From contig CASDPB010000025.1 in NCBI GenBank assembly GCA_949282305.1, positions 1 to 50,864 of the forward strand: a DNA stretch of 50,864 bases, read 5' to 3'. Shown here piece after piece: positions 1 to 50,864 of this stretch (positions are counted from its first letter, which is position 1; each line of letters begins with the position of its first letter). The notes under the pieces were generated by a model. The model worked only from the letters and a program-made list of their open reading frames with translations. It did no database searches and had not been told where the DNA came from. The translations under genes were made by a program, and so were the position numbers. The stretch comes from an uncultured Lentisphaeria bacterium (GTDB lineage Bacteria > Verrucomicrobiota > Lentisphaeria > Victivallales > UBA1829).

Positions 1-875
1 ATTAAGTGGTTACGACTGGCTATAACGGCAATCCATGGCATTGTATGCCACACGAACGGAGCATGGGGCTTCGGTCGGAAATCGGAGAGTTTTTTATGAG
101 AGCAATTTTCATCAACGCCGTCGACAGAAGATAACGTCCGGAAAATTGCGCACATTTTGAGAGAAGACTCTTGAAAAAGGGCCTGTTTTCTGATTAGTTA
201 TAGTGACCAAACCTGCCGGAGCCCTTGTGATTGCAAGACGCGAGAAGAGCTGTAATGGCAACACCTCCTTACAATCATTTGAGTATGTTCAGCAAGAAGA
301 AAAATTACACAAAAGCCCCCAAAGACGAGAAAGTGAAATGTTTTTAAAGAAAATTTCACAGAAAACGGGGGTCTGAATGAAAAATGGCAGCCATGTGTTC
401 AACTGCACCCTTTTTGCCAGTTAAAATAGAACGATTTTTGAGGCGGAAAAGGCAACGTTTTTCAAATCAGACTGAGGGTGCGAAAAAAATCTTGATAGAG
501 AAATGTTTTCTGGCCCCCCGTTAAAACAGGGTGTCAGTTATAATTTTTGAACTCAAATCCGGGTCAGAAAAAAGAGGGTGTTTTTTTATTTCGACCAAGT
601 GCGATACCCCCCACCCATGCCAGTTACACTACAAAAATTAAAGATTGTTCATAATCAACGACTTGCTACTTTAACTGAATTTTTGACCTTTTCAGCAAAA
701 CTCAGAATTCAGACGCCGGAGTCGTGATTTTCCTCTGAAAAAGACCTTTTTTCAGATTCTGAGTGTGTTTCAAACACACCTCAGCAATTTGCGCAAATCC
801 CTTTACACCAACGACTTTTAGCGCCATTGAATAAAAGATTCTCTTTTTACCAGAAATTGGAAGGGGAAAAATAAA
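1..875. other. Long gene-free stretch beside tRNA-Ser
   Basis: I see no supportable coding region here on either strand. Open frames are short and lack a start codon with a ribosome binding site. The sequence is AT-rich with homopolymer runs and short G/C runs, unlike the dense coding DNA of the rest of the window. It lies downstream of the 3' end of the minus-strand tRNA-Ser, which is the side where integrating elements usually enter. It could therefore be a decayed element, but I recognise no integrase fragment or attachment repeat in it. Confidence 0.5.
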
Positions 876-963
<88 letters not shown>

Positions 964-1053
964 GGTCATGATAGAAAATTCTCTATAATATGATTCATTT
1001 CTTATCTTTTTCAAGCACAATCCTGAAATTTATCACCATTTTCAGAAACAGGT

Positions 1054-2367
1054 TCACCAACGCTCCTGAGGACAAACAGGAGCACTTGCACTTCTGAATT
1101 TGTTTTTATCAATCTGATCCACCGAGGCAATCATATAGCGCAGAGCATCCATCGCATGATCGTTCAATTTCAACGGTTCCTCTTTCGCATTCGCAGAATC
1201 ACTCGACGGCGCCCAGCGATAATCGTAAATCTCCGCAAGAAGATGACGCAAATCCCTGAAAAAGTAAAGGCGCGGACGATGGTCACGACAAGCAGCCAGG
1301 CGGTTTTTCACGCTCTGAATGCCGCTGACCACATTTTTAAACGCCGGCACCGTATGAATTCCCAGAGATTCCAATTCCGCACGTTCCCCGGCATCATGAT
1401 CCGCAACCGTAATGGAACAACGTTCCGAACCGGACAAATCCAGAATGATCCGCGCATGTTCCGAAGTCCGAACTCCCGCTTTATAATGTTCACGGTAAAC
1501 ATAGAGGCGTCCATCAGGATCCAGCGCGCCCCACAGACACACAAAAGGATTGGTATACCCGAAATCAATCGCGCGGATGCGCCTCCAGTCAGCAGGGATC
1601 ACAAAGGGATCCACAACATGTACATCCTCATCAAATTCGGAATAGACAGCGCCCTCATTATCTCTCCAGACACCGTTCAGCATCCTTTCCTTCATCACCT
1701 CCGGGAGTGATTCCAGCGCATACAGATACTCTTCCGGGAGGTTTTCTCTGTTGTCATAGGCAGACCAGTTCAGGCGGGCCCAGCGCGGAGCATCCGCAAG
1801 AGACAGTTCCGTCTCCGGGTCGACATGCCGCACACCGACGTAATGAAGCCAATGGCGGGGACCTCTGGGATTGCAGTCCAGAATCAACTTCGGAACCGCT
1901 GTCCGTCCCCTGCGATCCTGTATGCGCTGGGCAAGCCGTGTCACAGCCATCTGCATTGCGGCATACGAGATCTGCGTCGCCTCGTTGATAAATACCGTAA
2001 TATACTCATTGCCAAGGATTTTCTCCGTACGTTCGGCATCATCCAAACCGCCGATCACGATGGAGGAACCATTGCAGAAGACAATCGAAAGTTCACTTTC
2101 CCAAAAGCGGCAGACACCGGAAGGGAGATTGCGGACAATGTAAGATTTGAGGGTGTCGTTCCACAGCGATGTCTTCGCATGGGCCCGGTGTTTCCGTGCG
2201 GCAAGCTGTCTTGATCCCGGATACTGCAATGCGCGACGAACCAGATACTCCGCAATCAATGCGGTTTTTCCGGAGCGCGAACCGCCGTCAAACAAAATTC
2301 GTGTTTTTTTCGGGGATGCCAGCAGTTTCCATCCCTCCCTCTGTCTCGGATTGAACTTAAGTCCCAT
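1054..2367 (-). CDS. Phage terminase large subunit (orphan)
   Basis: This 437-residue protein resembles the ATPase-nuclease motor that packages DNA into tailed-phage heads (PBSX/Terminase_3-like). Near the N-terminus there is a Walker A motif GGSRSGKT, followed by a Walker B-like stretch ending VFINEATQ. The C-terminal half has nuclease-type acidic motifs: IDFGYTNPF, VADHDAGERAE and NDHAMDALRY. I chose the ATG at 2367 because AAGGA lies about 8 bases upstream and the protein then begins MGLKFNPRQ, as terminases of this type do; an open frame continues upstream to 2493. No small terminase, portal, capsid or other head gene flanks it, so it is either a prophage remnant or a retained single gene. 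The frame is intact. Confidence 0.88.
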   Translation of the reverse strand: MGLKFNPRQREGWKLLASPKKTRILFDGGSRSGKTALIAEYLVRRALQYPGSRQLAARKHRAHAKTSLWNDTLKSYIVRNLPSGVCRFWESELSIVFCNGSSIVIGGLDDAERTEKILGNEYITVFINEATQISYAAMQMAVTRLAQRIQDRRGRTAVPKLILDCNPRGPRHWLHYVGVRHVDPETELSLADAPRWARLNWSAYDNRENLPEEYLYALESLPEVMKERMLNGVWRDNEGAVYSEFDEDVHVVDPFVIPADWRRIRAIDFGYTNPFVCLWGALDPDGRLYVYREHYKAGVRTSEHARIILDLSGSERCSITVADHDAGERAELESLGIHTVPAFKNVVSGIQSVKNRLAACRDHRPRLYFFRDLRHLLAEIYDYRWAPSSDSANAKEEPLKLNDHAMDALRYMIASVDQIDKNKFRSASAPVCPQERW

Positions 2368-2539
2368 GATAAAATTCCTTTTTACATCATATCGAAGCGT
2401 CAAACAAAAAGTCTGATTTTCATATATCCTGCAGTTTTCAAACGCTGCAAACTGCAGGAAAAGTCGACATGTGCCGGCAAGAAAAAAGAGCAAAATGTCC
2501 GGACGGTCTCTTTTTTTTCATAATTTATTGCAAATCAAC

Positions 2540-2568
2540 TTGCAAAAGCGGTTTAGTAATACTAAAGT
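2540..2568 (+). promoter_or_regulatory. Promoter with overlapping palindrome
   Basis: TTGCAA at 2540-2545 and TAAAGT at 2563-2568 are separated by 17 bases, upstream of the gene at 2605. The spacer and -10 contain TTTAGT-AAT-ACTAAA (2552-2566), a perfect 6-bp dyad. Its position suggests a repressor operator. The promoter call rests on consensus match and location only. Confidence 0.45.
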
Positions 2569-2604
2569 AAATTATCTTGAAATTAATGGAAGGAGTTTTC
2601 TCAC

Positions 2605-3471
2605 ATGAAAATCGGTGTCATCGTTGAATCATTTCGCGAGCCGTTGTATACAGCATTTGAATCCGCTGCGAAAATCGGAGCACAGGGAGTTCAGATGTAT
2701 GCCGTCTGCAAAGACCATAATCTGATTACAATGTCCAAAGAAGAACGCGCCGCCCTGAAAAAGCGCCTTGACGAGCTTGGGCTTCAAGTTTCCGCAATTT
2801 GCGGCGACCTGGGCGGACACGGTTTTCAGGATGCGGCAGGCAATCCGGAACGCATCCGGCTCAGCAAGCAGATCATTGACATCTGCGCGGACTTCGACAC
2901 CCACGTCATGACCACCCACATCGGCGTTGTGCCAACCCGGGAAGAGTCTCCGGTCTATCAGACGATGCTCGCAGCGGCAAAAGAGGTCGCGGAGTATGCC
3001 GCCGCGCACGGCGTCACGCTGGCGATTGAAACCGGTCCGGAACCTGCCGACAGACTTAAAAAATTCATCGAAAACGCGGGCGGAAAAGGCATTGGCGTGA
3101 ACTTCGACCCCGCGAACCTCGCAATGGTTCTGAACATCAACCCGGCGGAAGCGGTCCCGGTGCTGGCAAAATACATTGTCCACACCCATGCAAAGGACGG
3201 TCTGCATCTGCGCGACTGCAATCCCTCCGATGTTTACGGTTCCATGGACACCTATGACCTGACGCCTCCGGAACAGCAGAGCAAAGGCGACGGACCCGTT
3301 TTCAAAGAAGTCGCTCTCGGACAGGGACAGGTGAAATGGGATGAATACATTTCCGCCTTGAAGTCAATCGGTTATGACGGATTCCTGACCATTGAGCGCG
3401 AAGTCGGAGACAATCCCAAAGCCGATATTACCATGGCGGTCGATTTCCTCAAGGCACACAATATCGGTTGA
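2605..3471 (+). CDS. Sugar phosphate isomerase/epimerase, AP-endonuclease-2 fold
   Basis: This 288-residue protein has the xylose-isomerase-like TIM barrel. Metal-ligand positions of the fold are visible as the Glu of AIETGPEP, the Asp of VNFDPANL, the His pair of YIVHTHAKDG and the Glu of LTIEREVGD. Such proteins isomerise or epimerise keto sugars, inositols or their phosphates in the cytoplasm; the substrate cannot be told from sequence. The ATG follows GGAAGGAG with normal spacing. It stands alone, with its own promoter and a terminator at 3495. A second, distinct member of the family lies at 29703, which fits a carbohydrate-degrading lifestyle. Confidence 0.85.
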   Translation: MKIGVIVESFREPLYTAFESAAKIGAQGVQMYAVCKDHNLITMSKEERAALKKRLDELGLQVSAICGDLGGHGFQDAAGNPERIRLSKQIIDICADFDTHVMTTHIGVVPTREESPVYQTMLAAAKEVAEYAAAHGVTLAIETGPEPADRLKKFIENAGGKGIGVNFDPANLAMVLNINPAEAVPVLAKYIVHTHAKDGLHLRDCNPSDVYGSMDTYDLTPPEQQSKGDGPVFKEVALGQGQVKWDEYISALKSIGYDGFLTIEREVGDNPKADITMAVDFLKAHNIG

Positions 3472-3494
3472 TTTCCTTACTGTTCTCTCATTCG

Positions 3495-3531
3495 ACGGTT
3501 CCGCGGTCTCCTCCCGCGAAGCCGTTTTTTT
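3495..3531 (+). terminator. Rho-independent terminator
   Basis: An imperfect 12-bp stem (3495-3506 with 3514-3525, about 10 pairs) is followed by a run of seven T residues on the plus strand. It lies 23 bases after the isomerase stop codon. The complement lacks a T run, so it should act only on the plus strand. Confidence 0.75.
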
Positions 3532-3545
3532 ATCCCGGAAACCGG

Positions 3546-4739
3546 TCAAAGTCTGCGCCAGCGCCAAGTTGCGGCAACCTGATAGACAATCGCCATGACA
3601 ATCAGCACCGCACCGGTGAAAAAAGGAACGGCGCTGTTTCCAGCAGCGTCAGCCAGCGCACCGGACGCAAGCGGGGCGAATACGGAAGTGCTCCCGACAA
3701 TCACTTCATTCACAGCGACATAGCGATGACTCTTTTCCGGATTGGCAAGCGCATGGTAGACGAAAAAGAAGCAGAACACACCGGAGTAACAGCCGTAAAG
3801 CAACCCGGCGAAAACGTAAACGGGATACGAGTCAGCAAAGACAAAGAGCAGCAGCGCCGACACTCCGCAAAGTCCCGCGAACGCCACGGGAAAAGGGTGA
3901 TACATCCAGCGGCGGCTTTTCCACAGCCCCAAAGCCAGAAATGCCTGCATGTAGCTCACCGCCGCCAGAATGATTCCCTGCTGCGCCGTAGACATTCCCA
4001 GAAGATTGCAGCGGTAGGGGATCTGTGTACGCAGCATCGCGATCGTAATGAATCCCGTCCCCGCGACAATCCATCCAAGCACCGCAAGATCGGGCAGTTT
4101 TTCCGTCTCCTCCTGCTTTACCGGGGCGGTTTCCGGTTCCGGAGTCTGCCCCGCCGGCATGTCCTCCCTGTTCTTTCCGCGGATGAAGCAGTGGAGGAAC
4201 CACACAAAACATGTCACCGCCAGAACCAGAAGAATATTGATCTTGTAACAGGTTTTCCAACCGTCTTCGGGAGAAAGCAGCCCCCATATCATCGCCGCGA
4301 TAAAGGGCCCCGAGGCAAAACCGAAACTCCACGAAAAAGTATAGACCGCCGCCGTCTTCGCCAGAGTCCCCCGCGCATTCTCATGGCTGTCCAGCATCTT
4401 CACAATCACCTGAAACGGAGCAAAGAACATCGCTGTTCCGATCCCGGAGCCAAACAGCCAGACATACTGCATGCGCATACTCGGGAACACCAGAAATCCA
4501 AGCATGGAAAAAATCAGAATCCCTTCTCCGGCAAGAATGAATTTCGTTGCATTCCCTCTGTGCTGGACGACTCCGAGCAGAGCCGAGACAACCGCATAAA
4601 TAAATGCCCACACCGCCATCGTTCCCGAAATTGCGAAGGAGTCCGCTCCGCTGATGGCAAGACGCCGCATAGTAATAAAGAAGAAAAGCCCCATGATGAT
4701 GTTCATCACGCAGGGCAGCAGATAGAAAATGATTTTCAT
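3546..4739 (-). CDS. MFS transporter
   Basis: A 397-residue inner-membrane protein with about twelve hydrophobic segments in two groups of six. They are separated by a long charged loop around the middle containing EPETAPVKQEETEK. Gly-rich and charged turns between helices fit the major facilitator superfamily. The transported compound is not evident. The start at 4739 (MKIIFYLLP) is preferred because it places the first membrane helix at the N-terminus; the ribosome site there is weak (GACGGGAA), and the frame is open to 4784. It is transcribed divergently from ttcA and shares a 200-base intergenic region with it. Confidence 0.8.
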   Translation of the reverse strand: MKIIFYLLPCVMNIIMGLFFFITMRRLAISGADSFAISGTMAVWAFIYAVVSALLGVVQHRGNATKFILAGEGILIFSMLGFLVFPSMRMQYVWLFGSGIGTAMFFAPFQVIVKMLDSHENARGTLAKTAAVYTFSWSFGFASGPFIAAMIWGLLSPEDGWKTCYKINILLVLAVTCFVWFLHCFIRGKNREDMPAGQTPEPETAPVKQEETEKLPDLAVLGWIVAGTGFITIAMLRTQIPYRCNLLGMSTAQQGIILAAVSYMQAFLALGLWKSRRWMYHPFPVAFAGLCGVSALLLFVFADSYPVYVFAGLLYGCYSGVFCFFFVYHALANPEKSHRYVAVNEVIVGSTSVFAPLASGALADAAGNSAVPFFTGAVLIVMAIVYQVAATWRWRRL

Positions 4740-4889
4740 TGGATTCCCGTCCCGAATTCTTTGGAAAAACATAAGATACAGCATGAGACCGTTTTTTCAA
4801 GAGTCGGAAGACAAGGGACGGCAGGATAAAAAGGGAAATCCGCCGATTGACGCATGAATCAAAAAAAAAGTAAAATTCCAATCCTGAAA

Positions 4890-4917
4890 TTGAAATTTCC
4901 TGCTGCGGATTTATCTT
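4890..4917 (+). promoter_or_regulatory. Candidate promoter of the ttcA operon
   Basis: TTGAAA at 4890-4895 and TATCTT at 4912-4917 are separated by 16 bases and end 25 bases before the ttcA start. Match to sigma-70 consensus is moderate. A leader this short leaves only the GGAGA ribosome site before the ATG. Confidence 0.4.
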
Positions 4918-4942
4918 ATAAGCATTCGGAGAAACAGACTCG

Positions 4943-5722
4943 ATGAGCACGACATTCAAAAAAATATGCCGCCTTGCAGGAAATGCAATCGTGGATTACA
5001 ATATGATTGAAGACGGAGACAGGATTCTCATCGGCATCAGCGGAGGCAAGGACAGCATGATTCTGCTGAAAGTCCTGAAACACCTTTCCCACGCCGCGCC
5101 GGTTCATTTCACCTTGTCCGCGGCAACGTTCGATCCCGGATTTCCCGGTTTTTCCACAGACGGCACCGCCTCCTTCTGTGAAGAATCGGGAGTGCCGCAC
5201 CATGTCATCAACCTGAACATTCCGAAGCTCCTCGAAGAAAAAGGGCTGACGGACAAACCCTGTATGCTCTGCTCACGTCTGCGCCGAGGCAGCCTGTATT
5301 CTCTTGCGGAAAAACTGAACTGCAATAAAATTGCGCTGGGACAGCATCTCGACGATATCGAAATCTCCTTCCTGATGAGCATCTGCCGCGGCAGCGGACT
5401 CAGCACCATGGGTCCCAATGTCCCCGCCGAAGAGCACGCGCTCCGCGTGATTCGCCCCCTCGCCTATACCCCGGAAGCGCTGATCGTTCAGATGGCCTCC
5501 GAAATGAAACTCCCGAAACGGGGGGAATGTATCTACCGCGAACAGCTGGAAAACAGCGGCGACCGCGCTTATTTCCGTTCCATACTGGAAAAAATTTCTG
5601 AAAAAATTCCGGATCTCCGAAGCAATCTGCTCCGTTCGCTGTCTAATGTGCAGGAAGAATATTTGCTTGACAGGAGGTTCATTCATGCGGCAGACAAGGA
5701 GAATCCCAATGAAACTGATTGA
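4943..5722 (+). CDS. ttcA: TtcA-like tRNA 2-thiolation enzyme
   Basis: A 259-residue cytoplasmic PP-loop enzyme. SGGKDS at residues 33-38 is the ATP-pyrophosphatase loop. CMLC (Cys107 and Cys110) followed by SRLRRG matches the iron-sulfur cluster site of TtcA, which thiolates cytidine 32 of some tRNAs. The third cluster ligand expected in the C-terminal part could be Cys196; in that region E. coli TtcA also has only one cysteine that counts. GQHLDD and RPLAY also match the family. The related TtuA/Ncs6 enzymes are the main alternative. It is the first gene of a tight operon; its last 14 bases overlap the next gene. Confidence 0.82.
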   Translation: MSTTFKKICRLAGNAIVDYNMIEDGDRILIGISGGKDSMILLKVLKHLSHAAPVHFTLSAATFDPGFPGFSTDGTASFCEESGVPHHVINLNIPKLLEEKGLTDKPCMLCSRLRRGSLYSLAEKLNCNKIALGQHLDDIEISFLMSICRGSGLSTMGPNVPAEEHALRVIRPLAYTPEALIVQMASEMKLPKRGECIYREQLENSGDRAYFRSILEKISEKIPDLRSNLLRSLSNVQEEYLLDRRFIHAADKENPNETD

Positions 5723-6266
5723 CACGGAAGCACATAAAAGAGAGGTGAAGGAAGCGCTCGGAACCGGCAGTTTTTGGCTGCTGATGCGCGCATTCTTCTT
5801 TCCGAAGATGGTTCGTTCCTTTTTTATTCGTTTTCTGGTCGTGGCAGCTGTCGCGTGGCTGTTTTTCAAATTCATCTGCCTGCCGCTGATTGTCGCGGGA
5901 GGAAGCATGCTGCCGACCTATGCGGAACGGGGATTCAATTTCTGCTGGCGCCCCGCCTACTGGTTTTCAGAACCGGAACGCGGGGATATTGTCGTCATGA
6001 AATACGGTTCCAACAAAGTGATGATCCTCAAACGGCTGATCGCAAAAGAGGGAGACACCGTGGAATTCCGAAACGGAAAGCTGATTCTCAACGGCAAAGA
6101 GCAGGAAGAACCTTACATCAAAGGCCCAAGCGACTGGAATCTTCCGCCGCGGACGGTGGAGAAAGACCATTATTATCTGGTCGGAGACAACCGTTCGGTT
6201 CCGATGGAAAGGCATATTTTCGGACAGATGCACAAAAAATACCTCCAGGGGGTTCCACTATGGTAA
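5709..6266 (+). CDS. lepB: Signal peptidase I
   Basis: A 185-residue inner-membrane serine protease that removes signal peptides from exported proteins. One membrane helix lies at about residues 36-57. The catalytic serine is in GGSMLPTY, the general-base lysine in MILKRLIAKEGD, and a LVGDNR motif follows. The usual SxDSR part of the last box is replaced by SVPMERHIFG, which is atypical. Two starts are possible: 5709 (AAGGAG 8 bases upstream, used here) and 5685 (AGGAGG 7 bases upstream, adding MRQTRRIP). Both overlap the end of ttcA, and the last 7 bases overlap the following gene, so translation is probably coupled. Confidence 0.85.
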   Translation: MKLIDTEAHKREVKEALGTGSFWLLMRAFFFPKMVRSFFIRFLVVAAVAWLFFKFICLPLIVAGGSMLPTYAERGFNFCWRPAYWFSEPERGDIVVMKYGSNKVMILKRLIAKEGDTVEFRNGKLILNGKEQEEPYIKGPSDWNLPPRTVEKDHYYLVGDNRSVPMERHIFGQMHKKYLQGVPLW

Positions 6267-6766
6267 AAGCAAAAAAGATGATTACCGTTGCCGTCCTGCT
6301 GATAATCGCCGCAGCGGGAATCTGGTTCTTCTTTTTCCGTCAGACAGAAGAAAATATAATCCGGGGACGCTTCCGCGAATTCTCCGAAACAGTGGAGAAA
6401 AAAGGAAAAGAGGGGGGCATCAAAGCTGTGGCGACCTCCCAGAGTCTCGGCAGTTTCTTTGCGGAACACACTTCTGTGGATGTGGACGGGCTTTCATGGC
6501 TGAACGGCGATTATTCGCCGGAGCTGATTACCGCAAACGCCTTTCGCGCACGCCAGATGTTCAATACGCTGTCGCTGGATTTCAACGATATTGAACTTGA
6601 AATCAACGGAGATACCGCCAAAGCATTTTTCACGGCGGTTTTTAACGGGAAACCCAAAAACAACGAGCCGATAAGGGAGATCCGGGAACTGGAAGCCGGT
6701 CTGCGCAAAGTGGACGGTAAATGGATCTTCGAGTCTTTCAGAGTTCAAAACATCATCAAAAAATAA
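6260..6766 (+). CDS. Membrane-anchored NTF2-like protein
   Basis: A 168-residue protein with one N-terminal membrane segment (about residues 7-26, very rich in Ile, Ala and Phe) and a periplasmic domain. The domain has the helix then curved-sheet pattern of NTF2/SnoaL-like proteins, ending in LRKVDGKWIFESFRV. No catalytic residues can be assigned. Its ATG lies inside the end of lepB, and the next gene begins 9 bases after its stop, so it belongs to the ttcA operon. A role in the cell envelope is suggested only by its location and by the adjacent signal peptidase. Confidence 0.65.
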   Translation: MVKAKKMITVAVLLIIAAAGIWFFFFRQTEENIIRGRFREFSETVEKKGKEGGIKAVATSQSLGSFFAEHTSVDVDGLSWLNGDYSPELITANAFRARQMFNTLSLDFNDIELEINGDTAKAFFTAVFNGKPKNNEPIREIRELEAGLRKVDGKWIFESFRVQNIIKK

Positions 6767-6775
6767 TGGAGAAAA

Positions 6776-7543
6776 ATGGATTTTCCTGTCATTGACGCAC
6801 ACATTCACCCTTTTATCGAACCGGAAAACAATATCGCGGCATTCGGCGATCCGGTCTCGCTGGACGGTTTCATCGGAGAAATGCGCCGGGCGGGCATCAG
6901 CAGAGCCTGCGGTTCCGTCATCACACGCCGGACGGCATCTTTTGAAGACGTGCGGAAACTGAACCGGGAGGCGCTGAAAATCCGTGACGCATATCCGGAT
7001 TTCTACATCCCCGGCATCCATATTCACGGCGGCTACCCGGAAGAATCCTGCCGGGAACTGGAACTCATGTATAAAGAATACGGCGTGCGCTGGATCGGCG
7101 AACTCGTCGATTATATGATGCAGACTGGAGAATATGACAGCGAGGGAATGTTCAGAATTTATGAAACCGCACGCGATCTCGGAATGCCGGTCAACATTCA
7201 TTGCAGCGATCTTGAGGTGATCGAACGCATCCTGAAGAATTTCCCGACGCTGAACCTTGTCATTGCGCATCCGGAAGATGTCGCTTATGCAAAAAAACGT
7301 TTTGAGCTGGTCAGCCGGTATCCGAACGCATTTCTGGACATTTCAGGAACCGGACTCTTCCGCTGGAACATCCTGCGTTACGCCGTGAATCTCTGCGGAT
7401 CGGAAAAGCTCCTTTTCGGCAGTGATTTTCCGATATGCAGCCCCGGCATGAACCTTGCCGGAGTCCTTGCCGAACACCTCTCCGGGCCGGAACTGAAAAA
7501 TATCCTTTCCGATAATTTCCTCCGCCTGACTGCCGGGAAATGA
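6776..7543 (+). CDS. Amidohydrolase family protein
   Basis: A 255-residue TIM-barrel metal hydrolase of the Amidohydrolase_2 type. The metal motif DAHIHP lies close to the N-terminus, then NIHCSD, then VIAHPEDV, and a late GSDFPICSP, giving the expected order of ligands. Family members hydrolyse or decarboxylate small molecules; the substrate is unknown. The ATG follows TGGAGAAAA. It is the last gene of the ttcA operon and converges on the minus-strand gene at 7605. Confidence 0.8.
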   Translation: MDFPVIDAHIHPFIEPENNIAAFGDPVSLDGFIGEMRRAGISRACGSVITRRTASFEDVRKLNREALKIRDAYPDFYIPGIHIHGGYPEESCRELELMYKEYGVRWIGELVDYMMQTGEYDSEGMFRIYETARDLGMPVNIHCSDLEVIERILKNFPTLNLVIAHPEDVAYAKKRFELVSRYPNAFLDISGTGLFRWNILRYAVNLCGSEKLLFGSDFPICSPGMNLAGVLAEHLSGPELKNILSDNFLRLTAGK

Positions 7544-7549
7544 CAAGGC

Positions 7550-7587
7550 GGAAGCCGGAGCGGGTTCGTCCTCCTGCCCCGGCTTCC
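7550..7587 (+). terminator. Hairpin at convergent gene ends
   Basis: GGAAGCCGG (7550-7558) and CCGGCTTCC (7579-7587) form a perfect 9-bp stem with a 20-base loop between the stops of two convergent genes. The T run after it is poor, so termination strength is uncertain. Confidence 0.4.
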
Positions 7588-7604
7588 CATGTTTTCCATC
7601 GGGA

Positions 7605-8057
7605 TCAGCAGGGAACTGCGGCGTTGATTTTCAGGCACCAGGCGATATGTTCATCGTCCAGAGACATGTTTTCCATATCCTGGAGCTGATAGCTTACCCT
7701 GCCCAGCGACAGCCGGTAATCCCCGGGATCGACACAGATGCTTTCCTTCGCCGACTTCAGTGTTCTGAAGTTCTCCTGTTCACATTCGGGCTCGTCGGAG
7801 AACCGGTCGATGACAAAGAGTTCGACCGGAGTTTCACTGACGCGCCCTCCGCGCCTGATCTTCGTTCTTCCCGCGGAAAGAAACACCGCGGGAAACGCGC
7901 TGAGCTCCGGAAGAAGTTCCATCAGGCATTCATAATCCCCCGTCTCATCCAGAATCCGGACAAGCGGGAAAAGCCGTTCCCCCGTTCTATCCTTTTTAAC
8001 GTTCATGAGTTTGTTTCTGAGTGCATCCAGCACTTCGGATTCGGTCTGTGTTTCCAT
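7605..8057 (-). CDS. Small protein, possibly phage tail gp37-like
   Basis: A 150-residue soluble protein with no signal peptide. The pattern of an N-terminal helix followed by strands such as FPAVFLSAGRTKIRR and PVELFVIDRF resembles tail-completion proteins of Mu-like phages (Gp37/DUF1834). This is a resemblance by eye and could be wrong. The ATG at 8057 has AAAGGA about 8 bases upstream. No tail genes are adjacent, so if phage-derived it is a single stranded gene, like the terminase at 1054. Confidence 0.45.
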   Translation of the reverse strand: METQTESEVLDALRNKLMNVKKDRTGERLFPLVRILDETGDYECLMELLPELSAFPAVFLSAGRTKIRRGGRVSETPVELFVIDRFSDEPECEQENFRTLKSAKESICVDPGDYRLSLGRVSYQLQDMENMSLDDEHIAWCLKINAAVPC

Positions 8058-8186
8058 TCTTTTTTTCCTTTCAGTTTGTTAAGGGTTCCGTTACTCTGCC
8101 CGGAGCGTCAAACAAAAAGAGAAAAAAAATCCCGCAGACATGCAGGGAAAATGAAACTTTGAGTGTAAAATATTTTTGGAAAACGG

Positions 8187-8218
8187 TAAAAAAAGGACTC
8201 CCCATTGACGGGAGTCCT
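8187..8218 (-). terminator. Rho-independent terminator
   Basis: On the minus strand, AGGACTCCC pairs perfectly with GGGAGTCCT around a 7-base loop and is followed by a T run of at least seven. It lies 40 bases past the stop of the lipoprotein gene that starts at 9688. Confidence 0.9.
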
Positions 8219-8257
8219 GAGAAAACAATGCGCCGGTTCGCGGGACAAAGACTTTTC

Positions 8258-9688
8258 TTATTCTTTCACTGCGGAAAAAAGCAGCTCCTTCTTCCATTTT
8301 CTGCCATCCGCGTCACGGTAAAGCAGATAGAAGTTCCCGCCGGAATCAAGAACGGCAAGGCAGCGCGCATGAGGAATGGAATAGACTTTCACCGGATCAC
8401 CGGACTTTCTGGGGGCAAGCTCCTCCGGAAAAATTGAACTTTTCTTTTCCAGTGACGGCACTGCAATCTGAGCGATTTCCCCCTTCCGGCTCATCAGCGC
8501 AAAGAACGAATCCGGTTCAAAGGAATCCGCCAGAACTCCCGCACTGTTCCCGCCGAAACGCCGGACATTGCGGTTCAGAACACAAATGCCCTCCCGCATT
8601 TCGGTTTCCGGCGGCACAAGCAGGTACACATTTTCCCGCAGACATAAAATTTCCTGCGGAATGAAATCCTCCGGAATGGGGAAATTGGAGAGCGGACGGA
8701 AATCGGAAGTCTTGCAGAATTCCAGCATCCCGCCGGAAGCCATGACAATCATCGACCCCTTTTCGGCAAATGTAATCGCCGGCTCATTGCCCCGGCTCCT
8801 GATCCGTTTCGGTGCCCTGCCCAGATCTCCGGAGTCGTAAATCCTGACATTCGGAGTGTTGTTTTCCGTCACATAAAGCATTCCGGAAACCTTTTCCGCC
8901 ACGATCCGCGCAGGGTGATAGTCAAGCTCGCATGATCCGGCTGTTTCACCGGTCTGAAGATCGAAAACCAGCAGTCTGTCCTTGTTTTCCGGTTCCCCCT
9001 GCCCTTTGCAAAGCGCGGCAATCCGCCCGGTGTCGCCGATGAGCGCGATCCTGCTGATCTGCACTTTCGGAAGCTGGTACAAAACGGGAACCGTCCACGT
9101 ATTCGTATCAAATGCAATGATTCTGGAACCGTAAGGGCCATCGGCATCCCCGGTTGTTTCAATAAAGACAATCAAGGTTTTATCCGGGCTGATCGCCGCA
9201 TCGGGCAGCCGGACTCCGCTGATCCCGGCAGTGACCAGTTTCGGGCTCCAGCGGATGATCTTATCCGGATTCTTCGATGCAAGGCGCGCCGCAAGAGTGC
9301 CATCCGCATGTTTCGTCCAGAGCTTTCTGCGATGCAGCTCGGATTTTTTGACATGCTGCTTCTTCCGTCCCGTTTCATCGGCTTCCGGCGTTTCCTGTTG
9401 CCTGTCAAGAATCACGACATTGGAGTTGTCGACCGCCGTCTCTTCCTCCCGATTGTATTCCTGCTGCTCCTTTGCGGAAATACGCACCTTCAGAGTACCT
9501 TCCTGATAATCCTCCTCCACGTTTTTTTTCACGGCAGCGGCTTTCCCCGGCTCTTTTTCTTCCGTCTGCCGAATCTGCACATCCTGTTCCGGCGTCTCCC
9601 CGCGGGGCGGCTGCTTCCTGCCGCAGGAACAAAGCAGGAGCGGAATCAGGAAAAGAGCGGATAAAAAAGCGGTGCTGCGCAGATACAT
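8258..9688 (-). CDS. Lipoprotein with predicted beta-propeller
   Basis: A 476-residue exported protein. The signal peptide ends in the lipobox LLLCSC, so Cys22 should be lipidated. Residues of about 25-115 are charged and low in complexity (Glu, Lys and Gln-rich), a likely disordered tether. The rest has repeated short strands of the type IIAFDTNTWTV, LLVFDLQTGET and VRIYDSGDLG, as in WD40/YVTN-like beta-propellers. No enzymatic motif is visible. A binding or scaffolding role at the membrane is inferred from fold only. GGAGG precedes the ATG. The gene has its own terminator at 8187, and another terminator separates it from the operon upstream. Confidence 0.7.
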   Translation of the reverse strand: MYLRSTAFLSALFLIPLLLCSCGRKQPPRGETPEQDVQIRQTEEKEPGKAAAVKKNVEEDYQEGTLKVRISAKEQQEYNREEETAVDNSNVVILDRQQETPEADETGRKKQHVKKSELHRRKLWTKHADGTLAARLASKNPDKIIRWSPKLVTAGISGVRLPDAAISPDKTLIVFIETTGDADGPYGSRIIAFDTNTWTVPVLYQLPKVQISRIALIGDTGRIAALCKGQGEPENKDRLLVFDLQTGETAGSCELDYHPARIVAEKVSGMLYVTENNTPNVRIYDSGDLGRAPKRIRSRGNEPAITFAEKGSMIVMASGGMLEFCKTSDFRPLSNFPIPEDFIPQEILCLRENVYLLVPPETEMREGICVLNRNVRRFGGNSAGVLADSFEPDSFFALMSRKGEIAQIAVPSLEKKSSIFPEELAPRKSGDPVKVYSIPHARCLAVLDSGGNFYLLYRDADGRKWKKELLFSAVKE

Positions 9689-9705
9689 GGCAAGAGCCCT
9701 CCACA

Positions 9706-9737
9706 GAAAAAAGGCGCACCCTTTTCAAAAGTGCGCC
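9706..9737 (-). terminator. Rho-independent terminator
   Basis: On the minus strand, GGCGCAC and GTGCGCC form a perfect 7-bp stem closed further by an AT-rich inner stem, followed by TTTTTT. It lies 14 bases past the stop of the Nif11-like gene and should end the CNNM operon. Confidence 0.9.
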
Positions 9738-9750
9738 GGTTCAATCGGAT

Positions 9751-10041
9751 TTACTTGAGATTGCGGATCCATTCCACGACAACCTTGCAGGCGTCCGGAT
9801 TGCCGGACGCCATCTGCTCTTCGTAGAAGCCGCAGACCAGTTTCTCAAGCTCGCCGTCCGCCAGTTTATGCCCGACAACTTCGCCGACCACCTTGTTCAG
9901 ATCGTCCTTTGTGAAGCTGTACTTTTCATCCGCCATGATTTTGTCGATCGCGGCTGTCTCCTTGACATCGGCAAGAGCCGCCCTGAAATCCTCATCCGTC
10001 ATCATTCTGACGCAAAACGCCCGTGCAATTTCTGCTGACAT
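9751..10041 (-). CDS. Nif11-like leader peptide family protein
   Basis: A 96-residue acidic soluble protein. Residues of about 5-70 follow the Nif11/nitrile-hydratase-leader pattern seen in RiPP precursors: an early Phe plus TDEDFRAAL, a middle helix, then YSFTKDDLNKVV and KLADGELEKLVCG where the family usually has an EL..V.GG cleavage site. The tail after CG is about 25 residues with one Cys, so it is a poor classical core peptide. AAAGGA lies 8 bases before the ATG. It sits 38 bases after the second CNNM gene and before a strong terminator, so it is the last gene of that operon. No modification enzyme is nearby. It may be a Nif11-domain protein with another role. Confidence 0.55.
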   Translation of the reverse strand: MSAEIARAFCVRMMTDEDFRAALADVKETAAIDKIMADEKYSFTKDDLNKVVGEVVGHKLADGELEKLVCGFYEEQMASGNPDACKVVVEWIRNLK

Positions 10042-10079
10042 TTTCTATTTCCTTTCATTGGTTTGTTTGAGCATCATAA

Positions 10080-11084
10080 TCATTCAAAAAGAAGCGAAGC
10101 CAGATCCTCCGGCTTTACAATTCCGCACTGCCTCCTGTTGCCGTCCAGCACGACAAAAAACAGAATCCGGCGGAACCGCATTTTTTCGATCAGCTCCCCG
10201 AGCTTCAGATTGTCGCTGATAAAATCCAGCGGACGCGCACATGCGGAAACCGGAGTGGTATCCCACAGCGCTTCATCAATTGAATAAATCGCATCATAGA
10301 GGTTGAATATACCACACCATTCGCGGAATTCATCCTTTTTTCCGGAATATTTTGCAGGATATATCGGGATTTTTGTCTCTTTGCATCCGTTGCAGTAGTC
10401 AAACGCCTCGCGGATCGTCATGTCTGAAGGAATGTCATGCACCATATTTTTCGGCGACATGATGTTCTGGATCAGCATACCGGGAATGTCGATCGCCTTG
10501 TCGATAATCGACGCGGTGGCGTCGTCCAGCGCTCCCGAAGACTGGCTTTCCCGCAGATAAAGCCGGAAATTTTCGCGAACGACAACGCCGGGCGGCTTTT
10601 CCTCGCCGTGTTTCTGAAGTTTTGCAGCCAGCGAATTCAGGGAATCCGTAATTTTTGAAAAAATGCGCACCGGGATGAACAGCAGAAGATATGCTGCGTA
10701 AAAGACCCGTATGAAAATGGAACACCGGTCAAACGGCGCCTCCCGGAACCAGTTCTTCGGCACGATTTCGCAGGCAAGCAGAATCACGCTTAAAACGGAG
10801 CTGGTCAGAAACAGCGTCAGGCTCCCGCTGAGATGAAAGCATTCAATGAACTTTTTCGTCATCAGAGACGCCATGACAACGCTGATATTGACTCCGATCA
10901 GCGCCGTGGCAATCATGATCCCCGGATTCTGAAGGAAAAACACCATGATCCTGGCGGATTTCCGACCCGTCTTGGCGGCATGTTCGGCTCGCGGCCTCAT
11001 GACGGAAACCATTCCCGTTTCCATACCGGCAAAGAAGCCCTGCATGCAGATGAAAAAAAGTGCCATGACAAAATAAAAGATCAT
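10080..11084 (-). CDS. CNNM/CorC-family membrane protein (second of pair)
   Basis: A 334-residue inner-membrane protein of the DUF21-CBS family, which includes magnesium/cobalt efflux-linked proteins. About four hydrophobic segments fill the first 140 residues, starting with an N-terminal helix containing FFAGMETG. A CBS pair follows, including IMSPKNMVHDIPSDMTIREA. It lacks the C-terminal CorC_HlyC domain. Its ATG overlaps the stop of the first paralogue (ATGA), and GGAGGGGGG precedes it. Metal specificity cannot be told. Confidence 0.78.
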   Translation of the reverse strand: MIFYFVMALFFICMQGFFAGMETGMVSVMRPRAEHAAKTGRKSARIMVFFLQNPGIMIATALIGVNISVVMASLMTKKFIECFHLSGSLTLFLTSSVLSVILLACEIVPKNWFREAPFDRCSIFIRVFYAAYLLLFIPVRIFSKITDSLNSLAAKLQKHGEEKPPGVVVRENFRLYLRESQSSGALDDATASIIDKAIDIPGMLIQNIMSPKNMVHDIPSDMTIREAFDYCNGCKETKIPIYPAKYSGKKDEFREWCGIFNLYDAIYSIDEALWDTTPVSACARPLDFISDNLKLGELIEKMRFRRILFFVVLDGNRRQCGIVKPEDLASLLFE

Positions 11085-12385
11085 GCCTGTCCCCCCTCCG
11101 GCTGCTCCTCCGGCACGTCGTTGACCGTGACAAGAACCCGCGTGACACGGTTGCGCGAGACGGTTTTTGCAAACAGTGTCACATTGTCAAAAGCCACGGA
11201 GTCCCCCTGCTGCGGAATTGCGCCCAGAAGTTCGCAAAACACGCCGTTGATGGTTTTTGCGCTGAAACGACCGGGCGATACTTTCAGGGAAAGCGCCATT
11301 TTCATGAATTCAAAGGAAGACATTCCGTCAAACAGCCACTGATTTCTTCCGATCTTCAGGAGCTCCCATTCCGCCTGATTGTCCAGTTCCACGGAACGCC
11401 CGGTCAGCTCGGAATAGATGTCTTCCCGCATAATCATTCCGGAAACCGCGCCGTATTCGTCCGCCGCCAGCGCCGCTCCCGCGGATGCTTCCTTCAACGT
11501 GCGCAAAGCCTTCTCCAGAGTCGCCTGCTCCGGAATGAAAATTGTTTTTTTCAACATGCACGATGAAGTGCTCCACGACCTTCGTTCCTCCCGCGGCAGA
11601 CAGAAAAAAGCGCGTGCGGAAAGAATTGCGTCCGCGGTGTCAAGCGAATCGGTATCCGTAACCGGCAGGTATGCCTGACAGCTTTCCCGGATCACCCGGC
11701 AGACCTCCTGCGGCGAAGCGTTTCTGGAAATGAAGTGCAGACTGGCACGCCCGCGCATGACACTTTCCACGCTCTTGCTGCGGAGTGCAAACGTCTCCTT
11801 CATCAGCTTGGCTTCATCGGGTGTGAAGAGCCCCCGCTCGCAGGAAAGATCAATATACGAGAGATATTCCGTCGGCGTCAGCCCCGCCTCCGTCCTGCGT
11901 CCGAGAACGTCCAGGATTTTCCCGCAGATCTTCTCCACCGTAAAAGTCAGAGGATAAAGCAGTTTCCGCATTACGGCAACCGGAGTCGCGACGCAGCGGG
12001 ACCAGGGTTCGCAATAGGCATAGGCAAGAGTCATCGGGCTGACCTCCCCGAACAGAAGCAGGATCACGATACCCGTCACGCCGGAGACAATCAGGGTCAA
12101 TGTCGGATTCAGATGAAAACGGCTGAGAATCGTATCGTTGAGCATCGAAACGCAGCTGTTAACGAACATGTTGCAGAAGATGATGGTAATCAGCGTTCTG
12201 TGATACCCCGTCATCAGCATGTAGATGCGCCGTTCGATGGCGGATGAACTGTCCTTGTAGGAAAGAATTTTCGCACGGCTCAGCGAGAACAGTGACATCT
12301 CCGAACTGGAACAGAATGCCGATATTCCCACTAATAAAATCAACAACAGTATTTCAAAAACTAAAACAAGTGACGCCGAATCCAT
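11081..12385 (-). CDS. CNNM/CorC-family membrane protein with CorC_HlyC domain (first of pair)
   Basis: A 434-residue protein with the full family layout: an N-terminal DUF21 membrane domain (a helix ending ISAFCSSSEMSLFSLSR, then more helices), a CBS pair (from about SVESVMRGR to about SGMIMREDIYSEL), and a CorC_HlyC domain at the C-terminus. The Ser/Glu-rich SSSEM in the first helix corresponds to the conserved ion-pathway region of CNNM proteins. The ATG at 12385 follows GGAG; the frame is open upstream, but MDSASLVLVFEILLL is the natural start. It heads an operon with its shorter paralogue and the Nif11-like gene. Tandem unequal pairs suggest a heteromer. Confidence 0.8.
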   Translation of the reverse strand: MDSASLVLVFEILLLILLVGISAFCSSSEMSLFSLSRAKILSYKDSSSAIERRIYMLMTGYHRTLITIIFCNMFVNSCVSMLNDTILSRFHLNPTLTLIVSGVTGIVILLLFGEVSPMTLAYAYCEPWSRCVATPVAVMRKLLYPLTFTVEKICGKILDVLGRRTEAGLTPTEYLSYIDLSCERGLFTPDEAKLMKETFALRSKSVESVMRGRASLHFISRNASPQEVCRVIRESCQAYLPVTDTDSLDTADAILSARAFFCLPREERRSWSTSSCMLKKTIFIPEQATLEKALRTLKEASAGAALAADEYGAVSGMIMREDIYSELTGRSVELDNQAEWELLKIGRNQWLFDGMSSFEFMKMALSLKVSPGRFSAKTINGVFCELLGAIPQQGDSVAFDNVTLFAKTVSRNRVTRVLVTVNDVPEEQPEGGQA

Positions 12386-12575
12386 GGATACTCCATTGTC
12401 CTGAAATTGTAATGTAACCGAAAATATTCCGCATACAAATGTTTTCTCCGTTTTTTTGACAAATTTTACATGTCCTTCCGGTTCGCGGTGCGGAAATGAT
12501 TCACAACCCTGCCTTGAAGTCCCGGCAAATCCGGTCCATTGATGAAAAATGAACGCAAAATATCTGAAATGGGGA

Positions 12576-12603
12576 TTGACAAACAGGAAAAATATTGTAT
12601 AAT
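12576..12603 (+). promoter_or_regulatory. Consensus sigma-70 promoter of the GntR gene
   Basis: TTGACA (12576-12581) and TATAAT (12598-12603) match both consensus boxes exactly with a 16-base spacer. It lies 52 bases before the TTG start of the regulator gene. Confidence 0.85.
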
Positions 12604-12655
12604 TAATGAAGAGACTTAAAGGATACATATTCAAGATTCCTGAAGGAGACCTGAT

Positions 12656-13759
12656 TTGCAGTCGAAAAGCCAGCAGATTTATCATGTCCTGAAAAACCGG
12701 ATCGAAGAGAGTTTCTATCCGGGGGGTTCCCGTCTGCCGAAAGAAATTGAACTGGCAGAAGAGCTCAGGGTATCCCGGAAAACCCTGCGCCTCGCTCTGG
12801 ACCAGCTGGCGCGCCAGAACCTGATCGAACGGATCAAGAGAAAGGGGACTTTTGTCAGAACCGACCACAAGGCGAAATACAAAATCCTGCTGATCCTGAA
12901 CGAAGAACGGGAAATCTACAATCCCTACCCCTATATCATGCCGGGAATTCAGACGGCGGCGGAAGCCATGAACATTCAAGTGGAGTCCTGCACGGAGGAA
13001 TCACTCGGCACTCTTTCCGCCCGGGACATGGTGCGGAACATCCGCATGAACAAGCCGGACGGCATCATTTGTCTGCGGAACAATTTCCGCGGCGATGAGG
13101 CTTTGCTGAAAATCCTTCAGAAAACCGGGATTCCCGTATTGCTCCCCCATGCGGCAATATCAGACCACGCTGTCACCGGTTTCGCGGTGCTGTGCATGGA
13201 CTTTCCCCGGATCATGAAGGACGGTCTGGAATATCTGAAGGGACAGGGACACCAAAAGATCGCCACGCTCTCCTGGGCGGAATCCGGACGGGGAATCACG
13301 CGGGAGGAGTATCTGCGCTGGCAGCAGGAAATCGGCGTGGATTCCAATCCCGTCTATTACCATACCGCAGCCTCTTTCGACGCTATCCCCGACGCCATGG
13401 AACAGCTACTGGCACTGCCGCATCCTCCAACCGCGGTTTTCTGTTATTCGGACTTCTTCGCCATCCGCATCTACCAGTATCTCAAAAGCAGAAACATCCG
13501 GATTCCGGAACAGCTGTCCGTTCTGTCCATCGGCGGGCATATCGGCTGCAATTATCTGAGTCCGACCCTCTCCGCCATTGACTTCGACCTGCTGGGAATC
13601 GGGCAGCTGGCTGTCAGAACGATTATGGAAATTGTCTGCAGCCGAAAGACCTGCCGGGAAATGCCCCTGATTTTCTGTCCGCATCATATTATTGAGCGCC
13701 AAAGCACAAACCTTGGGACTCATTCCATAAAAATCGGGAAAAGGAGACAGATTCCATGA
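12656..13759 (+). CDS. GntR-type regulator with sugar-binding-like domain
   Basis: A 367-residue DNA-binding regulator. Residues 1-70 form a GntR winged helix-turn-helix (SRLPKEIELAEELRVSRKTL, then LIERIKRKGTFV). From about residue 75 a periplasmic-binding-protein-like sensor follows, of the kind seen in LacI/AraR regulators (DGIICLRNN, HQKIATLSW, PTAVFCYSDFFAIRIYQYL, LSVLSIGGH). It starts with TTG at 12656: AAGGAG lies 8 bases upstream and no better start exists. It is likely to respond to a sugar or oligosaccharide and to control the pseudopilin and DUF4838 genes that follow. Its stop overlaps the ATG of a tiny frame at 13756. Confidence 0.85.
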   Translation: MQSKSQQIYHVLKNRIEESFYPGGSRLPKEIELAEELRVSRKTLRLALDQLARQNLIERIKRKGTFVRTDHKAKYKILLILNEEREIYNPYPYIMPGIQTAAEAMNIQVESCTEESLGTLSARDMVRNIRMNKPDGIICLRNNFRGDEALLKILQKTGIPVLLPHAAISDHAVTGFAVLCMDFPRIMKDGLEYLKGQGHQKIATLSWAESGRGITREEYLRWQQEIGVDSNPVYYHTAASFDAIPDAMEQLLALPHPPTAVFCYSDFFAIRIYQYLKSRNIRIPEQLSVLSIGGHIGCNYLSPTLSAIDFDLLGIGQLAVRTIMEIVCSRKTCREMPLIFCPHHIIERQSTNLGTHSIKIGKRRQIP

Positions 13760-13830
13760 AAAATCCCCCTTTTGCATTGACGGAGCTTCCGGGGACGGGC
13801 TCCTGCGGAAAAGATATTCCGTTTCAGTAG
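13756..13830 (+). CDS. Possible 24-residue peptide coupled to the GntR gene
   Basis: A short frame begins with an ATG that overlaps the regulator stop as ATGA, and AAGGAG sits 8 bases upstream. The peptide MKNPPFALTELPGTGSCGKD... resembles nothing I can name. The middle FALTEL is faintly like the FTLIEL of pseudopilins, so it could be a relic of one. The good ribosome site and coupling argue for translation; the length argues against function. Confidence 0.25.
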   Translation: MKNPPFALTELPGTGSCGKDIPFQ

Positions 13831-13860
13831 AAAGACAGAGCGGCGTTCTTATTCCGCAGA

Positions 13861-14586
13861 ATGAAAATGAATGTTTTCACTCTGATAGAGCTTCTGATCG
13901 TTATTGCGATCATTGCCATTCTCGCGGGACTTCTGCTTCCCGCGCTGAACACAGCCAAAGAGAAGGCCCGCGGCATTCAATGTATTTCCAACATGAAGAC
14001 AATCATGACGGCAGTCAACATGTATGCCGATGATTACAATGACGTCTTTCCGGGCTATCGTCCGGACGGCAGTGCGACAGGCACGACCTGGACCATTATG
14101 GACGGCACAAATCCTCTCGCAACCTATTTCGGCATTTCATTTTCAACGTTCCGCCTTGGAGAAATATCCAAAAACGGGGGAAGATCGGCAATCTCCTGCC
14201 CGAGCCGCCGTTATCAGCCAGACGACAGCGGGCGGGGTCATGCGATGAGTTACGGTTATCAGATGATGAGCATGTCCTATCCCAAACGGACACGCTTTCA
14301 GGCGCCGGGCAGAACCTGCAAGTATGCGGAATCCAGGGAGGCCTACTTCGGACCCAGGCTCAGCGGCGACACTGGAAGCACGCAATACTTCAACCTGGCG
14401 GCCCCGCACTCCGGAAACAATGCGGCAATCGGGTGGGCAGACGGTCATGCCGGCATGCTGCAATACGGCAGAATCCCCTATGCGGAACGCTTCCCGGAAT
14501 ATTACCGGCACGTCTTCTGGATTGCCTACAGAATCACAGGCGACGACGGCGTGATTTACTATCCGAAGTATTTTGATTTCAACTGA
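13861..14586 (+). CDS. Pseudopilin-like protein with H-x-DG motif
   Basis: A 241-residue exported protein. [20 protein letters not shown] at residues 6-25 is a type IV prepilin N-terminus with Glu at position +5; the residue before Phe is Val, not the usual Gly. After the helix come [17 protein letters not shown] and [16 protein letters not shown], and near the C-terminus an H-x10-DG motif ([13 protein letters not shown]). This layout is greatly expanded in Lentisphaerota and Planctomycetota. The role is unproven; it probably sits in the envelope. No clear ribosome site precedes the ATG. It lies between a sugar-type regulator and two secreted proteins. Confidence 0.85.
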
Positions 14587-14721
14587 CTTCCCGCAATCCA
14601 CTGTCGGGAAAGGACACAACGCCGGCATCAACCAAATCAGAGGAGGAAACAGAAACAGCAAATTACAACTCAATACGGTATCTCCATCCACAGTCAACAG
14701 AAAAAACAAACGAAGCGGATC

Positions 14722-15222
14722 ATGAAACATTCTCTTATTCCGGTATTTTCTCTTGTCTTCTGCATCGGACTCTCCGGAGCAGACAGACTTATCATGGATT
14801 TCAAGCAGCAGTTTGCAAAACTGCCGGAAACAAAACGTTCCACGGACAAGTTCGTAAAAGTCGCTCCGGCGCTGAAACTGTTCCAGGCTGAAGGCAAAGG
14901 CATTGCCTGGCAGGACTTCTTCCTGTTTTCCCCGCAGACCGGGAAGAAGCTGATTCTGAATGCGAAGATCCTCCGGGCAGGCGGCGGCAATCCGCTCATA
15001 CTCACAGTGCAGGCAGCCGACAAGGAAAACCGGAGAACAGTCCTGGCACAAATCAGCTGTCTGCCGAAAAAGGAAAACACTTTTGAAGAAATCGCAGTTC
15101 CTTTTGAAATGCCCGCCGGGGAACTGAATTTTCTGAAAGTCCTGCTGGAAACACGCGCTCCGACAACCTGGATCATTGATGAAATCCAGCTTCATGAGGC
15201 GGAACCGGAAAAACAGAAATAA
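14722..15222 (+). CDS. Small secreted domain protein, paralogue of next gene's N-terminus
   Basis: A 166-residue protein with a Sec signal peptide (residues 1-20, ending LSGAD). The mature part is a single beta-rich domain of carbohydrate-binding-module type. The same domain pattern occurs at residues of about 28-180 of the next protein: a xxFxxFLFxxxTGK centre, then FKLP or FEMP, and finally WIIDE(I/P)xL. It therefore appears to be a stand-alone copy of that module. A glycan-binding role is inferred. Only 22 bases separate the two genes. Confidence 0.6.
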   Translation: MKHSLIPVFSLVFCIGLSGADRLIMDFKQQFAKLPETKRSTDKFVKVAPALKLFQAEGKGIAWQDFFLFSPQTGKKLILNAKILRAGGGNPLILTVQAADKENRRTVLAQISCLPKKENTFEEIAVPFEMPAGELNFLKVLLETRAPTTWIIDEIQLHEAEPEKQK

Positions 15223-15244
15223 TCCGCCGGAACAAGGAGTCTCC

Positions 15245-18109
15245 ATGTATATCCTGAAAATATTCCTGTTCATGTTCAGTCTTGGATTGTCTCTTGCAGT
15301 CAATGCAGCCGCTGACACGGAAGTCACAGTAAAAAATTATAAAGCGGAACTCTCCCGCCTGAAACCGGAACTTCGCAGCAGCGATGTTTTTGCCAGCCGT
15401 CCGTCGGCACTGAAACTCGACAGCAATGCGTTGAATCTGAAGAGCGGAACGTTCGCTTCATACGCCTTTTACCTGTTTGCTTCGGAAACAGGGAAGTATC
15501 AAGGCAAAGACATGGAGTTCCGCTGCCTCGTGCGGAGACTTTCAGGAACAGCCCCCCTGAAAGCGACATTCCGCTGCAAGCTCGGGAACGGGGAAAGAAT
15601 TCACCAGTTTTTTCCGGTTGAACCGCCGCAAAACGGAAAATTCGGAGAATTTCTGGCGAAGTTCAAACTCCCGGATATGGATATGGAACACTTCAACGTG
15701 CAGTTCTCCTTTCAACAGCAGGGAAACATCCGCAATGTGTGGATCATTGATGAACCAGTGCTTCTTCTGCGGAATGCGGCGGAAACGTATGAAAAAATCG
15801 GGAAAACAGCCGCGGCGCACAGTCTCGGGCTGGCGGCTGACCGCTGCCGCTCTCCGCTCCCCCTGATCCGGGACGGCAGGATTCTCTTTCAGATCGTGCT
15901 GCCGGAAAAACCGGATGCAATTGCCCGCTGCGCGGCTCAGGAGATCGCAGAACATTTCCGGCTGGCCTGCGGCAGGACGCCCGAGATCGTCAGCGAAAAA
16001 AACTGCGGCAAACGGGGAGTCTTCATCGGCGGCACGGAACTTGCACGCAGCTTCGGAATCGAACCGGCACGGCTGCCGGACAACCGGATCGTCGCGGCAC
16101 GGGTCGGCGAAAACATCATTCTCAGCGGCGGAGACTGCCCGAATATCCCCGGGAATCTGGTGTACGGACGCTCTCCGCTCCCGGTGGGGACATTATATGC
16201 CGCCTATGATTTTCTGGAAAAAACGCTCGGCTGCCGCTGGTACTGGCCGGGAAAGCTCGGCACGCATATCCCAAAGACACAGAACCTCTCGGTCGGTCGT
16301 CTGCTGGAAACTTCCGCACCGGTGTTTCACACACGGAAAACATTTTATTCACTGATAAAAGACGACCCGTCCATCAGTGCCGCGGATATGGAACGGTGGT
16401 ATCGCAGGAACCGTTTCGGCGGTGTTTACGGCGACCCGATCGGAATGCACGCCTTCAATCACTGGCCGGCAATGTACGGCAAGGCACACCCGGATTATTT
16501 TGCGATGCAGCCGGACGGGACACGAAGAAATTATGAACACGCCGGCGGCGGACATCTGTGCATGACCAATCCGGATGTAGTTCGGGAAGTTGTCCGGGAA
16601 AAGCTGAAGCTGTTCCGGGAAAATCCTTTTTCCCGTTATTCCCCGGTCATGCCGGGTGACAGCCTCGGGCTTTACTACTGCCGCTGTGAACGATGCCGGC
16701 AGGAACTCCGCCCTGAACTGGGCGAAAAGCAATCCCATTCGGATGCCGTATGGAGATTTGTCAGCAAGGTTGCCGGAAAAGTCTATGAAAAAGCGCCGGA
16801 CAAATTCATCACCTGCTGCGCCTACGCCAATTACAGCAGCCCTCCCTCTTTTCCCCTCCTGCCGAACATTGCCGTAACCCTCTGCTGCGACTCTCCCCCC
16901 TCCGCCTCGCTGGATTACAAGAATTCATTCCTGGCATATCTGAACGCATGGAAAAGAACCGGTGCGCAGCTGTACGCATGGGATTACTGGGATACGGCGC
17001 GCCGTCATCGCGGAACCCGCGGTGCGCCGTCCTTCTTCGCCCGCCAGCTTCAGGAGACCTATCTGATGAGTGCGGGCATTGTCAAAGGACGCGCCATCGA
17101 ACTCTGCGAGATTTCCGCGGACGGCAAAAATCAGAACGGCTGGGCAAACTGGATGTACGACATTCAGAATCTGTATGTCGCATCCCGGCTGCTGTGGGAT
17201 CCCTCCTGCAATGTCGACGCTGTCCTGGAAAACTACTGCAAAGACCTTTATGGTCCCGCCGCGGATACCATCCGGGAATTTTATGACGCAATGGAGGAAC
17301 GCTGGCTGCAGCATCCCGCAAACTGGAATTACGAAACATGCTGGTACCAGACCTATTCGCCGGAATTCGTCGACAGGATGATGGCACTGCTCCGGAAAGC
17401 CGTGCTCCAGACCAGGGGCGCAGAACCGTACCATGCCCGCGCGCAGAAAACGCTGAAAGGATTTCTGCCGTTCGAGAAAGCCAGTTTCCTTTACAGAAAA
17501 CCGAAGAGGAAACAAAATCCGCCGGTCATCAGGGTCCCCGATACGGCAGACTGGAACCGCGCTGCAAAAATCGGCAATTTCTGTGACAGCTACAACATCC
17601 GCGACATCACGGCAAAGACGAAGGTGTTTCTGCGCCATGACCGGGAAAACCTCTATCTCAGGTTCCAGTCGGAATTCCCGCCCGAACGGAAACAGATTCT
17701 CCGGGCGGATCAGTGCGGAGAGCGGGATGCGCTTCTCTGGAATTACGAAGGAGTGGAAGTGTTCCTTGCCGGAGAGGGAGAAACATACTATCAGTTCATT
17801 CTCTCCCCCGACGGCAAACTGGCGGATTTCCGTTATCCGGACGGAAAACTGCAATGGAACTCATCCGGCATCCGTTTTTCCGCCCGGCATGATGGATCAA
17901 ATATCTGGACCGGCGAACTCTCCATACCGTTGTCGGAACTGAAGTTTGACAGGACAGCACCGGACGGCGCATTGAAAGTCAATTTCTACCGGAACCATTA
18001 TTACCGGGAGGAGAATGGACAATGGCACTGGGAACAATCCTGCTGGCTTCCGGTATACGGCAGTTTCCATGACCGGAATTGTTTCGGAAAATTGTATTTG
18101 GAGAAATGA
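15245..18109 (+). CDS. Secreted DUF4838 protein, putative glycoside hydrolase
   Basis: A 954-residue exported protein. A signal peptide (about residues 1-22, ending VNAAA) is followed by the domain shared with the previous gene. Next comes a GH67/GH20-like alpha/beta domain (AAQEIAEHFRLACGRTPEIV, GVFIGGTEL, AYDFLEKTLGCRWYWPG), then the DUF4838 region predicted as a TIM barrel (HLCMTNPDVVREVVREKL, YAWDYWD), and last a CBM9-like beta domain (DRENLYLRFQSEF, YEGVEVFLAGEGETYYQF). Many such proteins lie in polysaccharide loci of gut Lentisphaerota and Bacteroidota; substrate is unknown. The ATG at 15245 follows AAGGAG. It probably acts in the periplasm or at the surface with the pseudopilin and regulator upstream. 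Confidence 0.78.
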   Translation: MYILKIFLFMFSLGLSLAVNAAADTEVTVKNYKAELSRLKPELRSSDVFASRPSALKLDSNALNLKSGTFASYAFYLFASETGKYQGKDMEFRCLVRRLSGTAPLKATFRCKLGNGERIHQFFPVEPPQNGKFGEFLAKFKLPDMDMEHFNVQFSFQQQGNIRNVWIIDEPVLLLRNAAETYEKIGKTAAAHSLGLAADRCRSPLPLIRDGRILFQIVLPEKPDAIARCAAQEIAEHFRLACGRTPEIVSEKNCGKRGVFIGGTELARSFGIEPARLPDNRIVAARVGENIILSGGDCPNIPGNLVYGRSPLPVGTLYAAYDFLEKTLGCRWYWPGKLGTHIPKTQNLSVGRLLETSAPVFHTRKTFYSLIKDDPSISAADMERWYRRNRFGGVYGDPIGMHAFNHWPAMYGKAHPDYFAMQPDGTRRNYEHAGGGHLCMTNPDVVREVVREKLKLFRENPFSRYSPVMPGDSLGLYYCRCERCRQELRPELGEKQSHSDAVWRFVSKVAGKVYEKAPDKFITCCAYANYSSPPSFPLLPNIAVTLCCDSPPSASLDYKNSFLAYLNAWKRTGAQLYAWDYWDTARRHRGTRGAPSFFARQLQETYLMSAGIVKGRAIELCEISADGKNQNGWANWMYDIQNLYVASRLLWDPSCNVDAVLENYCKDLYGPAADTIREFYDAMEERWLQHPANWNYETCWYQTYSPEFVDRMMALLRKAVLQTRGAEPYHARAQKTLKGFLPFEKASFLYRKPKRKQNPPVIRVPDTADWNRAAKIGNFCDSYNIRDITAKTKVFLRHDRENLYLRFQSEFPPERKQILRADQCGERDALLWNYEGVEVFLAGEGETYYQFILSPDGKLADFRYPDGKLQWNSSGIRFSARHDGSNIWTGELSIPLSELKFDRTAPDGALKVNFYRNHYYREENGQWHWEQSCWLPVYGSFHDRNCFGKLYLEK

Positions 18110-18229
18110 CACTGCATCGTCTGCTGAAAAATCCTGAATTTCCACCTGTTTCCGCAATTTCAATGGTTCCGGAACTGCGGTCATACCGCATTCCTCCGAC
18201 AATTTCATGGAGATAAGGGAATCTCCGGA

Positions 18230-18258
18230 TTGCAGAAAGACACAGTCTGTGCTATATT
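18230..18258 (+). promoter_or_regulatory. Promoter of the FtsB-like gene
   Basis: TTGCAG (18230-18235) and TATATT (18253-18258) have a 17-base spacer and lie 35 bases before the ATG at 18294. Confidence 0.65.
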
Positions 18259-18293
18259 ATTGTTCGGAGCCTGTTCCAGAAACGGAGGATGCA

Positions 18294-18578
18294 ATGGATA
18301 CAAAAGTTCAAAAGATGCTTTCTTTTTCGCTTTATGTGCTGCTGGGCATTATTTTTGCCTTTTCCGTGATTCTGGTGCTCCCTGTCTACAAGCGTTATAC
18401 CGATATGCAGCAGAATATCTCCGATCTGAACGCCGAACTGCAAAACGCCCAGAATGAGTGCCTTACCCTGACACGTGAGGTTCACGATCTCGAACACAGC
18501 GCGGCGGCAGCCGAAAAAGTCGCCCGGGAAAAATATAATTTCTGCCGGGAAGGCGAACAGATTCTTATTTACAAATAA
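18294..18578 (+). CDS. FtsB/DivIC-like septum formation initiator
   Basis: A 94-residue bitopic membrane protein: a short cytoplasmic start, one helix at about residues 10-30 (VLLGIIFAFSVILVLPVY), a coiled coil with heptad-like QQNISDLNAELQNAQNECL, and the family ending REKYNFCREGEQILIYK. FtsB/DivIC proteins join FtsL and FtsQ at the division septum. GGAGG lies just upstream of the ATG at 18294, which is preferred over the longer frame from 18207. The gene has its own promoter and stands alone. Confidence 0.85.
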   Translation: MDTKVQKMLSFSLYVLLGIIFAFSVILVLPVYKRYTDMQQNISDLNAELQNAQNECLTLTREVHDLEHSAAAAEKVAREKYNFCREGEQILIYK

Positions 18579-18669
18579 CGTCCCGTTCAAAAAAATATCC
18601 GGCGGATTTTCACTGTCTCCGCCGTTCCCGGAAATACGCCGCCAAAACGGATTTTTCTTTTGATGCCGA

Positions 18670-18698
18670 TTGCCAAACGGACAAAAGGAATCTATATT
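18670..18698 (+). promoter_or_regulatory. Promoter of the symporter gene
   Basis: TTGCCA (18670-18675) and TATATT (18693-18698) are spaced by 17 bases, 33 bases before the ATG at 18732. Confidence 0.65.
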
Positions 18699-18731
18699 AA
18701 ATAAAAGTCAAAAATATGGGAGAGAAAGAAA

Positions 18732-20591
18732 ATGTTTGTCGGAACAATTCTGTCGTTCCTGTTTTTCACAGGACTGGTCGCCGTGATCACATGGCTCATG
18801 ACACGGAAAAACAAACTGGACAACAATGACGGTTTCTTCCTTGCGGGAAGATCCCTGACGTTTCCTTTCATTGCGGGATCGCTCCTTCTGACCAACCTTT
18901 CCACGGAGCAGATGGTCGGGCTTAACGGCGATGCGTTTACCGACGGACTTTCCGTAATGGCATGGGAAGTGGTGGCGGTCATCGCTCTGGTTCTGATGGC
19001 TCTTTTCTTTCTGCCGAAATTTCTGCGCGCAGGAATCACAACCGTTCCGGAATATCTCGAACAGCGGTTCGACAGGCAGACGGAGCTGATCTGCAACATC
19101 ATTTTCCTTGCCGCATACGCGGTCATTCTCCTGCCGATCATTCTTTATACCGGCGCCCGCGGCATGCTCGACGTACTGAACCTTCATACGCTGTTCGGCT
19201 TCACATCGGACACGCAGGCACTCTGGTGCGTCGTAATCATGGTTGCCGTCATCGGGTCGATTTATGCAATCTGGGGCGGGTTGAGTTCCTGCGCCGTCTC
19301 CGATACCTTGAATGGAATCGGACTTCTGACGGGCGGTTTTCTCATTACCTATTTTGCCCTCTACACTCTTGGAGGCACTCCCGATGCAGCCGGGAACATC
19401 GCCGCCGGAACCGGCAGTTTCTCCCACGGACTCGCCACTTTCCTTGATGAGGCGGGACGCACGGGACGCCTGAACTCCATCGGGTCAAACGATGCAAAGG
19501 CTCCATTCTTTTCACTGTTCACCGGCATTCTCTTCATCAACGTATTCTACTGGTGCACAAACCAGCAGATCATTCAGCGGACCTTCGGCGCAAAATCCCT
19601 CGGGGAAGGACAGAAGGGCGTGCTTCTGACCGGAGTCCTCAAGCTGATCGGCCCTCTGTATCTGGTAATTCCCGGAATCATTGCCGCAGTCATGCTGACA
19701 AAAGGCTTCCACCTCGGAAACATCAATCCGGACGGCACCATCGCATCCGACAAAGCCTACGGTTCCCTGGTCAGCTTCGTGCTTCCGAACTGGCTGACCG
19801 GATTCTTTGCCGCCGCTCTCCTCGGCGCGATTCTCTCCAGTTTCAATTCCGCCCTGAACAGCACATGCACGTTGTTCAGCCTCGGCATCTACAAACGCCT
19901 GATCAATCCCGACGCCCCCGACAAACGGGTCGTTGCAATGGGGCGTTACTTCGGCGTTGTCATTACGGTCGTTTCCGTGATCGTCGCGCCTCTGCTTGCC
20001 AGTACCGGAGGCATCTTCGGCTATCTCCAGAAAATGAACGCCATTTACTTCATCCCGATCCTTGCCGTCGTCCTGGTCGGCATGGCGTCCAGATGGGTGC
20101 CGTCCGTTGCGGCGAAATCGGCGCTGATCGTCGGCATCGTTCTGATCGCAATGGGCTACTTCGTCCCGCCGTTCAACGGAATCCTGAACTATATGAACGA
20201 ATATCATTTCGTGGCGCTCGTTTTCCTCGCGATCATTGCCATGATGCTGATTATCGGCAAGGTAAGACCGCGCAAGACGCCATACGTGCCGATTGATGCC
20301 AGGGCAACGGACATGACACCCTGGAAATATGCGAAACATGCCGGAATCGTCCTGCTCCTGATCGTCTTTGCAATCTATGCCTGCTTCGCCGATTTCTCGC
20401 ATATCAGGAAGAAAATTGTGGAAATCCCGCGTGCCCCCGGCTATGAAGCCTCTGCCGAAACCGCCGCAGTGAAAGCCGCGGCAGAAAAAGCGAAAGAAGC
20501 TGCCGAGGACGCGGAGCGTGCCGCAAGGAAATCCAAGGAAGCTGCCGCAGAATTTGAGCAGATCAAGGAAAAACTCGAGAAATCCAACTGA
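18732..20591 (+). CDS. Sodium:solute symporter (SSS family)
   Basis: A 619-residue inner-membrane protein with about 14 hydrophobic segments. The family N-terminus is clear: DGFFLAGRSLTFPFIAGSL, LSTEQMVGLNGDAF, then TTVPEYLEQRF. A further typical stretch is AALLGAILSSFNSALNST. These are marks of SGLT-like sodium/sugar or sodium/organic solute carriers. The last ~45 residues are a charged Ala/Glu/Lys helix (from about residue 575), predicted to be a cytoplasmic or periplasmic coiled coil, which is not part of the usual family. The substrate is probably a sugar given the surrounding catabolic genes, but this is inference. Confidence 0.88.
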   Translation: MFVGTILSFLFFTGLVAVITWLMTRKNKLDNNDGFFLAGRSLTFPFIAGSLLLTNLSTEQMVGLNGDAFTDGLSVMAWEVVAVIALVLMALFFLPKFLRAGITTVPEYLEQRFDRQTELICNIIFLAAYAVILLPIILYTGARGMLDVLNLHTLFGFTSDTQALWCVVIMVAVIGSIYAIWGGLSSCAVSDTLNGIGLLTGGFLITYFALYTLGGTPDAAGNIAAGTGSFSHGLATFLDEAGRTGRLNSIGSNDAKAPFFSLFTGILFINVFYWCTNQQIIQRTFGAKSLGEGQKGVLLTGVLKLIGPLYLVIPGIIAAVMLTKGFHLGNINPDGTIASDKAYGSLVSFVLPNWLTGFFAAALLGAILSSFNSALNSTCTLFSLGIYKRLINPDAPDKRVVAMGRYFGVVITVVSVIVAPLLASTGGIFGYLQKMNAIYFIPILAVVLVGMASRWVPSVAAKSALIVGIVLIAMGYFVPPFNGILNYMNEYHFVALVFLAIIAMMLIIGKVRPRKTPYVPIDARATDMTPWKYAKHAGIVLLLIVFAIYACFADFSHIRKKIVEIPRAPGYEASAETAAVKAAAEKAKEAAEDAERAARKSKEAAAEFEQIKEKLEKSN

Positions 20592-20740
20592 ACGGAAAAC
20601 CGGTATGCTCCCCTGTCCTGCCGGGGAAACGGGCTCTTTGAACCCTCAAAAGTAGATTCCCGGCAGAATCGGGAAAGCATCCGGCTGTTTCTGTTTCCGT
20701 CCGGCGGCTTCCCCCCAATGTCTTTCCGCGTATCTTTCCG

Positions 20741-21094
20741 TCATCGCCTCCCCGGCTCACCGCGATGGAATCTGTCCGGTCTGCCGGGATTTTCAGGACG
20801 CGGCGTCCTGTGATGCCCGCCCCTTTCCCGACGAGGCGGAGCAGGTCGGAACGCGGGCGGCTCCGGGTAATACCAAACCGGCGGCGGACAAACAACCGGC
20901 GGCAGTGGCAGCACCGTCACCGCAGGCGGAGGACAGCAGTAGTAAAGCGGAGAACCAATGGAAACTCCCACATTGGTTCCGTGCCGTCCATTTCCGACGG
21001 AAACACCGATTCCGCCAAGATTCACCGAAACATTGCCTGCGAACGCAAACACCGCGCTCCCCGCCAGAAATGCTGTGAGAATGATCTTTTTCAT
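20741..21094 (-). CDS. Small secreted Gly/Pro-rich protein
   Basis: A 117-residue protein with a clear signal peptide (residues 1-19, ending AVFAFAG). The mature part starts with a Gly/Val/Ser segment of alternating pattern (NVSVNLGGIGVSVGNGRHG), passes through a Pro/Tyr/Cys-rich middle (CCPPP, VVCPPPVWYYPEPP), and ends in a basic Pro/Arg/His tail. GAGGAGG lies well placed before the ATG. No family is recognised; it looks like a small periplasmic or surface protein. Confidence 0.65.
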   Translation of the reverse strand: MKKIILTAFLAGSAVFAFAGNVSVNLGGIGVSVGNGRHGTNVGVSIGSPLYYCCPPPAVTVLPLPPVVCPPPVWYYPEPPAFRPAPPRRERGGHHRTPRPENPGRPDRFHRGEPGRR

Positions 21095-21214
21095 GTTGCA
21101 TTCCTCCTCTGTTTTTTGTTTGGGGTGGACTCATTTCTCTCAACTTATGTCCATGAAACGGAGAAGAAATAATATTTATTGTTTTAAATAATTAAAAAAT
21201 TAAATTATTTTATA

Positions 21215-21254
21215 TTAAAACAATAAACCCTCCACAGCAGGTCGCCGGAGGGTT
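21215..21254 (-). terminator. Terminator downstream of rho
   Basis: On the minus strand AACCCTCC and GGAGGGTT form an 8-bp stem with a 13-base loop, followed by a T-rich stretch (TATTGTTTTAATA). It lies about 170 bases beyond the rho stop codon. Confidence 0.75.
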
Positions 21255-21424
21255 CGGAAGACTTCGGTCTGCGACGGCATCTCTGTCCTGCGCAGAATTG
21301 CGGCAGCGTGCACGACGATCTTGCTGCAATGCAGCGCATCGCGGCGTCAAATCAGTTTTTTCGGATGACCTGTTCCGCCGTCTTGCCGCGGAACAGGCCG
21401 TATTGGAGCAGAACGGACCACGCC
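21255..21424 (-). other. Structured 3' region of the rho transcript
   Basis: This 170-base stretch between the rho stop and its terminator has no convincing gene. It contains a perfect 10-bp hairpin (CCTGTTCCGC at 21369-21378 with GCGGAACAGG at 21388-21397, 9-base loop) without a T run on either strand. Further short complementary segments, such as ATTGCxGCA with TGCTGCAAT, lie between 21295 and 21340. It could be a 3' untranslated structure or a 3'-derived small RNA. Confidence 0.4.
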
Positions 21425-23584
21425 TCACATCTGAAGCGTCATCAGGAATTCCGCGTTGGTCTTCATCTTCTTGAGCTTTCCGATGATGAGCTCCATCGCT
21501 TCGACGGGCGGAACGCCGTTCATCGCCTTGCGGAGCGTCCAGACCCTCTGGAGTTCCTCCGGATGAAGCAGAAGCTCTTCCTTGCGGGTGCCGCTGCGTT
21601 CAATGTTGATCGCGGGATACACACGGCGATCGACCAGATGACGGTCAAGATGCAGCTCCATGTTACCTGTGCCCTTGAACTCTTCAAAGATCACCTCATC
21701 CATGCGGCTTCCAGTGTCAATCAGTGCGGTGGCAATGATCGTAAGACTTCCGTTGCCGTCGATATTGCGCGCGGCGCCGAAGAAGCGTTTCGGCTTGTGC
21801 AGCGCGTTCGCATCCACACCGCCGGAGAGAATCTTTCCGCTGTGCGGCTGGAGGGTGTTGTAGGCGCGCGCCAGGCGTGTAATCGAATCCAGGAGAATCA
21901 CGACATCCTTTCCGTATTCCACAAGGCGTTTCGCCTTTTCAATCACCATTTCCGCGACCTGGACATGACGTTCCGGCGGCTCGTCGAAAGTCGAGCTTAC
22001 GACTTCCGCCTTCACCGAACGCTTCATGTCCGTAACCTCCTCCGGACGTTCATCAATCAGCAGGATGATCAGCGTCACTTCGGGATTGTTCTTCACAATC
22101 GCATTCGCCATCTTCTGCATGAGAACCGTCTTTCCGGTTCTCGGCGGCGCCACAATCAGTCCGCGCTGCCCCATGCCGATCGGGGAAACCAGATCGACGA
22201 CACGCATCGAGACCTCGTCCGGATCATTTTCAAGAATCAGGCGTTTGGTCGGGAAATAAGGCGTCAGATTGCTGAACGGAATAATGTTCTTCTTGCGTTC
22301 GGGCGATTCATGATTGATGGATTCGACCTTGAGCATGGCGAAGAAACGTTCTTTTTCGCGCGGCGGGCGGATCTGCCCGGCAATGAAGTCGCCGGTCTTG
22401 ACCGAAAAACGGCGGATCTGCGAAGGGCTCAGGTAGATGTCTTCCGAAGAAGGCAGGTAACTGTAGGCGGGCGAACGCAGGAAACCGAAACCGTCCGGGA
22501 GGACTTCCAGGAAGCCGCTGCCGTACATAATGCCGTTGCGTTCCGCATTGTTGCGCAGGATTTCAAACACCAGTTTGGATTTTTCGAGAGCTCCGACGCC
22601 TTCGATGCCCATCTCGCGCGCCATATTGCTCAGGTCGAGCATGGACATTTCCTGGAGCTCGGTGATGTTCAGGCTCGGTGCATTGGGCTTAGGCTCGGCA
22701 GTGGCATTTGCCGTATCCGCAGACTCAGCGGGGGCGCTGTTCTGCCCCTGATAACTGTTCTGGTTCTGCTGTTGCTGATACTCGCTGTAGGTCTGCGGAC
22801 GCTGACCGTTGCCGCCGTTATGGTAATAACGACGGTTGTCCTGGTAATCGTCGTCATAACTGTTCCGGCGGTTGTTGTCCTGCCCCGGCTGGTAACGGCG
22901 GCGCTGACTGTTGTTCTGATTGTTGTTCTGGTTGTTCCGGCGGTTGTTGTAATTGTTATTGTTGTCCTGGTAACGCTGCTGCCGGTCGTTATTCATCTGG
23001 CGGCGCTGCTGATAATTATTTCCGCCCCGCTGATTGCTGTTCTGATTCTGGGCATTGTAATAATCCCGGCGGTAGTCTCCGGAGGAATTTTCCTGTTCCG
23101 CGGCGGCATAGGCATCCTCAACCGCATCGGGATCCGCCACGGGAGGAGCCGGATCGACGTAAGTGGCGGCAATCGGCTCCGGAACCGGAGTATAGGAGTC
23201 GTCGGCGTCGTCTTCCGGCGGTCCGAAGGATACTGCGCCGACAGGTTCCGCGGGCACGACCAGCAAATCGGGCTGCGCGTTTTCAAAAAAGGTATCCTGC
23301 TCAGGTTCCCTGGGCTGCTGTCTGCGCCGGGACTCGGAATAGGTTTTCGCACGGGAACGCGACGGCGTCGCCTCGCTTTTCTTCGCGGTGTCCTGAGTCT
23401 TTCCGGAAGAAGCCGGTGCGGACTGCTCCGCGGGGGTGCCTTTTCCCGCGGCATCGGCGGAAGACGGATTTCCCGCAGGGATCTGTTCCGCTGCGTTTTC
23501 CGTCTGCTTCTCACTGTTTTCCGGCTGAACCGGAGCGGCTGCCTTTGCGCGTGTTTTTCTCTCTTTAGGTGTGCTTTTCTCCAT
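21425..23584 (-). CDS. rho: Transcription termination factor Rho with long N/Q-rich extension
   Basis: A 719-residue hexameric RNA helicase that ends transcription. The Rho core runs from about residue 305: a Rho_N helix bundle ([20 protein letters not shown]), the RNA-binding cold-shock-like domain ([16 protein letters not shown]), Walker A APPRTGKT near residues 479-486, [13 protein letters not shown], and the Q-loop region [21 protein letters not shown]. Before it lies about 300 residues of low-complexity sequence: a charged Ala/Pro/Glu part, then residues of about 170-285 dominated by Asn, Gln, Arg and Tyr. E. coli Rho is 419 residues. The ATG has AGGAG 7 bases upstream. It follows coaE in one operon. 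Confidence 0.96.
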
Positions 23585-23621
23585 AGGGAAGCTCCTGCAT
23601 GGGTTGAATATTTGAAATAAT

Positions 23622-24209
23622 TTAACCTATTTTGTTTCCAAGTTCGATGCATTGCTCTTCCAAAGCGGAAAGCGATGCGTTGTTGATAATGCCATAGTCG
23701 GCAAGTTCCAGCTTTTTATGCGCGGGCAGCTGGGATGCGATTCGCGCCAGAGCATGTTCTCCGGTCCAGCCGCGTGCAAGCAGACGCTCCATCTGAATTT
23801 CCGGAGCGGACCATACGGCGATGGTCAGCTCCACACTTTTGTCCCATCCGGACTCAAACAGAAGCGGCGCATCTATCATCACAAAAGAGGAACAGTCACA
23901 AAGCTCGACGCCGAGCCTGATCCGCCGCATGATCTCCGGGTGCATCAGGGAATTCAGCCATGCCCTCTCCTCTTCATGGCTGAACACTTTCCGTGCGATC
24001 TTCCGACGGTCCGGGGTTCCGTCCGTTCCGATAAAATCCCTGCCCCACTTCGCGGCAATCATTCCGGCAACGGCGCTGTTCTTCTCCGCATAGATTTCAT
24101 GGCATATTTTGTCAGCGTCAAAAACTTTCCATGAAGCAAACGTCTCAAAAATTTTCAATACGGCGGATTTCCCGCAGCCGGGACCGCCCGTCAAACCGAT
24201 TAATTTCAA
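23622..24209 (-). CDS. coaE: Dephospho-CoA kinase
   Basis: A 195-residue cytoplasmic P-loop kinase for the last step of coenzyme A synthesis. [11 protein letters not shown] at the N-terminus is the Walker A loop; [21 protein letters not shown] and [11 protein letters not shown] are family blocks for substrate and lid. I place the start at TTG 24209, with AGGAG 8 bases upstream and the product [13 protein letters not shown] at 24215 is also in frame but sits too close to the ribosome site. It lies 37 bases upstream of rho; coaE-rho linkage is common in bacteria. Confidence 0.92.
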
Positions 24210-24312
24210 AAACAACTCTCCTGAATCACTTTAACACATAAAGGACTTCTTATTCCTGACCTTCCCTGAAAATCATAAAAAATACTTTTTCGTGAACACA
24301 GCAGGGGGACAA

Positions 24313-24330
24313 CACTGTTGAAACACAGTG
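24313..24330. promoter_or_regulatory. Short perfect inverted repeat in divergent region
   Basis: CACTGT-TGAAAC-ACAGTG is a perfect 6-bp dyad in the intergenic region between coaE (minus) and the Nudix gene (plus). The symmetry suggests a regulator site, but no neighbouring regulator gene supports this. Confidence 0.25.
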
Positions 24331-24440
24331 AAAAGGACAGATAAGGGATTATAATCTCTCAATCGATACTATACTTTAGCATAATTTGTGTTATATTCAA
24401 GCAACTTTTTATTTTTTTATCAAAAACGAGGCTGAATCCT

Positions 24441-24992
24441 ATGAAAAGAATCGCATGTGAACAAATCGCGGCAGGAAAATGGCTCCTGCTGAACGAGCTC
24501 ACCTATGAAGACCGCAAAGGGAAAATACGCACATGGGAAGCCGCCGCGCGGCAGAACTGCGCCGGAGCCGTTGCCGTCATCTGCACGTTGAAACCATCCA
24601 ACCGTCTGATCCTTGTGCGCCAGTACCGCCCGCCGGTCGATAAATTCACGATTGAATTCCCCGCCGGACTCATCAATCACGGAGAATCTCCGGAAGAGAC
24701 TGCTGTCCGCGAGCTCCGCGAGGAAACCGGTTACAAAGGCAGGGTGCTGCGCGTCCTCCCCCCCTCATACAGTTCCGCGGGGCTGACGTCCGAAGCCACC
24801 AGCATCGCAGTCATGGAGGCGGACGAAGCGGAACAGGGCACTCTCCAGACTCAATTTGACGAATCGGAGGACATTGAAACCCTTCTCGTCGAAAAACACG
24901 CACTTGAAGACTTTCTTCTTGAGGCGGACAAACATGGAGAAGCCATAGACAGCAAACTGCTTTCCTATGCGGAGGCTTTGAGAGGAGATTGA
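24441..24992 (+). CDS. Nudix hydrolase, ADP-ribose pyrophosphatase-like
   Basis: A 183-residue soluble protein. The Nudix box reads GESPEETAVRELREETGY, matching G-x5-E-x7-REUxEExGU, and is preceded by LVRQYRPPVDKFTIEFPAGL, the pattern of ADP-ribose pyrophosphatases. It would cleave ADP-ribose or another nucleoside diphosphate derivative using magnesium. The C-terminal TSEATSIAVMEAD region fits the family. It is monocistronic and followed by a long hairpin at 25026. Confidence 0.85.
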   Translation: MKRIACEQIAAGKWLLLNELTYEDRKGKIRTWEAAARQNCAGAVAVICTLKPSNRLILVRQYRPPVDKFTIEFPAGLINHGESPEETAVRELREETGYKGRVLRVLPPSYSSAGLTSEATSIAVMEADEAEQGTLQTQFDESEDIETLLVEKHALEDFLLEADKHGEAIDSKLLSYAEALRGD

Positions 24993-25025
24993 AAAAGTCC
25001 TTCCTCCCTCATAATGCGCCTTGCT

Positions 25026-25072
25026 GCGCCATTTTTCCCGGGAAAGAATCATTTTCCCGGAAAAAATGGCGC
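25026..25072. repeat. Long near-perfect inverted repeat
   Basis: About 20 bases (from 25026, GCGCCATTTTTCCCGGG...) are almost perfectly repeated in inverted order up to 25072 around a short loop at about 25046-25051. The arms contain their own T and A runs, so the foot of the stem is A/T-rich inside. It follows the Nudix gene by 33 bases. It may terminate transcription or be a mobile palindromic element. Confidence 0.65.
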
Positions 25073-25116
25073 CAGATACAAAATAAACTCAAAAAAAACA
25101 TGGATTTTTTGATAGT

Positions 25117-25144
25117 TTGATTTGCATTTGTTTTCTTGTATGAT
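25117..25144 (+). promoter_or_regulatory. Promoter of the small basic protein gene
   Basis: TTGATT (25117-25122) and TATGAT (25139-25144) are separated by 16 bases, about 60 bases before the ATG at 25206. Confidence 0.6.
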
Positions 25145-25205
25145 AATTTTTTATAGCGCAAGATACAGTGAGTATCTAAACACCAACACAGAAGGGAGCA
25201 GCAAC

Positions 25206-25409
25206 ATGCAGTTCTACAACGTCAAAAAGAGAAGTAAAGTCGATGTCCCGGAAGCAAAATGCACCAAGGTTGTCTATGAAAGAAAGACAAGCAAAGGCAT
25301 TCAGAAACGTTATGCAGTCAGAGCAAAAGATGATGACGGAACAAATCTGACCAAGTTCGTCGCCAAGGAAGACTATGAAAAACTGAAATGCAAAGCCGGC
25401 AAGGCTTGA
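25206..25409 (+). CDS. Small basic protein, possibly DUF5679-like
   Basis: A 67-residue Lys-rich soluble protein. AAGGGAG lies upstream of the ATG. The string of YNVKKRSKVDVP, then a strand-like VVYERKTSKGIQKRYAVRAK, then DDDGTNLTKF has the order of DUF5679-type small zinc ribbons (YCVKCR...GR.AV.G...CGT), but the paired cysteines are missing. This family link is a guess. A dedicated promoter and strong terminator point to a real, probably well-expressed gene. Confidence 0.65.
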   Translation: MQFYNVKKRSKVDVPEAKCTKVVYERKTSKGIQKRYAVRAKDDDGTNLTKFVAKEDYEKLKCKAGKA

Positions 25410-25434
25410 TTTTCGATTTTCATTGATTTTACTG

Positions 25435-25463
25435 AAAACCCCGTTCGTGCGGGGTTTTTATTT
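25435..25463 (+). terminator. Rho-independent terminator
   Basis: AACCCCG and CGGGGTT form a 7-bp stem with a 6-base loop, followed by TTTATTTT. It ends the transcript of the small basic protein. Confidence 0.9.
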
Positions 25464-25465
25464 TC

Positions 25466-25780
25466 CATGCCGCCGCCACGCGGCAGTTCGTGTCTCCTCC
25501 GGCATTTTCCGCAAGACATCCCCCTGATGATTTCAGGTTGAACTTTCCTTATATTTCATTAAAAACACTGTCCGGAAGCGCGCCTTCCATACAACGGAAT
25601 TTCAAGTCGTAACATATTATTTGCGAACAAGTTGCACCAACAGAAGCCTCCTGCTGCCATATTCTTCTCCCCTTGACCTCAAAAAGGGCATAGTGACTTC
25701 TACAATACTTTTATTTGCAGAAAGTTACAACTCATGTTCCTTTCTAACGGAATCTTATTTCATTAATCAAATGATTTTCC
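25466..25780. other. Intergenic stretch without a recognised gene
   Basis: No frame here has both a plausible start and a ribosome site. The composition drifts from GC-rich (up to about 25530) to AT-rich. A stretch near 25670-25700 reads as an isolated CTTGACC with no good -10 box. It may hold a decayed gene, but I recognise nothing. Confidence 0.4.
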
Positions 25781-25808
25781 TTGACATTTTCAAATTCTGC
25801 TGTAAATT
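25781..25808 (+). promoter_or_regulatory. Promoter before the 70-residue protein
   Basis: TTGACA (25781-25786) and TAAATT (25803-25808) have a 16-base spacer, 55 bases before the ATG at 25863. Confidence 0.6.
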
Positions 25809-25862
25809 ACAGTATGATGGAAATGTTCCGAATGATCGGATAAAAAGAATGAGAGGAGCCTT

Positions 25863-26075
25863 ATGCCGTCAAATGCAGAAGTAAATCTAACAAGACTGGC
25901 GAAAACCAGTCTGCCCATGGATTTCGTGAAGCTCCATGGAGGTGAATGGAATCATCAGGATTGGCTTGTATTTTGCGCTTCTCTTGAAGAAAAGGGATAC
26001 ACTCCAATCGACTTGGATCAGGTCGGGCTTCTTTTGGAAAAAGCGAAGTCGGAATACTGGGAAAACAAACGCTGA
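25863..26075 (+). CDS. Small hypothetical protein
   Basis: A 70-residue acidic soluble protein without signal peptide. AGAGGAG precedes the ATG. It contains LARTSLP-like and HQDWLVFCASLEEKGYTPID segments, suggesting two or three helices. No family is recognised. It has its own promoter and is followed 39 bases later by rsmI, so the two are probably co-transcribed. Confidence 0.6.
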   Translation: MPSNAEVNLTRLAKTSLPMDFVKLHGGEWNHQDWLVFCASLEEKGYTPIDLDQVGLLLEKAKSEYWENKR

Positions 26076-26114
26076 GCAGGCATTCAGCGTGTTTTATGGA
26101 ACGGAGTATCAACC

Positions 26115-26834
26115 GTGGCTGATGTTATGTCCTCTTCCGGTGCGCTTTACCTTATTTCCACGCCGATCGGCAATCTGGAAGATATGACTTTCCGCGCCGT
26201 GAACATCCTGAAAGAATGTGACGTCATTTTTGCGGAAGACACACGCAGGACGAAAGTTCTGCTTGCCAGATATGAAATCTCCAAACGTCTGGAATCCTAT
26301 CATTCCTTTAATGAGCACGGCAAAACGCCGGAATTGCTTGCCAGGGTTAAAGCGGGGGAAAAAGTCGGTCTTGTGACGGATGCGGGGACTCCATGTGTCG
26401 CGGATCCCGGTTTTCTTCTGGTTCGGGAGGCGGTCAAAGCGGGCATTGAGCCGCAGATCATACCGGGAGTTTCCGCCCTGACTTTTTCCATTGCCGCCAG
26501 CGGACTTCCTTCTGATAAATTCGCATTCTACGGTTTTCTCCCGGTCAAGAGCGGCCGTCGCTCCGCAAAAATCGCTGAAATCGCCGCGGAAGACAAAAGC
26601 GTTGTCATTTTTGAATCCCCCTACCGCCTGGCAAAGCTCATGCAGGAACTCTGCGGCGCAGTCGGGCCGGATGCTCATGCCGCCATCATCAGAGAGGCGA
26701 CAAAACTTCATGAGGAAGTGCTTCGCGGCACGCTTTCCGAACTTGCGGAAAAATGTGCAGCCCGTTCATGGAAAGGCGAATGCGTTGTCGTTCTCTCCCG
26801 CAGGACAACCTCAGGCGAAGACATTCCGGAGTGA
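26115..26834 (+). CDS. rsmI: 16S rRNA 2'-O-methyltransferase RsmI
   Basis: A 239-residue tetrapyrrole-methylase-fold enzyme that methylates the ribose of cytidine 1402 in 16S rRNA. Diagnostic blocks are present: LYLISTPIGNLEDMTFRA, FAEDTRRTKVLL, LVTDAGTPCVADPG, IPGVSALTFSIAASGLP and IFESPYRL. The GTG at 26115 has CGGAG 8 bases upstream; an in-frame ATG at 26127 is an alternative that removes four residues. It lies downstream of a small gene and converges on the icd operon. Confidence 0.93.
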   Translation: MADVMSSSGALYLISTPIGNLEDMTFRAVNILKECDVIFAEDTRRTKVLLARYEISKRLESYHSFNEHGKTPELLARVKAGEKVGLVTDAGTPCVADPGFLLVREAVKAGIEPQIIPGVSALTFSIAASGLPSDKFAFYGFLPVKSGRRSAKIAEIAAEDKSVVIFESPYRLAKLMQELCGAVGPDAHAAIIREATKLHEEVLRGTLSELAEKCAARSWKGECVVVLSRRTTSGEDIPE

Positions 26835-26894
26835 TTCCGTTTTTCCGGAGACGCCGGGCTGCAGTATTCAGGCATTCCGGATCACAATCCGCCT

Positions 26895-27806
26895 TCATTG
26901 CGCTTTGGGAATCAGATAGTAGTCCTTGAGCATCAGAATCGGCATGTAAGACTGTTTGGCATGGCGCAACCCTTCAATCCCCAGATCCTGCTCCCGGTTG
27001 ATAAACTCGCACTTGTCCAGAAGATATTTTGCAGTCTGATTCGTAATGACCTGAGACGCGCCCTTGCACTCCAGATCGGCTTTTTCAAACTGAACCGTAT
27101 AGGAATTGCTGTTGATCCGGCTGAATACGGCATACGCTTTGAGTTCGCCTCCCGCCATCAGCATCAGCCCTTCAAAGCCGAGCTCACAATAATGCTCTAA
27201 AGCGCGGTTGATCGCCTTGCGCTCATTTTCCACCCGGGTATCGTCAAGATGCTCCAGACGCCAGTGTTCCGTCAGTGAAATCACCGTGCGGAAATCGTCC
27301 TTCTCAATTTTCTTCAGTTCGAAAGTATCATAATTGCGCTCGAACTGGGAAATCAGATTGCGCTTTTTGGAAAGTTTCCCGCCATGAAGCTCGGCAAGGG
27401 ATTTGGTCAGGTAGATGTATTCATCGTTTTCGTCCCCCATCGGAACAACGGTAAAATACTCCCGAAGTTCCGGATGTGTCGCGATATAGGCGGGGGGAAC
27501 ATGAGCGATCGTGCCGGAAAATGACTTTGCGCGCATTCCCCTGGAAACGGCAGCAAGCTCCTCAACGGAGACCGGGTCGCCGGAACACGGGAAAAGCAGC
27601 TCATCGACCGACGGCATGTGCACATAAAAATGCCCGTTGAAAATCTGCCATACGGTGCCGTAGACATCCGCCCAGATATACAGGTTCGGAAACGTATATT
27701 CACAGCTGGGGAAATCCGAAAGCGCCAGACAGCGCTTTATCTCATCCATGTCTTCAATCGCAATGGCTTTCATTCTGCCGTAATCGAAGCATAAGTCTGT
27801 ATTCAT
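26895..27806 (-). CDS. DUF2156 / LPG-synthase C-terminal-like protein
   Basis: A 303-residue soluble protein with the double-GNAT fold of the phosphatidylglycerol lysyltransferase C-terminal domain. The ending FINREQDLGIEGLRHAKQSY is the most typical block of the family; FPNLYIWADVYGTVW near the N-terminus also fits. It has no membrane part, so it is unlikely to flip lipids itself. It may transfer an aminoacyl group to another acceptor. AAAGGA precedes the ATG, and only 19 bases separate it from the GNAT gene upstream, as last gene of the icd operon. Confidence 0.8.
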   Translation of the reverse strand: MNTDLCFDYGRMKAIAIEDMDEIKRCLALSDFPSCEYTFPNLYIWADVYGTVWQIFNGHFYVHMPSVDELLFPCSGDPVSVEELAAVSRGMRAKSFSGTIAHVPPAYIATHPELREYFTVVPMGDENDEYIYLTKSLAELHGGKLSKKRNLISQFERNYDTFELKKIEKDDFRTVISLTEHWRLEHLDDTRVENERKAINRALEHYCELGFEGLMLMAGGELKAYAVFSRINSNSYTVQFEKADLECKGASQVITNQTAKYLLDKCEFINREQDLGIEGLRHAKQSYMPILMLKDYYLIPKAQ

Positions 27807-27825
27807 AAAAATCCTTTTGTTGGAG

Positions 27826-28254
27826 TTAGAACCTCATCGGGGTAAACGAATCCATTTTTTTACCGGAGGTTCTTGCATAAAACGCCTCGGTTCCGGGAGC
27901 CCCCACACAAAGCACCCAGTCGCATCCCTTCCCTTTCAGGTATGCAGCCAGGCGCTCCAGTATCTCCCTTCCGATTCCGTGCTTGCGATGCTCTTTCAAA
28001 ACCACGAGATCCAGCATATACGCATCGCTGACTCCGTCGGAAAATGCACGCATCATTCCGACGAGTCTGCCGTTCAGGAACGCCGCAGAAACAGCGAAGG
28101 AGCCTTTCAGCATCGCGCCGAGCGCCGCCTTGTCAACGGGCTCCGCGATCCATCCGGCTTCCAGATAGAGCGCCGCGACCTCGTCCAAATTGAGTTCACG
28201 CTCCATTCTGAATTCAAAATCTTCCAGCTGCGGCGCATTCATGGAACAGCTCAC
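27826..28254 (-). CDS. GNAT-family N-acetyltransferase
   Basis: A 142-residue cytoplasmic acyltransferase. The central strand and acetyl-CoA loop read [21 protein letters not shown], where RKHGIG matches the Q/RxxGxG/A motif. It ends with [10 protein letters not shown], the usual Tyr-containing C-terminal strand. The acceptor is unknown. The start used overlaps the icd stop (ATGTGA); an in-frame ATG 12 bases later would also work, and neither has a strong ribosome site, so coupled translation is likely. Confidence 0.78.
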
Positions 28255-29501
28255 ATGTTTTCAACCACGGCTTCCGCAAAACCGGAGCAGGAAAGTTCCG
28301 TCGCCCCCTCCATGAGTCTTGCGAAATCGTAAGTCACCTGCTTGGAGGAAATCGCCTTCTCGATCCCCTTGATCACTAGATCCGCCGCTTCGTTCCAGCC
28401 GATATGGCGCAGGAGCATTTCGCCGGAAAGCGCAAGCGATGAAGGATTCACCTTGTCCATGCCCGCATATTTGGGCGCAGTTCCGTGCGTCGCCTCGAAA
28501 ATCGCCATGCCGGTCATGTAGTTGATGTTGGCGCCGGGAGCGATTCCGATGCCTCCGACGCAGGCGGCAAGCGCATCGGAAACATAATCGCCGTTAAGAT
28601 TCATCGTGGCGATCACGTCATATTCCGCGGGACGGGTCAGAATCTGCTGAAGGAATGCGTCGCAGATGCAGTCTTTAATCAGGATTTTGCCTTCCGGCGC
28701 TTTCCAGTCGCACTCGGAAGCGATTGCGACTTTATCCGCGAACTCGCGTCTGGCAAGCTCATATCCCCAGTCCTTGAATCCGCCCTCGGTGAATTTCATG
28801 ATGTTGCCCTTGTGAACCAGCGTCACGCTTTTGCGGTTGTTGTCGAGGGCATACCGGATCGCGGCACGGATCAGGCGCTCGCTCCCCTCCTTGGAGACCG
28901 GCTTGATGCCGATCGCACTGGTTTCGGGAAAACGGATCTTCTTCACTCCCATCTCGTTCTGAAGGAAGTCAATGACCTTCTTCACTTCGGGAGTGCCGGA
29001 CTGCCATTCGATTCCCGCATAAATGTCCTCTGTATTTTCACGGAAAACGACCATATCGGTCAATTCGGGATTCCTGACGGGAGACGGAACTCCGGCAAAG
29101 TGACGCACGGGACGCAGGCAGACATAAAGATCAAGAGTCTGCCGGAGAGCCACGTTCAGTGAACGGATTCCCTTGCCGACCGGCGTCGTCAGCGGTCCCT
29201 TGATGGAAACGCGATAGTCGCGAATCGCCTCGACCGTTTCATCGGGAAGCCACGTGCCCTCTCCGTAAACCCGGTTTGCCTTTTCTCCGGCAAAGACCTC
29301 CATCCATGCGATTCTGCGTTTTCCGCCATAAGCCTTTTCCACGGCGGAGTTCCAGATGTGCATGCTTGCCTTGGTAATATCCGGTCCGATGCCGTCACCT
29401 TCGATATAGGTAATGACCGGCTGGTCGGGAACCTCAAGAACGCCTTCCGACTTCAGTGTGATCTTTTCTCCGGCGGGAACCTTTATCTTGTCATAAGCCA
29501 T
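28251..29501 (-). CDS. icd: NADP-dependent isocitrate dehydrogenase
   Basis: A 416-residue TCA-cycle enzyme converting isocitrate to 2-oxoglutarate. [10 protein letters not shown] starts the fold; the substrate loop [11 protein letters not shown] contains Ser114, equal to the serine phosphorylated in E. coli. [15 protein letters not shown] carries the Lys-Tyr pair that selects [16 protein letters not shown] and [13 protein letters not shown] are further family blocks. GAGGAG precedes the ATG. It is the first gene of an operon with a GNAT enzyme and a DUF2156 protein. No kinase/phosphatase gene is visible in the window. Confidence 0.96.
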
Positions 29502-29543
29502 GTTTTCGTCAACTCCTCATGTATTTTAAAATTTATGGAGCAG

Positions 29544-29572
29544 AATATACATGAAATTCCGGCTTTTGTCAA
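29544..29572 (-). promoter_or_regulatory. Promoter of the icd operon
   Basis: On the minus strand TTGACA (29572-29567) and TATATT (29549-29544) are separated by 17 bases, giving a start about 35 bases before the icd ATG. Confidence 0.8.
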
Positions 29573-29702
29573 AAAATAATAACCATTTTCAAAAAAATAG
29601 TTTGCCGCAGCCTATTCCTGCCGCAGCCGGCAAAGTATCACAAAACGGACTGGAAGAAACGGAAAACGGGTTTATATTATATCTCAAAGGAGGATTTCAA
29701 TT

Positions 29703-30470
29703 ATGAAACTTTGCAAAAAGAACCTTGCGGCACAGCTCTACACAATCCGCGAATACACAAAAACCCCGAAAGACATCGCCGAATCCATGAAGAAAATCAA
29801 GGCGATCGGCTACGATGCAGTCCAGATTTCCGGGCTCGGCCCCATTGACAACAAGGAGCTCGCAAACATTCTCGACGGAGAGGGACTTGTCTGCTGTGCG
29901 TCGCATGATTCCGGCGCTCTGCTGTTCGACAAGACCGATGAAGTCATTGAACGTCTCCACGCGGTAAAATGTCCCTACACGGCATATCCCTACCCGCACA
30001 TCAAGTGGAACAACGAGGAAGACTGCCTCAAGCTGGCGGCGGGACTCAATGAAGTCGGCGCCAGACTGAAAGCCGCGGGAATCACGCTTTGCTATCACAA
30101 TCACGCGCTGGAATTTGAAAAATTCAACGGCAGAACTGTGCTGGACATCCTCTATTCCGCCTCAACCGCGGAAAATCTCAAAGGCGAACCGGATACTTAC
30201 TGGGTTCAGCAGGGCGGTGCAAATCCGGTCACATGGATCAGAAAACTTTCCGGGCGTCTCCCGCTTCTCCATCTGAAGGACAGCGGATTCCGCGACGGCA
30301 AGCAGATCATGACCGAAATCGGAAGCGGAAATCTGGAATGGAAACCGATCCTCGAAGCCGCCGATGAAGCCGGATGCCTCTGGTACATCGTTGAGCAGGA
30401 CGTCTGCCCCGGATGTCCCTTTGATTCGCTCAAAATGAGTTATGACTACCTTTCCGAAAACTTCTTCTGA
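29703..30470 (+). CDS. Sugar phosphate isomerase/epimerase
   Basis: A 255-residue xylose-isomerase-like TIM-barrel protein. Typical blocks are LAAQLYTIREYTKTPKDI at the N-terminus, GYDAVQISGLG, ITLCYHNHALEF, DTYWVQQGGANP, LPLLHLKDSGF and the late metal ligand Glu of WYIVEQDVC. This set is common in enzymes for inositol or keto-sugar catabolism, but the exact reaction is unknown. AAAGGAGG precedes the ATG. It is monocistronic with a terminator at 30496. It is not a close copy of the family member at 2605. Confidence 0.87.
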   Translation: MKLCKKNLAAQLYTIREYTKTPKDIAESMKKIKAIGYDAVQISGLGPIDNKELANILDGEGLVCCASHDSGALLFDKTDEVIERLHAVKCPYTAYPYPHIKWNNEEDCLKLAAGLNEVGARLKAAGITLCYHNHALEFEKFNGRTVLDILYSASTAENLKGEPDTYWVQQGGANPVTWIRKLSGRLPLLHLKDSGFRDGKQIMTEIGSGNLEWKPILEAADEAGCLWYIVEQDVCPGCPFDSLKMSYDYLSENFF

Positions 30471-30495
30471 CCGGAAAGGCGAATTGCAAGAAAGA

Positions 30496-30531
30496 CGGAA
30501 AGGCATTCCAATGTTTGCCTTTCCGCCTTTT
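30496..30531 (+). terminator. Rho-independent terminator
   Basis: CGGAAAGGCA and TGCCTTTCCG form a perfect 10-bp stem with a 10-base loop, followed by CCTTTTTT. It ends the isomerase transcript. Confidence 0.92.
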
Positions 30532-30679
30532 TTATGAATAAAATATTCCGTTCTCTTCTTTTCGCAACAGTAATATTCATAAAAAACATGGAAGATTTTC
30601 CGTATTCAATATTGCGTATTCCGCGCCCCGATGTAACTTTCCGGAAATGAAAATTCAGGCAACAGCAACAGGTGGTTTT

Positions 30680-33010
30680 ATGAATAAAAATTCCGCTTTC
30701 CTATATTATACAAAACCCGCGGACTGCTGGGAGGGCGCGCTGCCGCTCGGCAACGGCAGACTCGGCGCAATGGTTTACGGAGGAATGGAACATGAGGAGC
30801 TCGCACTGAACGAGGATACGCTCTGGTCGGGACTTCCGGAACATGCCTACAGTAAAAAAGTGTCGGAAAATCTTCCTGCGGCGCGGAAGATGATCCGTGA
30901 AAGGCGTTTTACGGAAGCCGACGAATTCATCTCCCGGGAAATGCTGGACCACGATTCGCAAAGCTACCTGCCGGCGGGAAAGCTGCGATTCCGTTTCGCA
31001 CCGGGGAAAAACGTCTCGGACTATACACGGTCGCTTGATCTGGAAAGCGCGCTGGCGGTCACGACATTCCAGGCGGACGGAGTCACCTTCCGCAGAGAAT
31101 TCTTCGCAAGCTGTCCGGATCAGCTGATCGTAATCCGCTTTTCAGCGGACCGCCCCAATGCCGTTACATTCGATGCCTTCTTTGAATCGGAAATCCGGGG
31201 TGCCGCATCAGGTTCCGGGGACTCCATCTGCTTCAACGGAGAATGCCCGGTATTCAGCCGCTATGACAGAATTGTATGGAGAAATGAGGAGAACCGCCCG
31301 GGCATCCGTTACCAAATGCGCCTGAAAGCGCTGCATCGGGGCGGAACCGTTTCCGCCGGAAAAGACGGAAAACTTCATGTTGCGGAAGCGGACAGCGTCA
31401 CGCTCCTGCTTGCCATCCGCAGCGACTTCATCGACTGGAAAACTGTTCCCGGCTCCTCCGGCGCAGCTCCGGAAGAAAAATGCCTGCATGATTTCGCCGC
31501 CGTTTCCGGCATGGATTTTGAACAGTTGTTCCGCAGACATCTCAAAGACTATCAGCCGCTCTTCTTCCGCTCCATTCTGAGCTTTCCGGAAAATGCCGGA
31601 GATTCCCTTCCGACGGATCAGCGCCTCAAAGTCTGTGAAAGCTCTGAAAACGTTCCGCCGAACATGGCGGCACTGCTGTATCATTTCGGACGTTATCTCA
31701 TGATTGCCTCCTCGCGCCCGGGAACGCAGGCAGCCAACCTTCAGGGGATCTGGAACCATCTGCTCATGCCGCCGTGGGGTTCCAACTATACGACGAACAT
31801 CAATACGGAAATGAACTACTGGCCTGCGGAGAATGCCAATCTCGCGGAGTGCGCGGAACCGCTGTTCCGTCTGATCCGCGAATATGCCGAACAGGGAAAA
31901 GAAGCGGCGGAGAAACTCTACCAATGCAAAGGCTGGTGTCTGCATCACAATGCGGACATCTGGCGTTTCGCATCGCTCGCGACCGGCAAGGCGCAGTGGG
32001 GATTCTGGCCGGTCTGCGGCGCATGGCTCTGCCGCCATGTCTTCGACCATTATCTCTATTCCGGCGACACCGCTTTCCTGAGGGAATACTATCCCCTCCT
32101 GCGCGGTTCTGCGGAATTCCTGCTTGATTTTCTCGTGGAGGAGCCGGACGGCACTCTGCTGACCGTCCCGTCCACCTCGCCGGAAAACAGCTTCGTTGAT
32201 CCCGTAACGGGGAAATCCGTCTCCGTGGCATCCGGAACTCTCATGGATATGACATTGATTGCTGAAAATTTCAAGGAGGTGCTTTTCTGCATCACGGAAC
32301 TCGGTTTGGACGACCCGATTGAAAAACGGCTGCGCAATGCCCTCCCGCGCCTGAAGAAACCGTGCATCGGCAGGGCGGGACAGCTTCTTGAATTCGGGGA
32401 GGATTTCGAGGAAGCGGAAATTCATCATCGCCATCTCTCCCATCTTTACGGCGTCTATCCGGGAGCGGAGTTCACAGCGGAACAAAACAGAAAATTCTAC
32501 GATGCGGCAAAAGTCTCTCTGGAACGCCGCGGGGATCTCAGCACCGGCTGGGCAATGGGCTGGCGTGTCGCATTGTGGGCGCGTTTCCTTGACGGCGACC
32601 GCGCATGCCGTGTCATCAGAAATCTGCTGACGGTCGTCGATCCCCGCGAAAACAGGAGCGGCGGCGTTTACATCAATCTTTTTGACGCACATCCGCCGTT
32701 CCAGATCGACGGCAATTTCGGGGTTGCCGCCGCAATCGGGGAAATGCTTCTGCAAAGTCACTTGACAACGGACGACGGTGTGATGATTCTTCAAGTCCTC
32801 CCGGCGCTCCCGACATTCTGGAAAGAGGGTACCGTTTCCGGTCTCCGTGCCCGTGGCGGAATCACTGTCGGCATTCAATGGAAAGACAATGAGGCAAAAG
32901 TCATTCTTTCTTCTTCACGGCCTGTTTCCTTTCTTCTGAACTGCAAGGGGTCGCGTATCCCCGTAAGTCTGGCGCAGGACGAACAAAAGGAAATCCGGCT
33001 GCCGGGATAA
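30680..33010 (+). CDS. GH95 alpha-L-fucosidase-like glycoside hydrolase
   Basis: A 776-residue protein covering the whole GH95 fold. The N-terminal beta domain starts [26 protein letters not shown]; the (alpha/alpha)6 barrel has [13 protein letters not shown] and the Asn pair of [37 protein letters not shown] has the acidic residues expected for the general acid, and [14 protein letters not shown] the C-terminal Asp. Known members cut alpha-1,2-fucose (or galactose) from host glycans. No signal peptide is visible, so it should act in the cytoplasm on imported oligosaccharides. The start at 30680 has AGGTGG upstream; an ATG at 30647 would add 11 residues. Confidence 0.93.
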
Positions 33011-33287
33011 GTTGCTGCAATGCCCCATTTTCAAGGGTGGCGTTACGTCGAAACGGTAAAAATGCAGATTTCACTGTTTCGACAGTTCTTTGCGCCGCCC
33101 GTTCTTCCTTTATGCCGCATACGCCTGAAACTGTCTCTTGTATTCATGCGGTAAAGCGTCTTCACGACATTTGCGAAACAGATGTCGTTCGCTTTGCATG
33201 CAACCATGAAAGCGTGAAGAACCGCCAGAACGCCGCCCACAGGATTGAAATGAAAAATCAAATACGGGAAAAAGTAATTTCTATTAT
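33011..33287. other. Intergenic stretch with nested inverted repeats
   Basis: Open frames here on both strands (up to about 90 residues) lack ribosome sites and family resemblance, so I do not call a gene. Between 33159 and 33220 several arms are complementary: TCTTCACG with CGTGAAGA, and ACGACAT with ATGTCGT, plus GCGAA with TTCGC. The stems partly overlap, so they would compete. The segment may be a decayed gene or a structured element. Confidence 0.35.
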
Positions 33288-33962
33288 TTATGATGGAATA
33301 TTCAACCCTATGTGATGTTCGAGCCGGAGTCGCAGGAGCTCCGTCATCGGCATGTAGACTTTACGTTTCAATCTCACTGCGACAAAAACTAAAATTCTTT
33401 TTTTTACATTGTTGTCTGAATAATTCAAAAACAAGGCAAAATAGGGAGCATGACCGATTACCTGCCATATTTCATATTTCCATGACAATACGGACGTATC
33501 AGCAACCAATTCAAGATTTTCAATTTGCTGAGAGCTGATTGTGAGTTTGTTTTGTGGAATCTGAACTCCGGGAAAGTTATTTCGACGAAAAAATGAAATA
33601 GCAGATTTTTCTAAGTCGATGATTGCAAGAGGGTGTCTGGGCAAACCCCTCAGAATCTTTTTTAATCTGTTCTTTGATAAAACATAAAAAACAGAACTGA
33701 TGGATAAAGACAGAATGATATTGACCCATAATAAAAAGAAAAAAGACAGAATGTAGATACTGAATAAAAAAATTATGAATGTTTTCAAGAATACGATTTG
33801 ATACAACTTAGGGTCAGGCAAGAGATAAAAACGTTTTTTTTCTGCGGAGGCAGTCCATCTGTAATAGTTTAAACCATGATTCAATAAAAACATTTCATTC
33901 CCGAATTCATAATAACATCCGATCTCATGGTTTAAGATAATTTTTCTACAGCCATTATTCAT
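33288..33962 (-). CDS. AT-rich orphan membrane protein
   Basis: A 224-residue protein with two adjacent membrane helices at about residues 55-95 (FLKTFIIFLFSIYILSFFFL and the following VNIILSLSISSVFYVL) and soluble parts on both sides. AGGAAG lies 8 bases before the ATG. The DNA is clearly more AT-rich than the neighbours and uses codons such as ATA, AAT and TTT much more, which points to recent transfer. A two-helix hairpin with flanking PH-like soluble parts is common among small envelope proteins, but no family is recognised. Confidence 0.62.
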   Translation of the reverse strand: MNNGCRKIILNHEIGCYYEFGNEMFLLNHGLNYYRWTASAEKKRFYLLPDPKLYQIVFLKTFIIFLFSIYILSFFFLLWVNIILSLSISSVFYVLSKNRLKKILRGLPRHPLAIIDLEKSAISFFRRNNFPGVQIPQNKLTISSQQIENLELVADTSVLSWKYEIWQVIGHAPYFALFLNYSDNNVKKRILVFVAVRLKRKVYMPMTELLRLRLEHHIGLNIPS

Positions 33963-34070
33963 GTTGTTTCTTCCTGAATTTTCAGGTTATGATTCACAAT
34001 AACTGCTATTCCCGGATTTTCAAATCTGAACGAGGCGCAACTTATGGCTCAAAACGGGGAAGAGGCAAAA

Positions 34071-34144
34071 TGGCTGCCCGACCTGGACTCGAACCAAGAC
34101 AAACTGAACCAGAATCAGTTGTGCTACCATTACACCATCGGGCA
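34071..34144 (-). tRNA. tRNA-Gln (anticodon CUG), CCA encoded
   Basis: On the minus strand TGCCCGA (ending at 34144) pairs with TCGGGCA, followed by discriminator G and encoded CCA at 34071-34073. The anticodon loop TTCTGGT between ACTGA and TCAGT presents CTG. The T arm GGTTCGAGTCC is standard. Length is 74 bases. Confidence 0.96.
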
Positions 34145-34250
34145 AAATCTTATAATGCATTTAATTTACTCAGCTTTTGTTTTTTGTCAAATCAAAATCT
34201 GAAAAAATCAAGCATTTTTCATTTCCGCCGGTATCTTCACGGGAAAAGGG

Positions 34251-34279
34251 TTGACAGAACAGATACCTCACTGTAAAGT
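34251..34279 (+). promoter_or_regulatory. Promoter of the DUF2271 gene
   Basis: TTGACA (34251-34256) and TAAAGT (34274-34279) are spaced by 17 bases, 27 bases before the ATG at 34307. Confidence 0.75.
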
Positions 34280-34306
34280 ATCTCACTTACATCAAGGAGG
34301 TTCTTT

Positions 34307-34876
34307 ATGCACCGTATTCGCAAACTCAGATTCATTCTCGCCGCCGGATTTCTTGCCGTATCAGCAGCGGTTTCCGCAGATGACATGGGAAAGAAAATTT
34401 CCCCCTCTGTGGAAATCTCCTTTCCGTATGTCAGGCAGGACGGAATCGCAAGCAATCAATTCGCTGTCTGGGTGGAAAATGCAAACGGACAGTTCATCAA
34501 AACGCTCTATGTCACAAGTTATACGGGAAAAGGCGGATATGCCGTAAGGAAGGACTGTGTTCCCACATGGGTCAAACGTTCCAAAGCCGTGCATACGCCC
34601 AGAACGGAACTGGACGCCGTTTCCGGAGCCACTCCGGCATCGGGCACATTGACATATATATGGGACTGCAAGGGGAAAGACGGCGGAAATGTCGCTCCGG
34701 GGAAATACAAGATCTTCGTTGAAGGCACCTTGCGCTGGAAGAGCCGTGTGCTTTATACGGCAAGCATCACAGTGGGGAAAAATGCCGATTCCGCCCGGGC
34801 GCAGCCGCAATATTCCGTCAAATCCGACAGTCACAGCAACATGCTCGGGACAGTGCTGGTAACGTACAGGCCATAG
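34307..34876 (+). CDS. Secreted DUF2271 protein
   Basis: A 189-residue exported protein with a signal peptide (residues 1-24, ending VSAAVSADD). The mature part fits DUF2271: QFAVWVENANGQFIKTLYVT, then LDAVSGATPASGTLTYIWDCKGKDG and APGKYKIFVEG, a FlgD-Ig-like beta sandwich. Family members often sit beside flavin- or haem-linked periplasmic proteins; none is adjacent here. AAGGAGG precedes the ATG, and a near-consensus promoter lies upstream. Confidence 0.8.
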   Translation: MHRIRKLRFILAAGFLAVSAAVSADDMGKKISPSVEISFPYVRQDGIASNQFAVWVENANGQFIKTLYVTSYTGKGGYAVRKDCVPTWVKRSKAVHTPRTELDAVSGATPASGTLTYIWDCKGKDGGNVAPGKYKIFVEGTLRWKSRVLYTASITVGKNADSARAQPQYSVKSDSHSNMLGTVLVTYRP

Positions 34877-34937
34877 TCTGCAAAACTGAAGGGCGGGTAT
34901 TCCGCCCATATAAATGCCTGAAAACTCGGACAGGAAC

Positions 34938-34966
34938 TTGACAAATCACCTGCAGGAGGATATGTT
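34938..34966 (+). promoter_or_regulatory. Promoter of the rpsA operon
   Basis: TTGACA (34938-34943) and TATGTT (34961-34966) have a 17-base spacer, predicting a leader of about 85 bases before rpsA. A good-looking AGGAGG at 34954-34959 lies inside the spacer, so it would not be in the transcript. Confidence 0.72.
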
Positions 34967-35056
34967 ATCCATCAATTATAGGTGTGTGCGGACATGGTGT
35001 CTGTACACAGGGAGTTTCCTTACCAGGTAACGGAACCAAACAAAGAAAACAACAAA

Positions 35057-36793
35057 ATGACAACAGAAAACACAAAAAGCTATGTTGATCTGAGCAGTAA
35101 TGTCTCCATGGACGAACTGCTGAACGGCACCGCAAAAAGCAACAACTTCGCCGAGGGCTCCATTGTTCCCGGCAAAATCGTCGAAAAAAGACAGGACGGT
35201 GCTCTTGTAGACATCGGTTACAAAGCGGAAGGCTTTATCCCCAGTACGGAATTCAGAAACTGGGATGAGGCTCAGGTCGGCGACAATGTGGACGTTTTCC
35301 TCGAAGCGATCGAGAATGAAAATAATATGCCCGAGATCAGTCTCTCCAAGGCAAACTTCATCAAGTCCTGGGAAAAGATCACATCCGAATACGGCGAAGG
35401 CAGCATCATCAAGGGTCTCATGAAACACCGCGTCAAAGGCGGCATCATCATCGACCTCAACGGCGTCGAGGCGTTCCTGCCCGGCTCCCAGATTGACATC
35501 GGCCCCGTCAAAAACATGGATGAGTTCATCGGCAAGGAATATGACCTCAAGATTCTCAAGATCAATCAGGACCGCAAGAACATCGTCGTTTCCAGGCGCG
35601 AACTCCTTGAAGAGTCCCGCAAAGACCGCAGATCCGCACTCCTCAAGGAGATGGAAGTCGGTCAGATCCGCAAGGGCATCGTCAAGAACATCACCGATTT
35701 CGGTGCTTTCATTGACCTCGGCGGCGTAGACGGGCTTCTCCATATTACCGACATGTCCTGGGGCAGAATCTCCCATCCGTCTGAAATGCTCGAACTCGGA
35801 CAGGAGATCGAAGTTATGATTCTCGACATCGACTTCGAGAAAGAGCGCGTTTCTCTCGGTCTCAAGCAGAAAACCAAGAATCCGTGGGATGAAGTCGAAT
35901 CCAAATATGCCGTCGGCAACATCGTCAAGGGACGCATTGTCAATATCATGCCTTATGGCGCATTCGTTGAAATCGAACAGGGCGTCGAAGGTCTCATCCA
36001 CGTTTCCGAAATGTCCTGGACCAAGCGCGTCACCAAAGCCGGTGATGTGGTCAGCGTCGGCGAAGAAGTCGAAGCAGTTGTTCTCGACATCGACAAGGAA
36101 GGCAAGAAAATCTCTCTCGGACTCCGTCAGAAGACACGCAATCCGTGGGAAGTTCTTGCGGAGAAATATCCTGCCGGCAGCCGCATCAAAGGCAAAGTCC
36201 GCAACATGACCAGCTATGGCGCGTTCGTCGAAATTGAAAACGACATCGACGGAATGATCCATGTCTCCGACATGTCCTGGACACGCAAGATCAACAATCC
36301 GAACGAAGTTCTCAAAGTCGGCGATGAAGTGGATGCCGTCATTCTCGACATTGATCCGCAGCAGCAGAGAATTTCTCTCGGACTCAAGCAGACCGAAGAC
36401 GATCCGTGGGCAAATATTGAGTCACTCTACAAGATCGGCGACGTCGTCAAAGGCAAAGTCACCAAGATCACAGCCTTCGGCGCTTTCATTGAGCTCTCTC
36501 ATAAGATCGACGGACTTGTCCACATCTCCCAGATCAGCAAGGACCGTGTTGAAAAGGTCAAGGACAAACTCGCTCTCGGTCAGGAGATTGAGGCGAGAGT
36601 CATCAAGATCGACAAGGAAGAACGCCGGATCGGACTCAGCATCAAGGCTCTTGAAGAAGGCTATACCGAGGACGACCTGAAGGCGGCGGGCGAGGAAGTT
36701 TCCGCAGCTCTCAAGCCGGGCGCGGCTCTCGTCGATATGGGTAAAGTCATCGGCAATGCTCTCGACGATCTTGACGTCAGCGAGAACAACTGA
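35057..36793 (+). CDS. rpsA: 30S ribosomal protein S1
   Basis: A 578-residue RNA-binding protein with six S1 (OB-fold) repeats, recognisable by the recurring GxVxxIxxFGAFVEI and GLIHVSEMSW patterns. It holds mRNA at the small subunit during initiation. I place the start at 35057 (MTTENTKSY); the upstream frame remains open to 34982, but the extra residues do not look like S1. There is no Shine-Dalgarno sequence before this ATG, only an A-rich leader, as is also seen for rpsA in E. coli, where S1 regulates its own translation. The next gene begins 37 bases later, probably in the same operon. Confidence 0.95.
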   Translation: MTTENTKSYVDLSSNVSMDELLNGTAKSNNFAEGSIVPGKIVEKRQDGALVDIGYKAEGFIPSTEFRNWDEAQVGDNVDVFLEAIENENNMPEISLSKANFIKSWEKITSEYGEGSIIKGLMKHRVKGGIIIDLNGVEAFLPGSQIDIGPVKNMDEFIGKEYDLKILKINQDRKNIVVSRRELLEESRKDRRSALLKEMEVGQIRKGIVKNITDFGAFIDLGGVDGLLHITDMSWGRISHPSEMLELGQEIEVMILDIDFEKERVSLGLKQKTKNPWDEVESKYAVGNIVKGRIVNIMPYGAFVEIEQGVEGLIHVSEMSWTKRVTKAGDVVSVGEEVEAVVLDIDKEGKKISLGLRQKTRNPWEVLAEKYPAGSRIKGKVRNMTSYGAFVEIENDIDGMIHVSDMSWTRKINNPNEVLKVGDEVDAVILDIDPQQQRISLGLKQTEDDPWANIESLYKIGDVVKGKVTKITAFGAFIELSHKIDGLVHISQISKDRVEKVKDKLALGQEIEARVIKIDKEERRIGLSIKALEEGYTEDDLKAAGEEVSAALKPGAALVDMGKVIGNALDDLDVSENN

Positions 36794-36830
36794 CCGAAGG
36801 TAATCTGCAAAGCAAGGAAGGCGTGCTCTG

Positions 36831-37910
36831 ATGTCTGAAGTGAAAAAAAATACTCAAATGTTTTTCGATTTCGGGTTGGGTGAGGAAGACACCCGGGAGG
36901 ACGCCTCCCTGAACGACGATCTGCTCACGGGGTTTGAGGAAGAAAACCCCGGGGAACTTGAAATTGTCGAGCTTGAAGATTACGAGGAAGACTGGGCGGA
37001 TGTTTCCGCAGAAGAAACGGCGGCGGAAAAACCGCAGCCGCTTCCCGTGGAAATTTCAGCTCAGCCTGTCTCCCCGTCTCCTGTTCCTGTGCAGGAAAAG
37101 GAAACTCCTTCCGTTCAGAAAACGGAGGAAGTTGTGGAAGTCATACAGTGTGCTCCCGCGAAAAAGCAGGAGCTGACGCCGCAGACGCTGAAACGTGCGG
37201 CGCTTGCGTTTCTTGCCGCACTGAATCCTACCGGACTTGCAATGTCCGTCCCCACCCGTCTGAAGAAGTTCCAGGCAGACGCCGCTGCCTTCTGGTCCGA
37301 GCCGGTCAGTAAGCGCGGCATACTCCGGGTTACGAAAACAGCAATTGTCGAAACCAGTTTTGAGAATATCATTTCCATGGATTGTTCCAACCGGCGCGAG
37401 CTGACGGCGCTTCTTTCCGCCGCAAAGCTGGAGCGCTGCAATCTGGAGGCGGAGATCCGCCGGACTGAGCCGCATCTGAAGGAAATGGACACCTTGTTTG
37501 CGGATTTCGATTCCTGGGATTACAAAAGAAGTGCCAATAAGGCATACAGACATTGCCTGAAACGCATTGATGAGCTGGAATATGCCCTCTATCATGGGAG
37601 CCGCCTGGACAAAATGCGGACAGCCAAAACGGCATCCCAGCTTTATCTGGCAGTTCCGGAAAATACTGTGAAACCAAATGAAATCGCCGATTCCTGGGGA
37701 TTGATTTATGTTATGCCGGATCTCACCTACCGTCTTGTCAAGGAACCGGAAACATGGAACTGCCCCGAGGAAAACATGAATCACCTGGCACAGAATATCG
37801 CCGCGTCCGCCCTGCGCGACGTCCTGTTCGCCAACGGCATCTACACAGATAAAAACGGTTCGGTGCCGTGTCTCGGTCCCGTGCCGCGCAGACGCCGCCT
37901 CAACCGCTGA
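36831..37910 (+). CDS. Unknown protein with acidic N-terminus
   Basis: A 359-residue soluble protein. Residues 1-110 are strongly acidic and Pro/Glu-rich, probably disordered. Residues of about 150-359 are folded: AIVETSFENIISMDCSNRRELTALL, a coiled-coil-like helix, then LYLAVPENTVKPNEIADSWGLIYV, which resembles the last strands of MmcB-like and other restriction-endonuclease-fold proteins. A catalytic D/E-x-K is not visible, so this may be an inactive relative; the match is by eye. It lies between rpsA and a lipid A acyltransferase, with gaps of 37 and 19 bases. Confidence 0.5.
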   Translation: MSEVKKNTQMFFDFGLGEEDTREDASLNDDLLTGFEEENPGELEIVELEDYEEDWADVSAEETAAEKPQPLPVEISAQPVSPSPVPVQEKETPSVQKTEEVVEVIQCAPAKKQELTPQTLKRAALAFLAALNPTGLAMSVPTRLKKFQADAAAFWSEPVSKRGILRVTKTAIVETSFENIISMDCSNRRELTALLSAAKLERCNLEAEIRRTEPHLKEMDTLFADFDSWDYKRSANKAYRHCLKRIDELEYALYHGSRLDKMRTAKTASQLYLAVPENTVKPNEIADSWGLIYVMPDLTYRLVKEPETWNCPEENMNHLAQNIAASALRDVLFANGIYTDKNGSVPCLGPVPRRRRLNR

Positions 37911-37929
37911 TGCGGCAGAGAGGGGCAGC

Positions 37930-38955
37930 ATGAACATCTTCCGGAAAATCAAGGCTTACATTGAATACCTTTTGGCTTTCGGGGCATTCAAACTGATGGG
38001 CATTCTGCCTTATCGTTCCTTTGCCTCTCTGGGACGCATTTTCGGCGGACTGCTTTACCTCATTCCCGGATTCGGCTCATTGTGCCGGACCAACATTCGC
38101 GTGGCGTTCCCCGAAAAAAGTGAAAGAGAAGTCAGGGAAATCGCCCGCAGAAGCCTGGAAAATCTGGTGCGGACTCTTTGTGAATTTTTCTGGGCAACCG
38201 CGCATCCGCAGGATTTTGCCGAAATTGTGGATCTGACGAACTGCCGGGAATGTGCAGAAAAAGGACTCCGCATGATGGAAAACGGCACCGGGGCAATTCT
38301 CGTCACGCCTCATCTGGGCAACTGGGAATTTGCCGGCCGCGTTCTCGCCCAGTTGTTTCATTACAAAATGGCAACGGTGGTCAAGACGGCACGCAATCCG
38401 TACCTGGACCGCCTGATAAGCTCCGGCCGCATCTCCGGCGATGTCCGCATCATTCATTCCAAAGGCGCCGCGCGCAGCATGAAGAAAGCGTTGGATGAGG
38501 GCTGCACCATCGGGATACTGATTGACCAGAATACGCGCATACGCAACGGCGGAATATTTGTAAATCTTTTCGGAATTCCGGTTCCGGTAAGCCGTGCCCC
38601 GGCAAGCCTGTCAAGATCCAGAAACCGTTTCGTCGCCATTGGGACTGTCCTGCGGACGGAGGGTAAATTCAATGCGATTCTTCGTGAACTCCCGAAAACC
38701 TCCGCCGAATATAAAAGCGACGAGGAGCTGATTCAGGCATTGACGGACATCACGGAAGAGTTCATCCGCATGGCCCCGGACCAATACCTTTGGCTTTACA
38801 AGCGGTTCCAATACATTCCGGAGGACGTTTCACCGGAGATCCGTAAACGTTATCCGTCCTATGCGCGGGTTCCGAACAAGCGTTTCTTCTCAATGAAAGC
38901 CAAAATAGCGAAATACAGGAAAGATCAGGCGGCGAAAAAAGTTTCCGGCAGATAA
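37930..38955 (+). CDS. Lipid A acyltransferase, LpxL/HtrB family
   Basis: A 341-residue inner-membrane enzyme that adds a secondary acyl chain to Kdo-lipid A precursors. The HX4E catalytic motif is His128-LGNW-Glu133, with TPHLGNWEFAGR around it. AGxxxxGILIDQN-type and FGIPVPVSRAPASLS blocks match the LpxL substrate region. An N-terminal hydrophobic segment (residues 10-25) anchors it. It shows that this organism makes lipid A and so has an LPS outer membrane. It is the third gene after rpsA and converges on the AraC regulator. Confidence 0.88.
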   Translation: MNIFRKIKAYIEYLLAFGAFKLMGILPYRSFASLGRIFGGLLYLIPGFGSLCRTNIRVAFPEKSEREVREIARRSLENLVRTLCEFFWATAHPQDFAEIVDLTNCRECAEKGLRMMENGTGAILVTPHLGNWEFAGRVLAQLFHYKMATVVKTARNPYLDRLISSGRISGDVRIIHSKGAARSMKKALDEGCTIGILIDQNTRIRNGGIFVNLFGIPVPVSRAPASLSRSRNRFVAIGTVLRTEGKFNAILRELPKTSAEYKSDEELIQALTDITEEFIRMAPDQYLWLYKRFQYIPEDVSPEIRKRYPSYARVPNKRFFSMKAKIAKYRKDQAAKKVSGR

Positions 38956-38978
38956 TCCATGCACCCGCCGGCGAAAGA

Positions 38979-39830
38979 TCATTTTGACGCCGTTCCCAGG
39001 CAATCCCTGAATTGAGAGGGAGGCATGCCGTTCATATTCCGGAAAAACTTTGCAAAGTAAAACTGATTGCGGAATCCCAGTTCCTTTGCGATGTCGCCGA
39101 TCGTCAAAGTGCTTTCCCGCAGCAGATAAAGCGCTTCCGAATTGCGGAGACGGCGCAGATATTGAAGCGGAGAACAGCAATATTTGCGCCGCCACTGCCG
39201 CTGGAAAGTGGAATAAGACCAGCCATGATCTTCCGCAAGCTGATTCAGGTCGATGTCCTGCCTGAAATGAGTCCGCATATATTCCGTGATGCTCAAAACG
39301 GTCTTCTCATTCCGGTTCAGGTGCTCCTCCTGTTGCGGATAAACCACTTCAAGCAGAAGCAGAGTCGCCAGCTGATCCATCCGGTCGGCCGCCCCGGGAA
39401 GAGCCGGAGAATTCATCGCCTTCTGCAGCTCCGTCAGATAACGCATGCACTCGGAAGGACGCGGAATCATGCGGATGTCCCACCGGAAAAACTCAGGAGC
39501 AAAAAAATCTTTCAGGTCTTTCTCAGCGCCTTCCCTGAATCCGATGTACAACTCATCCCAGACGGGCGACGGCCAGTATTTCTTTCGCTGTCCCGGCCAG
39601 TTCCACATCAGGAAAGGGGCGCACAGCTCCACACGGCTGCCGTTCTCCTCCAGAAAACCGTGTCCGTCAAAAATGAACAGCACGCTGGGCAATATGAAAT
39701 GACGGTCTATCACTTCGGTTTTCCCCTGAATACAGCCGATTCGCTCCACATGAAACGGATTGCGGAACATCCGCGGGAGATATTCAAGATGATTGACCGA
39801 TTTTTGTATAGTGGTGACTGATTTTTCCAT
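38979..39830 (-). CDS. AraC-family transcriptional regulator
   Basis: A 283-residue regulator. The N-terminal 170 residues form a cupin-like effector domain (FILPSVLFIFDGHGFLEENG, APFLMWNWPGQRKKY). The C-terminal double HTH is typical: IDLNQLAEDHGWSYSTFQRQW, then LRNSEALYLLRES, and IGDIAKELGFRNQFYFAKFF. The ATG is preceded by GGGGGAAG. It is divergent from the gene at 39920, and the two promoters are back to back within 90 bases, so that gene is the likely target. Confidence 0.9.
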   Translation of the reverse strand: MEKSVTTIQKSVNHLEYLPRMFRNPFHVERIGCIQGKTEVIDRHFILPSVLFIFDGHGFLEENGSRVELCAPFLMWNWPGQRKKYWPSPVWDELYIGFREGAEKDLKDFFAPEFFRWDIRMIPRPSECMRYLTELQKAMNSPALPGAADRMDQLATLLLLEVVYPQQEEHLNRNEKTVLSITEYMRTHFRQDIDLNQLAEDHGWSYSTFQRQWRRKYCCSPLQYLRRLRNSEALYLLRESTLTIGDIAKELGFRNQFYFAKFFRNMNGMPPSQFRDCLGTASK

Positions 39831-39840
39831 GCTTCCCCCG

Positions 39841-39869
39841 TTGACAAGGTTCCAGAAATCGCATATAAT
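39841..39869 (+). promoter_or_regulatory. Consensus promoter next to the AraC gene
   Basis: TTGACA (39841-39846) and TATAAT (39864-39869) match consensus exactly with a 17-base spacer, 50 bases before the ATG at 39920. It begins 10 bases from the start codon of the divergent AraC gene, so regulator binding could affect both. Confidence 0.85.
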
Positions 39870-39919
39870 ATAAAATATAATTCATAAAAGACGAAAATCA
39901 AAAGACAGGGAAAAACTCT

Positions 39920-40870
39920 ATGATCCGGAAGAAATTGTTGACAGCATACTGTCTGAGTTACGGCAATTGGACTGTCATTCCCCGTCAGTGGGCGGAAAGC
40001 TTCGGCGAAATGAGCGATCTTGGATTTGATGCTGTGGCACTGTCCTTCAGTGAAAGTGAAATGCGGTATGCCAGGCGCACATTTGAAATGCAGGTTGCGG
40101 CTGCACATCGGGCGGGAATCAAAGTTTTCGTGATTCCGAGCAGGATCGGAGGGCGTCTTGCCGGGGCTCCTCTCATGGGCAGTTTATGGCTGCATGAGAA
40201 TCCATCGGCATGTCTTCCGGAAAATCCGGGCATCGCGTGCGTCGAATCACCGGAATTCCGGGCATGGAGTCTGGAATTCATCCGGACGCTGGTCCGTGAT
40301 TACGAGGTGGACGGCATTATCTGGGACGAACCGAAAGCAGCGGATTTCGTGACGCGGCATCCTGCCGCGGCTGCCGCACTTGGCGAGGGGTATGGTGTGG
40401 AACACATCTGCCGGAGTTTTGCAGAACTGATCGGAGAGTGGACATCCGCCGCGCGGGAAATCCGTCCGGAACTGATTGTTTCAATCTTCAATATGCCCCA
40501 TACCAGTCCCCTGTTCACCGGTCTATGCGCCGGGCTCCCCGGAATCGACTATGCCGGCTTTGACGGCGGTTTGTCTCTGCAAAGTTACTTTCATGAAAAT
40601 CCAACCAAACATAAGCCCTATCTTATGGAAACCTGGTCCAGGACACGGAAAGAGTGTGCCGAATATCATTGCGGGACATTTGCCCTGATTGAAAATATGC
40701 TTCTTCCCGTGTCGCAGCATGAGACTTTCGCAGGAAATCTGGAATCCTTCCTGAAATCGGCACAGCCGGATCATCTGGCGTGTTATTATTATGCGCATAA
40801 CAACGAAGCACCGGACGAAGCGCAGAGAATCACCATGGATGCCATACACAGACTTTATTTGGACAGATAA
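39920..40870 (+). CDS. Putative glycoside-hydrolase-like TIM-barrel protein
   Basis: A 316-residue soluble protein without signal peptide. The first third has MSDLGFDAVALSFSES and AHRAGIKVFVIPSRIGG, then YEVDGIIWDEPKAADF, then RPELIVSIFNMPH and CYYYAHNNEAPDEA, a strand-helix order fitting a (beta/alpha)8 barrel. The WDEP motif at the end of one strand could hold acid residues, as in family-10-type hydrolases. The exact family is not recognised. Its neighbour is a divergent AraC regulator, so it is probably induced by a carbohydrate. The ribosome site (CAGGGAAA) is weak. Confidence 0.6.
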   Translation: MIRKKLLTAYCLSYGNWTVIPRQWAESFGEMSDLGFDAVALSFSESEMRYARRTFEMQVAAAHRAGIKVFVIPSRIGGRLAGAPLMGSLWLHENPSACLPENPGIACVESPEFRAWSLEFIRTLVRDYEVDGIIWDEPKAADFVTRHPAAAAALGEGYGVEHICRSFAELIGEWTSAAREIRPELIVSIFNMPHTSPLFTGLCAGLPGIDYAGFDGGLSLQSYFHENPTKHKPYLMETWSRTRKECAEYHCGTFALIENMLLPVSQHETFAGNLESFLKSAQPDHLACYYYAHNNEAPDEAQRITMDAIHRLYLDR

Positions 40871-41198
40871 TGGAGATCAGTATGAAACGAGTCAGGCTTC
40901 TCACGCAGGTCAAGTCCCGGATAACAGAAAACTTTCATGTATCTGTTCCTTGCCTTATCCGCAGAACAGGTATGATGCAAACTCTGCATCATGCACATCC
41001 TGAAAAGCGGGGACTTCGGCAGAGGAACTGTTTTCCTTTTTGCATCCCTTCCCGGGCACTCTGAAAAAGAACTGATTTCCCGGTCTTCCGTCCCCGTCGG
41101 CGTAAAATCGGTGTTTTTCTGGAAAAACACTTTGCTTTTGGCGGAATCAATGCTAATTTGATTTGCTCGAAAATGCAACTAAAAAACCGGGAACAGGA
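40871..41198. other. Region before the lipid cluster: hairpins and a doubtful small frame
   Basis: A frame from 40882 to 41064 (60 residues) has TGGAG before its ATG, but the product (KRVRLLTQVKSRI... CFPFCIPSRAL) looks like no known protein. It might be a relic of a pseudopilin leader. Within it ATGATGCA-AACTC-TGCATCAT (40972-40992) is a perfect 8-bp dyad. A second hairpin, GTGTTTTT-CTGG-AAAAACAC (41111-41130), is followed by TTTGCTTTT and may terminate upstream transcription. Confidence 0.35.
41132..41159 (+). promoter_or_regulatory. Candidate promoter of the polyene-like cluster
   Basis: TTGCTT (41132-41137) and TAATTT (41154-41159) are separated by 16 bases and end 39 bases before the acyl carrier protein start. 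The match is moderate. It directly follows the hairpin at 41111-41130, so the hairpin could also affect expression. Confidence 0.35.
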
Positions 41199-41489
41199 AT
41201 GACTAGGGAAGAAATTATAGAAGCCGTCAACAAGACGTTTACTGAGATATTGGAAGTTCCGGCGGAGGATCTCTCTCCGGAAAAAGCCGTTTTCAAAGAT
41301 CTGGGACTCGACAGCCTCGACATGGTGGATCTTATGACAGGGCTGCAGCGCCGGTTCAGAATCTCTCTGCGCCAGAATGAGGAAATCCGGAAAATCGTCA
41401 CGCTCGGAGACATTTACGATTTCTTTGTCAAAATGGAACAGGAACACAGCGGGCAGAAACCTCCTGAACAGAAACAACATAATACCTGA
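41199..41489 (+). CDS. Acyl carrier protein
   Basis: A 96-residue four-helix carrier. GLDSLDMVDL holds the phosphopantetheine serine (Ser39). The helix I pattern MTREEIIEAVNKTFTEIL and helix II-III (LDMVDLMTGLQRRFRI) are typical. The C-terminal tail of about 15 residues (EHSGQKPPEQKQHNT) is hydrophilic and longer than in FabD-type carriers. It is the first gene of the polyene-like cluster and should carry the growing chain. AGGA lies unusually close to the ATG; GGGA about 8 bases upstream may serve instead. Confidence 0.9.
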   Translation: MTREEIIEAVNKTFTEILEVPAEDLSPEKAVFKDLGLDSLDMVDLMTGLQRRFRISLRQNEEIRKIVTLGDIYDFFVKMEQEHSGQKPPEQKQHNT

Positions 41490-41511
41490 GCTGTCCGGAG
41501 GACGAAGCACG

Positions 41512-42255
41512 GTGGTGATTACAATTGCATGTTACCTGCTGATGAGTCTGGTCACAGTGGTTTATTGCCTTCTGGCGGTTTTTCCCCTGGCAGTCGCCAT
41601 CCTGTGCTGCGGTCTCAACCGGAGACGCATCGGGAACATCATGCGCTTTTTCATTCTCTGGTATGGCAGGGCCATCGTCCGCATTGCGCTGCGCCCCTTT
41701 GCCGGAGTGGAATTCGAGGACCGTTCGCCGGAACAGAACAGCGGCATCTTCATCTGCAATCATCGTTCGGCATCCGATCCGTTTCTCGTATCTTCGGTCG
41801 CCATGCGGCGTCCTCCGGCGCAAGCGGTCAACCGCTGGCCCATGCGCCTTCCGTTTTTCGGTTTTTTTGCAAGACTCGGGGAATATCTCGACATCACCTC
41901 AATGAACTATGAACAGGCGAAAGAGCGCGCCGCATATCTGCTGGGACAGCAGGTTCCGCTGTTCGTCTTTCCCGAAGGAACACGTTCCGGCAATCGGGAG
42001 ATCAACCAGTTTCACGGGACATTCTTCCGGATCGCAAAGGAACTCTCCTGCCCGCTGATTCCGGTGGCGATCACGGGCAATGAACGAATTCCGGCGCGGG
42101 ACTACCGCATCACATGCGGCAGAATCCACATCAGAAAACTGCCCCCCGTTCCAATGGAACTCATTGCGGCAATGCCGCCATTTCAGCTGAAGAATCATGT
42201 CCGCAGACTTCTCATGGATGAAACAGCAAAAATGGACGCGGAGAACAACTTATGA
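41512..42255 (+). CDS. PlsC-type 1-acyl-glycerol-phosphate acyltransferase-like enzyme
   Basis: A 247-residue inner-membrane enzyme. Two hydrophobic segments lie in the first 60 residues. The HX4D motif is NHRSASDPF, followed by the second motif FPEGTRSGNREI; VAITGNERIP matches the fourth. In polyene clusters such enzymes transfer the finished chain onto a glycerolipid. The start is GTG at 41512, preceded by GGAGG at 41497-41501 (10-base gap); no ATG lies in frame after the preceding stop. It overlaps the next gene by ATGA. Confidence 0.85.
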   Translation: MVITIACYLLMSLVTVVYCLLAVFPLAVAILCCGLNRRRIGNIMRFFILWYGRAIVRIALRPFAGVEFEDRSPEQNSGIFICNHRSASDPFLVSSVAMRRPPAQAVNRWPMRLPFFGFFARLGEYLDITSMNYEQAKERAAYLLGQQVPLFVFPEGTRSGNREINQFHGTFFRIAKELSCPLIPVAITGNERIPARDYRITCGRIHIRKLPPVPMELIAAMPPFQLKNHVRRLLMDETAKMDAENNL

Positions 42256-43556
42256 AGACTTACCGTTTCAAATTCGACCCCTCGCTGGATTTCCTGCCAC
42301 CGGAGGAACTGCGCGTCATGCAGACCCTGATCCTGCGGGAACATCTTCAGTTCTGCACGGTGCATTCCCCTTATTACAGGCGTCTTTTCGGGAACCGCGA
42401 CTGGAGCAGGTTCACACTTGACCGGCTGCCTGAACTTCCGTTCACCGAAAAATGCGACATTGCAAAAGATCCGGAGGATTTTCAGGCGTCGCCGTGGCGC
42501 AACGTCATGGACGTGGTCTTTTCATCCGGCACCACCGGAACCCCCTGCCGGATTGTCTATACGGCAGGGGACATGGAGCGGCTCGCCTACAATGAACAGT
42601 GCTGTTTCGCCGCTGCGGGGATGACGCCGGACGACAAAGTGCTCCTGACCTGTACTCTGGACCGCTGTTTTGTCGCGGGCATGGCGTATTATCAGGGCGT
42701 CTGCCGCCTGGGAGCCTCCGCAATCCGGAACGGTCTCAATACGCTGGAAAGCCACGCGGAAGTCATCAGGACGCTCCGTCCGAGCATGATCGTCGGCGTT
42801 CCCTCCTTCCTGCGCCATCTCGGAAAACATCTCGGGGAACGCGGCGTCTCCGTCGACAGTGTCCGCGCGCTGATCTGCATCGGGGAACCGGTTCATGATG
42901 AAAAATTCGGTTTTTCCGAACTCGGAGGACAGCTTCGGGAACTCTGGAATGCGAGAATTCATTCCACCTACGCATCCTCGGAAATCGTATCAAGTTTCTG
43001 CGACTGCATCGAATGTTGCGGCGGACACCTCCGCGCCGACCTTGCCATCCTTGAAATCGTGGATGAAAACGGCAATGTCCTTCCTCCCGGTGAAACCGGC
43101 GAGGTGGTCATCACGCCGATGCAGGTCACGGGAATGCCGCTGGTGCGTTTCCGGACGGGCGACATCAGTTTCATGACGAATGAACCCTGCCGGTGCGGGC
43201 GTTTTCTGCCGCGTCTCGGACCGATCCTCGGGCGCAAGGCGCAGATGCTCAAGATACGCGGCACGACACTTTACCCGCAGACTCTGTTTTCCGTGCTTGA
43301 CTCCTCACCGGAAGTCCTGGAATATTATATCGTTGCGACGGGGCATGAACTTTCCGACCGGATCGAAGCATTCGTCGCGCTCAAGGAACCGCATTCAAGT
43401 CTGGAAGCCATATCCGAGCGTCTCAAGGCGCGATGCCGCCTGACGGTTCCCGTCACGGAAGTGCCGATCGACGAGGCGCGGAGCCGGATTTTCTCCGTCT
43501 CCCGCAAACCGGTCCGTTTTATCGACCGCCGCGAAAAATCAAAACTCAACCTTTAA
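42252..43556 (+). CDS. PaaK-like adenylating ligase
   Basis: A 434-residue soluble acid-activating enzyme of the phenylacetate-CoA-ligase branch. The nucleotide loop is FSSGTTGTPCRIVYT; TYASSEIVSSFCDC matches the A5-type motif, RFRTGDISF the A7 motif, and GRKAQMLKIRGTTLYPQ the hinge before the small C-terminal domain. It would adenylate an aryl or other carboxylic acid and load it on coenzyme A or the carrier protein. In aryl-polyene clusters this step is usually done by a shorter AMP-ligase (ApeH). The substrate is unknown; no aromatic ammonia lyase is in the window. Confidence 0.82.
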   Translation: MKTYRFKFDPSLDFLPPEELRVMQTLILREHLQFCTVHSPYYRRLFGNRDWSRFTLDRLPELPFTEKCDIAKDPEDFQASPWRNVMDVVFSSGTTGTPCRIVYTAGDMERLAYNEQCCFAAAGMTPDDKVLLTCTLDRCFVAGMAYYQGVCRLGASAIRNGLNTLESHAEVIRTLRPSMIVGVPSFLRHLGKHLGERGVSVDSVRALICIGEPVHDEKFGFSELGGQLRELWNARIHSTYASSEIVSSFCDCIECCGGHLRADLAILEIVDENGNVLPPGETGEVVITPMQVTGMPLVRFRTGDISFMTNEPCRCGRFLPRLGPILGRKAQMLKIRGTTLYPQTLFSVLDSSPEVLEYYIVATGHELSDRIEAFVALKEPHSSLEAISERLKARCRLTVPVTEVPIDEARSRIFSVSRKPVRFIDRREKSKLNL

Positions 43557-43567
43557 GGAAAACGGCA

Positions 43568-45016
43568 ATGTGCAGTGCGCAGTTCGATTTTACGGATGAG
43601 GAAATCCGCACACTTCCCGAGGGACACCTGCTCTCCATGGAAATTGAGTTTTCGCGCAGATGCAACTACCGCTGTCCCTACTGTTACGCGGCAGGCGATT
43701 ACGATTATTCCGGCGAACTCACGCAGGAGGAAATCCGTTCGGCGCTAAAACAGGCGGCGGAACTGGGCGCACGCAAAATCGTCATTCTCGGCGGCGAGCC
43801 TCTGCTTTATCCGCATCTGCGGGAGATGATCCGTTTCATCCGTTCGCTGGACATGGGGGTGGAAATCTTCACCAACGGTTCGCTGATGACGCGGGAGCTG
43901 GCGGAATTCTTCTTTGCCGAAAACTGCCGCCTCGTCGTCAAGCTCAATACCTTGGACAAGACCCTGCATGACAGGCTTACCGGGCACCGCAACTCGCTTG
44001 AACTGTCGCAGAATGCGCTTCGGCTGCTGCGCGGCGCCGGATATGATTCGCGTCCCGGAATGCTTTGCGCGACAACGGTGCTTTCCTCCGCCAATCTTGA
44101 CGCCGCGCCGGAACTCTGGCGTTATCTGCGCGAACGGAAAACCGCTCCTTATTTCGAGTGTCTCACACCGCAGGGCAGACTGCTGGAGTACCGTTCGCTT
44201 CTGCCGGAGATCATGAAGGTCAGAGAGGTCTTCGAGAAAATCCGGCGGATTGATGCGGAATACGGTTTTCAATGGGAAAGCCAGCCGCCGCTGGTCGGTC
44301 AGAAATGTCTGCGGCATAAATACTCCTGCGTGGTCAGCAGTTTCGGCGACGTCACACCATGTGTGGGCTTGACGGAAGTCATCGGCAATATCCGGAAAAC
44401 GCCGCTGAAAGAAATCCTGACGGGCAGTCTCATCATCCGCAAACTCAAGGATCACCGTGCGAACATCAAATCGCCTTGCAGGGAGTGCGACAAGGCGGAG
44501 GAATGCTACGGCTGCCGCGGCACCGCATGGCAGCTCACGGGAGATTATCTCGCCGCCGATCCGACCTGCTGGCGCAACCTCGATCAACTGGACCGGATCG
44601 ACAGGCTTCCGTTTGACGCCCGGACGCTGATTCCGCACCGTCCGTCGATGGCAATGGCGGAAACGCTTGTCAGGATTACCGATCACGGCGGCGAAACCGT
44701 TTCACGGATTCATGACGACAATCCTTTTCTGGATGAAAACGGCGTGCTTGACCCTGCCGCACTGATCGAACTCGCGGCACAGTCCGCGGCGGCACTGGAC
44801 AGTTTCATGCACGAAAAAAAAGTGAGTCCGGGAATGCTTGCCGGCGTAACGGACTTCGTTCCGGTGCGCCCCGTGCGCAAAGGCGACGACGTCACAATCC
44901 GTTTTGAGAAAGAGGCGGAGTTCAGCCCGTGGCACATCATCCGTTTCGAGGCACTCGACAGGAACAAGGAAAAACTTGCGCAGGGAGTCATGAAGTTATG
45001 TATTCTCGAATCCTGA
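43568..45016 (+). CDS. Radical SAM/SPASM enzyme fused to ApeP-like hotdog dehydratase
   Basis: A 482-residue two-part protein. The radical SAM CxxxCxxC is Cys32-NYR-Cys36-PY-Cys39; GGEPLLYPHL follows. The SPASM-type C-terminal cysteines lie at about GQKCLRHKYSC, VTPCVGL and KSPCRECDKAEECYGCRG, enough for an auxiliary cluster. Residues 347-482 are a separate hotdog domain (LIPHRPSMAMAETL, PAALIELAAQSAAALDSFMH), like ApeP/FabZ 3-hydroxyacyl dehydratases. AAGGA lies 8 bases before the ATG. The radical SAM part may modify the starter acid or the carrier-bound chain; the reaction is unknown. I know of no such fusion in classical aryl-polyene clusters. It overlaps the next gene by 19 bases. Confidence 0.8.
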   Translation: MCSAQFDFTDEEIRTLPEGHLLSMEIEFSRRCNYRCPYCYAAGDYDYSGELTQEEIRSALKQAAELGARKIVILGGEPLLYPHLREMIRFIRSLDMGVEIFTNGSLMTRELAEFFFAENCRLVVKLNTLDKTLHDRLTGHRNSLELSQNALRLLRGAGYDSRPGMLCATTVLSSANLDAAPELWRYLRERKTAPYFECLTPQGRLLEYRSLLPEIMKVREVFEKIRRIDAEYGFQWESQPPLVGQKCLRHKYSCVVSSFGDVTPCVGLTEVIGNIRKTPLKEILTGSLIIRKLKDHRANIKSPCRECDKAEECYGCRGTAWQLTGDYLAADPTCWRNLDQLDRIDRLPFDARTLIPHRPSMAMAETLVRITDHGGETVSRIHDDNPFLDENGVLDPAALIELAAQSAAALDSFMHEKKVSPGMLAGVTDFVPVRPVRKGDDVTIRFEKEAEFSPWHIIRFEALDRNKEKLAQGVMKLCILES

Positions 45017-45621
45017 TCCTCATACTTGCCGTCGCGGCATCTCCGCTCCACCCGCAGGATTCCGCGGAAGAGCTGGTCGCCGCAATTCAGAGCAGAATGA
45101 ATGAGACGAACACGCTTTCCGCGGATTTCATCCAGATCAAGCATCTGAACGTCATGAAGCATGATCTTGTCATCAAAGGGGAAGTCGCCCTCGACAAAAA
45201 GGGGCGCATGGCGTGGCGCGTGCTTTCACCGGTCCGCTATACCTGCATCATCACAGGAAACAGACTTGAACAATGGGACGAGGATTCGGACCAGGTCATA
45301 ACTCTGCATACAGACAGGAATCCTGCGCTCAAGATGCTGGCAACGTCCATGCACGGTTATTTCTCCGGCAATTTCGAGGCGATGAAAAAAGAATTCGACA
45401 TACACAGGGGCGAAAACAGGACACTGTTTCTGACGCCGCGCCGGGAAAGCATCGCCGGACAATTCATACGGAGCATCACGTTTGTTCCGGCAGAGGACTT
45501 TTCCCATATCCGGCAGGTCCGTTTTGTCGAATCCAATTCCGACACTACGGAAATCACATTCCAGAATGTCAAGTTGAACCAGGTATTACCGGAATCGAAA
45601 TGGCAGGCGAAACCACGTTGA
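44998..45621 (+). CDS. LolA-like periplasmic lipid carrier
   Basis: A 207-residue exported protein with a signal peptide (residues 1-20, ending SPLHPQD). The mature part has the LolA fold pattern: TLSADFIQIKHLNVMKHDLVIKGEVALDKKGRMAWRVLSPVRY, then a hydrophobic interior-strand series. In aryl-polyene clusters a LolA-like protein (ApeL) shuttles the lipid across the periplasm. GGGAG precedes the ATG, which lies within the end of the radical SAM gene. The next start overlaps its last 22 bases. Confidence 0.82.
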   Translation: MYSRILILILAVAASPLHPQDSAEELVAAIQSRMNETNTLSADFIQIKHLNVMKHDLVIKGEVALDKKGRMAWRVLSPVRYTCIITGNRLEQWDEDSDQVITLHTDRNPALKMLATSMHGYFSGNFEAMKKEFDIHRGENRTLFLTPRRESIAGQFIRSITFVPAEDFSHIRQVRFVESNSDTTEITFQNVKLNQVLPESKWQAKPR

Positions 45622-48600
45622 CAAAACGCATCTTCGCGGTTCTTGTGATGGCGGCAAGGCACCGTCTCTTTTTGCGTCTTTTCTTTCTTGTCCTGCTTGT
45701 TTTTTCCATTCTTCTGATCGTCCGCACGGACTTCACCAACGATCTTGTGGAAATGCTGCCGGACAATTCCCGCTCCGCGCTTGCGTTTCAGCGGATCGCC
45801 AACAGTCCGATGTTCAACAAAGTCGTTGTTGTTTTCCGGTTGAAACACGGGCTCTTTTCCGGTTCCGGACTGCCGCAGGAAATTGAAAAAACAGCGGAAC
45901 GGCTTAAAGACAATCCTTATATTACACGTGCGGATTACCGCTTCTTTCCGGAATCGCTGAGCGGGGAACTGGCTGGCATTACGGCTTTCCTGCCTCAAAT
46001 TTCCGCGCCGCCGGACTCTTTGTTCACTGCGCAGAACGTGCAGGAAACCGTTCGGAAAATCAGCCGCCGCCTCTATCTGCCGTCCTCCGCCGGGCAGACC
46101 GGCTTTCTGCGTGCGGACCCTTTCAGCCTGAATCTTCCTCTTTACCGGAAACTTGAGGAATTCCGCTCCATTTCCGGCGCATCGTTTCTGCCGGATTATC
46201 CGTATCTTGTCGCAAAGGATGAAAAACACGCAATGATGCTTCTGGAAACGACGGTTCCCGTTTCCGACGCGGCGGGAAGCCGGAAACTGCTGGAGTCTCT
46301 GGATCAGGTTTTTCAAAAACTTCCCCCGGAAATGGAAGCAGAAATCATATCGGGGCATCTTCACGCGGTCAGCAATGAGGCGATTCTGAAAAAAGACATC
46401 GGCACTGTCGGAATCATGTCCGTGATCCTTTTCTCTCTGCTTTTTGTGCTGTTCTACCGCTGCGATTTCCGCAGTCTGGCGATCCCTGTTCTCCCCATGC
46501 TTGCCTCATTGATCGTTCTCGGCGCAATGACACTGATTTTCCGGGAATGCCTTTTCTTCATCGTCGGCATGGGCGGAGTCGTAATCAGTCTCGCGGTGGA
46601 TTACGGCATCCACACCTACGCCGCAGTCAGGAGTCCCCGCTCCCCCCGCAGGAAACTGGCGCGCCTTGCTCCCGCAATCTTTGCCGGAGCCGTCACCTCG
46701 GCGCTGGCATTCGGTCTCTTTCTCTTTTCGAAGATCAACGCCTGCCGCCAGCTCGGTTTCTTCGCCGGGACAAGTCTGCTTCTCAGTTTTTTCCTGATGC
46801 TGTTGCTGCTTCCCGCACTTCTGGGAAAGCGCAGACAGAAAACAAAGATCATGGAACCGTTTCGCTTCCCCGTCCGTCATCCTGTCATCTGCACGGTCGC
46901 ATGGATTTTTGTTTTGATCTTTTCCCTTTTCATTCTTGCAAAACTGGACTTTCAAATGGACATCCGCCGGTTTGACGCCACTCCGCGGGAAATAACGCAG
47001 ATGGAAAAACAGTATGATTCGCTGTTTCAGAGCGGTCCGCGCCCCGCAATGCTTCTCCTGAGCGCTCCCGCCCGTGAACTTGCACTGGAAAAGGCATTGG
47101 AAGCATCGAAAATTCTGCGTTCGGAAAAAATCCCTGTCTTCTCGCCTTCCGATCTTCTGCCGCCCCTCGCTGAAAGGGAAAAAAATCTGGCGCTCTGGCA
47201 TTCCGCCTTGAAAAACGGGACACTCGGGCGGCTGGAAAACGAAATGCGCGAAACAGGCTCAGGATACGGAATGAAAAATGACTTCTTCGCCCCGTTTTTC
47301 AACAGTCTGCGCCTCGGCATCAATACTCCGGCAAATGTTCCGAACCTGTTCCGCCCTGTCGTGGAAAGGCTGATTTCCAAGGATAAGGACGGTCTTCACA
47401 CCTGCGCCATTCTGTTCCCGGATACGCCGCGGAATGTCGCGGCCGTTTCCGAACTGTTCCCGGACGCGCCTGCGGTTTCTCAGGACTCCCTCCCCGAACT
47501 GATGTCCCGCGAGGTTTCGTCCGGTATTCTTTCTCTTGCCCTGATGACCCTTCTCATGGTGGTTGCCGTGGCGCTTCTCTTTTTCCGTTCCATCGTAAAA
47601 GCGGTTCTTGCCCTTCTGCCGGTCTGCGCCGCGCTGCTTCTTACGGGAGCGTTCTTCGCGCTGACGAACATTCCGGCAAGCCTCTCCACGCTGATCGCCG
47701 GAATTATTCTTGCCGGACTGAGCATTGACTACGGCATCTTCATGGTGCACTCGGAATGCGGACGCAGAGACGGCAATGTATTTCATGCGCTGACCCTTTC
47801 CGCCGCGACTTCGGCGGCGGGCGGCGCCACGGTCATTTTCACGACGCACCCCATGCTCCGGGATGCCGGATTCACGCTGATCGTCGGAATTTCCGCGGCA
47901 TGGGCGGCAAGCGTGATTCTGCTTCCGGCTCTGTATCATCTGAAACATGTCGGGAAATTTCTTCCGCTTCTTCTCCTTTCCCTGCTTGCGGGATGCCGGA
48001 CAGAACCGTTTCAATACCCTGAATTCCAGGCTGTTCCGCCTGCATCCGAAGCGGAGGAAAGGATCAACCGTCTGCGCGGAGAAATGCCGCAGAGCTATCT
48101 GGTGGAGGCGGGAGTCGTCATAGAATATTATTTCAAGACCTTTTCCCTGCTCACCCTCGCAAAAATTGATTTGGAGAAGAACGAAATTTCCGTTGCGGGG
48201 CTGACTCCCGCAGGAGCGAAACTTTTCGAACTTCATGGAAAAAACGGAATCGCGGAATCGTTCTGGTGGCTTCCGGATCAGCCCTGGTCCGCGTATGAGA
48301 AAGAGGCGTCGCAGCAGGCGATCCGGGATCTGTTTCATATTTATACCGATCTCCTTCCTCCGGAGCAGTGCCCCGTCACGGAAAAGAACGGGAAATGGGA
48401 AATCTTCTTCGATGAATTCAGAAAAGACGTCAGCACGCGGACAGAATATCTTTTTGCAGGCAGTCCGCCGCTGCCGGTCAGGAAGAAATGCCGCAAACCT
48501 GCCCTCACATGGTTCGGAAAACGCTTCCTCGGCGGAACACCGCTCTGGCAAATTTCCTATTACCGGTATATATTGCAGAACGGCAAATGGTATCCGGCGG

Positions 48601-48674
48601 ACATCGTTCTGGAGAATGAACGGTATTCCTACCGGCTGATCATAAGGACACGAAAAATCATGGAGACACAATGA
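45600..48674 (+). CDS. MMPL/RND exporter fused to DUF3261 lipoprotein
   Basis: A 1024-residue inner-membrane protein. Residues 1-782 are an MMPL/RND transporter with two halves of six helices: TM1 (LFLRLFFLVLLVFSILLIV), ISLAVDYGIHTYAAV in the first half and AGLSIDYGIFMVHSE in the second. After the last helix a positively charged HLKHVGKF leads into LPLLLLSLLAGC, an in-frame lipobox with Cys799, then about 225 residues like DUF3261 (KWEIFFDEFRKD, WYPADIVLENERYSYRL). In usual clusters these are two genes. No in-frame ATG lies near the junction. It should export the polyene lipid towards LolA. The start at 45600 overlaps the LolA gene; an ATG at 45648 is an alternative. Confidence 0.85.
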   Translation: MAGETTLTKRIFAVLVMAARHRLFLRLFFLVLLVFSILLIVRTDFTNDLVEMLPDNSRSALAFQRIANSPMFNKVVVVFRLKHGLFSGSGLPQEIEKTAERLKDNPYITRADYRFFPESLSGELAGITAFLPQISAPPDSLFTAQNVQETVRKISRRLYLPSSAGQTGFLRADPFSLNLPLYRKLEEFRSISGASFLPDYPYLVAKDEKHAMMLLETTVPVSDAAGSRKLLESLDQVFQKLPPEMEAEIISGHLHAVSNEAILKKDIGTVGIMSVILFSLLFVLFYRCDFRSLAIPVLPMLASLIVLGAMTLIFRECLFFIVGMGGVVISLAVDYGIHTYAAVRSPRSPRRKLARLAPAIFAGAVTSALAFGLFLFSKINACRQLGFFAGTSLLLSFFLMLLLLPALLGKRRQKTKIMEPFRFPVRHPVICTVAWIFVLIFSLFILAKLDFQMDIRRFDATPREITQMEKQYDSLFQSGPRPAMLLLSAPARELALEKALEASKILRSEKIPVFSPSDLLPPLAEREKNLALWHSALKNGTLGRLENEMRETGSGYGMKNDFFAPFFNSLRLGINTPANVPNLFRPVVERLISKDKDGLHTCAILFPDTPRNVAAVSELFPDAPAVSQDSLPELMSREVSSGILSLALMTLLMVVAVALLFFRSIVKAVLALLPVCAALLLTGAFFALTNIPASLSTLIAGIILAGLSIDYGIFMVHSECGRRDGNVFHALTLSAATSAAGGATVIFTTHPMLRDAGFTLIVGISAAWAASVILLPALYHLKHVGKFLPLLLLSLLAGCRTEPFQYPEFQAVPPASEAEERINRLRGEMPQSYLVEAGVVIEYYFKTFSLLTLAKIDLEKNEISVAGLTPAGAKLFELHGKNGIAESFWWLPDQPWSAYEKEASQQAIRDLFHIYTDLLPPEQCPVTEKNGKWEIFFDEFRKDVSTRTEYLFAGSPPLPVRKKCRKPALTWFGKRFLGGTPLWQISYYRYILQNGKWYPADIVLENERYSYRLIIRTRKIMETQ

Positions 48675-49036
48675 GCATCCGGTCTGAAATACTTCATCAT
48701 CTGAATGTAAACTCCCATGCGGAAACACGGGAAATTACGGGCACAATCACCCTGCCCGTCTCTTTTTCCGGATTCCGGGGGCATTTTCCGCAGAATCCGA
48801 TTCTGCCCGGAGTCTGTGAAATCATGATCCTGAAAGAACTGCTCCGGCAGGGCGCCGGAATCCATGCGGATCATGCGGAAATCAGGAACGCGAAGTTCTT
48901 CGCACCCGCCGGAGCGGATGAGGTTCTGGAACTTTCCTGCACGATCAGTCAAAATACCGCATCCTGCAGAATCATGTCCGGAGAAAAGAAAATCTGCACC
49001 CTGAAACTCTCATGGGAGAAACACAATGAGGCGTAA
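48671..49036 (+). CDS. ApeI-like hotdog dehydratase
   Basis: A 121-residue soluble protein. FRGHFPQNPILPGVCEI is the FabA/FabZ-type active-site loop with the catalytic His, and the rest matches one hotdog domain. With the ApeP-like domain of the radical SAM fusion it would provide the two dehydratases found in aryl-polyene pathways, giving conjugated double bonds. Its ATG overlaps the preceding stop (ATGA), and its end overlaps the thioesterase start by 11 bases. Confidence 0.85.
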   Translation: MSIRSEILHHLNVNSHAETREITGTITLPVSFSGFRGHFPQNPILPGVCEIMILKELLRQGAGIHADHAEIRNAKFFAPAGADEVLELSCTISQNTASCRIMSGEKKICTLKLSWEKHNEA

Positions 49037-49505
49037 AAAACATTATTTTGAATCCCCGCCGGATAGTCCGCCGCCGATTACGGCGGAAATTCAGAGGAGA
49101 CTGCGTTTCAGCGACACGGACCCGCTCAGGATCGCATGGCACGGCCGCTATCCGCTGTTCTTTGAAGAGGCGCAGACGGAACTCGGGCACAAATGCGGGC
49201 TGACTTATGCGGCTTATCAGCAATCCGGAATCGGCGCACCCATCGCGCAAATGCACATCGACTATTTCGAGCCGCTGCGCCTGGACGATATTTTTACAGT
49301 CAAAGCATCGCTTTTCTGGAACGAGGGCGCGCGGCTGAACACGGAATATGAAATCACGGCTTCGGGCGGCAGACTCATCTGCACCGGTTATACGGTTCAG
49401 ATGTTCATCCGCCTTGAGACAGGAGAGGCGCTCTGGCTGAACCCGCCGGTCTGGGAGGAGTGCCGCGAACGCTGGCGCAGAGGAGAATTCCATGTCGGAA
49501 CATGA
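49026..49505 (+). CDS. 4HBT-family acyl thioesterase
   Basis: A 159-residue hotdog thioesterase of the YbgC/4-hydroxybenzoyl-CoA type. RFSDTDPLRIAWHGRYPLFFEEA matches the family active-site helix with the catalytic Asp. It would release the acyl product or edit chains on the carrier protein. Aryl-polyene clusters carry a comparable enzyme. It overlaps both neighbouring genes, by 11 and 14 bases. Confidence 0.85.
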   Translation: MRRKKHYFESPPDSPPPITAEIQRRLRFSDTDPLRIAWHGRYPLFFEEAQTELGHKCGLTYAAYQQSGIGAPIAQMHIDYFEPLRLDDIFTVKASLFWNEGARLNTEYEITASGGRLICTGYTVQMFIRLETGEALWLNPPVWEECRERWRRGEFHVGT

Positions 49506-50595
49506 CCCGGTCATCGTTGCCTCCGAGCTCGTAACCGGATACGGTTTCGGGGAAAAACTCTGCTGGGAGGGATTGCTTTCCGGCAGACACGCCTTCCGTG
49601 AAATCGAACGTTTCGACGCATCGAAAATGCGTTCAAAACTTGCGGCGACGGTTCCCGGATTATCCGCGGAACACGGGCATTCCCTGCTGGAACCGATGTT
49701 TGACTTTCTGCGTCCGCATGTCCCGAAGACATACGGCAGAACAGCACTTTTTCTTGCAAGCACAGTCGGAGAAATTGATCTGCTTGAGACTGCGGAACAG
49801 GACACACTTCATTCTCTGCTTCAGAAAGCGCAGACGGTGTTCCGGCTCGGAAACGGGCGGCTCGTTTCCGCCGCCTGCGCCTCATCCAATGTTGCACTGG
49901 CACGGGCGGGAGCACTCATACGAAGCGGCAGGCTGGACACTGCCGTAATTGTCGGAGCGGATCTTGTCAGTGAATTCGTCTGCTCCGGGTTCTCCTCGCT
50001 TGAGGCAATGTCTCCGACGCTGGCGCGTCCTTACGACAGACATCGCGACGGCCTCATCATGGGTGAGGCGGCGGGCGTCATTGTCCTTGCCTCGGCACAG
50101 ACTGCGAAAATCTGCCATCTGGAACCGAAAGCCCGTCTGAGCGGCTGGGGCATGAGCACGGATGCGCTTCATATCACGGCGCCGGTTCACGACGGGAGGA
50201 TGCTTGTCCGTGCAGTCCGGCAGGCGCTCGGGGAAACTTCACCGGAAGAAATCGGATGCGTAATCGGGCACGGAACCGGAACCAGTTACAACGATGAAGC
50301 GGAAATCAATGCCTTGAACGCGGTGTTCCCCTCTCCGCCGCCTCTCGTCTCGGCAAAAGGCGGCTGCGGGCACACTCTGGGCGCCGCGGGAATCATCCAG
50401 GCGTGTATGGCGCTTCATATCCTTGACAGCGGCATACTGTTTCCGCAGACAAACCTGCTGGAACCGGAACCTGCCGCGGCTGAAATGGTTTCAGGCGGAA
50501 TGCAGACCGTGAAGATTCCACGCCTTCTGTCCATGAATTCCGGATTCGGCGGGCTGAATGCCGTATTGATGATTGAAGCTCCTGCCCATCCCTGA
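49492..50595 (+). CDS. Beta-ketoacyl-ACP synthase (ketosynthase)
   Basis: A 367-residue condensing enzyme with complete triad: Cys129 in VSAACASSN, His260 in IGHGTGTSYNDEAE and His294 in KGGCGHTLGAAG, with Lys289 conserved. It would elongate the polyene with malonyl units. It is shorter than FabF by about 45 residues, mainly at the N-terminus, as in cluster ketosynthases of the ApeO type. It is the last recognised gene of the unit. Only one ketosynthase lies here, while aryl-polyene clusters usually contain two or three. Confidence 0.9.
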   Translation: MSEHDPVIVASELVTGYGFGEKLCWEGLLSGRHAFREIERFDASKMRSKLAATVPGLSAEHGHSLLEPMFDFLRPHVPKTYGRTALFLASTVGEIDLLETAEQDTLHSLLQKAQTVFRLGNGRLVSAACASSNVALARAGALIRSGRLDTAVIVGADLVSEFVCSGFSSLEAMSPTLARPYDRHRDGLIMGEAAGVIVLASAQTAKICHLEPKARLSGWGMSTDALHITAPVHDGRMLVRAVRQALGETSPEEIGCVIGHGTGTSYNDEAEINALNAVFPSPPPLVSAKGGCGHTLGAAGIIQACMALHILDSGILFPQTNLLEPEPAAAEMVSGGMQTVKIPRLLSMNSGFGGLNAVLMIEAPAHP

Positions 50596-50793
50596 TTTCC
50601 TTCAATCCGGAAAATGCCTCACTTCGGCGGATTCGCCGGCACGGTAACGACAATCTGTGCGCAGCTCCGGAAAATATCGGAAAATAAACCGTTGCAGAAT
50701 GTGTCCCTGCGCCGTGTTCCGACGTATGCGCCCAGCGAGCCCCATGGTGAGGAGGAAGAGGGATTTTTTTGAGTGGGAATTTACCAAAAAGAT

Positions 50794-50831
50794 GAATGCC
50801 GTCGGGCTATGATGACCGCCCGACGGCATTC
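50794..50831 (-). terminator. Strong hairpin terminator, probably for a minus-strand gene beyond the window
   Basis: GAATGCCGTCGGGC (50794-50807) and GCCCGACGGCATTC (50818-50831) form a perfect 14-bp stem with a 10-base loop. On the minus strand it is followed by ATCTTTTTGG, on the plus strand only by a mixed pyrimidine run. A minus-strand stop codon at 50838-50840 lies just before it, so it likely ends a gene that enters from the right edge; it may also stop the polyene cluster. Between 50596 and 50793 I see no gene. Confidence 0.65.
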
Positions 50832-50864
50832 TCCTCTTCATAATAATAAGCCCGAGCTCATTGA

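Follow-up and report, generated by a model that had tools for sequence, protein, structure and literature searches.

The dehydratase of aryl polyene (APE) biosynthesis is a heterodimer of ApeI and ApeP with a single dehydratase site (PMC8041823). The nearest solved relative of the hotdog domain described here is the ApeP subunit of the Xenorhabdus doucetiae ApeI:ApeP complex (PDB 6qsr), in which, as in our protein, phenylalanine replaces the catalytic histidine, the glutamate is kept, and an ApeI-like partner is encoded in the cluster. In described APE clusters, ApeP stands alone and a radical SAM enzyme is missing. Acinetobacter baumannii offers a counterpart in which a dehydratase half is likewise joined to an enzyme of its own pathway, but the half concerned is ApeI and the partner is the starter-loading ligase ApeH (PMC8041823). 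The literature searched yielded no example of a radical SAM enzyme that acts on type II polyene chains. To our knowledge, none of the SPASM enzymes of the AhbD, NirJ, PqqE, SkfB, and anSME types, with which the present protein shares its core, its seven-cysteine SPASM pattern, and its fold, is fused to a hotdog domain or an acyl carrier protein (ACP).

The window analyzed here is the whole of a 50,864-nucleotide contig (C25) from an uncultured Lentisphaeria bacterium, and it encodes an ApeP that carries an N-terminal radical SAM/SPASM part. The 482-residue protein is read from a single uninterrupted frame (43568–45016, + strand) whose ATG lies right behind a ligase gene. It comprises a radical SAM core (residues 26–161; 43643–44050, +; Pfam PF04055, E 5e-24) with the motif C32xxxC36xxC39, a SPASM domain (residues 247–334; 44306–44569, +; PF13186, E 3e-9, matched at 247–308) with the pattern C-x17-C ... 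CX2CX5CX2C ... C, and an ApeP-like hotdog domain (residues about 347–482; 44606–45013, +). The iron-binding cysteines number ten in all, i.e., those of the CX3CX2C motif and seven in the SPASM domain (C247, C265, C304, C307, C313, C316, and C334), and each is cysteine in 60 of 60 aligned sequences; the last SPASM spacing is CX2C, in contrast to the textbook CX3C. With this motif and the full SPASM cysteine set, the protein can be classed as a radical SAM/SPASM enzyme, and its SPASM domain probably holds two auxiliary Fe-S clusters. The junction between the radical SAM and hotdog parts is short, with 1–7 residues between the matches of our in-house profiles.

The identity of the hotdog domain was established through its family, by profile match and residue counts, and from a structural model. 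By itself, the window protein matches no Pfam hotdog family, and it is not among the 30 of 58 family members that match the Pfam ApeP-like family (PF22817). A profile built from the 58 members finds ApeP of Xenorhabdus (6qsr_B) with an E-value of 6e-17, whereas the best FabZ reaches 1e-8. The full-length protein is predicted by AlphaFold2 with a pLDDT of 93 and a pTM of 0.90, and the hotdog on its own with a pLDDT of 94.5; a Foldseek search of the PDB with the hotdog model returns FabZ and ApeI:P as top matches, with 6qsr_B in second rank at an E-value equal to that of the first. The 482-codon frame, Pfam, the profile, and the model therefore agree with what a sequence-only reading of this DNA had proposed, namely radical SAM and SPASM cysteines followed by a hotdog domain in one frame, and the domain pair is recovered by HMM searches, radical SAM and SPASM through Pfam and the ApeP-like hotdog through the family profile.

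The radical SAM half belongs to none of the characterized SPASM equivalog families. All curated ones score far below their cut-offs, the closest being AhbD, NirJ, and PqqE at 87–111 bits (the best, AhbD, has a cut-off of 500 and scores 111 bits). The folds in the PDB nearest to the whole-protein model are those of the SPASM maturases SkfB and SuiB and of the sulfatase activator anSME. As SkfB and SuiB mature ribosomal peptides (RiPPs), the radical SAM half might, like many SPASM enzymes, be a peptide or protein maturase that modifies, for example, the ACP or another protein of the cluster. However, no recurring precursor-peptide gene was found in the conserved operon among frames of at least 60 amino acids, and the gene setting is one of lipid or polyene assembly; we consider a maturase function very unlikely.

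The fusion is not peculiar to this assembly. A scan of public genomes, seeded with two SPASM peptides and not with the hotdog, found 352 relatives, the best 80 of which were analyzed. In this set, whose ranking favors full-length matches, both domains lie in a single frame at 79 of 80 loci from independent genomes, and the one exception (L142) is cut by its contig edge. A sequencing or assembly error that joins two frames, which the sequence-only reading had itself raised as a concern, is thereby ruled out. Full-length homologues with 42–61% identity occur throughout the order and the class. The architecture recurs across Lentisphaerota and Verrucomicrobiota, where a comparison had been proposed, and in further phyla and families: Kiritimatiellota, Nitrospirota, Omnitrophota, Geobacteraceae, Desulfobacteraceae, Brocadiaceae, and a member of the Bacteroidales; the fusion-bearing phyla are many and mostly anaerobic. 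The related concern that relatives might carry the two genes separately is justified in part, as in L209 the radical SAM and hotdog parts are separate genes within one operon, yet the fusion recurs well beyond this assembly. Two apparent elaborations of the fusion were rejected. The extra N-terminal residues that suggested a ligase-radical SAM-ApeP triple fusion in L147, L131, L097, and L148 stem from an overlapping frame that runs out of the ligase gene, and the candidate second fusion gene in L155 encodes an ordinary 465-residue radical SAM protein without a hotdog.

The fused hotdog domain contains one half of a dehydratase active site. The catalytic glutamate (E401 in the window protein) is present in 60 of 60 sequences, and Q405 is also invariant, while the position of the catalytic histidine is occupied by phenylalanine in 57 of 60 (F387 in the window protein). 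The histidine is found in another protein of the cluster, an ApeI/FabZ-like dehydratase half (48671–49036, +; ApeI-like and FabA/FabZ matches, residue counts) with a catalytic histidine, H38, and methionine at the acid position 14 residues further on. Among the ApeI proteins of the conserved operons, the histidine is present in 50 of 50 and the acid position is variable, being mostly Gln, Glu, Leu, Ser, or Ile. The fused domain thus has the characters of an ApeP subunit: it is nearest to ApeP, it keeps the acid, it misses the histidine, and the histidine is found in ApeI. From these residue patterns and by analogy with the known ApeI:ApeP, we infer that E401 of the fused ApeP and the histidine of the window ApeI, its predicted partner, would form one composite dehydratase site, which would introduce every double bond into the polyenoyl-ACP as it grows. 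The earlier description of a complete hotdog domain is right for the fold but not for the active site, which is present in half only (glutamate without histidine); dehydration by this domain alone can therefore not be assumed.

The surrounding genes are those of an aryl polyene/flexirubin cluster: ketosynthase (KS), ACP, ApeI/ApeP, thioesterase, LolA, RND exporter, DUF3261, and starter ligase. All lie on the + strand. Upstream of the fusion are the ACP (41163–41489; PF00550), a lysophospholipid-type acyltransferase (41377–42255; PF01553; an open frame whose true start is probably later), and, immediately before it, a PaaK/FlxY-like acyl ligase (42252–43556). Downstream are a LolA-like periplasmic carrier (44998–45621; PF03548), an MMPL/RND exporter with a C-terminal DUF3261 (LolB-like) part (45600–48674; PF03176, PF11659, and in-house profiles), ApeI, a 4HBT-type thioesterase (49026–49505; PF13279), and a ketosynthase (49492–50595; PF02801, PF00109), beyond which the contig ends after 269 bases. 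The ligase and LolA score best against flexirubin models (NCBIfam FlxY_rubin, 377 bits; LolA2_flexi, 104 bits), but both scores are below the curated cut-offs (520 and 125, respectively). Further differences from flexirubin clusters are the presence of radical SAM enzymes and the failure to find an aromatic ammonia lyase (PF00221) in this genome (n = 1). The setting is of the aryl polyene type without a stand-alone ApeP in the cluster, as had been suggested from the sequence, and the radical SAM enzyme is an addition to the gene complement of such clusters.

The order ACP-acyltransferase-ligase-fusion-LolA-MMPL-ApeI-thioesterase-KS is kept in Lentisphaerota, Nitrospirota, Omnitrophota, Geobacteraceae, and others. 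In relatives, the operon extends further: upstream it has a KR, a CrtI-like FAD enzyme, and another KS, none of which is in the window, and downstream it encodes a CLF-like protein, two proteins of the B12-radical SAM type, and a GT2/DUF2062 protein. A second lipid locus, on contig C128 of the same genome (L217:10688–19441), has genes for a CLF-like protein, a TIGR04072 B12-radical SAM protein, a GT2/DUF2062 protein, an acyltransferase, a ketosynthase, and an ANL ligase. In the window, a 316-residue open frame without a Pfam match (39920–40870, +) lies between an AraC-like frame and the polyene cluster.

Natural variants show that the radical SAM part can be separated from the rest of the system. 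In L060, L062, L063, and L072, the CX3CX2C motif has been lost, whereas SPASM, hotdog, and ligase are retained, so that the ligase and the radical step are not strictly tied to each other. Genus g9 and genome G257 have the hotdog alone, without the radical SAM part and without the ligase. At the anammox-type loci L198–L201, L203, L204, and L211, the radical SAM enzyme is unfused and a FabZ-type dehydratase is located beside it, and in L202 (genome G270; 9905–11302, +) the same radical SAM/SPASM part is followed by a C-terminal ACP domain (PF00550, E 8e-10) in place of the hotdog. A tree of the hotdog domains puts the g9 and degenerate forms inside the fused clade, which identifies them as losses. 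The hotdog is therefore the constant part of these polyene-type operons, and the radical SAM function is one that can be removed. Another ANL ligase is encoded close to the radical SAM-ACP fusion gene of L202. In genome G013, the cluster copy (L060) lacks the motif, and an intact stand-alone radical SAM/SPASM gene (L059:9290–10530, +) is found away from the PKS genes; the radical SAM and cluster functions seem to have parted in this genome.

These variants bear directly on the earlier proposal that the radical step and dehydration form a single, directly coupled reaction on a shared intermediate. Such coupling could account for a one-frame fusion with a short junction in many phyla, and the pTM of 0.90 suggests a fixed arrangement of the domains. 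However, the hotdog is half of a dehydratase site that would need ApeI, and one function is held without the other where the motif is lost and the hotdog kept, where the hotdog occurs alone, and where, in anammox genomes, the radical SAM enzyme stands unfused beside a FabZ. Moreover, the ApeI-ligase fusions show that a fusion by itself does not imply coupled chemistry (PMC8041823). Direct coupling is thus not favored, the two steps being separable, and we regard it as improbable. Separability, together with the ACP fusion, is better explained by tailoring of a carrier-bound chain.

The supply of the starter unit could point to a different role. Chorismate lyase (UbiC, PF04345) was found in 0 of 198 genomes of the class; with no aromatic ammonia lyase found in this genome either, the customary sources of APE and flexirubin starters were not detected. 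The radical SAM half could make or modify a free starter acid, aromatic or amino acid, before loading, and the fusion to ApeP would merely keep the proteins together or in equal amounts. This would agree with the absence of these lyases, with a ligase directly upstream in nearly all fused loci (carried by 49 of the 52 long ones), and with g9 and G257, which lack the ligase along with the whole radical SAM protein. On the other hand, four relatives that have lost the radical motif still keep the ligase, and the radical SAM-ACP fusion of G270 points to a carrier-bound substrate, which makes a free substrate rather unlikely. A starter route from phenylacetate has been described for the celluxanthenes, arylpolyenes of anaerobes (PMC12144888). 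The celluxanthene cluster was considered as a match to the present one and rejected, as its PKS is of the iterative type I and no radical SAM enzyme is named in the main text of that report.

In our best reading, the locus encodes an aryl-polyene-type synthase of a known kind, here with an added radical tailoring domain. With a probability that we put at about 0.6, the fusion protein serves as the ApeP subunit in a type II (aryl-)polyene synthase, and its N-terminal radical SAM/SPASM part tailors the ACP-bound acyl or polyene chain, to which it is brought by the ApeP domain. The ApeP domain would hold the radical SAM half beside the ACP as it shuttles through the dehydratase; SAM and the Fe-S cluster would then abstract a hydrogen from the acyl group on the carrier protein, be it the ligase-loaded starter or the chain, and the SPASM clusters could accept the electron. 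The reaction may be an oxidation or the formation of a C-C bond, either of which would suit a SPASM enzyme, and would be a tailoring step dispensable for chain assembly. The thioesterase, acyltransferase, LolA, and MMPL proteins would release the product, attach it, and export it to the outer membrane. An action near carrier-bound chains, as the sequence-only reading had envisaged, is supported by the fusion to an ACP-handling dehydratase subunit and by the radical SAM-ACP fusion of G270, with the ApeH-ApeI fusion of Acinetobacter as a precedent, and its suggestion of new chemistry for the radical step is plausible. The radical SAM families closest by sequence (AhbD, NirJ, and PqqE), however, do not act on acyl-ACP, which speaks against tailoring of the bound chain. 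Further points against this reading are that the degenerate forms retain the ligase, that the window protein by itself reaches no Pfam hotdog family, and that the KR, the FAD enzyme, and the second KS known from relatives lie outside the window.

The most interesting part of the finding is its bearing on ladderane biosynthesis. A radical SAM enzyme of the same type is located in the cluster proposed for ladderanes in Kuenenia (kuste3352–3335; PMC2649909). Our locus L200, from a 4.4-Mb hydrazine-synthase-positive genome, contains (L200:3894–20000), in this order, KS, an odd KS, a 357-residue protein, KS, a CLF-like protein, the ligase, the radical SAM enzyme, TIGR04072, KR, ACP, FabZ, a methyltransferase, MMPL, an FAD enzyme, and a GT. 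It matches the published kuste3349–3335 list position by position, kuste3337 being missing from that list (PMC4790861), and the match includes the ligase kuste3344, the radical SAM enzyme kuste3343, and the B12-radical SAM enzyme kuste3342; we infer that the genome is that of a Kuenenia. The ligase, radical SAM, KR, MMPL, and FAD genes of L200 are recognized by profiles from aryl-polyene-type operons. PKS searches in Kuenenia have been reported to find none (PMC4790861). Synteny with Desulfotalea that includes these radical SAM enzymes had already been seen by Rattray et al.; in the parts of their paper examined, we found no mention of a fused dehydratase or of aryl polyenes (PMC2649909).

In other phyla, the fusion links kuste3343 of the ladderane cluster to an APE dehydratase subunit, which suggests a relationship between the candidate ladderane operon and synthases of all-trans polyenes (APE type). 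Anammox bacteria are generally known to contain ladderanes. Of 42 hydrazine-synthase-positive genomes, many of which may be incomplete, only 5 carry the radical SAM enzyme, and on this count a kuste3343-type enzyme is unlikely to be a universal ladderane enzyme; two further genomes without a hydrazine-synthase match carry the same anammox-type operon. A stand-alone hotdog near the anammox radical SAM gene was considered as a split ApeP (a "Rosetta stone") and rejected, as its sequence is that of a FabZ possessing both the histidine and the glutamate.

It may be asked whether the radical SAM half forms C-C bonds in the polyene chain in a ladderane-related manner, its anammox orthologue kuste3343 doing so on an APE-type polyene. 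The gene order of L200 would agree with this, as the orthologue lies between the ligase and the TIGR04072 B12-radical SAM gene, and so would the occurrence of TIGR04072 in the present genome (contig C128, 469 bits) and of its relatives in 30 of the 52 longer fused loci. Nevertheless, Desulfotalea shares the cluster and made no detectable ladderanes (PMC2649909), and the low count among the hydrazine-synthase-positive genomes also argues against such a reaction, which we hold to be highly improbable. Ladderane production by the present organism is likewise not favored, and in the literature examined no ladderanes are reported from bacteria with the fused form. The window does not have the proposed ladderane gene order; the ligase, radical SAM enzyme, ACP, and MMPL are in common, but ApeI/ApeP replaces FabZ, LolA is added, and TIGR04072 is on another contig. 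Conversely, the anammox loci have an unfused radical SAM enzyme, FabZ in place of an ApeI/ApeP-like pair, and no LolA that we could see. A wider proposal, which we consider unlikely on balance, is that all these systems belong to one oxygen-independent polyene class in which half of a dehydratase delivers a SPASM enzyme to the ACP-bound chain, with kuste3349–3335 as a derived APE-type member and ladderanes made from an APE-like polyene. In any case, the occurrence of the same radical enzyme in the proposed anammox ladderane cluster provides a new way to test the role of that cluster, and the link between ladderanes and aryl polyenes is made testable by two cultured carriers of the fused operon, Victivallis vadensis DSM 14823 and Oligosphaera ethanolica DSM 24202.
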